Positions 1 through 40,599 of a DNA stretch of 40,599 bases are shown here, piece by piece. The notes below the pieces were generated by a model that was not told where the DNA came from, ran no database searches, and saw nothing but the letters and a program-made list of their open reading frames with translations. The stretch covers positions 1 to 40,599 of the forward strand of contig JANWKE010000130.1 in the NCBI GenBank assembly GCA_025451535.1. Direction: 5' to 3'. Numbering within the stretch: position 1 is the stretch's first letter; each line of letters starts with the position of its first letter. The stretch is from Verrucomicrobiia bacterium (GTDB lineage: Bacteria; Verrucomicrobiota; Verrucomicrobiia; Limisphaerales; UBA11358). The position numbers were made by a program, and so were the translations under genes.

Positions 1-581
1 AGGCCCGCCCGACGCGCGAGTTCGTCGAGGCTCAGCACCGTGGTTTGATCCCGAATGAGGCGCGCGGCTTTTTCAACGGCGGGATGAACGTCATGCACAG
101 GAACATCGGCGGCATGTTCAAAATATTGCCAGGCCTTGAGCAGCGCATAACTCAATCCGGCGTTAAACAAGCCGGACCGTTCCTGCGTTCCAGCAATCTC
201 AGCAAACAATTCCTCCAGTTGGCCCAGAACGTGTCGCGCCAAACGCCGACAGTATTCACCGGCCGGGCCTGCCTGCCGTAAAATTCCGGCGTCGGCATCG
301 GTCGCAATGCGCCGCACGGTCCCGGGTTTGAACACCCCGATCCACATTTCGAAATCGAGTGTCTGCTCAACCAGAACGTGCTCCTGCGCCGGGAACAGCC
401 AGAGCAGGTCGCCACGACGGATCTGATATTTGCGGTTGGCCAGCAGGTAAAGACCGGTGCCCTGGGTAACCAGATTGAACTCCAGTTCGGCGTGGTGGTG
501 CAGCGCGTGCGTTCGACCCTGGTTGCGATAATGCCAGAGGTTGCCATCCCATTGCGGCGGCAGGTGGAGCTGTTGGCGCAT
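1..581 (-). CDS. AraC-family transcriptional regulator, C-terminus cut by window edge
   Basis: Read on the minus strand from ATG at 581, an open frame runs 193 codons to the left edge without a stop. The first ~90 residues form a cupin-like sensor domain: a His-rich segment (RTHALHHHAELEFNLV), then a typical 'Y.l.RGDLLWLFPAQEHVL' strand pair. From about residue 168 comes the start of an AraC-type helix-turn-helix (AARLIRDQTTVLSLDELARRAG), whose second half is outside the window. AraC/XylS proteins of this shape bind a sugar in the N-terminal domain and activate nearby catabolic genes. It is divergent from the dioxygenase gene at 659, with 77 bases between the starts, so it is the likely regulator of the 659-7687 block (inference). 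Several longer frames overlap here, but only this frame reads as a known family. Confidence 0.88.
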   Translation of the reverse strand, partial: MRQQLHLPPQWDGNLWHYRNQGRTHALHHHAELEFNLVTQGTGLYLLANRKYQIRRGDLLWLFPAQEHVLVEQTLDFEMWIGVFKPGTVRRIATDADAGILRQAGPAGEYCRRLARHVLGQLEELFAEIAGTQERSGLFNAGLSYALLKAWQYFEHAADVPVHDVHPAVEKAARLIRDQTTVLSLDELARRAG

Positions 582-633
582 AGCGACAAAAAATGATAAC
601 AAAACGGGGGTAAAATGAGAAGCCCGGCGGTGC

Positions 634-651
634 AGCTTTTAGTAAGCTTTT
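634..651 (+). promoter_or_regulatory. AGCTTTT direct repeat, possible regulator site
   Basis: Two copies of AGCTTTT (634-640 and 645-651) are spaced 11 bases apart, about one helical turn, in the short divergent region between the AraC-type gene and the dioxygenase gene. AraC-family proteins commonly bind direct repeats with this phasing. The second copy ends only 7 bases before the ATG at 659, so it could equally be an operator or mere A/T-rich leader. No clear Shine-Dalgarno sequence is seen. Confidence 0.3.
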
Positions 652-658
652 TAATACC

Positions 659-1477
659 ATGAATATCGTTCCCGAATCCCAAAGGGACTTGTATCAAAAA
701 GAGGGTTATATGATCCTGCCCGGGGTCATCCCCGGTGACCGGCTCGAGATGTTGCGCGAGGAATGTTCCTACTACCTCGGTTACTATGACTCCATCATGG
801 ACACCAAAGGCGTACAGACCGAGGGCATCAGTCATCGCGGCAAGCGATACTTCATCAACAATCGTTACCGGCTGAGCAGCCGGCTGTGGCAGTTCATCTT
901 CAGCGATTTGATGGCCGAAGTAGCCAGGGCCACGGTCGGGCCGGAGGCATTTCTGTTCCATGAGCAATGGGTCGTCAAGGGCGCCGAACAAGGCATGAAG
1001 TTTTCCTGGCACCAGGACAGCGGCTATGTGAAATGGTATGACCCCACGACCAATCACAAGCCGTACGTGACCTGCTGGTGCACGCTCGACGCCGTGAATG
1101 AGGAGAACGGCACGGTCTATATCCTCCCGCATTCCCGCGCCGGTACCCGGAACAAAATCATCGACCACTTCAAAGAAGCAGGTTCCAACGACCTCATCGG
1201 CTACACCGGCAGTGATCCGGGTGATCCGTTGATTGTTCCGGCGGGCAGCATCGTGGCATTCGATAGTTACGTTTTTCATCGCAGCGGACCGAATCGGACG
1301 AACCGGATGCGCCGGATTTACCTCCCGCAATACAGCGGCGCGCCGATTCCCCGACCCGACGGCAAGCCGTGGGCGATGGCGACGCCGTTTCTGAAGGACA
1401 GCCGGAATGTTTACGACCATGCGAATGATTCGGCGGAGAAGTACGGGCCGTTTCCCGACAAGCAGAAAGAAGCGTGA
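659..1477 (+). CDS. Phytanoyl-CoA dioxygenase (PhyH) family protein
   Basis: This 272-residue protein has the usual size for PhyH-like Fe(II)/2-oxoglutarate dioxygenases. The iron-binding H-x-D pair is visible in WHQDSGY (about residues 118-120), the distal histidine in 'VFHRSGPNRT' near residue 207, and a following arginine-rich strand (NRMRRIYLPQ) supplies the likely 2-oxoglutarate-binding Arg. The N-terminus (YQKEGYMILPGVIPGDRLEMLR) is the standard family opening. Such enzymes hydroxylate small molecules in the cytoplasm; the substrate cannot be read from sequence. It is first in the row leading to a UroD-like protein, GH31, a symporter and GH79, with a 123-base gap to the next gene, so a role in processing a modified sugar or a methyl/acyl substituent is plausible but inferred. 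Confidence 0.88.
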   Translation: MNIVPESQRDLYQKEGYMILPGVIPGDRLEMLREECSYYLGYYDSIMDTKGVQTEGISHRGKRYFINNRYRLSSRLWQFIFSDLMAEVARATVGPEAFLFHEQWVVKGAEQGMKFSWHQDSGYVKWYDPTTNHKPYVTCWCTLDAVNEENGTVYILPHSRAGTRNKIIDHFKEAGSNDLIGYTGSDPGDPLIVPAGSIVAFDSYVFHRSGPNRTNRMRRIYLPQYSGAPIPRPDGKPWAMATPFLKDSRNVYDHANDSAEKYGPFPDKQKEA

Positions 1478-1600
1478 TTGACGGCGGGCGGCGCGAAGTT
1501 CGCAAAGGCGAAGACCGCTGAACGACCGGAAATTGTTCTCTGCGTCCCTTGCCGCCGCCTGGCAACGACCGGTTCGAACTGGTAAACCTCCAAGTCGGGT

Positions 1601-2683
1601 ATGTGGAAAAAAAATTGGGAACAATCCAGGCAGCGGTTCGTGAAGTGGTGGAACCGCGAAGGTCTCCTCATCGGCATGTGGGGCGCGCCGGAGACGGGGC
1701 GCGCAATCCATGAAGCGGTGACTGCGCCAGTGATTCCCGCCGCGCTGGAGGAACGCTACTGCAACGCTGCCTTCCGTGCTTCAGAGAATTATTACCGTTT
1801 GTCGCGCTCGATTTTTCCATTGGACGTCCTGCCCGGTGCCATCACCGATCTGGGGCCGGGGTCGCTCGCCTTGTTTCTTGGCTCGCAGCCTGGCTTCAGC
1901 GAGGACACGGTCTGGTATCACCCGGGCATCGAAAGCGAACCTGCGCCGGAAAAACTTCCGCCGTTGCGTTTTGACAAAAACAATCACTGGTGGAAAATTA
2001 CCGAAGACATCCTGTGCCGTTGTGCGGAAATGGCGCGCGGGAAATATGTGGTCACCTGCCCCGATCTGGTCGAAAACATGGATACCCTGTCCTCATTGCG
2101 CGGCGCCCAGACGTTGTGCTTCGACCTGGTTGAGCGTCCCGAATGGGTTGAGGAGAAGATCCGCGAAATCAACGACGTCTGGTTTGCCGCCTATCAGCGT
2201 ATTTACGATGTCATCAAGCTCGAGGACGGCAGCTCGGCGTTCGGCGCGTTTTATATCTGGGGGCCGGGCAAGGTCGCCAAGGTGCAGTGCGATGCTTCCG
2301 CCATGTTTTCGCCGAAGATGTATCGCCGCTTCGTCGTCCCTGCCCTCACAACGCAATGCGAATGGCTGGACCATTCCCTCTATCATCTCGACGGCACACA
2401 GGCTTTGATCCATCTTGAGGCCTTGCTTGAAATTGCCCCGCTCGATGCCATCGAATGGACGCCGCAAGCCGGCATTGAAACCGGCGGAAACAAACGCTGG
2501 TACGACCTGTATCGCCGCATTTTGTCTGCAGGAAAATCCGTGCAGGTGGTCAATGTCGAGCCGGACGAAGTGGTGCCGTTGCTCGATGCCATTGGCAACC
2601 AGGGCGTTTACCTCCTCATCCAGTTCAAAAATGAGCAGCAGGTCGACCAGGTGCTCAAGCGCGCCAAGGGTTACTACCAATGA
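1601..2683 (+). CDS. Uroporphyrinogen decarboxylase-like (UroD/MtaA-type) protein
   Basis: The 360-residue product resembles the UROD/MtaA/CmuA superfamily: a TIM-barrel protein with the late motifs 'YHLDGTQALIHLEALLEI' and 'LDAIEWTPQAG', and a C-terminal segment (VEPDEVVPLLDAIGNQGVYLLI) like the end of UroD-fold barrels. True HemE functions in haem synthesis, but this divergent group is found in sugar-utilisation loci of Verrucomicrobiota and Planctomycetota, where its role is unsettled; corrinoid-dependent methyl transfer is known for MtaA and CmuA. No other haem or corrinoid gene is in the window, so a haem role is unlikely. It overlaps the GH31 start by 4 bases (ATGA), indicating translational coupling and a shared pathway. 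There is no signal peptide, so it is presumably cytoplasmic. Confidence 0.75.
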   Translation: MWKKNWEQSRQRFVKWWNREGLLIGMWGAPETGRAIHEAVTAPVIPAALEERYCNAAFRASENYYRLSRSIFPLDVLPGAITDLGPGSLALFLGSQPGFSEDTVWYHPGIESEPAPEKLPPLRFDKNNHWWKITEDILCRCAEMARGKYVVTCPDLVENMDTLSSLRGAQTLCFDLVERPEWVEEKIREINDVWFAAYQRIYDVIKLEDGSSAFGAFYIWGPGKVAKVQCDASAMFSPKMYRRFVVPALTTQCEWLDHSLYHLDGTQALIHLEALLEIAPLDAIEWTPQAGIETGGNKRWYDLYRRILSAGKSVQVVNVEPDEVVPLLDAIGNQGVYLLIQFKNEQQVDQVLKRAKGYYQ

Positions 2684-4683
2684 AATCTGAATCGCAACGC
2701 TTCAGCACGAATGACGGGTGCCTGGTTTGGCGCTCCGGGGAGCAAATCCTCCGGGTCGAACCGTGGGGCCGGGACTGCCTCCGCATCCGCGCTACCGCGC
2801 TGCCCGAAATGCCGCTGCGTGACTGGAGCCTGCTGCCGCCGGCAAAGGCCGCCGTCAAAGTTTCGATCGAAAAAGACCTCGCGCGCATCGTGCATGGGAA
2901 ACTCACTGCGACGGTGGACGCAAAATCCGGCCGCGTGAGGTTTTTCAAAACGGGAAACGACGAGCCCCTCGTCGAGGAAATTTTCGCCCGAACCAATTAT
3001 CTGCTGTCGCGCACGTTCAAGTCTGTTGGTGGCGACTTGTATCATGCCGAGGCGTGCTTTACCGCATTTGACAGCGAACGCATTTACGGCCTCGGCCAGC
3101 GACGGCATGGGCTGCTGGACCAGAAAGGCTGCATCCTCGAACTCACGCACCGCAATTCGCAGATTTCCATTCCGTTGCTCGTCTCCAGCCGCGGTTACGG
3201 GTTGCTCTGGCACAATCCGGGCATGGGCCGCGTTGAACTGGGCCGCACACAGACGCGCTGGGTGGCTGACGCCACCCGGTTGATTGATTACGTCGTGATG
3301 ACCGGCGATGGCTACGCCGGCATCCTCGAACGCTACGCGGATTTGACGGGCCATTCACCGGTACTTCCGGAATGGGCGGCGGGTTTCTGGCAATGCAAGC
3401 TCCGTTACCGGACGCAGGACGAACTGCTCGCCGTTGCGCGCGAACACAAACGCCGCGGTTTGCCCATGTCCGTCATCGTGGTGGATTACCTCCACTGGAC
3501 GAAAATGGGCGAATGGAAATTCGACCCGGTGTGCTGGCCCGATCCGGCGGGGATGGTGCGCGAGCTGGACAAGCTGGGCATCAAGGTCATGGTCTCGGTC
3601 TGGCCGACGGTGAATCCGGACAGTGAAAATTATCCCGCGTTGCGGGACCACCATCTGCTCGTCGAGGCCGAACGCGGGATGAACACTTTCATCAAGTTCA
3701 CCGATACCAATGCCCAGGGTCCGGTGTTTCTTCATTTGCTCGACAGCACGCATCCCGAAGCGCGGAAATTTCTCTGGGATAAGCTGCGGGAGAATTATCA
3801 CCGGCATGGCATCAAAGCCTGGTGGCTCGACGCGATCGAGCCGGAGATGGCGGTTTACGATCATGATAATGTTCGTTATCACGCCGGCAACGGCCTGGAA
3901 GTCGGCTGCCTTTACCCGCTGTGCCAGCAGCAGGCCTTGTTCGAGGGCATGAGATCGGCCGGTGAAACGGAGATCATCACGCTGGGCCGCGCTGGCTTTG
4001 CCGGCAGCCAGCGTTACGGCGCAGCCATCTGGTCGGGAGACATCCATTCCACGTGGGAAGATTTGCAACAACAGGTCCGCGCCGGTTTGAACCTCGGGCT
4101 GAGCGGCATTCCCTGGTGGACCACCGACATCGGCGGCTTTTTCGGCGGCGAAATTGACACGCCGTATTTTCAGGAATTGATCGTCCGCTGGTTCCAATAT
4201 GGCGCGTTCTGTCCGCTATTCCGCCTGCACGGCTGGCGCAACAGCTCACTCACCCACCCGGAAACGAGCGATCCCACCCGCGGCGGGCCGAATGAAGTCT
4301 GGCGTTTCGGCGACCGCGCCTACGACATCATCAAGGAAATTCTTCTGCTCCGTGAACGCTTGCGGCCCTACATCATGAAGCAGATGAAGCTGGCCAGCAC
4401 CAAAGGCACGCCGCCAATGCGGCCTTTGTTCTTTGATTTTCCGGACGATGACCGTGCGCAAGCCGTGGATGATCAATTCATGTTCGGGCCGGACCTGTTG
4501 GTTGCACCGGTACTGCATCCGGGCGTCACCGGTCGAAAAGTTTATCTGCCGGCCGGCGCGAAATGGGCGGATGCCTGGACCGGCAAGGTGTTCAAGGGCG
4601 GACAAACCGTCAAAGCCGCCGCGCCGCTGGACAAAATCCCGCTTTACCTGCGTGACGAACGGAAGTTGCCGATACGCGCGTAA
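2680..4683 (+). CDS. GH31 alpha-glycosidase (alpha-xylosidase/alpha-glucosidase type)
   Basis: This 667-residue protein has the GH31 layout: an N-terminal beta-sandwich (about 1-220), a TIM barrel (about 225-570) and a short C-terminal beta domain. The catalytic nucleophile is seen in KAWWLDAIEPE (Asp384) and the acid/base in 'WSGDIHSTW' (Asp454), followed by the family signature 'GLNLGLSGIPWWTTDIGGF'. 'CPLFRLHGWRN' (about 510-520) is also typical. GH31 enzymes remove terminal alpha-linked glucose or xylose; the W-L-D-A-I/E-P context recalls YicI/xyloglucan-type alpha-xylosidases, but substrate is an inference. No export signal is seen, so it probably acts on imported oligosaccharides brought in by the adjacent symporter. 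It overlaps the UroD-like gene by 4 bases. At 667 residues it is at the short end for the family. Confidence 0.93.
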   Translation: MKSESQRFSTNDGCLVWRSGEQILRVEPWGRDCLRIRATALPEMPLRDWSLLPPAKAAVKVSIEKDLARIVHGKLTATVDAKSGRVRFFKTGNDEPLVEEIFARTNYLLSRTFKSVGGDLYHAEACFTAFDSERIYGLGQRRHGLLDQKGCILELTHRNSQISIPLLVSSRGYGLLWHNPGMGRVELGRTQTRWVADATRLIDYVVMTGDGYAGILERYADLTGHSPVLPEWAAGFWQCKLRYRTQDELLAVAREHKRRGLPMSVIVVDYLHWTKMGEWKFDPVCWPDPAGMVRELDKLGIKVMVSVWPTVNPDSENYPALRDHHLLVEAERGMNTFIKFTDTNAQGPVFLHLLDSTHPEARKFLWDKLRENYHRHGIKAWWLDAIEPEMAVYDHDNVRYHAGNGLEVGCLYPLCQQQALFEGMRSAGETEIITLGRAGFAGSQRYGAAIWSGDIHSTWEDLQQQVRAGLNLGLSGIPWWTTDIGGFFGGEIDTPYFQELIVRWFQYGAFCPLFRLHGWRNSSLTHPETSDPTRGGPNEVWRFGDRAYDIIKEILLLRERLRPYIMKQMKLASTKGTPPMRPLFFDFPDDDRAQAVDDQFMFGPDLLVAPVLHPGVTGRKVYLPAGAKWADAWTGKVFKGGQTVKAAAPLDKIPLYLRDERKLPIRA

Positions 4684-4760
4684 TACGATGACAAAGATGC
4701 GCGCATCCTGGGCAATGGTTGGGGAGTGTGGTGCTTCTGCCTCTTCCCGCGACGAAGGAG

Positions 4761-4830
4761 CGGGGAGAGGGGGAACCCGAAAATGCGCCTCCTCTCCCCG
4801 GCCCTCTCCTCCATCAAATGGAGGAGAGGG
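4761..4830. repeat. Double inverted repeat between GH31 and symporter genes
   Basis: Two perfect hairpin-forming pairs lie end to end. CGGGGAGAGG (4761-4770) pairs with CCTCTCCCCG (4791-4800) across a 20-base loop. CCCTCTCCTCC (4802-4812) pairs with GGAGGAGAGGG (4820-4830) across a 7-base loop. No T-run follows, so a simple intrinsic terminator is not supported. The purine/pyrimidine-strand pattern resembles dispersed intergenic REP-like repeats seen in many bacteria. It may set the relative expression of symporter and GH31 through RNA folding or mRNA stabilisation. Whether it is repeated elsewhere in the genome cannot be told from this window, which holds only this copy. Confidence 0.75.
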
Positions 4831-4863
4831 AGTGGTTGCCGCCTCGCCGGGCTGGAGTCCTTC

Positions 4864-6270
4864 ATGAGCGACATCCCCTATCTCAAACGCTTCAGCTATG
4901 CGTCGAGCGACACGGCGGGACAACTTTTGTTCTGCGTCGTTTCCTTTTATTCGCTCTATTTTTATACAGACGTTTTTGGCATTTCCACCGCAACGGCGGG
5001 TTGGATTTTGCTGGTCGCCCGATTCACCGATGCGATTGACGCGCCGGTCTGGGGAATCATCTTTGACAAAACGCGCAGTCGCTGGGGCAAAAGTCGTCCG
5101 TGGTTTTTGTGGCTTTGCGTTCCTTTCGCCACTTTTGGCGTGTTAACTTTTCTGACTCCCAACCTGGGCCACACGGCGAAGATTTTATATGCGGGCGGCA
5201 CCTACATCGCCTGCAACATTTTATACACCGGCATCAATACGCCGGTGACATCCATTTTGTCCGCCCTGACACCGAATCCTCAGCAGCGGGTAATGCTGAC
5301 CTGCTGGCGCATGTTCGGCTCAAAACTCGGGGTGCTGATTGTGAATCTGACGGCACTTAAAATGGTAACGTGGCTCGGACACGGCGACGACCGCAAAGGT
5401 TTTATGCTCACCGTGCCGATCTATGCGGCCGGAACAATTCTTTTGTACTTATTTGCGTTTTGGAAATTGGAAGAATTGAAGGACATTGTCGCGGAAGAAA
5501 AAAAATCTTTGCCCGTCGCCGACAGTTTTCGCGCGCTCAAGGGGAATTGGCCGTGGCTCATTATTTTCATCAGCAGCTTTTTTTTCTGGATCGCGTTCAT
5601 CGCCCGCGTCAGCATGGCACCCTATTTTTTTGAATATACGCTGCACCGCAAAGACCTGATTGGACTGGCAAACAGTTTGGATTTCATTTCATTGGCCACG
5701 GCTTTTGGCTTGCCGTTTTTCTGCAGGTGGACTTCCAAACGCAATGTCTGGGCGCTCGGTTTGCTGGGAATGGTCATCGGCCAGTTAATGGTCTATTTCG
5801 GACTGCATGATTTTCCTTCACAAGAAACCACAATCTATTATTGGTTTGGCAAAAGCGTTTCACTGCCTCTGGTTATTTTTATCGGCTGGGCGTTCGGCTT
5901 TCTCGCCAGTGGCATGGCCATGGCCATGCCTTTTTCCGTCTTGTCCGACAGCGTGGATTACGGCGAATGGAAAAACGGCGTTCGCGCGGCCGGGTTCTTA
6001 ACAGCGATTGGCGCGGCTTTTTGTTTGAAAGCCGGTGGTGGACTCGGAGGGTTTTTACCCGCTCGAATTTTGAAAAGTTACGGCTATGTTCCAAACGTAG
6101 CACAAACCGCGACTTCACTGAAAGGAATTGAAATCGGTATCGTTTGGTTGCCGGCCATTTTCTTTGCGCTGAGCACCATCCCGGTTCTGTTCTACAAACA
6201 ATTTGAATCGCTTGAACCCCAAATCCACGCCGAACTGGAAAAACGGAGAATCGTTTCCGCATCGAAATAA
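4864..6270 (+). CDS. GPH-family sugar:cation symporter (MFS)
   Basis: The chosen ATG at 4864 (protein starting MSDIPYLKRFSYASSDTAGQ) follows GGAG at 4854-4857 with good spacing. An upstream in-frame start at 4726 would translate the inverted repeat and is rejected. The 468-residue product has about 12 hydrophobic segments and the GPH signature 'D..DA...G...D+TRSRWGKSRPW' (about residues 55-80), matching MelB/XylP-type glycoside-pentoside-hexuronide:cation symporters. These import oligosaccharides or glycosides with Na+ or H+. The protein lies between an apparently cytoplasmic GH31 and an exported GH79, which suggests hydrolysis outside, import, then hydrolysis inside. It ends only one base before the GH79 start, so co-expression is near certain. 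The gene looks less GC-rich than its neighbours, with T-rich wobble positions, as is common for membrane proteins. Confidence 0.92.
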   Translation: MSDIPYLKRFSYASSDTAGQLLFCVVSFYSLYFYTDVFGISTATAGWILLVARFTDAIDAPVWGIIFDKTRSRWGKSRPWFLWLCVPFATFGVLTFLTPNLGHTAKILYAGGTYIACNILYTGINTPVTSILSALTPNPQQRVMLTCWRMFGSKLGVLIVNLTALKMVTWLGHGDDRKGFMLTVPIYAAGTILLYLFAFWKLEELKDIVAEEKKSLPVADSFRALKGNWPWLIIFISSFFFWIAFIARVSMAPYFFEYTLHRKDLIGLANSLDFISLATAFGLPFFCRWTSKRNVWALGLLGMVIGQLMVYFGLHDFPSQETTIYYWFGKSVSLPLVIFIGWAFGFLASGMAMAMPFSVLSDSVDYGEWKNGVRAAGFLTAIGAAFCLKAGGGLGGFLPARILKSYGYVPNVAQTATSLKGIEIGIVWLPAIFFALSTIPVLFYKQFESLEPQIHAELEKRRIVSASK

Positions 6271-6271
6271 A

Positions 6272-7687
6272 ATGAAGATGACACAAAGAATTTCAAGTTG
6301 GGTCTCTGCCGGTTGTTTGCTGGCCGGAACGGCACTGGCCCAATCGCCCGTCACCATCAATGTTGACACAAAAACACCGGGCGCCACGATTCCGGACGAT
6401 TTCGCCGGATTAAGCTTTGAGATGCAATACGTCCTGCCAAATACGAACGGGACTTATTTTTTCAGCCCGAAGAACCGGCCGCTCATCACGTTGTTCCACA
6501 CGCTCGGCATTAAAAATCTTCGTGTTGGTGGCAACACCGCGGACCGCCCGGGCGTCGCGATGCCGGGCCCGGTGGACGCGGACAGCCTGTTCGCCTTTGC
6601 CCGGGCTGCGGGCGTGAACGTGATTTATACGTTGCGTCTCCGCCAGGGCAGCGCCGAAGATGTTGTGCCCATCGCCAAGTATATCGAACAGCATTATCGG
6701 CCACAACTGGCGTGTTTCGCCATCGGCAACGAACCGGATGTATTCACCAAAGAATATTCCGTGTATCGCGATGAATGGAAAAAATACGTTGCGGCTATTA
6801 CAGCCGTGGCGCCGTTAGCAAAATTCTGCGGGCCGTGCGCCACGCCCACCCGCGTGGCATGGTCCCGTCAGTTTGCGGACGATTTTGCGAAATCGGGCCT
6901 CATCCAATACATCACCCAGCACGATTATCCCGGCGGAGACAACCGCCGCGCTACCAATGTCGTCGTCGCCCGCGACAAGATGCTGTCGCCAACCTGGCTT
7001 AATCATTATGAAAAATTTTACAACGCGTTTGCGGCCAATGCCTTGTCGAACGGGCTACCCTATCGGTACGACGAAGCGAATAGTTTTTATGACGGCGGGG
7101 CAAAGGATGTCAGTGACACCTTCGCCTCGGCACTTTGGGGGCTCGACTTCCTGCATTGGTGGGCTGCGCATGGTGCCGGCGGAATTAATTTTCATACCGG
7201 CGACAAGGTGGCGGCCCGCGACATGAACAAGCCGTGCCGCTATGCCGCGTTCTGGACTTCGAGCCAGGGATACAACGTCCATCCCATCGGCTACGGCATC
7301 AAGGCGTTTGACCTGGGCGGCCATGGCAACGCGCTGCCGCTGACGATTTCCGATACGGCCGGCCTCGATCTGACTGCGTACGCTGTTCGCAGCGATGGCG
7401 GGAAATTGTTCGTGACCATCATCAACAAGGAACACAGCGCGGATGGACGCAGCGCAGACGTGACCATTAACGCCATGGGTACGGGCGGACGCGGCCAGGT
7501 CATTTTTTTGAGCGTGCCCAACGGCGAGGTGGCGGCAAAAAACGGTGTGACCCTGGGCGGAGTCTCCATTGAAGACAACGGTTCGTGGAATGGGGAATGG
7601 ACGCCACTCAAGGTGAATGGGACGAATCAGTGTCGTGTGGTCGTGCCCGCCGCTTCGGCGGCGGTTGTCCAACTCCCGCTCATATGA
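6272..7687 (+). CDS. Exported GH79-like glycosidase (beta-glucuronidase/heparanase type)
   Basis: Translation from ATG 6272, one base after the symporter stop, gives 471 residues with a signal peptide (basic start, hydrophobic core, cleavage near ALAQ). A second ATG at 6278 is equally possible. The TIM barrel shows 'IGNEPDVF' with the acid/base Glu154 and 'YDEANSF' with the nucleophile Glu268, the clan GH-A pair. 'DDFAGLSFEMQ' near the mature N-terminus and the C-terminal beta-sandwich ('LFVTIINKEH', residues ~380-470) match the GH79 architecture. GH79 enzymes cleave beta-glucuronides or 4-O-methyl-glucuronides. In this context the enzyme probably strips uronic acid from an extracellular or periplasmic glycan before the GH31/GPH steps; the exact substrate is an inference. 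Confidence 0.85.
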   Translation: MKMTQRISSWVSAGCLLAGTALAQSPVTINVDTKTPGATIPDDFAGLSFEMQYVLPNTNGTYFFSPKNRPLITLFHTLGIKNLRVGGNTADRPGVAMPGPVDADSLFAFARAAGVNVIYTLRLRQGSAEDVVPIAKYIEQHYRPQLACFAIGNEPDVFTKEYSVYRDEWKKYVAAITAVAPLAKFCGPCATPTRVAWSRQFADDFAKSGLIQYITQHDYPGGDNRRATNVVVARDKMLSPTWLNHYEKFYNAFAANALSNGLPYRYDEANSFYDGGAKDVSDTFASALWGLDFLHWWAAHGAGGINFHTGDKVAARDMNKPCRYAAFWTSSQGYNVHPIGYGIKAFDLGGHGNALPLTISDTAGLDLTAYAVRSDGGKLFVTIINKEHSADGRSADVTINAMGTGGRGQVIFLSVPNGEVAAKNGVTLGGVSIEDNGSWNGEWTPLKVNGTNQCRVVVPAASAAVVQLPLI

Positions 7688-7711
7688 ATTCCGCCGCTAC
7701 CCGGAAAGCTC

Positions 7712-8101
7712 TCAGGCACTTTCCAATATGACGTTTGCATATTGAATTGTGTCTCCCGTGCGGATCAGGCCGATGGCGTGCGGGACGCGTTTTTTGAACT
7801 CCACGTGCGGCTCGTGCTTTAACTCAACTCCGCGCAGCGCGGCGGCAAAAGCGTTGCGGGCCTGGTCGTGATTGTTTTTCAAAAATTCCTCGGCCATCCA
7901 CGCCTTGCCAGCCTGGAAGTTCTGACGGACCGCCGCCAGAACCTGCAACACGGTCGGGACATCGTCAATCAGCGAGATGTCCACGGTCTCAATCATCGGC
8001 CAGAACGGAAATCCGCGGTCCGCGATGACCAGGGTATTGGTGTGTCGCACCCGGCTTAACAGGAAATTGATTTGGGGATTTAAAATTCCGGTTTTTAGCA
8101 T
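7712..8101 (-). CDS. RbsD/FucU family sugar mutarotase
   Basis: The ATG at 8101 gives 129 residues beginning MLKTGILNPQINFLLSR, which aligns with the RbsD/FucU start, and the family histidine follows in 'RHTNTLVIADRGFP'. Longer upstream starts run back into the preceding gene and are rejected. RbsD and FucU interconvert pyranose anomers or pyranose and furanose forms of ribose or fucose so that downstream kinases can use them. It is the last gene of a minus-strand operon, 16 bases after the nucleotidyltransferase gene. That neighbourhood suggests the sugar being isomerised is then phosphorylated and nucleotide-activated. Its 3' end faces the GH79 gene with only 24 bases between stops. Whether it acts on fucose or ribose cannot be decided. 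Confidence 0.9.
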   Translation of the reverse strand: MLKTGILNPQINFLLSRVRHTNTLVIADRGFPFWPMIETVDISLIDDVPTVLQVLAAVRQNFQAGKAWMAEEFLKNNHDQARNAFAAALRGVELKHEPHVEFKKRVPHAIGLIRTGDTIQYANVILESA

Positions 8102-8117
8102 GGCCTGGTTCCTCTCA

Positions 8118-8942
8118 TTAAAACCCGCGCAAGTCAGTGCTGGAGCGGTTGGACAACCCCGGCGCGGGCACGCGTCGAAGCACAAGATATTCGATTCCGT
8201 TTTTCTCGCAATACTCGCGTTTGCCACCCTGGTCACCTTCCTCGTTCACGGCATAAATGTCCGGTTTAAGTTTCTGAATTTCCGGATCGGCGTCGAGCCA
8301 GCCCTCACCGCTGGAAATCAGCGCCTGCTTTACATATTTGACTGAGCCGACAACATAACGGCGCTCCTCCTGCGGCAACAGGGGATGACGCTCGCCTTTC
8401 AAAAGCCGGATGTTCGCGTCATGGCCGACAATAACGTACAGGTCGCCGCAGGCGCTGACTTCTTCAAAAAACCGCACGTGTCCGCTGTGAAACCAGTCAT
8501 AGCAACCGGTAACGACCACTTTCTTCCGGCCGGGCGTGGACGGTGCCGGCGGCGGCTTGGGAAAACCTTTCAATTCTTCCGCAGCGAACACGCGATACAC
8601 GAGGTTTCGGCCATGACAAAATTTTTCGCGTTCCGGGCCGGCGGTGGGCTCCCGATCAGCCCAAAGGTCAGGGCGCACCCCGATCCCGGTCGGGAGCTCG
8701 TCGGTTCTGATCGCGGTGTCTGCCGGAATGACCCGGCTGACATGGCGAACGGCGTTAAGCAGATAGAGACGCTCAACCAACGGGAATTTCGGCGCCTGGC
8801 CGGTGACTCGCTGTAACGTTTCATCCGGCCAGAGCAACACCGTGACTTCACCGAGTTTCGCGGCTTCCTCAAGAAAGCGCAAATCGCGCGAGCGAAGGTC
8901 GTCAAAACCACCCGAAACGATGACTTGTTTGGAATCACTCAT
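8118..8942 (-). CDS. Duplicated-domain cytidylyltransferase-like nucleotidyltransferase
   Basis: ATG 8942 overlaps the kinase stop by 4 bases and gives 274 residues. The C-terminal half carries a full HxGH-class nucleotidyltransferase domain: 'VVTGCYDWFHSGHVRFFEE' (about residues 140-158) and a terminal RSSTDLRG segment equivalent to the ISSTxIR motif. This class moves CMP or AMP onto sugar- or alcohol-phosphates (HldE C-domain, TagD, Pcy-type). The N-terminal half looks like the same fold after decay: 'VIVSGGFDDLRSRDLRFLEEAAKLGEVTV' fits position by position, but HxGH has become RSRD, so it should be catalytically dead. Between its GHMP-kinase and mutarotase neighbours it probably makes an NDP-sugar. 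The nucleotide and sugar are unknown. Confidence 0.82.
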   Translation of the reverse strand: MSDSKQVIVSGGFDDLRSRDLRFLEEAAKLGEVTVLLWPDETLQRVTGQAPKFPLVERLYLLNAVRHVSRVIPADTAIRTDELPTGIGVRPDLWADREPTAGPEREKFCHGRNLVYRVFAAEELKGFPKPPPAPSTPGRKKVVVTGCYDWFHSGHVRFFEEVSACGDLYVIVGHDANIRLLKGERHPLLPQEERRYVVGSVKYVKQALISSGEGWLDADPEIQKLKPDIYAVNEEGDQGGKREYCEKNGIEYLVLRRVPAPGLSNRSSTDLRGF

Positions 8943-9742
8943 CTGGAGGCGATGCGGATATTGACGTTGAACGCGCCGGGAACCGGTTCCCGGGATGCGA
9001 CAATCAGATAACCACCGCCACAACCGGAATACATGGCACCAGGGTATTGCCGCTGATACGCTTTGAGCAGGGCCGGCAAATCCGGCCGCAGGAGCGGATG
9101 CCGGACGACCTGCGGCAAGAGTGTTTCCCAGCATTGCATGTTCAGGTTGAACGAAGCTCCGAGGGCTGCCACATCCATTCCGACGATGGCATCAAAACAG
9201 TCTCTTCCCGACCGGCCAAGGCGCGCGACCCACTTGGGATCAAGGTTTTTTACACCGAGCGGACTGTAACCTTCGGGCCGGGGCTCAACCGCAATCAGAT
9301 GCAAAACCTTTTCCAACCAGCGCGCGACGCGGGTTGAATTGCACGATTCGATATGAAACGGAAAAATCCCGCCATGGATTTTGAAGTTGTAATCCAGCCG
9401 GTTGATGCCGGGATAGACCAGGCCAATCATGTCCTGCGAACCACTCGGCTCGGCCTTGCCTTTATTCTCGGCCGCGTACAGTTCCCGCACCAGATCTTCC
9501 GGCGCGCGGTTGGGCAGTTTGTCCCGCCACATCCGCATGGCGACGGCCCGGGTGCCGCTGGCAATGCCCGAACGGTCCATGGGACGGAAATCCGGTTCGA
9601 TCTGCACCACGACCATCGAGCCGTGCGGTTCGGGGTTGTGCCGCGAAACAAATGGCTGGTCAATCCAACCGCCGGCCAGTTGCAGGCGGTTGGGGATAGA
9701 CCCCAACAACCCGGCTACGGGTGATGGAGGCTGGTATTTCAT
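8939..9742 (-). CDS. GHMP-family sugar kinase-like protein
   Basis: The start at 9742 is fixed by TAATG: its A is the last base of the upstream epimerase stop. The product has 267 residues. GHMP features are 'SIPNRLQLAGGWIDQP' (like the substrate-binding P-R-...-GGgtD opening of GHMP sugar kinases), 'SGSQDMIGLVYPGINRLDY' (like the GxxxQD..G..pGi motif of fucokinase and heptose kinase) and a glycine-rich 'YSGCGGGYLIV' near the C-terminus. The classical P-x3-GLGSS ATP loop is not obvious, and the protein is short for the family (300-350), so activity is uncertain. In this operon it should phosphorylate the sugar that the next enzyme activates. It is coupled to both neighbours by start/stop overlap. 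Confidence 0.72.
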   Translation of the reverse strand: MKYQPPSPVAGLLGSIPNRLQLAGGWIDQPFVSRHNPEPHGSMVVVQIEPDFRPMDRSGIASGTRAVAMRMWRDKLPNRAPEDLVRELYAAENKGKAEPSGSQDMIGLVYPGINRLDYNFKIHGGIFPFHIESCNSTRVARWLEKVLHLIAVEPRPEGYSPLGVKNLDPKWVARLGRSGRDCFDAIVGMDVAALGASFNLNMQCWETLLPQVVRHPLLRPDLPALLKAYQRQYPGAMYSGCGGGYLIVASREPVPGAFNVNIRIASR

Positions 9743-9858
9743 TAATCGATGCCGATGCGTTGGCCGGCTTCGCGCCGCGGATGTTGTTTCTTGATCCATT
9801 TATAAGTAATGGCCAGTCCTTTGTCCAACGGCGAAGTGGGTTCCCACGGCAAAACTTT
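9742..9858 (-). pseudogene. Truncated NAD-dependent NDP-sugar epimerase/dehydratase (C-terminal 38 codons)
   Basis: Minus-strand codons from 9858 to the TAA at 9744-9742 read as the tail of an extended SDR sugar epimerase: 'WEPTSPLDKGLAITYKWI' is the usual last helix region of GDP/UDP-sugar epimerases. Reading further upstream in the same frame meets a TAA immediately and no homology, so the N-terminal ~270 residues are gone. The stop forms TAATG with the kinase start, showing it was once the upstream member of this operon. The break is 58 bases from a tRNA 3'-end copy. The loss probably also removed the native promoter of the operon. Confidence 0.8.
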
Positions 9859-10204
9859 TTATAAAGTTATAATCACATAGCCACACTGCTGTGGTCTCAC
9901 CATTATCTCAGAATGTGGTGGCTGGGGGCGGAATCGGCTCGAATTGTTGACGAAGAACTTTCGACGTAACTCGTTGACCGATACCAGGAACCCTGACAAC
10001 GGCAATGTTACCAAGGGTGTTTGGCGGTTCAAGAATTAATTGCCATTACTGGCGACTATCAACCCACCATTGTTCAGACGAGTTCCAGTATCAATCTGGT
10101 GGAGGTCAGACCATCTATATTATGTAAAGGCTGGAAGGATAAGCATCAAGACGTCGAGCCAATGGCCGGATTAAACTGCCAAGAGTTTAAAAGCAGATAA
10201 ATTT
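9859..10204. other. Non-coding scar region between truncated epimerase and GH28 gene
   Basis: This 346-base stretch has no convincing gene on either strand. It contains the tRNA 3'-end copy at 9916-9934. Short open stretches occur, for example a plus-strand reading ending TRNPDNGNVTKGVWRFKN before a TAA near 10039, but none matches a recognised family. Its composition is more A/T-rich than the flanking genes. With the broken epimerase at its left edge it looks like a recombination junction. Confidence 0.6.
9916..9934 (-). repeat. tRNA-Phe 3'-end copy, candidate attachment-site remnant
   Basis: The 19 bases TGGTGGCTGGGGGCGGAAT are identical to 33503-33521, the CCA end, acceptor 3' strand and T-stem 3' strand of the tRNA-Phe gene, in the same orientation. 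The 5' half of the T-stem is missing, so this is not a functional tRNA. After a 5-base insertion the next bases still resemble the tRNA, mostly through C/T changes, suggesting a longer decayed copy. A tRNA 3' fragment at the far end of an inserted segment is the usual footprint of integrase-mediated insertion. Confidence 0.6.
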
Positions 10205-12778
10205 CTACCGACGCAATCTGAAAAAGTGCGGCAGGCCGTCGGCGATGATCGGGTTGGTGTAGAAGTTGAACGCTCCGGGCACGTCGGCATAGGGCCCTGC
10301 GACGTTGGTGGCGGTCTGTAAAGTAAAGGCGTTCGGCCATGCCAGCACCACATTCGTGCCGCCAGGGAAAATATTCAAGGTTGGACCGACCGTGGTTAAG
10401 TTTGAAACGTCATTGTTCGCGAGCCAGGGCCGGGCATCAGTGAGAACCACACTGGTGAAACAATTCGTAAAGGTCACGTTGGCTGCGTGCCGGATATAAT
10501 AGCCATAAGCCGGCAGATTTCCCCACATGGTGTTTTCAGGATATTGGCCGGCGTATTCCGGAGGCGTCGAAGGAATAGAACCAACCCCACCAGCGAAGGA
10601 AATGTTCACATTGTCGAAAAGGAGGTTGTTCAATTCGTGGTCGACACCATTCGTGAAACAGCCCGAAATGGGACAACCCCGCGTATCTGTCATTCCCGAG
10701 CCGTTGATGTCCCGGTACGTGATACCATTGATGCTGCCGACCGCCGCACCGCTCCGGCTTCCGAGAATGACGAAGATGGCATTCTGACATGAAGCAAAAT
10801 TGATCCGCTGAAACGTAACAGCGTTAATGGCACCGCCGTCCACCGATTCGACGGCCATGGCCGAATGCGAGGTGTTCAGCACGGTGCAATCCTGGAACGT
10901 GATGTTGGTGAACGGTCCTTTGCTGGCAGTCCCGAACTTCAAACCATTGGATTGTGATTTGGTAATCAGACAATTCTCCACCAGGACATCGTTCACGCCT
11001 CGCGAGTTGCCGCTCTTGAGGCAGATGGCGTCGTCGCCCGAATCAATGGTGCAATTGGCGATGGTCACGTGCCAGCAATCCACGACGTCGCAACCGTCGC
11101 GGTTTCCGTTCAAACCGTCGTCATTGACGGTCAGGTTACTGATCGTCAGGTCGTCGGATTGCATATTGACCACAGACCACATCGCGGCGTCCACGACGTT
11201 GATGTCCCGGATATTCACCTGATGGCACAATGCAGTCCAGATGGAGATGGGCCGGGTGGCCTCGACACCGGAGGTGAAATTATTACGGCCATTCCCATTG
11301 ATGATTCCGCCACCGGTGATGGTCACGTTGGTGCAGCCTTGCGCATAAACCAGAGCCATATCGCAGTTATTCTGCTGGCTGTTGTTGGCGGGCGGATTAA
11401 GGATCGGATAATCGCTGCTCGAACCACTGCCCAGCAAGGTTGCCGTCGGATCAATATAAAGTGTCATATTGTTCTTCAAAAAAATCGTACCCGACAGAAA
11501 AGTCCCGTTGTGCAGCCATACAAACCCGTCCGGCGGACAGGCATTGATTGCTACTTGAATCGCGGTGGTGTCTTTGGTTGTTCCATTTCCGGCGGCACCG
11601 TAGTTTTTGACATCCTGCCACAGCGAATTGGTCAGGATTGTGTTGAAGCTGAAAGTATTTGTCGCGCTGTTGCCATAGATGTCCACGGCGATGATCGTGC
11701 CATTATAGGTAAGATTGGTTTTCAAAGGCGTTGTATTGGTTGCCAGCAATTGCTGCGTCGCGCCATTGGTGTTGAAGGCAAGTGTCTGCGGAATTCCATT
11801 GAGAAGCAGCGTAATATTTGCGGGTGAGACGGCTGAAGCCGAATCTACTTCAAAGGAAACATTGCTGGCCGGGTTGACGAAAACCGATCCGTTGGCCGGT
11901 TGGACGTTGATAATCACCGGCGGGATGAGTGAGGGGGAGACGATTTGCATCCGGTTATAATTCTGGTCTCCGCCACTGGAGCCGGTGCCGGTGGTTTCAT
12001 TGGCGAAGAGTGCCACGCTGTCAATCGTGGAGCCGGGCGTGCCTGCGAGCGGCTGCCCATCGAGAAACGCAAGCACGGCATTATTATTTGCGCTCCGGAC
12101 GGTAAAGCGATACGTGTCGTTCGGTTCCAGCGTGAATTCGCAATTCAGACCGGTGGCGTTCACGTGGCTGCCGGCCGAATTGCCGTAACCCGCCGCGAAA
12201 GGCAGCCCCATGGCGGTGACGCCGTTACCGTCCTTGAAGAGGTAGGAATCCGTACCGCCGCCGGCATAATAAAACTCGAAGCGATAGCCGGTTTCGTAAG
12301 CCGTCACACCACTCGTCGGGTTCCCGTTGCGCAGGACGAATCCGCCGTAATTGGTCGCGCCGGAACCGATGCCCTCCGTCATCCACTGGAGTTTGAAAAC
12401 CACGTTGGTCGTCAGCGAACTGGCGAAACCGCGGTAGGCCACAGTGCGATTGCCGCCGGCGGGAGCGGCGCCATTGGCATAGATTCCCCAGGAACAATTG
12501 GTGTAAGCCGTGCCTCCGACATTGGTGGCCGAGGCGATGGCATAGCCGTTGTTGAGGTACCACCCCCGGTATCCCCCGCCACTGAAAACATTTGTGGTCA
12601 ACACCCAGGGAGTGAAACCGAAACCCTGGTTCGCTCCATTGGTCCAGTTGGAACTTTTGAAATACGCCGCCGCATCGTCGTAAGCATTGGTTTGGGCGGG
12701 TGCGGTGCTTGCGAACGCGAGCATCACCATAGCCGTGGCAATAAAAGGCCGCACCGTTTTGAACCCGGGGTGTTTCAT
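10205..12778 (-). CDS. Exported GH28 polygalacturonase-like protein with accessory domains
   Basis: The 857-residue product has a signal peptide (cleavage near APAQ). Residues ~30-285 form a beta-sandwich of LamG/CBM type, ~290-380 an Ig-like domain (VIINVQPANGSVF...), and ~388-780 a right-handed parallel beta-helix opening with 'DVKNYGAAGNGTTKDTTAIQ', the pectate-lyase/GH28 signature. GH28 catalytic signs are NRDGCDVVD (usual NTDG.D) near 555-563 and 'SGDDAICLKSG' with Asp582-Asp583. 'SQSNGLKFGT' takes the place of the usual GHG. These changes suggest an exo-acting or rhamnogalacturonan-type GH28 rather than a classical endo-polygalacturonase (inference). The last ~60 residues (FTLQTATNVAGPYADVPGA, ending FFRLRR) are the C-terminal module shared by other exported proteins here. 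It lies 137 bases downstream of the PEP-CTERM gene and probably depends on that promoter. Confidence 0.87.
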   Translation of the reverse strand: MKHPGFKTVRPFIATAMVMLAFASTAPAQTNAYDDAAAYFKSSNWTNGANQGFGFTPWVLTTNVFSGGGYRGWYLNNGYAIASATNVGGTAYTNCSWGIYANGAAPAGGNRTVAYRGFASSLTTNVVFKLQWMTEGIGSGATNYGGFVLRNGNPTSGVTAYETGYRFEFYYAGGGTDSYLFKDGNGVTAMGLPFAAGYGNSAGSHVNATGLNCEFTLEPNDTYRFTVRSANNNAVLAFLDGQPLAGTPGSTIDSVALFANETTGTGSSGGDQNYNRMQIVSPSLIPPVIINVQPANGSVFVNPASNVSFEVDSASAVSPANITLLLNGIPQTLAFNTNGATQQLLATNTTPLKTNLTYNGTIIAVDIYGNSATNTFSFNTILTNSLWQDVKNYGAAGNGTTKDTTAIQVAINACPPDGFVWLHNGTFLSGTIFLKNNMTLYIDPTATLLGSGSSSDYPILNPPANNSQQNNCDMALVYAQGCTNVTITGGGIINGNGRNNFTSGVEATRPISIWTALCHQVNIRDINVVDAAMWSVVNMQSDDLTISNLTVNDDGLNGNRDGCDVVDCWHVTIANCTIDSGDDAICLKSGNSRGVNDVLVENCLITKSQSNGLKFGTASKGPFTNITFQDCTVLNTSHSAMAVESVDGGAINAVTFQRINFASCQNAIFVILGSRSGAAVGSINGITYRDINGSGMTDTRGCPISGCFTNGVDHELNNLLFDNVNISFAGGVGSIPSTPPEYAGQYPENTMWGNLPAYGYYIRHAANVTFTNCFTSVVLTDARPWLANNDVSNLTTVGPTLNIFPGGTNVVLAWPNAFTLQTATNVAGPYADVPGAFNFYTNPIIADGLPHFFRLRR

Positions 12779-12874
12779 CTAATACGACTCGACATTCCCC
12801 AGGCAGGTAGCGTGACTCACTGGATTGAAACGGGTAAGACCCTCTCTAACTGCGAGATTGAGTTCAGGCAACGG

Positions 12875-12887
12875 ACCTCAACGAGGT
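12875..12887. repeat. Small inverted repeat between PEP-CTERM and GH28 genes
   Basis: ACCTC (12875-12879) and GAGGT (12883-12887) form a short perfect hairpin with a 3-base loop, 29 bases past the PEP-CTERM stop on the minus strand. There is no T-run, so termination would be weak at best. The rest of the 137-base gap shows nothing else convincing, and no copy of the regional promoter box is present before the GH28 gene. Confidence 0.3.
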
Positions 12888-12915
12888 TTCGCGCAGTAAT
12901 TGAAACCCATTCTGC

Positions 12916-13746
12916 TTAGTTCCGCTGACGACGGAATAACATCAGTGACGATGCGCTTAAGCCCGCCAATGCCAACGCGGTCGGCTCCGGCACCGCCGTG
13001 ATGGTGTATTGGTCAAGAACGGTTGCATTGAATTGGGCGGTGCTGCTGAAGGTCGCTTGAATAGGCCCTTGAACCACCAGTGAGTCATAGGCGGTCTGAC
13101 CAGCGCTGGTACCCGTGCTGTCAATGTCGAAGTCGAAAGTTGAGCCGGGAGTGAGGTTCAGATTTGAGAGATCACTCAAGGGAACCGTGAGAGTGAACTG
13201 ATTCGGTGTGCTGGTTGAAGGCTGCATGCTAATCGGCTGGCCGCTGGCCACGTTCTCGACTTGCGTCCAGGCGCCACTGCTGTAAACCCAATCGTTAAAG
13301 CCAAAGCTGGTAAATGGGCTGCTGGCGGATCCGGAACCACCGGCCCCATACGCTCCAATCCAATCCGTCATCCCGCCGAAGGAGCTGTCAATAGATATGG
13401 CGCGGCTCCACGGATTGCCGAAATCGGCACTGGCGGAGGTGTCCCCACCGGCCGAAGGATTGCCGGAGGTAATGGCCATTACATAATTGAAATTGCCCTG
13501 AGTTTCTATGTTGCCCGCCGGATTGAGAGCGATGGTGATGTAGAGATTGTTCGCGTCATTGGCGATGGTTGCGTAGGAGATATCGCGTCCCTTGTTGGAA
13601 CTCCCCTGCCCGTCACCCGTCACGTCGGTATAAGTCGTGCCCGATCCCCCCGACTGAAATATGGTACCACAGGTTGCCGAATAAACGGCAAAAAGCGTCA
13701 CACCCAATCCGATCGCAAAGCTTTTGGATTTATTCCCGATTTTCAT
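12916..13746 (-). CDS. PEP-CTERM sorting-domain exported protein
   Basis: The 276-residue protein has an N-terminal signal peptide (MKIGNKSKSFAIGLGVTLFA) and a textbook PEP-CTERM tail: VPEPTALALAGLSASSLMLF followed by RRQRN. In this system the tail is recognised and cleaved by an exosortase, which is normally linked to exopolysaccharide or biofilm production. The mature middle part is Gly/Ser/Thr-rich beta-structure and matches no enzyme that I recognise. An 'ISYATIANDANNLYITIALNP' segment suggests a carbohydrate-binding or calcium-stabilised beta-sandwich. No exosortase gene is in the window. A copy of the regional promoter box and a -10-like hexamer lie 62-109 bases upstream, and the GH28 gene follows downstream. 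Confidence 0.9.
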   Translation of the reverse strand: MKIGNKSKSFAIGLGVTLFAVYSATCGTIFQSGGSGTTYTDVTGDGQGSSNKGRDISYATIANDANNLYITIALNPAGNIETQGNFNYVMAITSGNPSAGGDTSASADFGNPWSRAISIDSSFGGMTDWIGAYGAGGSGSASSPFTSFGFNDWVYSSGAWTQVENVASGQPISMQPSTSTPNQFTLTVPLSDLSNLNLTPGSTFDFDIDSTGTSAGQTAYDSLVVQGPIQATFSSTAQFNATVLDQYTITAVPEPTALALAGLSASSLMLFRRQRN

Positions 13747-13807
13747 AGATTTACAGTTTTTTTTGAGTTTCAGTGTTTCTCTTCCTGATGGGGGAGAATC
13801 TCGCTTT

Positions 13808-13854
13808 ACTCTACGTGAGGTTGCAAGACCTGCCTAGCCCCCAAAAACTGGGGG
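13808..13854 (-). promoter_or_regulatory. Regional promoter module, copy A (before PEP-CTERM/GH28)
   Basis: Reading the minus strand, CCCCCAGTTTTTGGGGGCTA starts at 13854. The G-run ends at 13838, a -35-like TAGGCA follows at 13836-13831, then 17 bases, then the -10-like TAGAGT at 13813-13808. The predicted transcript start is about 55 bases before ATG 13746. The layout matches the four other copies in the window. Box conservation is seen directly; promoter function is inferred from constant spacing, orientation and position. Confidence 0.72.
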
Positions 13855-13975
13855 ATTTTGGCGCCTCCCGTTCTTGCGGTTCTGAAAAGGTTTTTTAAAG
13901 TCGGCCGGCTCGTTTCCCAACAAAACGGCGATGTACCGCATTGAGAAATACCTCCGGTATTCGGAAAATCGAGAA

Positions 13976-14848
13976 CTAATGCGCCGGCGTGTGCTGCGCC
14001 AGCCAGGCCATGTCCGCATTCTGAGTATATGTTCCGATCCCGGCATAATGAACGTATCTGACCGGAACGAGGAAAGGGCTGGTTGTCCATTGATGAACCT
14101 CCGCATGTCCGTCAGCAAAAGAAATTCCGCAACCACCGCCCAGATAACTTGCAGGAACTTCGATCAGTAATCCCGTTCCATTCGTTGCCCGGGGATCGTC
14201 GTAAAAAATTCCATCGTCTATGCTGTCAGGATGTTCATCGATAAACACCCAGCTCTTGCTCGGGCCAGGGAAACGAAATTGGCTCATCTTTGCCGCAACA
14301 AAAAAAGGATTAAGACTTGCAAGCGAGGGTGGCGGTTTGGCGCCACTACCAGACCCGCCCACCGGGCCGCCGACCGCCGCGTCCATGGCCACACTCCTGG
14401 GCCGATGGTTAACTTTTGCGCCATAAAACGCCTGCTGCAGAGGGGAAAGAAAGTTATCTCCCGGCGAAGTATAAATTTTATATTGACCGCCGCAATACGG
14501 GGCCAGTTGATTCGTCTTCAAGAACGTTATATTTGTGTTGTTCGGAGAAATACTCCAATCCATGTGACATTGCATGGGAATCCACGACTGAGTGCCGTTG
14601 ACGACTGCTGACTGATCGGCATTGAGCACCAACGTGTCGTTGTGATCACCGGGATACAGATACCAGGCCTGGGTTAACTGCCTTTTGTTGCTCAGGTCGG
14701 CAGTGATCAGCGCCTTCACCTTGGCGTTGGCCAGGGCCGGCAATAACATCGCGGCCAGAATTGCGATAATCGCTATCACCACCAACAACTCAATCAAGGT
14801 GAAGCCATCGGTGCCGTGTTTGACTTCATTTTGCGTTTGCAGATACAT
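13976..14848 (-). CDS. Type IV pseudopilin-like protein 1 (prepilin N-terminal methylation domain)
   Basis: The ATG at 14848 gives 290 residues: a short leader, then the class III prepilin motif 'DG^[16 protein letters not shown]' with Gly at -1 and Glu at +5, then the hydrophobic helix. The C-terminal part contains '[19 protein letters not shown]', the DG-containing region of the H-X9-DG prepilin-associated family, with the first His replaced. Such pseudopilins are processed by prepilin peptidase and assembled in, or fed to, type II/IV secretion-like machines; Verrucomicrobiota carry many. No assembly ATPase or peptidase gene is here. The protein is a close paralogue of pseudopilin 2 (15001-15888), including the leader pattern M[YE]LQ, which supports this start. 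A fragment of the starch-binding-like gene lies just upstream, showing origin by tandem duplication. Confidence 0.88.
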
Positions 14849-14873
14849 AGCGGTTTTCACGACCAAACCAGAG

Positions 14874-14984
14874 CGATTGTTCCTGAAATATATTGCCGAA
14901 AATATCCAGAGGCAAGATGCCATTACCATTGGACCGGATGTAACGGGTATGATTGATTCCATTGACCTCATCCGGGTCGCCGTT
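14874..14984 (-). pseudogene. Fragment of the starch-binding-like gene left by tandem duplication
   Basis: These 37 minus-strand codons match, by my count at 28 of 37 positions, the segment around [10 protein letters not shown]...LPLDVFGN...QEQS in the 15967-17853 protein. The preceding ~490 residues and the C-terminal module are missing. The fragment sits directly upstream of pseudopilin 1, just as the intact gene sits upstream of pseudopilin 2. A unit consisting of the 3' end of the gene plus a pseudopilin was therefore duplicated, and the left-hand gene part then decayed. Confidence 0.85.
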
Positions 14985-15000
14985 TTCAGCGGATCGAGAA

Positions 15001-15888
15001 CTAACGCGCCGGCGTGTGCTGCGCCAGCCAGGCCATGTCTGCGTTTTGGGTATAAGTTACCCCCCCGGTTCCCGGCTGCTTGATATATTTAACCGGAACG
15101 AGGAACGCGCTGGTTGTCCATTTGTGAACTTCCGCGTGTCCGTCGGCAAACGAAATTCCACAGCCGCCGCCCAAATAGCTGGAGGGCAGTTCGATCAGCG
15201 ATCCCGTTCCATCGGTTGCCCGGGGATCGTCGTAAAAAATTCCATCGTCGATGCTGTCGGGATGCTCATTCATGAACACCCAACTCTTGCTCGGCCCGGG
15301 AAAATGAAATTGGCTCATCTTCGCCGCAACAAAGAAGGGATTAAGCATGGGAAGCGAGCCTGAGCTTGGTGGTTTGGCGCCACTACCGGATCCACCCACG
15401 GGGCCGCCCACCGCCGCATCCATGGCCACACTCCGGGACCGATGGTGCGCAAGCACGCCAAAATGCAGGATCAGCTGAAGAGGAGACAGAAAGTTATCTC
15501 CCGGCGACGTATAGAGTTTATCCTGACCGGCACAGTAAGATCCCAGTTCATTGGTCCGCAGGAATGTAATATTCGTGTTGTTCGGAGAGGAACCCCAATC
15601 CATGTGACATTGTCCGGGAATCCACGACGGAGCTCCATTGACGGCCGTGGACTGATCGGCATTGAGCACCAATGCGTCGTTGTGATCTCCGGGATACATA
15701 TACCAGGCCAGTGTCAACTGCCTTTTGTTGTTTATGTCCGAGATGATCTGCGCCCTCACCTTCGCTGCAGACAAGGCCGGCAACAACATCGCGGCCAGAA
15801 TGGCTATGATGGCAATTACCACCAACAACTCAATCAAAGTGAAGCCGTCGCAATCGTCTTTGACTTTCGTTTTTCTCTGCAATTCCAT
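15001..15888 (-). CDS. Type IV pseudopilin-like protein 2
   Basis: Starting at ATG 15888 (GGGAAG lies 10-15 bases upstream on the coding strand), this 295-residue protein has the leader [15 protein letters not shown], then '[20 protein letters not shown]', the prepilin peptidase site and hydrophobic helix. The body has the same order of motifs as pseudopilin 1 ([36 protein letters not shown]-like, [15 protein letters not shown]) and ends [10 protein letters not shown]. It lies 78 bases downstream of the starch-binding-like gene on the same strand, so both probably share the promoter at 17888-17933. The pairing of a carbohydrate-binding protein with a pseudopilin suggests surface display or export of glycan-handling proteins through a pilus-like assembly (inference). 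Confidence 0.9.
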
Positions 15889-15966
15889 GTCAATCAAGCT
15901 TCCCGTCCCACCCGGAACGTGCGCTCCAGCGTTGGGCAGTTGGTTTGACACTCTACTCAATTGAAA

Positions 15967-17853
15967 TCAAAACGGATTGATCAACCGGAAGTAGTTTGCC
16001 CCTGCACCGACCGGATAGTTCGTCGCGTTTTGGGCATCGGTGCCGGGCAGACTGGTCCATGCGCCGGAAGCCAGGTTCGCTGACAGCTGTAACTGGACAC
16101 CCGGGCGGCCCAGCCAGGTGATCGGAACGTTGCCACCGGACTTTGGTCCGATGGCCAGACTGCCGAATGACTGTTCCTGGACCATGTTGCCGAAAACATC
16201 CAGCGGCAAGGCGTAATTACCGGTAGACCGGATGTAGCGGGTATGATTTATTCCATTGGCCTCGTCCTGGTTGCCGTTGATGGAATATTGATAGGAGAGC
16301 GTCATCGGGTACCCTGCGGGAATCGGGACTGTGATCGTATAGATTTCGCTGCCCACCGGATTATTTGTCATCAGAAAATTCCCCAGCGGGTTGCCGGCAG
16401 GATTGTTGGTCCAGGGGTCAAAGGAATAGTTGCCCGGCGCATTGGTCACATCCACCCCGTTAAGATAAACGCTGTCCACGCCCGGATTGAACACATGGAG
16501 ATCCGTTCCCAACGCGTTCGTCATGCTGACACTGAAGGTCACATAATTGGTCAGCGGCGGGGCTGGCAGCACTGAGTGGGTAGACCGGTCATTGAAATAA
16601 ACCGTAGGCAAAGTCAAGTTGGTGCCGGTAATACTGGGCATAACAAATTCCCGATTGGGGAGGAGGATACCGACGGAAGGATTGCCCGGGTAGGTATGGG
16701 CGGGATTGTTTTCGTAATTGCCACCGACGTAGCCGAATTTGAATTGTGTCGTGGCTCCATATCCATTGGTAATAAAGATCGTCGTGCTGTAGATGTTGGT
16801 ATTGGGGGCGCCGGGATTATTCGTGCAGGTGTTTACCCCGGTCGTATCCCAGTTATTGAAGTCTCCGCTCAAGCGAACCTGTTGATTGCCCATCGCGCCG
16901 CTCCACGTTTGAGCACTCATATCCACCGAGAAGGTGATCGAGTTTGTGGCAATCGGCGCATAGGGCTGATCGCTGAAAAAGACAATCGGGTTCGTTGGAT
17001 TATCGGTCAGGAAAAAGAAGCGGTTATGGCTGTTTTGCGCATCGCCGTTAAGATTGCCGGGGGATTCGTATTTGGCGGTTGGCTGGATGATATATTTGAA
17101 CTGGCCGTTCTGCCCGGGTGAGCCGGCAATGAGGTTTGCAAGAAATCCGACATATACATTCGAAGTCACCAGACCAAACTGATTGGTTCTCAGGATGGTG
17201 GGATCATTGGTCAATATATTGCCGCTGGGGGTTGTGCCCTGGCCAAAACCGAAATTATTGCCACTGCCCAGACTGCCATTGACCTGCACCGTTTGCGTTG
17301 CCGGATTGAAAGTCCCCAGGGCAATCTGCTGTGACATATCCACCTGGAACCAGGGATTGGCGACGGTGAACTGCTGCGGGGATACGTTCAGCCCCTGGTC
17401 GCCGAAAAACTGAACCGGCAAAACCAGACTCTGCTGGCCGCCGCCTGCCGGAAGCAGTGTGACCCGGTTATCGTTGTAAGTCGCTGTTGTTTCATATCCG
17501 TTTGCGGCGGGGGCGCTGGCGCTAATCCCGGGCGAATAAAATTTATATTGCATTTGGGCGCCATTGGTATCGTTTGTGTCATCATACGTTCCCAAATATA
17601 GATTGGTATTGCTCCCCGCAGGATTGTTGGTCAACAGGAACCCCGGGCTATTGGTAAAGGGAGCCGCTCCAAAGTTGTTGAACGTTCCCCGCGCGTAAAC
17701 CGCGCTCACCCCATTGGTGAAGAATGAATTTTGAACCTGATAAGTCATATCACACTGAAAGGTGATAAGCGTATCTGCGCAAACTGACCCGGTGGTCCCC
17801 AGCAAAAGCCCGGCACAAAACACGGATGAAAGCACGGCAGTCTTGGTCTTCAT
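15967..17853 (-). CDS. Exported multi-module carbohydrate-binding protein (starch-binding-like)
   Basis: The 628-residue protein has a signal peptide (cleavage near SVCA-DT). It then shows about four similar beta-sandwich modules (near 28-150, 165-295, 305-420 and 438-560), each opening with 'F.V.M...' and showing 'Y.KGdF.nW'-like strands, clearest in 'VRLSGDFNNWDTTG'. This is the look of starch-binding E-set modules and SusE/SusF-type proteins. There is no catalytic motif. The C-terminal ~65 residues (ITWLGRPGVQLQLSANLASGAWTSLPG split by a loop, ending YFRLINPF) are the C-terminal module shared with other exported proteins here. The GH13 amylase lies 157 bases upstream on the same strand, so starch or another alpha-glucan is the likely ligand. 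The gene has its own copy of the regional promoter box. Confidence 0.8.
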   Translation of the reverse strand: MKTKTAVLSSVFCAGLLLGTTGSVCADTLITFQCDMTYQVQNSFFTNGVSAVYARGTFNNFGAAPFTNSPGFLLTNNPAGSNTNLYLGTYDDTNDTNGAQMQYKFYSPGISASAPAANGYETTATYNDNRVTLLPAGGGQQSLVLPVQFFGDQGLNVSPQQFTVANPWFQVDMSQQIALGTFNPATQTVQVNGSLGSGNNFGFGQGTTPSGNILTNDPTILRTNQFGLVTSNVYVGFLANLIAGSPGQNGQFKYIIQPTAKYESPGNLNGDAQNSHNRFFFLTDNPTNPIVFFSDQPYAPIATNSITFSVDMSAQTWSGAMGNQQVRLSGDFNNWDTTGVNTCTNNPGAPNTNIYSTTIFITNGYGATTQFKFGYVGGNYENNPAHTYPGNPSVGILLPNREFVMPSITGTNLTLPTVYFNDRSTHSVLPAPPLTNYVTFSVSMTNALGTDLHVFNPGVDSVYLNGVDVTNAPGNYSFDPWTNNPAGNPLGNFLMTNNPVGSEIYTITVPIPAGYPMTLSYQYSINGNQDEANGINHTRYIRSTGNYALPLDVFGNMVQEQSFGSLAIGPKSGGNVPITWLGRPGVQLQLSANLASGAWTSLPGTDAQNATNYPVGAGANYFRLINPF

Positions 17854-17887
17854 AAGATAATTGGTTGAGGTGTTCTTACTGATGTTA

Positions 17888-17933
17888 ATTTAAGCGTGTA
17901 CGTCATGTGCCGCCTAGCCCCCAAAAACTGGGG
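17888..17933 (-). promoter_or_regulatory. Regional promoter module, copy B (before starch-binding-like gene)
   Basis: On the minus strand the box CCCCAGTTTTTGGGGGCTAG starts at 17933. The G-run ends at 17918, TAGGCG follows directly, and the -10-like TTAAAT lies at 17893-17888, again 24 bases after the G-run. The predicted transcript start is only about 28 bases before ATG 17853, a normal short leader. Copy B shares extra flanking bases with copy A (GCCTAG on one side, ATT and GGCG on the other), so these two are the closest pair. Confidence 0.72.
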
Positions 17934-18010
17934 AATTAGTGGCGTCCTGACAGCCCGCCGGAAGATCCAGGTTCATTGGATAGGCAGCGTTGATTGCCTG
18001 GAACCAACTT

Positions 18011-20068
18011 TCAACGATCCTCCGGTTGCGCCGGCTTTTGCGCACCCTGCTGCTCAGGCTGCCCTGAACCGGCTACCTTACCGCAGCCGAAACGTGATTC
18101 GAATCCGGCATAAAATGTCCTGCCGGAATTTGCGGCGCGCGCTGTGCCGCCAATGCGCACGGTGACCATCGTTTGGGGTTGGAACCCCGGGCTTTCCGGT
18201 GTGAACCTGACTTCATCGCACGCGGGCGACCAGGAAAACGCGCCTTTTACCGAAGGCTCCGTCGCGAAAGCGCGTTCGACGCTGGCTGTGTCCATCGGCT
18301 GGCTGAAATGGATCACCATCGGCGCGGTTGGCGGGATTTCCCTGGCGTCGTGCCCAGGCGATAGGGCGCTCACCACCGGGTCGAGCGGACGAAGTTCGGA
18401 TATGGCGACGAAAATTTTTGCCGACGTGCCCGGCACGACGAGGGGTGAAGTTTGTCCACCGGGGAGCACGGTTAAATTCTCTTTTGGATCGAGCAGGTTT
18501 TCCAGCTTTGTTCCTGTCGGATAAATCGTCTGGCAAGACGGCAAATTCTGGTTTGTCTTCGCGGTATTTAATACGACAAATACTTCCTGCGGACCAAGCC
18601 GCCGTGTGTAGGCAAACAGGCCGGGACCGGCGGCGGTGGTCCACAAATCGGATTGTACGCCGATTTGCAGAGCCGGATAAAGCCGGCGGAAATTGTTCAG
18701 CCGGGCGACTAATTGAAATAACGGATTTGTCATGTTGAAGTTGTCCCCGCGCGAAGGCCCCCACTCGAATTGTCCGGCAAACATGTCTTCGCGGTCCCAC
18801 GGATCTTTGCCGCCGTTAAACGCCTGTTCTGTGCCGTAATATAAACACGGAATGCCACGCGCGGTGTAGAGAAACACCAGCGCCACCTTGAGCCGGTCGG
18901 TGGTCGCACCGGGACTGCTTAAAAACCGCGGCTGGTCGTGGTTATCCAGGAATGTCACCAGTTGATTTTGCGCTGCCGGGTCGTAATTCGCCGCGACCGC
19001 GCGATAATGCTCTGCGATTTGTTCCGTACCGCCGGTCGCCCCGGCGAGGGTGGAATGGACTTTGAAATAGAGCGGGTAATCCAAAACCGAATCCAGTTTG
19101 AATGGGCGAGTATTCATTTTACCGGTGTAGGAACCGCACTTGGCATCGGAGTGATCCAGTACTTCGCCGAACATGAAAAAGTCTGGTTTACCTTGCGCCG
19201 CCGCGAAGGCGCGGATGGCCGGGCACCATTCCTGCCAGAATCCCATCTCGACATGCTTGGCGGTGTCGATGCGGAAGCCGTCGAAGCCCGCCTCCCGGAT
19301 CCAATACTGGTAAATCCTTGTCATCTGCTCCCGAACGTAGGGTGTTTCTGTCCGAAAATCATCGAGACCGCTCAACTCGCCCAGCTCGACCTGAACCGGA
19401 TCGTGGTAATCCTGGATGAAGCCGTTGTTGTGAAACAGATTGGTGAGTGACAGGTTGGTGGCGTTGAGATCAAATGGCGGAGGGTATTGTCGGGCTGGAT
19501 TGCGGAAGCGCAAATGGTATCCAGCGGGCGGAGATTTGAAAGCCGGGTAGCCTGGATCGCCACTGTCCACGAGGTTGCCGCCGTGATTCACCACGATGTC
19601 GTCAATGACCAGAATACCGCGCGCGTGCGCCGCCTGAACGAGCTGCTGCAAATCCGCCAGCGTACCCCAATGCGGGTCCACCTTGTAAAAGTCCAGCCCC
19701 GCATAGCCGTGAAATTCGCCGCGCGCATTCAGCACGACCGGAGAAATCCAGATGGCGGTTGCTCCGAGCGATTTGATGTAATCCAACTTTTCCTCGATCC
19801 CCTTGAAATCGCCGCCATGAACCGACGTGCCTCGGTGACCCGCCGGATCGTAATTGCCGTCGGCGCTGTCATTTGACAGGTCGCCGTCGTAAAAACGGTC
19901 GGTGATGATCTGGTAAATGCTCTGGCGCTGCCAAAAGGTATTGCCGGTGGATTGCGCCGAAGCCGGAAGCCCGGGAGCCAACCACGCCGCCACGGCGCAC
20001 AGACGACAACCGACCAGTGACCAGTGACACCATTTCCTCCCCGCCGGGTTTTTCTTCTCACCTCTCAC
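18011..20068 (-). CDS. Exported GH13 alpha-amylase family enzyme with C-terminal Ig-like domain
   Basis: The 685-residue product has an N-terminal signal sequence (cleavage near PASAQ) and a full GH13 barrel. Region I is 'DDIVVNHGG', region II 'GFRIDTAKH' with nucleophile Asp268, region III 'FGEVLDH' with acid/base Glu302, and region IV 'FLDNHDQPR' with Asp378. The opening 'WQRQSIYQIITDRFYDGD' is typical of cyclomaltodextrinase/alpha-amylase-like exported enzymes. After the barrel and beta domain, residues ~560-660 form an SbsA/Big_5-type Ig-like domain ('FSQPMDTASVERAF'). It should cut alpha-1,4-glucans outside the cytoplasm. It starts 10 bases after the upstream glycosidase-like gene ends, so the two form an operon under promoter copy C, and its neighbour downstream is the starch-binding-like protein. 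Confidence 0.93.
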   Translation of the reverse strand: MRGEKKNPAGRKWCHWSLVGCRLCAVAAWLAPGLPASAQSTGNTFWQRQSIYQIITDRFYDGDLSNDSADGNYDPAGHRGTSVHGGDFKGIEEKLDYIKSLGATAIWISPVVLNARGEFHGYAGLDFYKVDPHWGTLADLQQLVQAAHARGILVIDDIVVNHGGNLVDSGDPGYPAFKSPPAGYHLRFRNPARQYPPPFDLNATNLSLTNLFHNNGFIQDYHDPVQVELGELSGLDDFRTETPYVREQMTRIYQYWIREAGFDGFRIDTAKHVEMGFWQEWCPAIRAFAAAQGKPDFFMFGEVLDHSDAKCGSYTGKMNTRPFKLDSVLDYPLYFKVHSTLAGATGGTEQIAEHYRAVAANYDPAAQNQLVTFLDNHDQPRFLSSPGATTDRLKVALVFLYTARGIPCLYYGTEQAFNGGKDPWDREDMFAGQFEWGPSRGDNFNMTNPLFQLVARLNNFRRLYPALQIGVQSDLWTTAAGPGLFAYTRRLGPQEVFVVLNTAKTNQNLPSCQTIYPTGTKLENLLDPKENLTVLPGGQTSPLVVPGTSAKIFVAISELRPLDPVVSALSPGHDAREIPPTAPMVIHFSQPMDTASVERAFATEPSVKGAFSWSPACDEVRFTPESPGFQPQTMVTVRIGGTARAANSGRTFYAGFESRFGCGKVAGSGQPEQQGAQKPAQPEDR

Positions 20069-20078
20069 TTGCTGGTGG

Positions 20079-22310
20079 TCACTTTTCGGTTTCCAACACG
20101 ACCGTCACTTGCCGGACTGGATCGGTATCGGACTTGTCAACCTGTGTTCCCCCGCCGGGCTTTACTTCCACCGTGAAATAATGGTCGGTGGCATCGTATT
20201 GGACGGCGTCGTCCGAGCCGGAAATTACCGTCACTTTTGGCTTCACGGCGGCATAACCGTGAAGGACGACTGATTCTTCGTTGAGTGCCAGCACGACACC
20301 AACCGTTAATTTACCGGGGCCATCCTGAAGCGAGGCAACCCGTTGTCTGCCGGTACCGACAAATTTGTTCTTGTCACCGAGGAAAGCGATACCGCTTTTG
20401 CCGACGGGCGCAACGATGTAAAACGCGCTGGCGTCCTTGTCCAGCGGCGCGGTAAAACTGGCGGTGTCCTTCAGCAATTCGCCGGTGCCGGAAAAATAGT
20501 CATAAACATAAGCCGGACCGCTCAAACCAAGTTCGGCAAGACTGAAATGGACTGCGTCCGCCGGCGTCTGGCGCCGGTTGAAGGCGAAGACATACTCGGT
20601 TTTGATTCCGCCGCGGTCGGTGTAAGTGCTGGCTGTCAGCGGCGCCGGTTCCTTTTCCGCGTCGGCAATGTAGCTGCGGTCGAGCGGCACGATGGGGGCA
20701 TCAGGTTTGACAATCACGCCATCGGCGCGGACGGCATGGAGAAGATTGGCCTTATTTACCGTGCCGATCGCATCGCCGATGCCGACTGGCCCGGCGGAAA
20801 GAGTGGACAACAAGACGTTGTCGGTTTCGCGGCTCATATAAACATCTGCCCACGGCCAGATCCCCAGTGAAGCGGCCAGGCGCGAGGTGTAAAGAAAATC
20901 GTTCCAATGGTTCGTGTTGAACCGGTCGCCGCTGGTGCGGATGGTCGTCAAATTCTCGTAACGGCTTCCCTGCAAAAAATAGCACGGATACGGCATGCAA
21001 TATTGCATGGTGATACCCTGTGCCTGACAGGCGCGTGCCATGTTGTCGAGAAAAGCCTCGCCGGTTTCGACATTACTGCTGAATGCCGGGGAATAGGTGT
21101 AGATGCGATCCAGCCAGTCCTGCTCGTAAGTGATAATCCCGGAAGCCTTCAGGTAACCGGCGATGTGGTCCCACCACCTGGGATCGATGGCCGCGATGCC
21201 GGAAATCTTGTATTGTTGATGGTAAGGGCTCGCGGGATCAATCCAGCGATTGTGCGTAACCAGCGGCAGCCCGACGGACTTTTGAAAAGCGTCCAGTCCG
21301 TTGGGGAAGAGATTGGTAGCGGCTTTGTATTCCAGTAATCCGCCATAACAATTCCATTCACCTTGCGGCAGGTTGTTGGCTTTCTTTTCCTTCCCGGGCT
21401 GGCCGTCAGGTTGGGTGGTGCTCTTGTAGTACCACCATGAATCCAGTTGCATATAACGAATGGGAATTTGATCCAGACGGCACTGGTCCACGAACGACTG
21501 AAGCGTGCCGGCGTAACCGAGGTTAGTGTTGTAGTTGTAATAATAAGTGGCGCCATTATCGGTCCAGTAACCAAGATATTTCAGTACGGTGTCGGCGGTG
21601 TCGGTGGGTCGTTTAGCGTGGTGCAAATCAAGCAAGGCGCCACCCCATAAGTCCCAGGTCCGATTGATTCCCTGGCCAAATGCGACCAGGGTTTGTTGGG
21701 TGAACTCCGGCGGCAGGTTCCGCAACATGGGATTAAAACCGCTGGCCATTTCCGTTTGCCCGTTGCCCACCATGCTGGCCACTATAAAATGCGACGCCGG
21801 AGAAATGATAATGGCGTTCGCATCATTGTCGAAGAGCAGCCAGGGTGTGGAAATTTCGGTGGCCGCGAAACGGGGCGGCGCAAATTCGTGATGGCCGTAA
21901 CTGAAAACATGCAGTTTGGCCGGTAACGTGCGGAAATCCGGGAAGGGGCGCGGCGGCAGTTCGGTTGCCGCGCGGCACGTCTGAGCAAATAATGCCAGTG
22001 CCCTTCCCTCATAGAGCCGGATTTGGCCCCTCATCGGTGTCGGTCCCTCCTGCCATTGGAAGGCCAACTCCTGATAATCGCCAATCGCATCAGAACCTCG
22101 ATTGGTCACCACCGCTTTGAGGGTTTGGTTTATGCTGCCGCCCAATTCCCACGCCGGCTGTTTGGCGGTGAGCCGATAACTGCCGTCGCCTGCCTCCAGG
22201 CGCAGGGACATGCCGCTGGCAGAAGTGATAACTTCCGCTCCACAATGGTGTGCCGCCACCATCATTGCGAAGACCGCCGAGGAGAGTTGGGAAAAGGATT
22301 GAAAGCGCAT
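20079..22310 (-). CDS. Exported glycoside-hydrolase-like protein, clan GH-D-like barrel, family unassigned
   Basis: ATG 22310 gives 743 residues with a signal peptide (cleavage near HHCGA); a GTG at 22463 would add 51 residues that hide the signal and is less likely. The order is an N-terminal beta-sandwich (~25-260), a TIM-barrel-like centre (~265-600) and a C-terminal beta domain. Barrel strands include 'IRYMQLDSWWYYK', 'GIITYEQDWLDRIY' (candidate nucleophile Asp) and 'LGIWPWADVYMSRETDN', which resemble the GH27/GH36/raffinose-synthase group, but no family signature is complete. An alpha-galactosidase-like or alpha-glucan-active enzyme is my best guess. It is 10 bases upstream of the GH13 gene, which favours an alpha-glucan role. 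Promoter copy C lies 190-235 bases upstream. Confidence 0.62.
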   Translation of the reverse strand: MRFQSFSQLSSAVFAMMVAAHHCGAEVITSASGMSLRLEAGDGSYRLTAKQPAWELGGSINQTLKAVVTNRGSDAIGDYQELAFQWQEGPTPMRGQIRLYEGRALALFAQTCRAATELPPRPFPDFRTLPAKLHVFSYGHHEFAPPRFAATEISTPWLLFDNDANAIIISPASHFIVASMVGNGQTEMASGFNPMLRNLPPEFTQQTLVAFGQGINRTWDLWGGALLDLHHAKRPTDTADTVLKYLGYWTDNGATYYYNYNTNLGYAGTLQSFVDQCRLDQIPIRYMQLDSWWYYKSTTQPDGQPGKEKKANNLPQGEWNCYGGLLEYKAATNLFPNGLDAFQKSVGLPLVTHNRWIDPASPYHQQYKISGIAAIDPRWWDHIAGYLKASGIITYEQDWLDRIYTYSPAFSSNVETGEAFLDNMARACQAQGITMQYCMPYPCYFLQGSRYENLTTIRTSGDRFNTNHWNDFLYTSRLAASLGIWPWADVYMSRETDNVLLSTLSAGPVGIGDAIGTVNKANLLHAVRADGVIVKPDAPIVPLDRSYIADAEKEPAPLTASTYTDRGGIKTEYVFAFNRRQTPADAVHFSLAELGLSGPAYVYDYFSGTGELLKDTASFTAPLDKDASAFYIVAPVGKSGIAFLGDKNKFVGTGRQRVASLQDGPGKLTVGVVLALNEESVVLHGYAAVKPKVTVISGSDDAVQYDATDHYFTVEVKPGGGTQVDKSDTDPVRQVTVVLETEK

Positions 22311-22709
22311 GGGGATTGGGAATTTTTCAGGGAAACCGCTGCTGCAAACTCGTTGTCCACTCTTATAGCGATTGCAGAACAAAGTCGTGTTCGAAAATCG
22401 GATAGTTTTGGCCGGCAGAACATTGTCGTGTCGTTGAAACCAATCCGCGCCCGGAAACCCCACGAGGACGATTCTGCTGGCTTGAATTCATAATGATTGA
22501 TTATGCGCGGCGGATTATCTCTGGCCAGCCCCAAAAAACTGTGGTAATTGCGCGACAGTGCCGCTTGCCTTGACTTCGGCTCTTCTACCGGACCAGAAAC
22601 CTTTGCGCCGCCTGTACGACGGACATTGTGTCATGCGTAATGGTTTTAACTATTTAAAGTGATAACTGCAACCTGCGGTTGTGCCTGTTTCTGCTGACTT
22701 TGACTTGTG
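22311..22709. other. Intergenic region with promoter C and a long leader
   Basis: This 399-base gap lies between the pseudopilin 3 stop and the glycosidase-like ATG. It holds promoter copy C (22500-22544), and its predicted transcript start leaves a leader of about 180 bases, much longer than for copies A and B. I see no structured RNA or small gene in the leader. The 22545-22709 part, after pseudopilin 3, shows no clear terminator. Confidence 0.5.
22500..22544 (-). promoter_or_regulatory. Regional promoter module, copy C (before glycosidase-like/GH13 operon)
   Basis: On the minus strand the box reads CCACAGTTTTTTGGGGCTGG from 22544. It has one extra T and one fewer G than the other copies. 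The G-run ends at 22529, TGGCCA takes the -35 place, and the -10-like CATAAT is at 22505-22500. C and D share CCACAG, whereas A, B and E have CCCCAG. That change breaks the hairpin pairing, so a protein-read DNA site is favoured over an RNA structure. Confidence 0.7.
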
Positions 22710-23498
22710 TTACTGGTGGCTACTGGTCCGTTGTTGGAGCCAGACAATGTCATCGGGTGAATTCTTTTTGTTGTCAGGACATGGATTCACCCGGCTGACC
22801 GGCGCTCTGGTATTTGCGTCCAGCCATGGCTTGATTTCTGCATGACCGTCGACAAAAGAAAAACCAGCAGCACCGTTATGGGTTGAAGCCGGCACATCCG
22901 TCCAGGTGGCAGTAGCTCCCCCCTGCATCGTGACCGAAAAGAAATCATCATTAATGCTGTCCGGACATTCATCAAGCAGTACCCATGTCCTCGCGGGGCC
23001 GGGGCTGATGCAGTCGCTCGTTTTCAGCAATCTCCGCCAACCCGGGTTGTTTTTTTCATTTATGTTCAATGTATCCCCCACGAAACCATTCATTGAGTAG
23101 CTGCGCACCCGCGGACCCCATCGGCCGGGAAAGATATCTGCCGGGCATTTGAATATTCGAACGTTCCTGGCCACATAGCGGCCAATTTCGCCTGCGGTCA
23201 AAAGGGCAGTATTGGTGTTTTGGAAATTGGGAAACTTCGGCGGCCAATCCCAACTCAAATTGCCGGTGACCCAGGAATTGATAGTGGTCGTCGATCCGGG
23301 GTTGTCGGGAAATTTCTGTTTGTTCTCATCAGCGTACATTTCTATGGCCAACTGCAACTGCTGAAGATTGTTCATACAGTAGATGGATTGCGCTCGTTGC
23401 TTGGCCATACTCAAGGCCGGAAGCAACAGGGCCGCCAGAATGGCGATGACAGCGATAACCACGAGCAATTCGATGAGTGTGAACGCCGGCCCAATCAT
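22710..23498 (-). CDS. Type IV pseudopilin-like protein 3 with exact H-X9-DG motif
   Basis: The start at ATG 23498 gives 262 residues with a very short leader and 'A^[20 protein letters not shown]'. Further upstream codons in this frame run through promoter copy D and are rejected, although an unusual start between 23498 and 23560 cannot be excluded because the leader is so short (MIGPA). The C-terminal part shows '[19 protein letters not shown]', a perfect H-X9-DG pattern, and '[17 protein letters not shown]', the equivalent of the [11 protein letters not shown] segment of pseudopilins 1 and 2. It is a more distant paralogue of those two. It has its own promoter box and stands alone between the glycosidase operon and the two-component genes. 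Confidence 0.88.
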
Positions 23499-23583
23499 TT
23501 CGCGCCGTGGCGAGGAAACCCGTCGGGGCAATGTCGCAGGGAAAATATTTCGTTGGTTCTCTCGCTGAAGGTTCACCAACTCT

Positions 23584-23630
23584 ACTTTATTCGAGGAGTT
23601 TCCCTGCTGACCAGCCCCCAAAAACTGTGG
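23584..23630 (-). promoter_or_regulatory. Regional promoter module, copy D (before pseudopilin 3)
   Basis: The minus-strand box CCACAGTTTTTGGGGGCTGG starts at 23630. The G-run ends at 23615, TGGTCA follows in the -35 place, and TAAAGT at 23589-23584 (or GAATAA, three bases earlier) is the -10-like hexamer. The predicted leader to ATG 23498 is about 80 bases. The box lies just downstream of the response-regulator stop (23657), so regulator and putative target are adjacent. Confidence 0.7.
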
Positions 23631-23656
23631 TCGCCGAAGCGACTCCGGCGCAAAAC

Positions 23657-24289
23657 TTAGATGCTCTTGCGATGGCCAAGGAATTTCAAGGCCGCCTGGG
23701 TCCGTGAACGGACGTGCAACTTGTTGTAAATATGGCGCAGATGCCACGTCACGGTCTCAATGCTGATCGAAAGCTTCTCCGCTATTTCCTTGTTCGCGCA
23801 ACCTTGTGACAGCAGTTCCAGTATCTCCTGCTCGCGTCGGGAGAGATTCTGATCTTCCGTGGCCTGTGGCGGCTCGCGGAACACGCTAAGGACCTTGCGC
23901 GCAATCTCGCTCGACATCGGCACCCCGCCGGCGTGGACTTCCCGGATGGCCTGCAAAATCCGCTCCGGCGTCGCGCGTTAGAGGATGTAGCCGCTGGCGC
24001 CGGCACGAAGGGAATTGAAAACTTTTTCAGAATCGCCATAGACCGTGATCATCACCACCTGTGCCGACGGCAGTAATTCCTTGATGCGCGCGGTGCATTC
24101 AATGCCCGAACGGTCGGGCAGATTGATATCCATGAGGATGACCTGGGGTGCGGCCTTCGGCAGAATACGCAGCGCCTCCTCGACGTTCCTGCAGGCGGCG
24201 ACGCATTGGAATTCCGGCGACGATTTCAGCAGCCACTGCAAACTGCGGCGGATGCCCGTATCATCCTCGACTATCGCCACGGTGATCAT
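23657..24289 (-). pseudogene. NarL/LuxR-type response regulator split by an in-frame TAA at the conserved lysine codon
   Basis: Read through, 210 residues form a complete NarL-type regulator of normal length: a receiver (1-~120) with acidic pair 'VEDD', phospho-acceptor Asp54 in 'LMDINLPDRSG' and 'VVMITVYGD', then a LuxR helix-turn-helix (LSRREQEILELLSQGCANKE...[13 protein letters not shown]). Codon 104 (23980-23978) is TAA where NarL-type receivers have the conserved Lys after 'GASGYIL'; the codons after it (RATPERILQAIREVHAGG) continue in the same frame. One base change, AAA to TAA, explains it. Possible outcomes are a dead gene, two half-proteins (a second start exists at ATG 23956, giving a stand-alone DNA-binding half), readthrough, or a sequencing error. 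It lies 86 bases after its cognate sensor kinase gene. It is the prime candidate regulator of the five-copy promoter module. Confidence 0.9.
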
Positions 24290-24375
24290 ATTGAATAGAT
24301 GAGTTACTGGATCAACGGATGATTTGCAAAATAGATCAATGGATTGGTTTTCGCATTGCCAGGTTGGCGGTCATT

Positions 24376-27300
24376 TTATTTTATTTTACGCCTTGCGGAA
24401 AGCAACAAAGTCAGGCTGACCGAGACTCCGCCAGCCGGTCGGTTGATAACTTCACAATGGCCGCCGATATGGGCCATTCTTTGACGCAAATTGATCAAAC
24501 CGTCGGCGTCTTCGCTGACCACCGGTGAAAGACCGCGCCCGTTGTCTTCGACGCTGATAAGCAGGCAATCTTTTCCCTCAACAGCAATTTTGACGTGGAC
24601 TTCAGTTGCCCCGGAATGTCTGACCACGTTGGTCAAGGCTTCCTCGAAAGCCAGAAATAGATTGTGCCGTTGTTCCGAATTCAAAGGCTGGTCCGGTTCG
24701 ATTTCCCGCATTTCCAGGCGGCAACGGATGGTCGTCGGCTCCAGAAAGCTTTGCGCGTAACGGCAGAGATAACCGCCAAGGGAATTCACCGAGTCATTTC
24801 GCGGATTGACCGCCCACACAATTTCGTCCAGGGCCATGACCAGATCGTGGCAGCGGTGGACAATCCGGTCCAAAGCTTCCTGTTTGTGCGTTGGAAGCCG
24901 CAAAGGATCCTGGAGCATTCCACCCAGTAGACCAATTTCGGTCAGGCCCGCACCGAGGTCGTCGTGCAAATCCTGGGCGATACGCGATCGTTCTCGTTCC
25001 AATTCGTGCTGGCTTTTCAGATGTTCCAGCCGTCGGCGCATCCGCCGGCGCATGGTGGACACGACCGCAAAAGATAGCCCTGCCACCGCCAACAGCTCTG
25101 CGCCGACTTTAAACCAGGTCGTTTGGTAGAAGAACGGAGCCACCGTTACCGCGAGCAACGCATGGTCGTCGCTCCAAATGGAATCGCTGTTGCACGCGAT
25201 GACATGAAATATATATTTGCCCGGCGGGATGTGACGGTAGATGGCTTTTCGTTCCATCCCGGCATCGTTCCAGCCGCTTTCAAGTCCATCGAGTCGGTAT
25301 TTGAACCGGACACGCGCGGGCGAACCAAGGCTCAATCCGGTGTACTGAAATTCCAGGTCCCCGCGCCCGGGACCGGTCTCGATTCCCGGCGCGGTCGCCT
25401 GACGGCCGTCGGCGGTTTCAGCAGCCGTTATTACTGCGCCGACGTCCTTCGGCCAAATGCGTTTGTCATCTGCCCGCACTTCTTCCAGCGCGACGGTCGG
25501 CGGCAAGGGATTGATTTTCACTTCAGCCGGATTGACCCTCGCCACGCTATTGGCCATGGCAAAAAACAAGGTGCCATCGTGCCCACGCCAACAATTGGGC
25601 TGATAGATAATCGCGCTGCCGATCGTCGGCAAACCGTCCGACTGCCCATAAACACTGACCGGGAGTTCGCTCAAATTGCCGCGTTCGAATTGGACCACCG
25701 CCGCGGCGGGGATGCGGGCGATGCCGGCGCGGGTTCCCAGCCACAAATTGCCGCCGGCGTCGCCCAGGATCTGAACGATGCAATCCGAAGGCAGCCCATT
25801 CTTCGTCGTGTATCGGAAAAACCTGCCATCGCGCCAGTGCAACAAACCGCCCTCCTCCGTTCCCGCCCACAAGCTGCCGTCAGGTGCCGCCCATAAAGCC
25901 CAGATTCGCCCCAGCAGATTCCGGTCCGGCGGCGCCAGAGGCACAAATTGTTTGCCGTTCCAGTACATGAGCAGGCCATTGAGTGTTCCCGCCCAAATCG
26001 TGTTGTCTGCCGCTTCCGTCAGTGCCGTGGGATGATCGCCAGCGGTTTGCGCAATGTATTCAAAGGTAAGGGTCCCGTTGGTGATGCAAATAATAGACCA
26101 GACGGTTCCGACCCAGAGCCGGCCATCCCGACCGGGCAGCAGCAGACGCGGATAACCCTGAAGTTGTGCTTCCGTGGCGATGGGTAGCCACTGTCCGCCT
26201 TCCGACATCAACAGACCGATGCCTTGCGCGCCGACCCAAACCCGTCCGCGGGCGTCGGCCATCACGCAACTATCCTGAGTGCGCGCCGGACCAGGCAGAC
26301 TGATGTTTGTGCAGACGCCGTTTTTGTAGCGGCCAACGATGCCGCTATGTGTGCCAATCCAGACGGCCCCCTGAGCATCCTCACAAACAGTATTAATCAG
26401 GCTGTCGCCTAATCCCTGGTTCTTCCCGATGATCTGGAACAATCGCCGCCGCACTTGCACCAGGCCGCCCCGTTCGTAACCCGTCCACACGTTTCCATCG
26501 TGGTCCTCGCAGGCAAAGCGGATTACGTTGCTGGGCAGTCCGTCCCGCGTGGTCAAGCGCTGGAATACGCCGTCCGCCGCAACGTGAATCAATCCCAAAT
26601 CGCTGGCGCCGGCCCACAAACCGCCGTCGCTGTCGCCATGCACAAAGTGTAATGAAGTTCGCCGACCCAACTCACGATTCCAACCTTCGGATTCAGCCAG
26701 CCATTGGCGTCCGGTGCAGCGCCGCATCCGGCCGTTGGCTTCCACCCAAAGATTGTCGCCGCCGGACGGGACGATTCTCTTTACGTTCAGCACCGGCTCG
26801 CCGTTGGTCGGCGTCAACACTTCAAATCGGTTTGACCGCCACATGCCCAGCGCCTTGTCCGTTCCAACCCAGATCCGTCCCTGCGCATCAGCGGCCAGCA
26901 CTTTGACCATCTGACCGTCCAGTTCTGCCGTCAGCGCAACGGTTCCGGTTTTCCCGTCGCTCCAGATTCCGATCTTGTTTTCGCCCTGCAAATACCAGAC
27001 CCGGCCTTCGGCATCGGCGCATGGCTGGCCTTGGGGTAAGGAGTCGGGCAGCGTCACGGTTTGCCAACTCCATTGCCCGCGCGTGCTGTGGCCGGACAAC
27101 AATTTCCCGCCGCCGTAGTCAAAAATGGCCCGGTCCGGTGCCGACCATAACATGCGGTCGGGTTGATTGGTGCTGGTGAACACCGCTCGGAAACCCGCCT
27201 GGTTCCACGTCGTCATGCCGCCATCCACCATGCTGTTCCAAAGTGTGCCTTCCCGGTCCACCATCAACCGGGGTATGCCCCATTTCAGGGAAAACTCAGG

Positions 27301-27564
27301 CGTGTTGGCGGAGTTGTATCTGACGAACCGCGTACCGTCGAACCGCAGCACGCTGCCAAAAACCGTGCCGACCCACAAATAACCCTCCGGGGTTTGGGCC
27401 ACATCGGTAACGGAGCCTTCGGTCAGACCATCATCCGCACCCCAGACTTTGACGACATAATACTGGCCGGCGGAATCATCCGGGTTCGCCATAGCGAAGG
27501 CCGACACCGTCAGGCACAGGAACAGCAACATCCAACGGGGAAAATATTTCGCGGCAGGTTGCAC
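24376..27564 (-). CDS. Membrane sensor histidine kinase with two-component propeller (Reg_prop/Y_Y_Y, HisKA_3)
   Basis: The 1062-residue protein has a signal peptide (~1-27), then ~650 residues of repeated Reg_prop strands (patterns such as 'G.LWVGT..GL..W.g..F') forming a double beta-propeller outside the membrane. A Y_Y_Y domain follows (~700-810, 'RFKYRLDGLESGWNDAG', 'IPPGKYIFHV'), one transmembrane helix (~820-838), and a HisKA_3 domain with phospho-acceptor His867 in 'RIAQDLHDDLGAGL'. The ATPase shows the N-box 'EEALTNVVRHSG' and G-box 'DNGRG'. This is the NarX/DesK class that pairs with NarL-type regulators; the Y_Y_Y plus propeller form is widely used to sense polysaccharide breakdown products. 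Its partner gene is downstream, but interrupted. It is divergent from GH127, and promoter copy E lies in the shared gap. Confidence 0.94.
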   Translation of the reverse strand: MQPAAKYFPRWMLLFLCLTVSAFAMANPDDSAGQYYVVKVWGADDGLTEGSVTDVAQTPEGYLWVGTVFGSVLRFDGTRFVRYNSANTPEFSLKWGIPRLMVDREGTLWNSMVDGGMTTWNQAGFRAVFTSTNQPDRMLWSAPDRAIFDYGGGKLLSGHSTRGQWSWQTVTLPDSLPQGQPCADAEGRVWYLQGENKIGIWSDGKTGTVALTAELDGQMVKVLAADAQGRIWVGTDKALGMWRSNRFEVLTPTNGEPVLNVKRIVPSGGDNLWVEANGRMRRCTGRQWLAESEGWNRELGRRTSLHFVHGDSDGGLWAGASDLGLIHVAADGVFQRLTTRDGLPSNVIRFACEDHDGNVWTGYERGGLVQVRRRLFQIIGKNQGLGDSLINTVCEDAQGAVWIGTHSGIVGRYKNGVCTNISLPGPARTQDSCVMADARGRVWVGAQGIGLLMSEGGQWLPIATEAQLQGYPRLLLPGRDGRLWVGTVWSIICITNGTLTFEYIAQTAGDHPTALTEAADNTIWAGTLNGLLMYWNGKQFVPLAPPDRNLLGRIWALWAAPDGSLWAGTEEGGLLHWRDGRFFRYTTKNGLPSDCIVQILGDAGGNLWLGTRAGIARIPAAAVVQFERGNLSELPVSVYGQSDGLPTIGSAIIYQPNCWRGHDGTLFFAMANSVARVNPAEVKINPLPPTVALEEVRADDKRIWPKDVGAVITAAETADGRQATAPGIETGPGRGDLEFQYTGLSLGSPARVRFKYRLDGLESGWNDAGMERKAIYRHIPPGKYIFHVIACNSDSIWSDDHALLAVTVAPFFYQTTWFKVGAELLAVAGLSFAVVSTMRRRMRRRLEHLKSQHELERERSRIAQDLHDDLGAGLTEIGLLGGMLQDPLRLPTHKQEALDRIVHRCHDLVMALDEIVWAVNPRNDSVNSLGGYLCRYAQSFLEPTTIRCRLEMREIEPDQPLNSEQRHNLFLAFEEALTNVVRHSGATEVHVKIAVEGKDCLLISVEDNGRGLSPVVSEDADGLINLRQRMAHIGGHCEVINRPAGGVSVSLTLLLSARRKIK

Positions 27565-27615
27565 GCGATCCAGTATGAAACAAACGGCGGTTTCGTAGCT
27601 ACGAAAAAGCGAATA

Positions 27616-27661
27616 CCCCAGTTTTTGGGGGCTGGGGACGTTTGGCCAATCCGTTTACATT
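27616..27661 (+). promoter_or_regulatory. Regional promoter module, copy E (before GH127; shared gap with sensor kinase)
   Basis: Here the box is on the plus strand, CCCCAGTTTTTGGGGGCTGG from 27616, pointing to the GH127 gene, just as the other four point to their genes. The G-run ends at 27631, TGGGGA takes the -35 place, and TACATT at 27656-27661 is the -10-like hexamer, with the same 24-base distance. The leader to ATG 27784 would be about 115 bases. The box lies 51 bases before the sensor kinase ATG on the other strand, so one bound protein could affect both genes. Confidence 0.72.
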
Positions 27662-27783
27662 AGCGAGCGGGCGCCGTTAGACGGCAACCATATTCGTCGT
27701 TTGCATTTCGGCCATTCGACACGATGACAACTTCATATAATAATCGAAGCACACCAAAACGATTGTTCGACATTAAATTCCAG

Positions 27784-29820
27784 ATGAAAACGAAATTCGG
27801 CCGATACTTCTTCATCGCCGCTCTGATGTTTGGACTGACTGGTGTTGGTCTGGCGCAACTTCAAGTCGCGTCGATCGCCCCGGAGCCGGGGCAATTAAAG
27901 GTGAAGTACTACGGACAATTTTCCGAGTTGCCCGTAGGTTCGGTCCAGCCGCGCGGCTGGATTCAGAAATGGCTGGAGCGGCAGGCACAGGGCCTGACCG
28001 GTCATCCTGAAAACATGTCTTATCCGTATGACACCTGCATGTATGCCGGCATCATCACGCCCCCATCGTTCCGAAACAAATGGTGGAAGGAATGGTGGCC
28101 TTACGAACAATCCGGCTATTTTGTGGACGCTACAACGCGCTTGAGCTGGCTCATCAACGATTCCGACATACGTCAACGACGCGATGCCAACCTCGATTAC
28201 ATTTTGAGCCATGCCAGCGGCACCAATTTCGGCGGTTCGCACTGGTGCTGGCCCAACGCTGTCGTCGGCCGCGCGCTGATGGCGGAATTTTCCGCGACCG
28301 GCGACCCGCGCGTGGCCGCGGTAATGCAAAACTGGCTTGTAACCAGCGCCCGGGAAATTGCCCAGGGCGGCCGCAACGGCGCGAGTTTCGAGGAGGCATT
28401 TTACCTTTATGGGCTGACCGGCGACCCGCGGCTGCTGGAATTGGGTCGGAAAATTTATGAAGGCTATTTGCACGACACGAATTCCTTCTGCACCATCGGC
28501 AACATCAAGAGCCGGGAGCCTTTCCATGAACACGGCGTCACGGCGGCGGAGGAATTGAAATGCCTGCCGCTCATGTTCAGTTATACGGGCAATCGCGAAG
28601 CCTTGCGTCTGGCCGAACGCGCCTACCAGAAAGTTTTGAACAACAGCCTCATGGCCGACGGCGGCATCGTCAGCGATGAACATCTGGAGTCAACTGCGTT
28701 TTATTCTGTGCACGAAAGCTGTGACATCACGGACTGGTCATGGAGCCTCGGTTATCTGTTCATGGCGACTGGCGAAGCGCGGTTTGCCGATTTGATCGAG
28801 CGCACCACGTTCAATGCCCTGCCCGGCGCGGTCACAAAGGATTTTAAGCAGCTTCAATATTTTTCGGCCGTGAACCAGGCGGAGATTGCGGCCACGAACG
28901 GCCAGACGCCGCGCTGGCCCACGCGTATGAGCTATCGCGCAGCGCATGACGTGGAATGTTGTGCGGGTAACATTAATCGCGCGATGCCGGACTATGTCAT
29001 CCGCATGTGGATGCGAGCGAACGATGGCGGCCTCGCGGCGGTGTATTACGGACCAAGCGAAGTGACCACCAGTATTGGCGGTCAGACCGTAACTATCGTC
29101 GAGGAAACCGATTACCCGTTTCGCGACCACATTTCGTTCCGGTTCAGAACGTCCCGGCCGATCGCGTTCAATTTCCAATGTCGAATCCCGCAATGGGGTT
29201 CGGGGGCAACGCTACAGTTGAACGGAACCACCTTGAGGGGCAGGCAAAAGCCGGGGACATTCACCTCACTCCGCCGGGAATTCCATGATGGCGATGTGGT
29301 GGACCTGATTCTGCCGATGTCGGTGCAGATTGAGAGATGGTTCAACAACCGGAGTGTCTGCATCACGAGAGGGCCGCTGGTATTCTCGCTAAAGATTGCC
29401 GAGGAACGCATTGAGCACACGAATGATCCGCCGACCGTCAAACCTATTCTGGCTGGTCATGATATTCAGGGGTTTCCGGAAGTTGAATTTTTGCCACAGA
29501 GCGACTGGCGTTATGGCTTCAACCGGACGCTGAAGAATGATGTGGGGAAAATCAAAGTCGTGGAAACGACAATGCCGGACAATCCGTTTCTGGAGGACCA
29601 AACACCGGTACGGCTGGAATTGCCGCTGTGCCGGCTGCCGGATTGGTCTCCGGGAATGAAAGCCGCCACCTTCGGCGAGCCCGCAGGTCTGCCGACGGCG
29701 CCGGAGCTTCGCAGCCCGGGCCAACCACAGATCATGACGTTGGTGCCCTACGGTGCAACCCATTTACGGCTGACTACGCTGCCGGTCATCCCGGCGTCTG
29801 AGTTAAGTCGTCGGGATTGA
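27784..29820 (+). CDS. Exported GH127 beta-L-arabinofuranosidase family protein
   Basis: Start ATG 27784 (MKTKFGRYFFIAALMFGLTG) gives a clean signal peptide ending near GLAQ; the ATG at 27724 would bury it and is less likely. The 678-residue product is an all-helical (alpha/alpha)6 barrel followed by beta-sandwiches, of normal GH127 length. The zinc-bound catalytic residues of HypBA1-type enzymes are present: Glu311 and Cys313 in 'HESCDITDW', and Cys392-Cys393 in 'VECCAGNINR'. GH127 removes terminal beta-L-arabinofuranose, using a Cys as nucleophile. Substrates could be arabinose-bearing pectin side chains or plant glycoproteins, consistent with the GH28-like protein in the same regulon (inference). 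Promoter copy E lies upstream. Confidence 0.92.
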   Translation: MKTKFGRYFFIAALMFGLTGVGLAQLQVASIAPEPGQLKVKYYGQFSELPVGSVQPRGWIQKWLERQAQGLTGHPENMSYPYDTCMYAGIITPPSFRNKWWKEWWPYEQSGYFVDATTRLSWLINDSDIRQRRDANLDYILSHASGTNFGGSHWCWPNAVVGRALMAEFSATGDPRVAAVMQNWLVTSAREIAQGGRNGASFEEAFYLYGLTGDPRLLELGRKIYEGYLHDTNSFCTIGNIKSREPFHEHGVTAAEELKCLPLMFSYTGNREALRLAERAYQKVLNNSLMADGGIVSDEHLESTAFYSVHESCDITDWSWSLGYLFMATGEARFADLIERTTFNALPGAVTKDFKQLQYFSAVNQAEIAATNGQTPRWPTRMSYRAAHDVECCAGNINRAMPDYVIRMWMRANDGGLAAVYYGPSEVTTSIGGQTVTIVEETDYPFRDHISFRFRTSRPIAFNFQCRIPQWGSGATLQLNGTTLRGRQKPGTFTSLRREFHDGDVVDLILPMSVQIERWFNNRSVCITRGPLVFSLKIAEERIEHTNDPPTVKPILAGHDIQGFPEVEFLPQSDWRYGFNRTLKNDVGKIKVVETTMPDNPFLEDQTPVRLELPLCRLPDWSPGMKAATFGEPAGLPTAPELRSPGQPQIMTLVPYGATHLRLTTLPVIPASELSRRD

Positions 29821-30053
29821 ACCGTAAAGAAATCAAAATCCGCCTAAATTGTCCTGTCGCCTTTATACGGAGCCAGAAACCTCAGGTTGCCACAGAGAAT
29901 AATTATACATGAATGTTTACTTTCAACCTGTGGGTGGAAATTCTCTTATTCGGCCTCAGCTTTCAGGGCGGCGAAGTCGCTTTGCGACCGGCCCAAATGT
30001 CGGCAATGTGCGTAAAAAACCCGCCACTCGTCGTTCATTTTCCTTTGTCATAA
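29821..30053. other. Intergenic region after GH127
   Basis: These 233 bases hold no gene. Features seen are a small perfect hairpin GTCGC-TTT-GCGAC near 29970-29990, too weak to call a terminator, and an A/T-rich stretch (AATAATTATACATGAATG near 29901-29918) that could be a plus-strand -10 region. No copy of the regional promoter box is present. Confidence 0.35.
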
Positions 30054-30437
30054 ATGCCTGACGGGTGTAAATCTCTGCGGATGAAGGCGCCAATTCAAGT
30101 GGCTATACTGGAACAGGATAATGAAGTTTGCACCAATGTGAGTCATCGGATTCACGGCCATGACTCCTTCCGCCTCGGGTGGACTTGCGCTGACGCCGAA
30201 TCACCCGTGGCTGCACTTCTGAACTTCGAGCCCGACATGGTGCGGATGGACATCAATTTACCGCGCATGGACCGAGTCGAGTGCATCCGCCGGCTCAAGA
30301 CAAAATCGCCGGACACCGGTTCCGGAGTTGGAAAAACTGTACATCCGGTTCCGGACGGAAGCGATGGTGAAGCACTTGAACCGGTGACAAGAACCCGGCG
30401 AATTAATTTTGCCAAAGATGAACACGATGAAAATTGA
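30054..30437 (+). pseudogene. Decayed response-regulator receiver domain
   Basis: The first ~85 residues still read as a NarL-type receiver: 'IQVAILEQDNEVCTNVSHRI' parallels 'ITVAIVEDDTGIRRSL' of the 23657-24289 regulator, and 'VRMDINLPRMDRVECIRRLK' keeps the phospho-acceptor Asp. One of the paired acidic residues is lost (VEDD became LEQD), and after 'KTKSPDT' the sequence no longer matches any receiver strand, the lysine region or a helix-turn-helix. The frame ends inside the sulfatase 5' end, at 30437. I read it as the remnant of a second regulator; a receiver-only protein is possible but poorly supported. Confidence 0.72.
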
Positions 30438-31956
30438 GGATGCGGACCAAACCAAACAATCGCGCCGTTCCTTTCTTAGAGCTGGCGCCGGTATGTTAGG
30501 AGGATTGGCGCTGAGCCAGGATGCGCTGGAGAGCCTCGCGGCGCAAGGCGCTCCGAAGCAGGATCCAACCGGCCGCAGACCCAACCTGGTCGTCTTTTTG
30601 GGTGAAGGATTGCGCTACGATGAAATGAGTTGCATGGGTCACCCCATCGTCCAGACGCCGAACATGGACCGGATCGCGCGGGAAGGCATGACGTTCCGGA
30701 ATGCTTTCGTCACCAATGCGCTCTGTCTGCCATCACGCGCCAGTATGTTGACCGGGCTTTATTCTCACACCACCGGTGCAGTCGGCAACGAACCGACGGA
30801 TCGCAGTGGCCATCATGGCGCCGGCAACGGGCCAATCCCGCGCGCTACTCCACTGTTTTCGGACCTCCTGCACGAGGTCGGCTACGAAGTCGGATTTTTC
30901 GGCAAGGCTCACATCCAAGGGGGACTCCAGGACCGATACTGGGATTATTATTTCGGGTTCAACGGACGGGCCGACTATTACAATCCTCTGTTGACCGAAG
31001 GAATCGCCGGCAAGTTTTCCGAACCCAAACGTTACGAGGGCTATTTGGACGACGTGGTAACCGACCGGGCACTGACCTGGCTGGAACAGGAGCGCGAAAA
31101 GCCCTTTTGCCTGTTGCTCAATCCGTTCGCCCCACATGCCCCATTTTATCGCGCGCGCCGGCATCTGGATCTTTACAACGGAGTTAAAATTCCCAAACCA
31201 CCCACCTTTGACGATGATTTAAAGGGTTATCCCGGGAAACCTCGGGCCTTCGCCGAGGCCAACAACAAAATTGGCACGACCTGGCTGGCGGATGACGATC
31301 CGCGTTCACTGGAGGAAGTCGTCAAGGATCACTATGCCGGTGTGGTGGATAATGATGATAACCTGGGGCGGGTGATTGCATGGCTCGAACGCTCCGGCAA
31401 GCTGGATGACACCGTCGTCATTCTGACTTCCGATCATGGTTTTTTCCTTGGCGAATGGCGGATGTATGACAAACGGTTCATGCACGAACCTTCCATCCGC
31501 GTTCCATTCATGGTTCGTTATCCCGGCATGGTCAAAGCCGGATCGGTTTGCGAGAAGGCGGCGCTGAATATTGACATCGCGCCCACGTTGCTGGAATTGG
31601 CCGGAGTCCAGGCGCCCAAGTCCATTCACGGAAAGAGTCTCGTTCCGCTTTTCAAGGGCGAGTCACCTGAATCCTGGCGGAAGGATTGGCTTTACGAATA
31701 CTACGAATACCCCCAATGGGAGCACGTGCGTCCCCATCGCGGCGTCCGCACCGAGCGCTACAAGCTGATCCATTATTACAAGCTGGCAGACTTTCCTGAT
31801 GAACCGGAGGAATTCGAGCTCTATGATCTGCAAAAAGATCCGGGCGAACTCCACAACCTTTACGGTCAACCGGGTTACGCGGCGTTGACACAACAACTCC
31901 TCAATCGAATCAGTGAATTGCGGAAAGAAACCGGAGATATCTCAGCCGATGCCTGA
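30418..31956 (+). CDS. Tat-exported type I sulfatase (Cys-type formylglycine)
   Basis: From ATG 30418 (a further ATG at 30427 is possible; a TTG at 30409 is in frame) this is a 512-residue S1-family sulfatase. A twin-arginine signal, 'SRRSFLRAGAGMLGG', directs folded export. The modification motif is 'CLPSR' (C-x-P-S-R), with the Cys at residue 103, where formylglycine is made. Metal-site strands are 'PNLVVFLGEGLRYDEM' and 'VILTSDHGFFLGEW', and the C-terminal 'YKLIHYY' and 'ELYDLQKDPGELHNLYG' are family hallmarks. Substrates are sulfated glycans; which one is unknown. The maturase gene overlaps the 3' end, so the two are coupled. Its 5' end overlaps the decayed receiver. Confidence 0.93.
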   Translation: MNTMKIEDADQTKQSRRSFLRAGAGMLGGLALSQDALESLAAQGAPKQDPTGRRPNLVVFLGEGLRYDEMSCMGHPIVQTPNMDRIAREGMTFRNAFVTNALCLPSRASMLTGLYSHTTGAVGNEPTDRSGHHGAGNGPIPRATPLFSDLLHEVGYEVGFFGKAHIQGGLQDRYWDYYFGFNGRADYYNPLLTEGIAGKFSEPKRYEGYLDDVVTDRALTWLEQEREKPFCLLLNPFAPHAPFYRARRHLDLYNGVKIPKPPTFDDDLKGYPGKPRAFAEANNKIGTTWLADDDPRSLEEVVKDHYAGVVDNDDNLGRVIAWLERSGKLDDTVVILTSDHGFFLGEWRMYDKRFMHEPSIRVPFMVRYPGMVKAGSVCEKAALNIDIAPTLLELAGVQAPKSIHGKSLVPLFKGESPESWRKDWLYEYYEYPQWEHVRPHRGVRTERYKLIHYYKLADFPDEPEEFELYDLQKDPGELHNLYGQPGYAALTQQLLNRISELRKETGDISADA

Positions 31957-33271
31957 ACTTCCTGCCGCCCGCCAGACAAACTGCCGGGAATCAAACTTCG
32001 ACCGGAAGGCGCCTCTTGATTCCGCGAGACGGCTGGAGGCGTTTCAGGTCATGGCCAAACCGATCGGGCCGATCTGCAATCTCGACTGCAAGTATTGTTT
32101 CTATCTGGAAAAGGAAAAGCTTTACGGCCAGTCCAACTGGACCATGCCAGACGAGGTGCTGGAGAATTACATCCGGCAATACATCGAATCGCAAAGTGTG
32201 CCCGTGGTCAGCTTCGCCTGGCAGGGAGGCGAACCGACCTTGCTGGGCGTGGAGTTTTTCCGGAAAGCCGTGGCGCTGCAAAAACGGTATGCGGCCGGCA
32301 AACAGATCATCAATCTGTTTCAGACCAACGGCGTCCTGCTGGACGACCGCTGGGGCGGATTTCTCGCGGAAAACCAGTTCCTGGTTGGCATTTCCATCGA
32401 CGGGCCGCGCGAACTGCACGATCACCACCGCGTTAGCAAAGGCGGACAGCCCACCTTTGACCGGGTCCGGCGCGGCGTGGAGTGCCTGAAGAAATACCAG
32501 GTGGAGTTCAACACCCTCACGACAGTTCATCGGCACAATGGCGATCATCCGCTGGCGGTTTATCGTTTTCTCAAGGAAATCGGGAGCGGCTACCTGCAAT
32601 TCATTCCCATTGTCGAGCGAGCTTCCCGTGTCCCCGATCCAAACGGCCTGGTGCTCGTCGGTCCGGACTCCACCGCTGACGCGGAAGTATCGCCGTGGTC
32701 GGTGCAGCCTCTCCAATACGGACAGTTTCTATGCACCATCTTTGATGAATGGGTGCGACAGGATGTCGGCCGCTGTTTCATACAAACGTTCGACGTTGCG
32801 CTGGAGAGCTGGGTGGGCCTGCCGCAGAGCCTGTGCGTTTTCCGGGAAACTTGCGGCGCGGCGGCGGTGATGGAGCACAATGGCGATGTTTATTCGTGCG
32901 ATCATTTTGTTTATCCGGAGCATCGGCTGGGAAACATACTGCAGGCACCTCTCGCATCACTGATGAACTCAACTGCGCAGCGGACATTTGGAGCGGACAA
33001 GCGGGACCGGCTCCCGCGTCAATGCCGCGAATGCGAAGTATTGTTCGCCTGTAACGGGGAATGCCCGAAGCACCGTTTTCTGCGGACACCGGATGGCGAA
33101 CCGGGATTGAATTACTTGTGCGCCGGCTACAAGCTTTTCTTCCGACACGTTGATCCTTACATGCGTTTTATGGCCGAAGAGCTCTCCTGCGGCCGTCCGC
33201 CGGCCAATGTCATGGAATGGACCCGCCGGCTGGATGAAATGCACACCAATCCGCGCCAGGCTGCGCTGTAG
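31949..33271 (+). CDS. Anaerobic sulfatase-maturating enzyme (radical SAM/SPASM)
   Basis: ATG 31949 overlaps the sulfatase stop by 8 bases, with GGAG at 31932-31935; an in-frame ATG at 31913 would lie further inside the sulfatase. The 440-residue protein has the radical-SAM cluster 'CNLDCKYCFY' (Cys43, Cys47, Cys50), 'SFAWQGGEPTLLG' and 'LFQTNGVLLDD', as in anSME. The SPASM region supplies further cysteines in 'YSCDHFVYPEHRLGNI' and 'CRECEVLFACNGECPKHRF' for two auxiliary clusters. It oxidises the Cys of C-x-P-S-R sulfatases to formylglycine in the cytoplasm without oxygen, matching its neighbour, whose Tat signal would export it after modification. An ATG-rich coupling and matched motif make the pairing very secure. 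Confidence 0.95.
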   Translation: MPELPAARQTNCRESNFDRKAPLDSARRLEAFQVMAKPIGPICNLDCKYCFYLEKEKLYGQSNWTMPDEVLENYIRQYIESQSVPVVSFAWQGGEPTLLGVEFFRKAVALQKRYAAGKQIINLFQTNGVLLDDRWGGFLAENQFLVGISIDGPRELHDHHRVSKGGQPTFDRVRRGVECLKKYQVEFNTLTTVHRHNGDHPLAVYRFLKEIGSGYLQFIPIVERASRVPDPNGLVLVGPDSTADAEVSPWSVQPLQYGQFLCTIFDEWVRQDVGRCFIQTFDVALESWVGLPQSLCVFRETCGAAAVMEHNGDVYSCDHFVYPEHRLGNILQAPLASLMNSTAQRTFGADKRDRLPRQCRECEVLFACNGECPKHRFLRTPDGEPGLNYLCAGYKLFFRHVDPYMRFMAEELSCGRPPANVMEWTRRLDEMHTNPRQAAL

Positions 33272-33502
33272 GTTGCCAATGCTCCTGCTGGTTCATTTCT
33301 TTCGAAGTTATGCCCAAGACAGGACAAACCACACAAGCCCAGGGGATCTGTTCGCTAACTACGTCCTTCGTCGCCACAACCAAGTTGGTGACAGCTAACG
33401 CCGGTTACGCCGATGATTCACGGAGCGGCATAATGAATGTCCGTCCTGGTATCCGTTTAGCCCCTCAACCACGCAAACCTTCGCTGCCGTCAAAATTAGA
33501 AA

Positions 33503-33578
<76 letters not shown>

Positions 33579-33884
33579 CAACATCCCTGCGGAGTCGGCC
33601 CAACATACTACGCGTGGCTCATGGCTCAGCAAGCAATTTCACCGCCGTTCAGCGTCACCAACCGCATTTGTCAGCCGACCGACCGGACGAACCCTGCATG
33701 TTAGTCCAAAACTTGTCCCTTTCTCCAGAATGAAAGAGAGCTCACGTTCCTAAGACCGAAAAAATTGTCGCGCATGGCGACAGGTTTTGTAACCCAACAT
33801 CACAAAAAAACCGTGCAATGGATTCCCCTGCGTCTGCCATGGGCAAAAATATTCAAAAACTTCATGGACAGAACGACTTAGGCG
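33579..33884. other. Intergenic region upstream of tRNA-Phe and the large exported protein
   Basis: This 306-base gap contains no gene that I can support. It includes the tRNA promoter region on the minus strand and one inverted repeat at 33766-33782. The stretch just before the 33885 start is A/T-rich (ATATTCAAAAAC region), as in a promoter, but no confident -35/-10 pair is seen. Confidence 0.5.
33766..33782. repeat. Inverted repeat TGTCGC-N5-GCGACA
   Basis: TGTCGC (33766-33771) and GCGACA (33777-33782) are perfect arms around GCATG, with partly matching A- and T-rich flanks. It lies about 100 bases before the start of the large exported protein. A dimeric-repressor operator or a small hairpin are both possible. 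No partner regulator is identifiable here. Confidence 0.35.
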
Positions 33885-36812
33885 TTGTACAGTAGAGCCT
33901 TGCTTTTGAAAATACCTGCGGAAACCGAGCAACGAAAATTGGATGGGCCTTCACACTCGCTTCACTGGATTATCCTGTGTCTGTTCGCCCAGGTCACCAT
34001 CGCCTTCGGATTGAATTTTGACGTGCCGTTGGCCTCGTTGACGAATCACAACACTTCGGCGTACGCCACTTACAACCAGGCCAACTTTCCGGCCAACTTC
34101 GGAACCACGACCTGGGTGAGCCAGGACGGCACGACCATGCCAGTGGATCCAGGTAAAATGGATGAATCCCTGAATCCGGTTACACCCGGGCACGTTTCAA
34201 AAACCGACGTGCACACTTTGATTCCGAGCCGCCCCGATCTGCGCTGGTTCGCTCATGCGACTCCCTGGTTCGGGACCAGTTCGCACATCAATATCGGGTT
34301 GACCAACAATTCGACCAGCTATGTGGCCGCGATGATTGCCGACATGAAAAATCGCGGGTTCAACGGGGTCATTATTGATTGGTATGGCAACGGCAGCACC
34401 GAAGATCAGGTGACGCTCAAAATTCAATCCTATTTAGCCAGCCTTACGAACAACACGTTTACCTATATCATCATGATTGATAAAGGTGTGAAGGGCGGAA
34501 CGAGCGCAACGAATCTCCAGGCACAGATCGAATACTGTCAAAGTCAATACTTCAACGACCCCAACTATGAACATGAGCCATTAACCAATGGGCTGCCCAT
34601 TCTGATGTTTTTCGGCGTGCGCTCCGCCCTTGGCGCGACGGCTATGAGTTCCTTGAAAACCGCCACTGGTGGCCAGATGGTCTGGGTGGAACAAGGGACC
34701 GGCTATCTTCTCGAGTCGTGGGAAGACGAGTGCTTTGAATGGACAGATTCTTTCAGCAGCGGGGTCAATCCGAGCGACCCGTTCAACCTGAACGCAGTCA
34801 CGAGCGACTTCCCCACCATCAAAAATTCCGGCAAAAAAGCCTTCGGCGCGATGTGCTCACAGTTCAACGGGACCCTGACAAAGTCCGTGAGCTGGTCCAT
34901 GGGCAAGTATCTCCCGGGCAGCAACGGCCTGTGTGAGGTTTCCCGGGCCCTCGCCATCAATCAGACGATTCCGCCCAACATGACGCGGATGCAATGGGCC
35001 ACGTGGAGTGATTGGGAGGAAGGAACGGAAGTCGAAGCCGGGATCGAAAACAATTTCGCGCTGACCGGCGAAATCGATGCGTCCAATCTTTTGTCCTGGA
35101 CCGTTGCCTCAGGCGACGGGAGAACGATTGACCATTACGAGATTTACGCATCCAGCAATGGAGTAACGGCGGCGTTGTTGGCCTCCGTACCCTCCAATGT
35201 CCAACAAACCAATCTCACCGGGGCGGGTCTGGCTCCGGGAAGTTATCAACTCTACATTGACGCCGTGGGCAAACCTTGCATTCGTGATCACCTGAGTCCT
35301 CCCATTTCGTACGTACCGTCGGTGGTTCCCGTTATCGTGTCGGATGTGCAACCACTCTCCCAGACAGTGTGGCAAGGTGATCCGGCTTCCCTCGCGGTGG
35401 TGGCGGGCGGCGTGCCGCCTTTGAGTTATCAGTGGAACCTCAACGGCCAGGGCATTCCCGGGGCGACAAACTCGGCCTATTCCTTTGAAGCCCTCGCAGG
35501 CACCAATTACTATCAGGTCGTGGTCAGCAATGGCCAGGGCAGCGCAGAATCCAGTACGGGTGCGGTCGTGGGTGTGGCGGCAACGTTTTTAAACCCCGTC
35601 AATTATGATCGAATGAAGATCACGTTCAGCGGCTACACCAACACTGAGAGTCTGCTGGACTTTCCGGTGTTAGTCCGCCTGAGCACCAATATACCCGGAT
35701 TCCATTATTCGCAGTTTGCGTCACCGGGCGACGGCGCGGACCTTCGGTTTGCCGCCGCCAACGGCAGAGAGCTGCCCTACCAGATTGATACATGGAATCC
35801 GGCCGGGGAATCGTTGTGCTGGGTGCAAGTGCCTTCCCTTACCAGCAGTAACGATTACATCACTGCCTGTTGGGGCAATGCGGAGGACAGCGCCATTCAA
35901 CCCTGGACTACCAACGGAGCGGTTTGGACAACGTTAAGCGGCTCCAATGATTTCACGCTGGTGTATCACCTGGGCCAGAGCCTGTTCCCCTTTGCCGACA
36001 GCACACTCCAGTATCCAGCGGATTCCGGGGTCGCCCCGGACTCGTCCCCGGGTATCATCGGAAACGGCAACGCCTTCAACGGCACCGCACAGTTCCTGGA
36101 TGCCGGTTTGGTGAAGCTTCCGAAAGCCTTCACCGTGTCGGCCTGGATCAATATCGCGCCCACCGCCAACAGCGAACAAACCATCTGGTGCAACAAGCCG
36201 GGGGGCTGGAACGTCGCGGGGTTCGATTTTTACGTCAACAGTTACCGGACCAATGACGGCATTATCTATTTCGACAGCGCCGATGGCGTCAGTGGGGATG
36301 TCTCGCCCAGAACGGCCGCGCATGCGGTCACTTTCGGACAATGGCATCTTCTTACCGGGACCATGGACGGAGTCAACGGCACCGTCCACGTTTATATCGA
36401 TGGCGCCGATAAAACCACGAGCACTGGAGTGGATACCGCTTTCCAGGTAACGAATTATGTACGTTGCGGGTCGCTCCTCACCGGCACGCCGGGCGCCGCG
36501 GGTAACCTGTATTTCGATGGTTCGATGGATGAAACTCGCATTGAAAACGGTATTCGCTCTCCAGCCTGGGTCTGGGCGAGTTGGGCCACTGTGGCCGACA
36601 ACGCGTTTGCAACATATGGTTCGATTGCGCCCGCCTCGGTCATCCTGCACTACCAGCGGGTTGATGGACAACTGGTGCTGACATGGACAACCGGCACACT
36701 GCAATCCGCTCCCGCCATCACGGGTCCTTACTCGGATATTATGGGTGCGACCAGCCCTTATACGCTCGTGCCATCCATAGCCCAGCAATACTTCCGGGTC
36801 AAAGTACAGTAG
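33885..36812 (+). CDS. Large exported multidomain protein: GH71/99-like barrel, FN3, Ig-like, DUF2341, LamG, C-terminal module
   Basis: The frame opens with TTG at 33885; no ATG is available near the signal sequence (LHWIILCLFAQVTIAFG, ~25-42), and a later TTG near 33940 is an alternative. Residues ~45-390 look like a GH71/GH99-type barrel ('GFNGVIIDWYGNGS', 'GLPILMFFG', 'WATWSDWEEGTEVE'). An FN3-like domain (~395-485) follows, then an Ig-like domain (~487-565, PLSYQWNLNGQGIPGATN). DUF2341 (~570-670) is seen as 'LLDFPVLVRL' and 'YITACWGN', and a LamG-type concanavalin fold (~680-905) as 'AFTVSAWINI' and 'HVYIDGADKTT'. The last ~50 residues carry the shared C-terminal module, ending QQYFRVKVQ. 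It is probably a surface glycan-binding enzyme; GH99-like barrels act on alpha-mannosides, but the substrate is unknown. Confidence 0.78.
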   Translation: MYSRALLLKIPAETEQRKLDGPSHSLHWIILCLFAQVTIAFGLNFDVPLASLTNHNTSAYATYNQANFPANFGTTTWVSQDGTTMPVDPGKMDESLNPVTPGHVSKTDVHTLIPSRPDLRWFAHATPWFGTSSHINIGLTNNSTSYVAAMIADMKNRGFNGVIIDWYGNGSTEDQVTLKIQSYLASLTNNTFTYIIMIDKGVKGGTSATNLQAQIEYCQSQYFNDPNYEHEPLTNGLPILMFFGVRSALGATAMSSLKTATGGQMVWVEQGTGYLLESWEDECFEWTDSFSSGVNPSDPFNLNAVTSDFPTIKNSGKKAFGAMCSQFNGTLTKSVSWSMGKYLPGSNGLCEVSRALAINQTIPPNMTRMQWATWSDWEEGTEVEAGIENNFALTGEIDASNLLSWTVASGDGRTIDHYEIYASSNGVTAALLASVPSNVQQTNLTGAGLAPGSYQLYIDAVGKPCIRDHLSPPISYVPSVVPVIVSDVQPLSQTVWQGDPASLAVVAGGVPPLSYQWNLNGQGIPGATNSAYSFEALAGTNYYQVVVSNGQGSAESSTGAVVGVAATFLNPVNYDRMKITFSGYTNTESLLDFPVLVRLSTNIPGFHYSQFASPGDGADLRFAAANGRELPYQIDTWNPAGESLCWVQVPSLTSSNDYITACWGNAEDSAIQPWTTNGAVWTTLSGSNDFTLVYHLGQSLFPFADSTLQYPADSGVAPDSSPGIIGNGNAFNGTAQFLDAGLVKLPKAFTVSAWINIAPTANSEQTIWCNKPGGWNVAGFDFYVNSYRTNDGIIYFDSADGVSGDVSPRTAAHAVTFGQWHLLTGTMDGVNGTVHVYIDGADKTTSTGVDTAFQVTNYVRCGSLLTGTPGAAGNLYFDGSMDETRIENGIRSPAWVWASWATVADNAFATYGSIAPASVILHYQRVDGQLVLTWTTGTLQSAPAITGPYSDIMGATSPYTLVPSIAQQYFRVKVQ

Positions 36813-37127
36813 TTGGAGGTGGACACCGGCGTTGCTTCAAGGGCGCGGCTTTAATCCACGGCCTTGCGGCAATGAACCATTACGGCTTTCGGACTGTAAA
36901 ATCGCTCGCCAAAGCTCTTAGTGGCCCTTTGTCGTTCAACGGCTTCCGACAGTTGGAAGAACGCAAACCGACGCACGACCTTGCTTTCCTTGAAGTAATG
37001 AATATAATTAGCTGCGCCAGCAAACATTCAGATTAAGCGCCGACGCTCTGCGTAACATCAGATTGAAATGGAGAACCAGCAGCACTTGAAACACGCGTTC
37101 ACCGGGGACCTCGTTCAACGCCTTTCC
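36813..37127. other. Intergenic region between the two large exported-protein genes
   Basis: These 315 bases hold no gene or structured element that I can support. An in-frame upstream ATG at 37068 belongs to the next gene's frame, but would put 20 residues before the signal sequence. No copy of the regional promoter box is found. Confidence 0.5.
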
Positions 37128-39869
37128 ATGTCTCGCAGAATTAATCTCGCACTATTGGCACTGGCTGCGAGTATCAGTTCAGCTGCAGCACAGCCTTCGC
37201 CGGATTACACGAGCGGAACTCTTTGGACAGGAAAAGCCGGCGTGCGCGAAACCACGGCGCAAATCATGGCCCGCGAAATCGCGCTCTCCGCGCAACAAAC
37301 CGCTCCCGGTCATGAAACCAAACCCGTGAAATCGAGGCATGTGCACCTCAAATCCGATCTTCCGCAGAATCCCGACTCGCCGCTGACCTCTTCCTGGCCG
37401 TTGTCGGGTGGAACGGCCCCATCCGGTTCCCCGGGCCCGCTCCCACCACAGACGGTCGGGACCAGCTTCCTCGGAGCGCAACTTTCGGACACGATCGGCT
37501 ATGTCCCGCCCGACAGCATGGCCGACGTCGGCACCGATCAAATCGTGGTTTGCGTCAACGGGCGTATTCGCACCTTCGATAAGAATGGCGTGGCCGACGG
37601 CGCCCTGGACACCCCCACGGATAATTTTTTCGCCTCGGTGCTGGGGAGCAGCAGCACGAGCGACCCGCGGGTGCGTTTCGACCGCCTGTCCGGTCACTGG
37701 TTCATCACCATGATCACGGTCAACACGCCCAACTTTGTCCTGGTTGCCGTCAGTTCCGGCCCGACCATCACCAGCACCTCCAGTTTTACCTTCTATTCGT
37801 TTCAAGCCGACCCGAGCAACTTCGGCGATTACGATACTCTGGGGGTCGATGCCAGTGCGTTGTACATCGGCCTCAACATCTTCAATGGAAACAGCTTTGT
37901 GAACACCACGGGTTTCGTGGTCAACAAGGCCAACCTGATCAATGGCACCCTGACCGTGACCACGTTTGCCAATTTGATTGTCAGCAGCGGTGGCCGGCAT
38001 CCGCAGACGCACGGCCCGTTCACGCCCCAAGGCGTCAACAATGATGACCCCGCGGCCACGCAGGGTTATTTCATTGGCGTGGACGCCACCACGTTGGGAA
38101 CGCTCGTCGTGCGGCGCGTTTCCAATCCCGGCGGCACGCCCTCTATTTCGACCAACCTCCTCATCACGGTCCCGGCCACCGGCAATCCGCTCGGCGGTGT
38201 GCCCGCACTGGGCAGCTCCGAGGGACTGGATGATCTGGACACCCGGCTGTTCGCCACGCGGATGCACAATGGAAGCCTGTGGACAGCGCACAATATCGAG
38301 GTCAATACCAGCGGCGTTGCCAGCAGCACGGGCGGACGCGACGGTTCGCGTTGGTATCAACTCACGAACCTGACGGGCACACCTAAGCTGGCTCAATCCG
38401 GAACATTGTTTGACCCGGCTGCCAGCAACCCGCGTAATTTCTGGATTCCCAGTTGCGCCATGTCCGGTCAAGGCCACATGGCGCTGGGTTGCAGCGTGGC
38501 CGGGAACAACGAAAACGCCGAAATCGCGACCGCGGGCCGGCTTACCTCCGACCCGGCCGGCACCCTCCAATCCCCTGCCACCGCCGTGACCAGCAGCAGC
38601 ACCTACAACATCGGCTCCCAGAATAACAAATACCGCTGGGGCGATTTTTCGGTCACCACCGTGGATCCGAATGACGACATGACATTCTGGACCGTGCAGG
38701 AATACTGCAATGCGAATAACTCCTGGGGTGTGCAGGTTATCAAGTTGCTGGCCCCGCCGCCCGCCATCCCGGTCGCGGCTTCGCCTTTGATCGTGACGCA
38801 AGGTGTGACCAACGTCAGCGTGATCATCACCGGTTCAGCCACCAACGGCGCCGGCTTCTTCGATCCCGGAACCAGTTTTCCCAATCATATTTCCGCCAGC
38901 GTAAACGGAGGCGGCGTCACGGAGAACAGCGTCACCTACAATAACCCAACCAACATCATCGTCCACCTGACCATCGCCAACAACGCTGCGCCCGGCGCCC
39001 GGACGATCACCGTCTTCAATCCGGACAGCCAGTCCGCCACCAGCAGCTCGGGCATCCTGACCATCGCCGGCATAATTTCTCCCACGAACCAGCCGCCGAC
39101 CCTGGCCGCGGTTTCCAACCGGACCGTCAACGCCGGAACCACCTTGACGGTGACCAACGTGGCCGGAGACCCCGATGGGGACCAGCTGATGTTCAGTCTC
39201 GGCGCCGGAGCAGCGACCAACGCAACTATCAACGCGACCAGCGGCGTCTTCGTCTGGACGCCGATGCAATCCCAGGCCGGCACGAACTTCTTCAATGTGA
39301 TTGTGACCGATAACGGTTCGCCGCCATTGAGCGCCACCCAAACGTTCGCTGTGACCGTCATCGCGACGAACAATCCTCCGACGCTGGCACCCATCGCCGA
39401 TCGGACGATTCATGCGCTCATGACTCTGAGCATCACCAACTCGGCGAGCGACCCTGACGTTGGAGAAACACTCTCGTTCAGCCTCGATGCCGGAGCGCCA
39501 ACCGGCGCGAGTGTCGGCGCGGCAAATGGCGTCTTCGTCTGGACGCCCAATGAATCCCAGATTGGCACCAACAATATTACGGTGCACGTCACCGACAACG
39601 GCGTGCCCCCATTGAGCGCAACGCAGAGCTTTGTTGTCGTCGTCGAGCCCCGGCCGATTTTGACCATCAGCCTGACCAACGGCATCGTCACCCTCACCTG
39701 GAGCGCCATCGCCGGCTTGAATTATCAGCCGCAATTCGAAACCAATCTTACCGACAATGTTTGGACGGCGTTCCCGTCCAATGTACTGGCGGCGGGTCCA
39801 ATCACCAGCACCACCGACACCAACAGCACGAACACCAATCTGTTCTATCGCATTTTCGTCGTCCCTTAA
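37128..39869 (+). CDS. Large exported repeat-domain protein (propeller-like, IPT-like, two cadherin/He_PIG-like repeats)
   Basis: ATG 37128 starts a signal peptide (MSRRINLALLALAASISSAAAQ) and gives 913 residues. Residues ~125-540 appear to be a beta-propeller-like domain of the exo-sialidase type without catalytic hallmarks ('GYVPPDSMADVGTDQIVVCV', 'RWGDFSVTTVDPNDDMTFWT'). Residues ~550-655 are an IPT/TIG-like Ig domain. Two clear He_PIG/cadherin-like repeats follow (~662-755 and 760-850), each with 'NNPPTLAP...DPD', 'GVFVWTP..SQ.GTN' and 'VTDNG.PPLSATQ.F.V'. The last ~65 residues are the shared C-terminal module, ending LFYRIFVVP. Repeats of this kind usually mediate adhesion or matrix binding at the cell surface. 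No enzyme motif is seen. Confidence 0.8.
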   Translation: MSRRINLALLALAASISSAAAQPSPDYTSGTLWTGKAGVRETTAQIMAREIALSAQQTAPGHETKPVKSRHVHLKSDLPQNPDSPLTSSWPLSGGTAPSGSPGPLPPQTVGTSFLGAQLSDTIGYVPPDSMADVGTDQIVVCVNGRIRTFDKNGVADGALDTPTDNFFASVLGSSSTSDPRVRFDRLSGHWFITMITVNTPNFVLVAVSSGPTITSTSSFTFYSFQADPSNFGDYDTLGVDASALYIGLNIFNGNSFVNTTGFVVNKANLINGTLTVTTFANLIVSSGGRHPQTHGPFTPQGVNNDDPAATQGYFIGVDATTLGTLVVRRVSNPGGTPSISTNLLITVPATGNPLGGVPALGSSEGLDDLDTRLFATRMHNGSLWTAHNIEVNTSGVASSTGGRDGSRWYQLTNLTGTPKLAQSGTLFDPAASNPRNFWIPSCAMSGQGHMALGCSVAGNNENAEIATAGRLTSDPAGTLQSPATAVTSSSTYNIGSQNNKYRWGDFSVTTVDPNDDMTFWTVQEYCNANNSWGVQVIKLLAPPPAIPVAASPLIVTQGVTNVSVIITGSATNGAGFFDPGTSFPNHISASVNGGGVTENSVTYNNPTNIIVHLTIANNAAPGARTITVFNPDSQSATSSSGILTIAGIISPTNQPPTLAAVSNRTVNAGTTLTVTNVAGDPDGDQLMFSLGAGAATNATINATSGVFVWTPMQSQAGTNFFNVIVTDNGSPPLSATQTFAVTVIATNNPPTLAPIADRTIHALMTLSITNSASDPDVGETLSFSLDAGAPTGASVGAANGVFVWTPNESQIGTNNITVHVTDNGVPPLSATQSFVVVVEPRPILTISLTNGIVTLTWSAIAGLNYQPQFETNLTDNVWTAFPSNVLAAGPITSTTDTNSTNTNLFYRIFVVP

Positions 39870-40030
39870 TCGGCGGCGTGGAGGATGTTGGCGAGGAGGA
39901 GGCACCAGAACACTTCTGAGCCGTCGTGAGGCAATCCAATTCACCGCGTTCACACCGTTTACGTTGTCGTCGCTGAACGTGAAGCTTCTCCTCGCCTGAG
40001 ACCGGTCAATTTCTCAAATTGAAGGCAACA
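39870..40030. other. Convergent intergenic region with inverted repeats
   Basis: Two genes end toward each other here. GGCGAGGAG (39890-39898) and CTCCTCGCC (39988-39996) form a long-range inverted pair. CAATTT-CTC-AAATTG (40007-40021) is a perfect 6-base-arm palindrome 10 bases from the next stop. Either could help terminate transcription from both sides, but neither has a T-run on both strands, so the call stays tentative. Confidence 0.4.
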
Positions 40031-40599
40031 TCAATAAGCCACAACACGGTAAAACCGATTGGCAGTTGAAGCGGGATCCGTGATGGTCTCCAGCGTGTCG
40101 TTGCCTCCGAAGAGACCGCCAAGATTCGACCAGCCGGGATCGGTCACTGCGTTTTTGTATTGCACCCGGTAGGAATGCCAGGATTCGGTGGGCAAGGTGA
40201 TGGCGAAGTTCGCCCCGGTGCCATCAAGACCGGCGCTGAGGGCAAAGGTCGGATTCAGCCACAGGTTGTTGGCCGTGGCCGTCGTGACAGCAGAGCTGAG
40301 CGTTGGGCTGGTGCCGTTGATGATATGAGTCATTTCACTGCCGGTTTGCGCAGTGATAAGCACATTTATCATATCATGCACATTGACTTGTTGAGAACCG
40401 GTTGGAGTCTCGATAGTATTAAAGCATTTTACGTTTGAGGTATTAAACACACCATAGACGCCAAGCCCGTAAGCCTGATGGCTCGTGACACCGCTCGCGA
40501 CTTTGTAGGATGCATACCCGTTCACACCATTATGCGTCCAGGCGCTCTGATTCGGCGCGTCATAAGGCAGTTCGGACTGGTAAAAATAAACGCGCCCCC
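40031..40599 (-). CDS. C-terminal part of a large exported protein, cut by right window edge
   Basis: On the minus strand the frame enters from the right edge without a stop and runs 188 codons to the stop at 40031, so only the C-terminus is visible. It opens 'RVYFYQSELPYDAPNQSAWT', continues 'SHQAYGLGVYGVFNTSNVKC', and ends with the shared C-terminal module ('YRVQYKNAVTDPGWSNLGG', ending RFYRVVAY). The first ~95 residues resemble a beta-sandwich found at the end of large Verrucomicrobiota carbohydrate-active proteins; I do not recognise a catalytic domain in this part. The GTG at 40525 is only an internal codon, because homologous-looking coding continues upstream to the edge. Confidence 0.75.
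   Translation of the reverse strand, partial: GRVYFYQSELPYDAPNQSAWTHNGVNGYASYKVASGVTSHQAYGLGVYGVFNTSNVKCFNTIETPTGSQQVNVHDMINVLITAQTGSEMTHIINGTSPTLSSAVTTATANNLWLNPTFALSAGLDGTGANFAITLPTESWHSYRVQYKNAVTDPGWSNLGGLFGGNDTLETITDPASTANRFYRVVAY

Follow-up and report, generated by a model that had tools for sequence, protein, structure and literature searches.

Response regulators of the NarL/FixJ family, such as NarL, VraR and DevR, are composed of a receiver and a GerE-type DNA-binding helix-turn-helix (HTH). The regulator analysed in this study shares this architecture over nearly its full length, but differs in having a TAA codon in place of the receiver lysine, which splits the reading frame. According to the available text of PMC4549865, the engineered construct NarL-C(131-216), an isolated output domain, bound DNA, repressed frdA constitutively and could not activate narG, while retention of the alpha5-alpha6 loop in a NarL construct resulted in weaker binding; FixJ at nifA is cited there as a counter-example. 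The output domain of DevR (DevR-C) activated only feebly, as stated in the accessible part of PMC3029386. Bacterial in-frame stops are described in the available sections of PMC7918605 as tending to be short-lived, on the scale of population polymorphisms, and carbohydrate genes are listed among the three most numerous categories that carry them. The short-lived cases (a single stop with no other decay) resemble the one presented below, although the focus of that article, in the sections available, is on stops shared by orthologues of at least two species, whereas the present stop was found in a single assembly.

The gene in question is located within a 40,599-nt stretch of a Verrucomicrobiia genome (contig JANWKE010000130.1), all of which was analysed and is hereafter called the window. 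The regulator lies beside a sensor kinase with Reg_prop and Y_Y_Y domains, and the same kinase domains, adjacency and gene order were observed in three relatives (L055, G025 and G037), with the difference that the regulator is interrupted only in the window. A literature search, with relevance judged by title, retrieved no published work on this kinase-regulator pair. The relevant parts of the regulator gene are as follows:

23978..24289, minus strand: pre-stop part of the regulator, receiver, 103 aa ending in TAA (PF00072, E 7.9e-23)
23978..23980, minus strand: TAA in frame at codon 104, the position of the conserved receiver lysine (sequence and alignments)
23657..23977, minus strand: post-stop frame, with the rest of the receiver, linker and LuxR/GerE HTH, 106 aa and terminal TAA (PF00196, E 1e-20)
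23954..23956, minus strand: in-frame TTG, codon 112, preceded by GGAG at a distance of six bases (reading frame)
23915..23917, minus strand: codon 125, the first ATG to follow the stop in frame; possible restart giving the linker and HTH, 86 aa (reading frame)

The open reading frame begins with ATG at 24289 and encodes 103 residues, after which the TAA at 23980-23978 occupies codon 104 of 210; past this codon the frame remains open until a second TAA (23659-23657). A Pfam profile search assigned residues 4-102 to the receiver, and the post-stop half to the GerE/LuxR HTH (profile positions 1-55 of 57), which is thus encoded in the regulator frame but behind the stop. The best match among solved structures was NarL (E 3.2e-31), followed by VraR (E 5.3e-31), and the stop was aligned with the lysine of the GYLLK motif in NarL (chain 1a04_A) and with the lysine of VraR. 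The preliminary description had described a NarL-type regulator with a TAA in place of its receiver lysine and had reported that the downstream half retains its frame and a LuxR HTH; both points were confirmed, the former also by alignment with homologues. It had further assigned to this half its own ATG at 23956, which proved to be the TTG listed above, the first in-frame ATG being that at 23917.

The receiver carries E8, D9, D10, D54 and T82, of which D54 is aligned with the aspartate of LLDLNMP in NarL; we take these residues to fill the usual roles of the phospho-acceptor aspartate and of the acidic residues. The conserved lysine itself is absent, since its codon is the TAA. In mapping position 23917 onto the start of NarL-C we assumed an offset of one residue between the NarL chain index and the residue number. 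A restart at this ATG would give nearly the same piece as the NarL-C(131-216) of PMC4549865 (as defined in the available text), although the latter is an engineered construct and the window product is hypothetical. As many as 61 of the 209 other codons of the regulator lie one substitution from a stop, so the occurrence of one precisely on the receiver lysine needs no special explanation; at most other positions a stop would equally remove the HTH. Compared with the relatives, the stop represents a substitution, with no insertion or deletion, outside any homopolymer, and the sequence of the closest orthologue (L055) is compatible with a putative origin of the TAA by a single substitution.

The distribution of the stop was examined using tblastn, with the interrupted protein as a query, its stop replaced by X, against the first 54 loci. 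The search yielded 54 rows: three corresponded to the window itself, one (L049) ended short of the position, and the remaining 50, representing 47 distinct genes (three were represented twice), had lysine; locus L035 gave no row. From a scan of GTDB genomes, which provided 73 loci, the best ten (L055-L064) were examined together with three stretches of known relatives, and all 13 rows contained the lysine and no internal stop. The closest orthologues were those of L055 (Pedosphaera sp. RYN_627; 86.7% identity), L056 (81.9%), L057 (79.1%), L058 (79.1%) and L059 (70.3%), two of which are among the 47 distinct genes. All five are uninterrupted, with lysine at the stop position, and a programmed stop common to the clade was rejected on this ground. 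Within its own genome the regulator had 51 matches, 23 of them with E values up to 1e-12 (some partial), and an internal stop was found in just one of these 23, namely the regulator itself. Two weak rows with stops, at C56 (E 1.1e-5) and C148 (E 3.4e-4), were rejected as broken paralogues because no row was obtained on re-testing, and the one kinase paralogue flagged for a stop turned out to have it at its C-terminal end. In the 48 other genomes of the genus, 11 rows were flagged for stops among the matches listed, none of them inside the alignment; these stops were located ahead of the start or close to the C-terminus.

Among the relatives examined the lysine is therefore intact and the TAA is confined to one assembly, a pattern which the preliminary description had itself set against its proposal. 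These relatives are, however, other species (the closest with 87% protein identity), so an intact lysine does not tell a new mutation apart from an error.

Comparison with L055 revealed purifying selection on both halves of the regulator: dN/dS was 0.091 (dS 0.67) before the stop and 0.108 (dS 0.73) after it. When changes were assigned to branches, with G025 and G037 used for polarisation, the window branch had 15 nonsynonymous and 14 synonymous changes in the regulator, versus 5 and 17 on the L055 branch (Fisher p 0.046). The window-branch ratio did not differ from that of four neighbouring genes pooled on this branch (282/277; Fisher p 1.0). For the kinase gene (p 0.034) and gene 20079-22463 (p 0.017) the window branch likewise had the higher ratio of the two, with the GH127 gene leaning the same way, though less so (p 0.069); the trend for the amylase gene was opposite (p 0.007), which probably reflects the choice of a paralogue as its best match in L055. 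On the L055 branch the constraint on the regulator exceeded that on the pooled neighbours (p 0.030), a contrast that is gone on the window branch. A mild relaxation of the regulator on this branch is thus possible, but as three neighbours show similar trends it is not specific to this gene. Alignment of the orthologues revealed no further lesions in the regulator apart from the stop at codon 104. A long-standing pseudogene is disfavoured by the dN/dS values (0.09 and 0.11) and by a ratio of changes equal to that of the neighbours. The stop, if real, is young, and the lack of any sign of long decay leaves an assembly error or a nonsense allele of very recent origin.

A repeat search of the window identified four copies of a 26-base intergenic element. 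The derived pattern, AGCCCCNAAAAACTGNGG, matched the window exactly at five places, and one further match, within the regulator gene, had three mismatches; shuffled sequence gave a mean of 0.53 matches at the three-mismatch tolerance. The five exact copies, each accompanied by a -10-like hexamer, lie within 14 kb around a single regulator gene:

13836..13853, plus strand: operator copy 1 (AGCCCC orientation), before gene 12916-13746 (pattern match)
13808..13813, minus strand: -10-like hexamer of operator 1 (spacing scan)
17916..17933, plus strand: operator copy 2, before gene 15967-17853 (pattern match)
17888..17893, minus strand: -10-like hexamer of operator 2 (spacing scan)
22527..22544, plus strand: operator copy 3, before gene 20079-22463 (pattern match)
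22500..22505, minus strand: -10-like hexamer of operator 3 (spacing scan)
23613..23630, plus strand: operator copy 4, in the interval separating the regulator gene from a prepilin-like gene (DUF1559; likely ATG 23498) (pattern match)
23584..23589, minus strand: -10-like hexamer of operator 4 (spacing scan)
27616..27633, minus strand: operator copy 5, in the interval separating the kinase gene from the divergent GH127 gene 27724-29820 (pattern match)
27656..27661, plus strand: -10-like hexamer of operator 5 (spacing scan)

Read toward the genes, the operator has the sequence wCCMCAGTTTTTGGGGGCTRG or close to it. Its 16-base core was found exactly five times in the 4.4 Mb genome, always within the window, and the five-promoter set noted in the preliminary description is therefore genuine; elsewhere in the genome there were two one-mismatch matches, compared with three for a reversed control pattern. 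Among 49 genomes of the genus, exact core matches were detected in (i) the genome under study (G000; five), (ii) G037 and G035 (two each), and (iii) G006, G025 and G030 (one each). Matches with one mismatch were scattered through most of these genomes at about the control rate, so that a lone copy means little. What distinguishes G000, G025 and G037 is the clustering of operators at the orthologous locus, which contains one exact and two one-mismatch copies in G025, and two exact copies and one with three mismatches in G037. Two exact copies were also found in L055, and one copy with one mismatch in L056, a short contig.

A hexamer sharing at least four of six letters with TATAAT was present 21-23 bases past the operator at all five window sites and at 13 of the 14 sites overall (the exception being L056); the 14 sites include orthologous ones, which makes the five window sites the fairer sample. 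The full set comprised every site with no more than one mismatch, together with a three-mismatch site in G037, and left out the three-mismatch match within the window regulator gene, a three-mismatch site in L059 and all four-mismatch matches. This spacing was matched by none of 2000 mononucleotide shuffles, for either the window set or the full set, even though the best offset was chosen anew for each shuffle. Activator sites for dimeric regulators take the form of an inverted repeat that adjoins the -35 region and keeps a fixed distance to the -10 box, and the arrangement observed here suggests an activator. Because the clustered motif and an orthologue of the regulator occur together, the local regulator is the obvious candidate for the protein binding these five sites.

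Two further observations concern the operator in other genomes. At the corresponding place in L059 (8733-8748) we found CCACAGTTTCCTGTGG, a perfect inverted repeat (CCACAG-TTTC-CTGTGG), with TACATT, read by eye, 22 bases past GGCT. The kinase of L059 is 34% identical to that of the window and its regulator 70% identical, as if operator and regulator had diverged together. G030 contains eleven core matches at up to one mismatch (one for the reversed control), and no regulator homologue passing E 1e-60 was found there.

The genes around the regulator include the following:

24376..27564, minus strand: adjacent sensor kinase with Reg_prop propeller, Y_Y_Y, HisKA_3 and HATPase_c, open over 1062 aa
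18011..20068, minus strand: alpha-amylase (PF00128) gene, downstream of 20079-22463 (profile match)
27724..29820, plus strand: GH127-type glycoside hydrolase gene, behind operator 5

The kinase domains were recognised with E values of 3.5e-7 (HisKA_3) and 2.9e-10 (HATPase_c; both Pfam), and the protein is 75% identical to the kinase of L055. The kinase, GH127, amylase and 20079-22463 genes are all open and were aligned to those of relatives over much of their length, and the order of the kinase, regulator, prepilin-like and 20079-22463 genes is the same in L055, G025 and G037. Elsewhere in the window, a 127-aa ORF (30054-30437, plus strand) adjoining a sulfatase gene matches part of a receiver (PF00072 positions 1-71 of 111, below the cut-off); it contains MDINLP, gave no HTH match and looks like a remnant of another regulator. 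Two tandem prepilin-type genes (13976-14971 and 15001-15960, minus strand) share DNA stretches of 80-87% identity, and a tRNA-Phe (gaa) gene is located at 33506-33578 (minus strand). On another contig of the genome (L131 6807-7052; G000:C99), an 81-aa ORF encoding a free GerE HTH, with no receiver match, directly precedes a prepilin-like ORF.

The favoured reading, to which we assign a probability of about 0.6, is a very recent nonsense allele in a local activator, by which the regulator is lost and its five operators are left without an activator. The main rival is an error of the assembly or consensus, in which the codon is intact in the population and the TAA either arose through faulty base calling or represents a minor strain allele that the assembler chose. 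The sequence comes from one draft assembly (188 contigs, 97.89% complete, 4.76% contaminated), and neither another gene with a stop among those examined nor decay elsewhere in the regulator gene accompanies the TAA, all of which fits an artefact. Nevertheless, the change is a substitution outside a homopolymer rather than an insertion or deletion, the neighbouring genes are open and aligned to relatives over much of their length, and the other strong family members of the same genome lack internal stops; we consider an artefact rather unlikely.

A different possibility, related to one raised in the preliminary description, is that translation restarts past the stop, at ATG 23917 or TTG 23956, and yields a free, phosphorylation-independent LuxR DNA-binding domain acting constitutively. 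The HTH is indeed encoded after the stop, ATG 23917 maps beside the start of NarL-C(131-216), a DNA-binding constitutive repressor (PMC4549865, available text), and the genome contains the receiver-less GerE ORF before another prepilin-like gene mentioned above. Against this, the codon at 23956 is not ATG, the stop occurs in none of the five orthologues, and in the comparison with L055 the post-stop part is no better conserved than the part preceding the stop. The activator-type layout of the promoters also fails to support constitutive action, as do the available accounts of isolated output domains, of which that of NarL failed to activate narG (PMC4549865) and that of DevR activated feebly (PMC3029386); a NarL construct with the alpha5-alpha6 loop, which a product started at TTG 23956 would also contain, bound less tightly (PMC4549865, same text). 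A restart is consequently improbable, and slightly more so is its extension to the locus, namely that a receiver-less LuxR protein initiated at 23917 occupies the five operators and represses the sugar locus or drives it weakly and constitutively; if true, this would amount to the birth, in one step, of a free-standing regulator from an inducible activator. Readthrough or recoding of the TAA, with full-length regulator still made at a low level, would agree with the purifying selection that acts before and after the stop, and a proposal that bacteria read through in-frame stops is found in the available sections of PMC7918605. It is nonetheless highly improbable: the stop is missing from all five orthologues, TAA terminates the regulator itself and seven of the 19 other window genes picked, and a search with an Rfam model followed by ARAGORN found no stop-reading anticodon among 44 tRNA loci, a set that is incomplete (no tRNA-Leu taa and none called tRNA-Ile). 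Recoding of TAA in this genome was accordingly rejected as unlikely. Taken together, a new kind of regulator is probably a less likely outcome than very recent loss or an assembly error.

According to the favoured reading, that of a very recent nonsense allele, the regulator would be the local NarL/FixJ-type partner of the sensor kinase and would switch on the surrounding carbohydrate locus. In the relatives it is presumably phosphorylated by the adjacent kinase, and its dimer may bind the CCMCAG-TTTTT-GGGGG operator and activate promoters with a -10 box 21-23 bases beyond it. In the sequenced genome a nonsense mutation would have struck the receiver lysine very recently, most likely producing a loss-of-function allele at the level of the strain; at most a receiver fragment without the HTH would be made, and the five operators would be deprived of their activator. 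Binding to the operators, activation, and the presence of the stop in the living cell are what we infer from the genomic data. Given the activator-like promoter layout and the poor activation by NarL-C and DevR-C, the expected effect of the stop is a loss of induction and not constitutive expression. The suggestion of the preliminary description that the regulator was lost recently fits these data, with an assembly error as its main rival.

In summary, what we describe is probably a likely activator of a sugar locus that was hit by an ordinary, very recent nonsense allele or by an assembly error. The lesion itself is commonplace; some value comes from its clean setting, with -10-like boxes at fixed spacing, an open kinase gene, intact relatives and a locus-specific operator, which makes the model testable and offers a direct binding test for the kinase-regulator pair. 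If the stop is real, a locus-specific activator has been knocked out naturally in this genome, and its sites have so far escaped decay.
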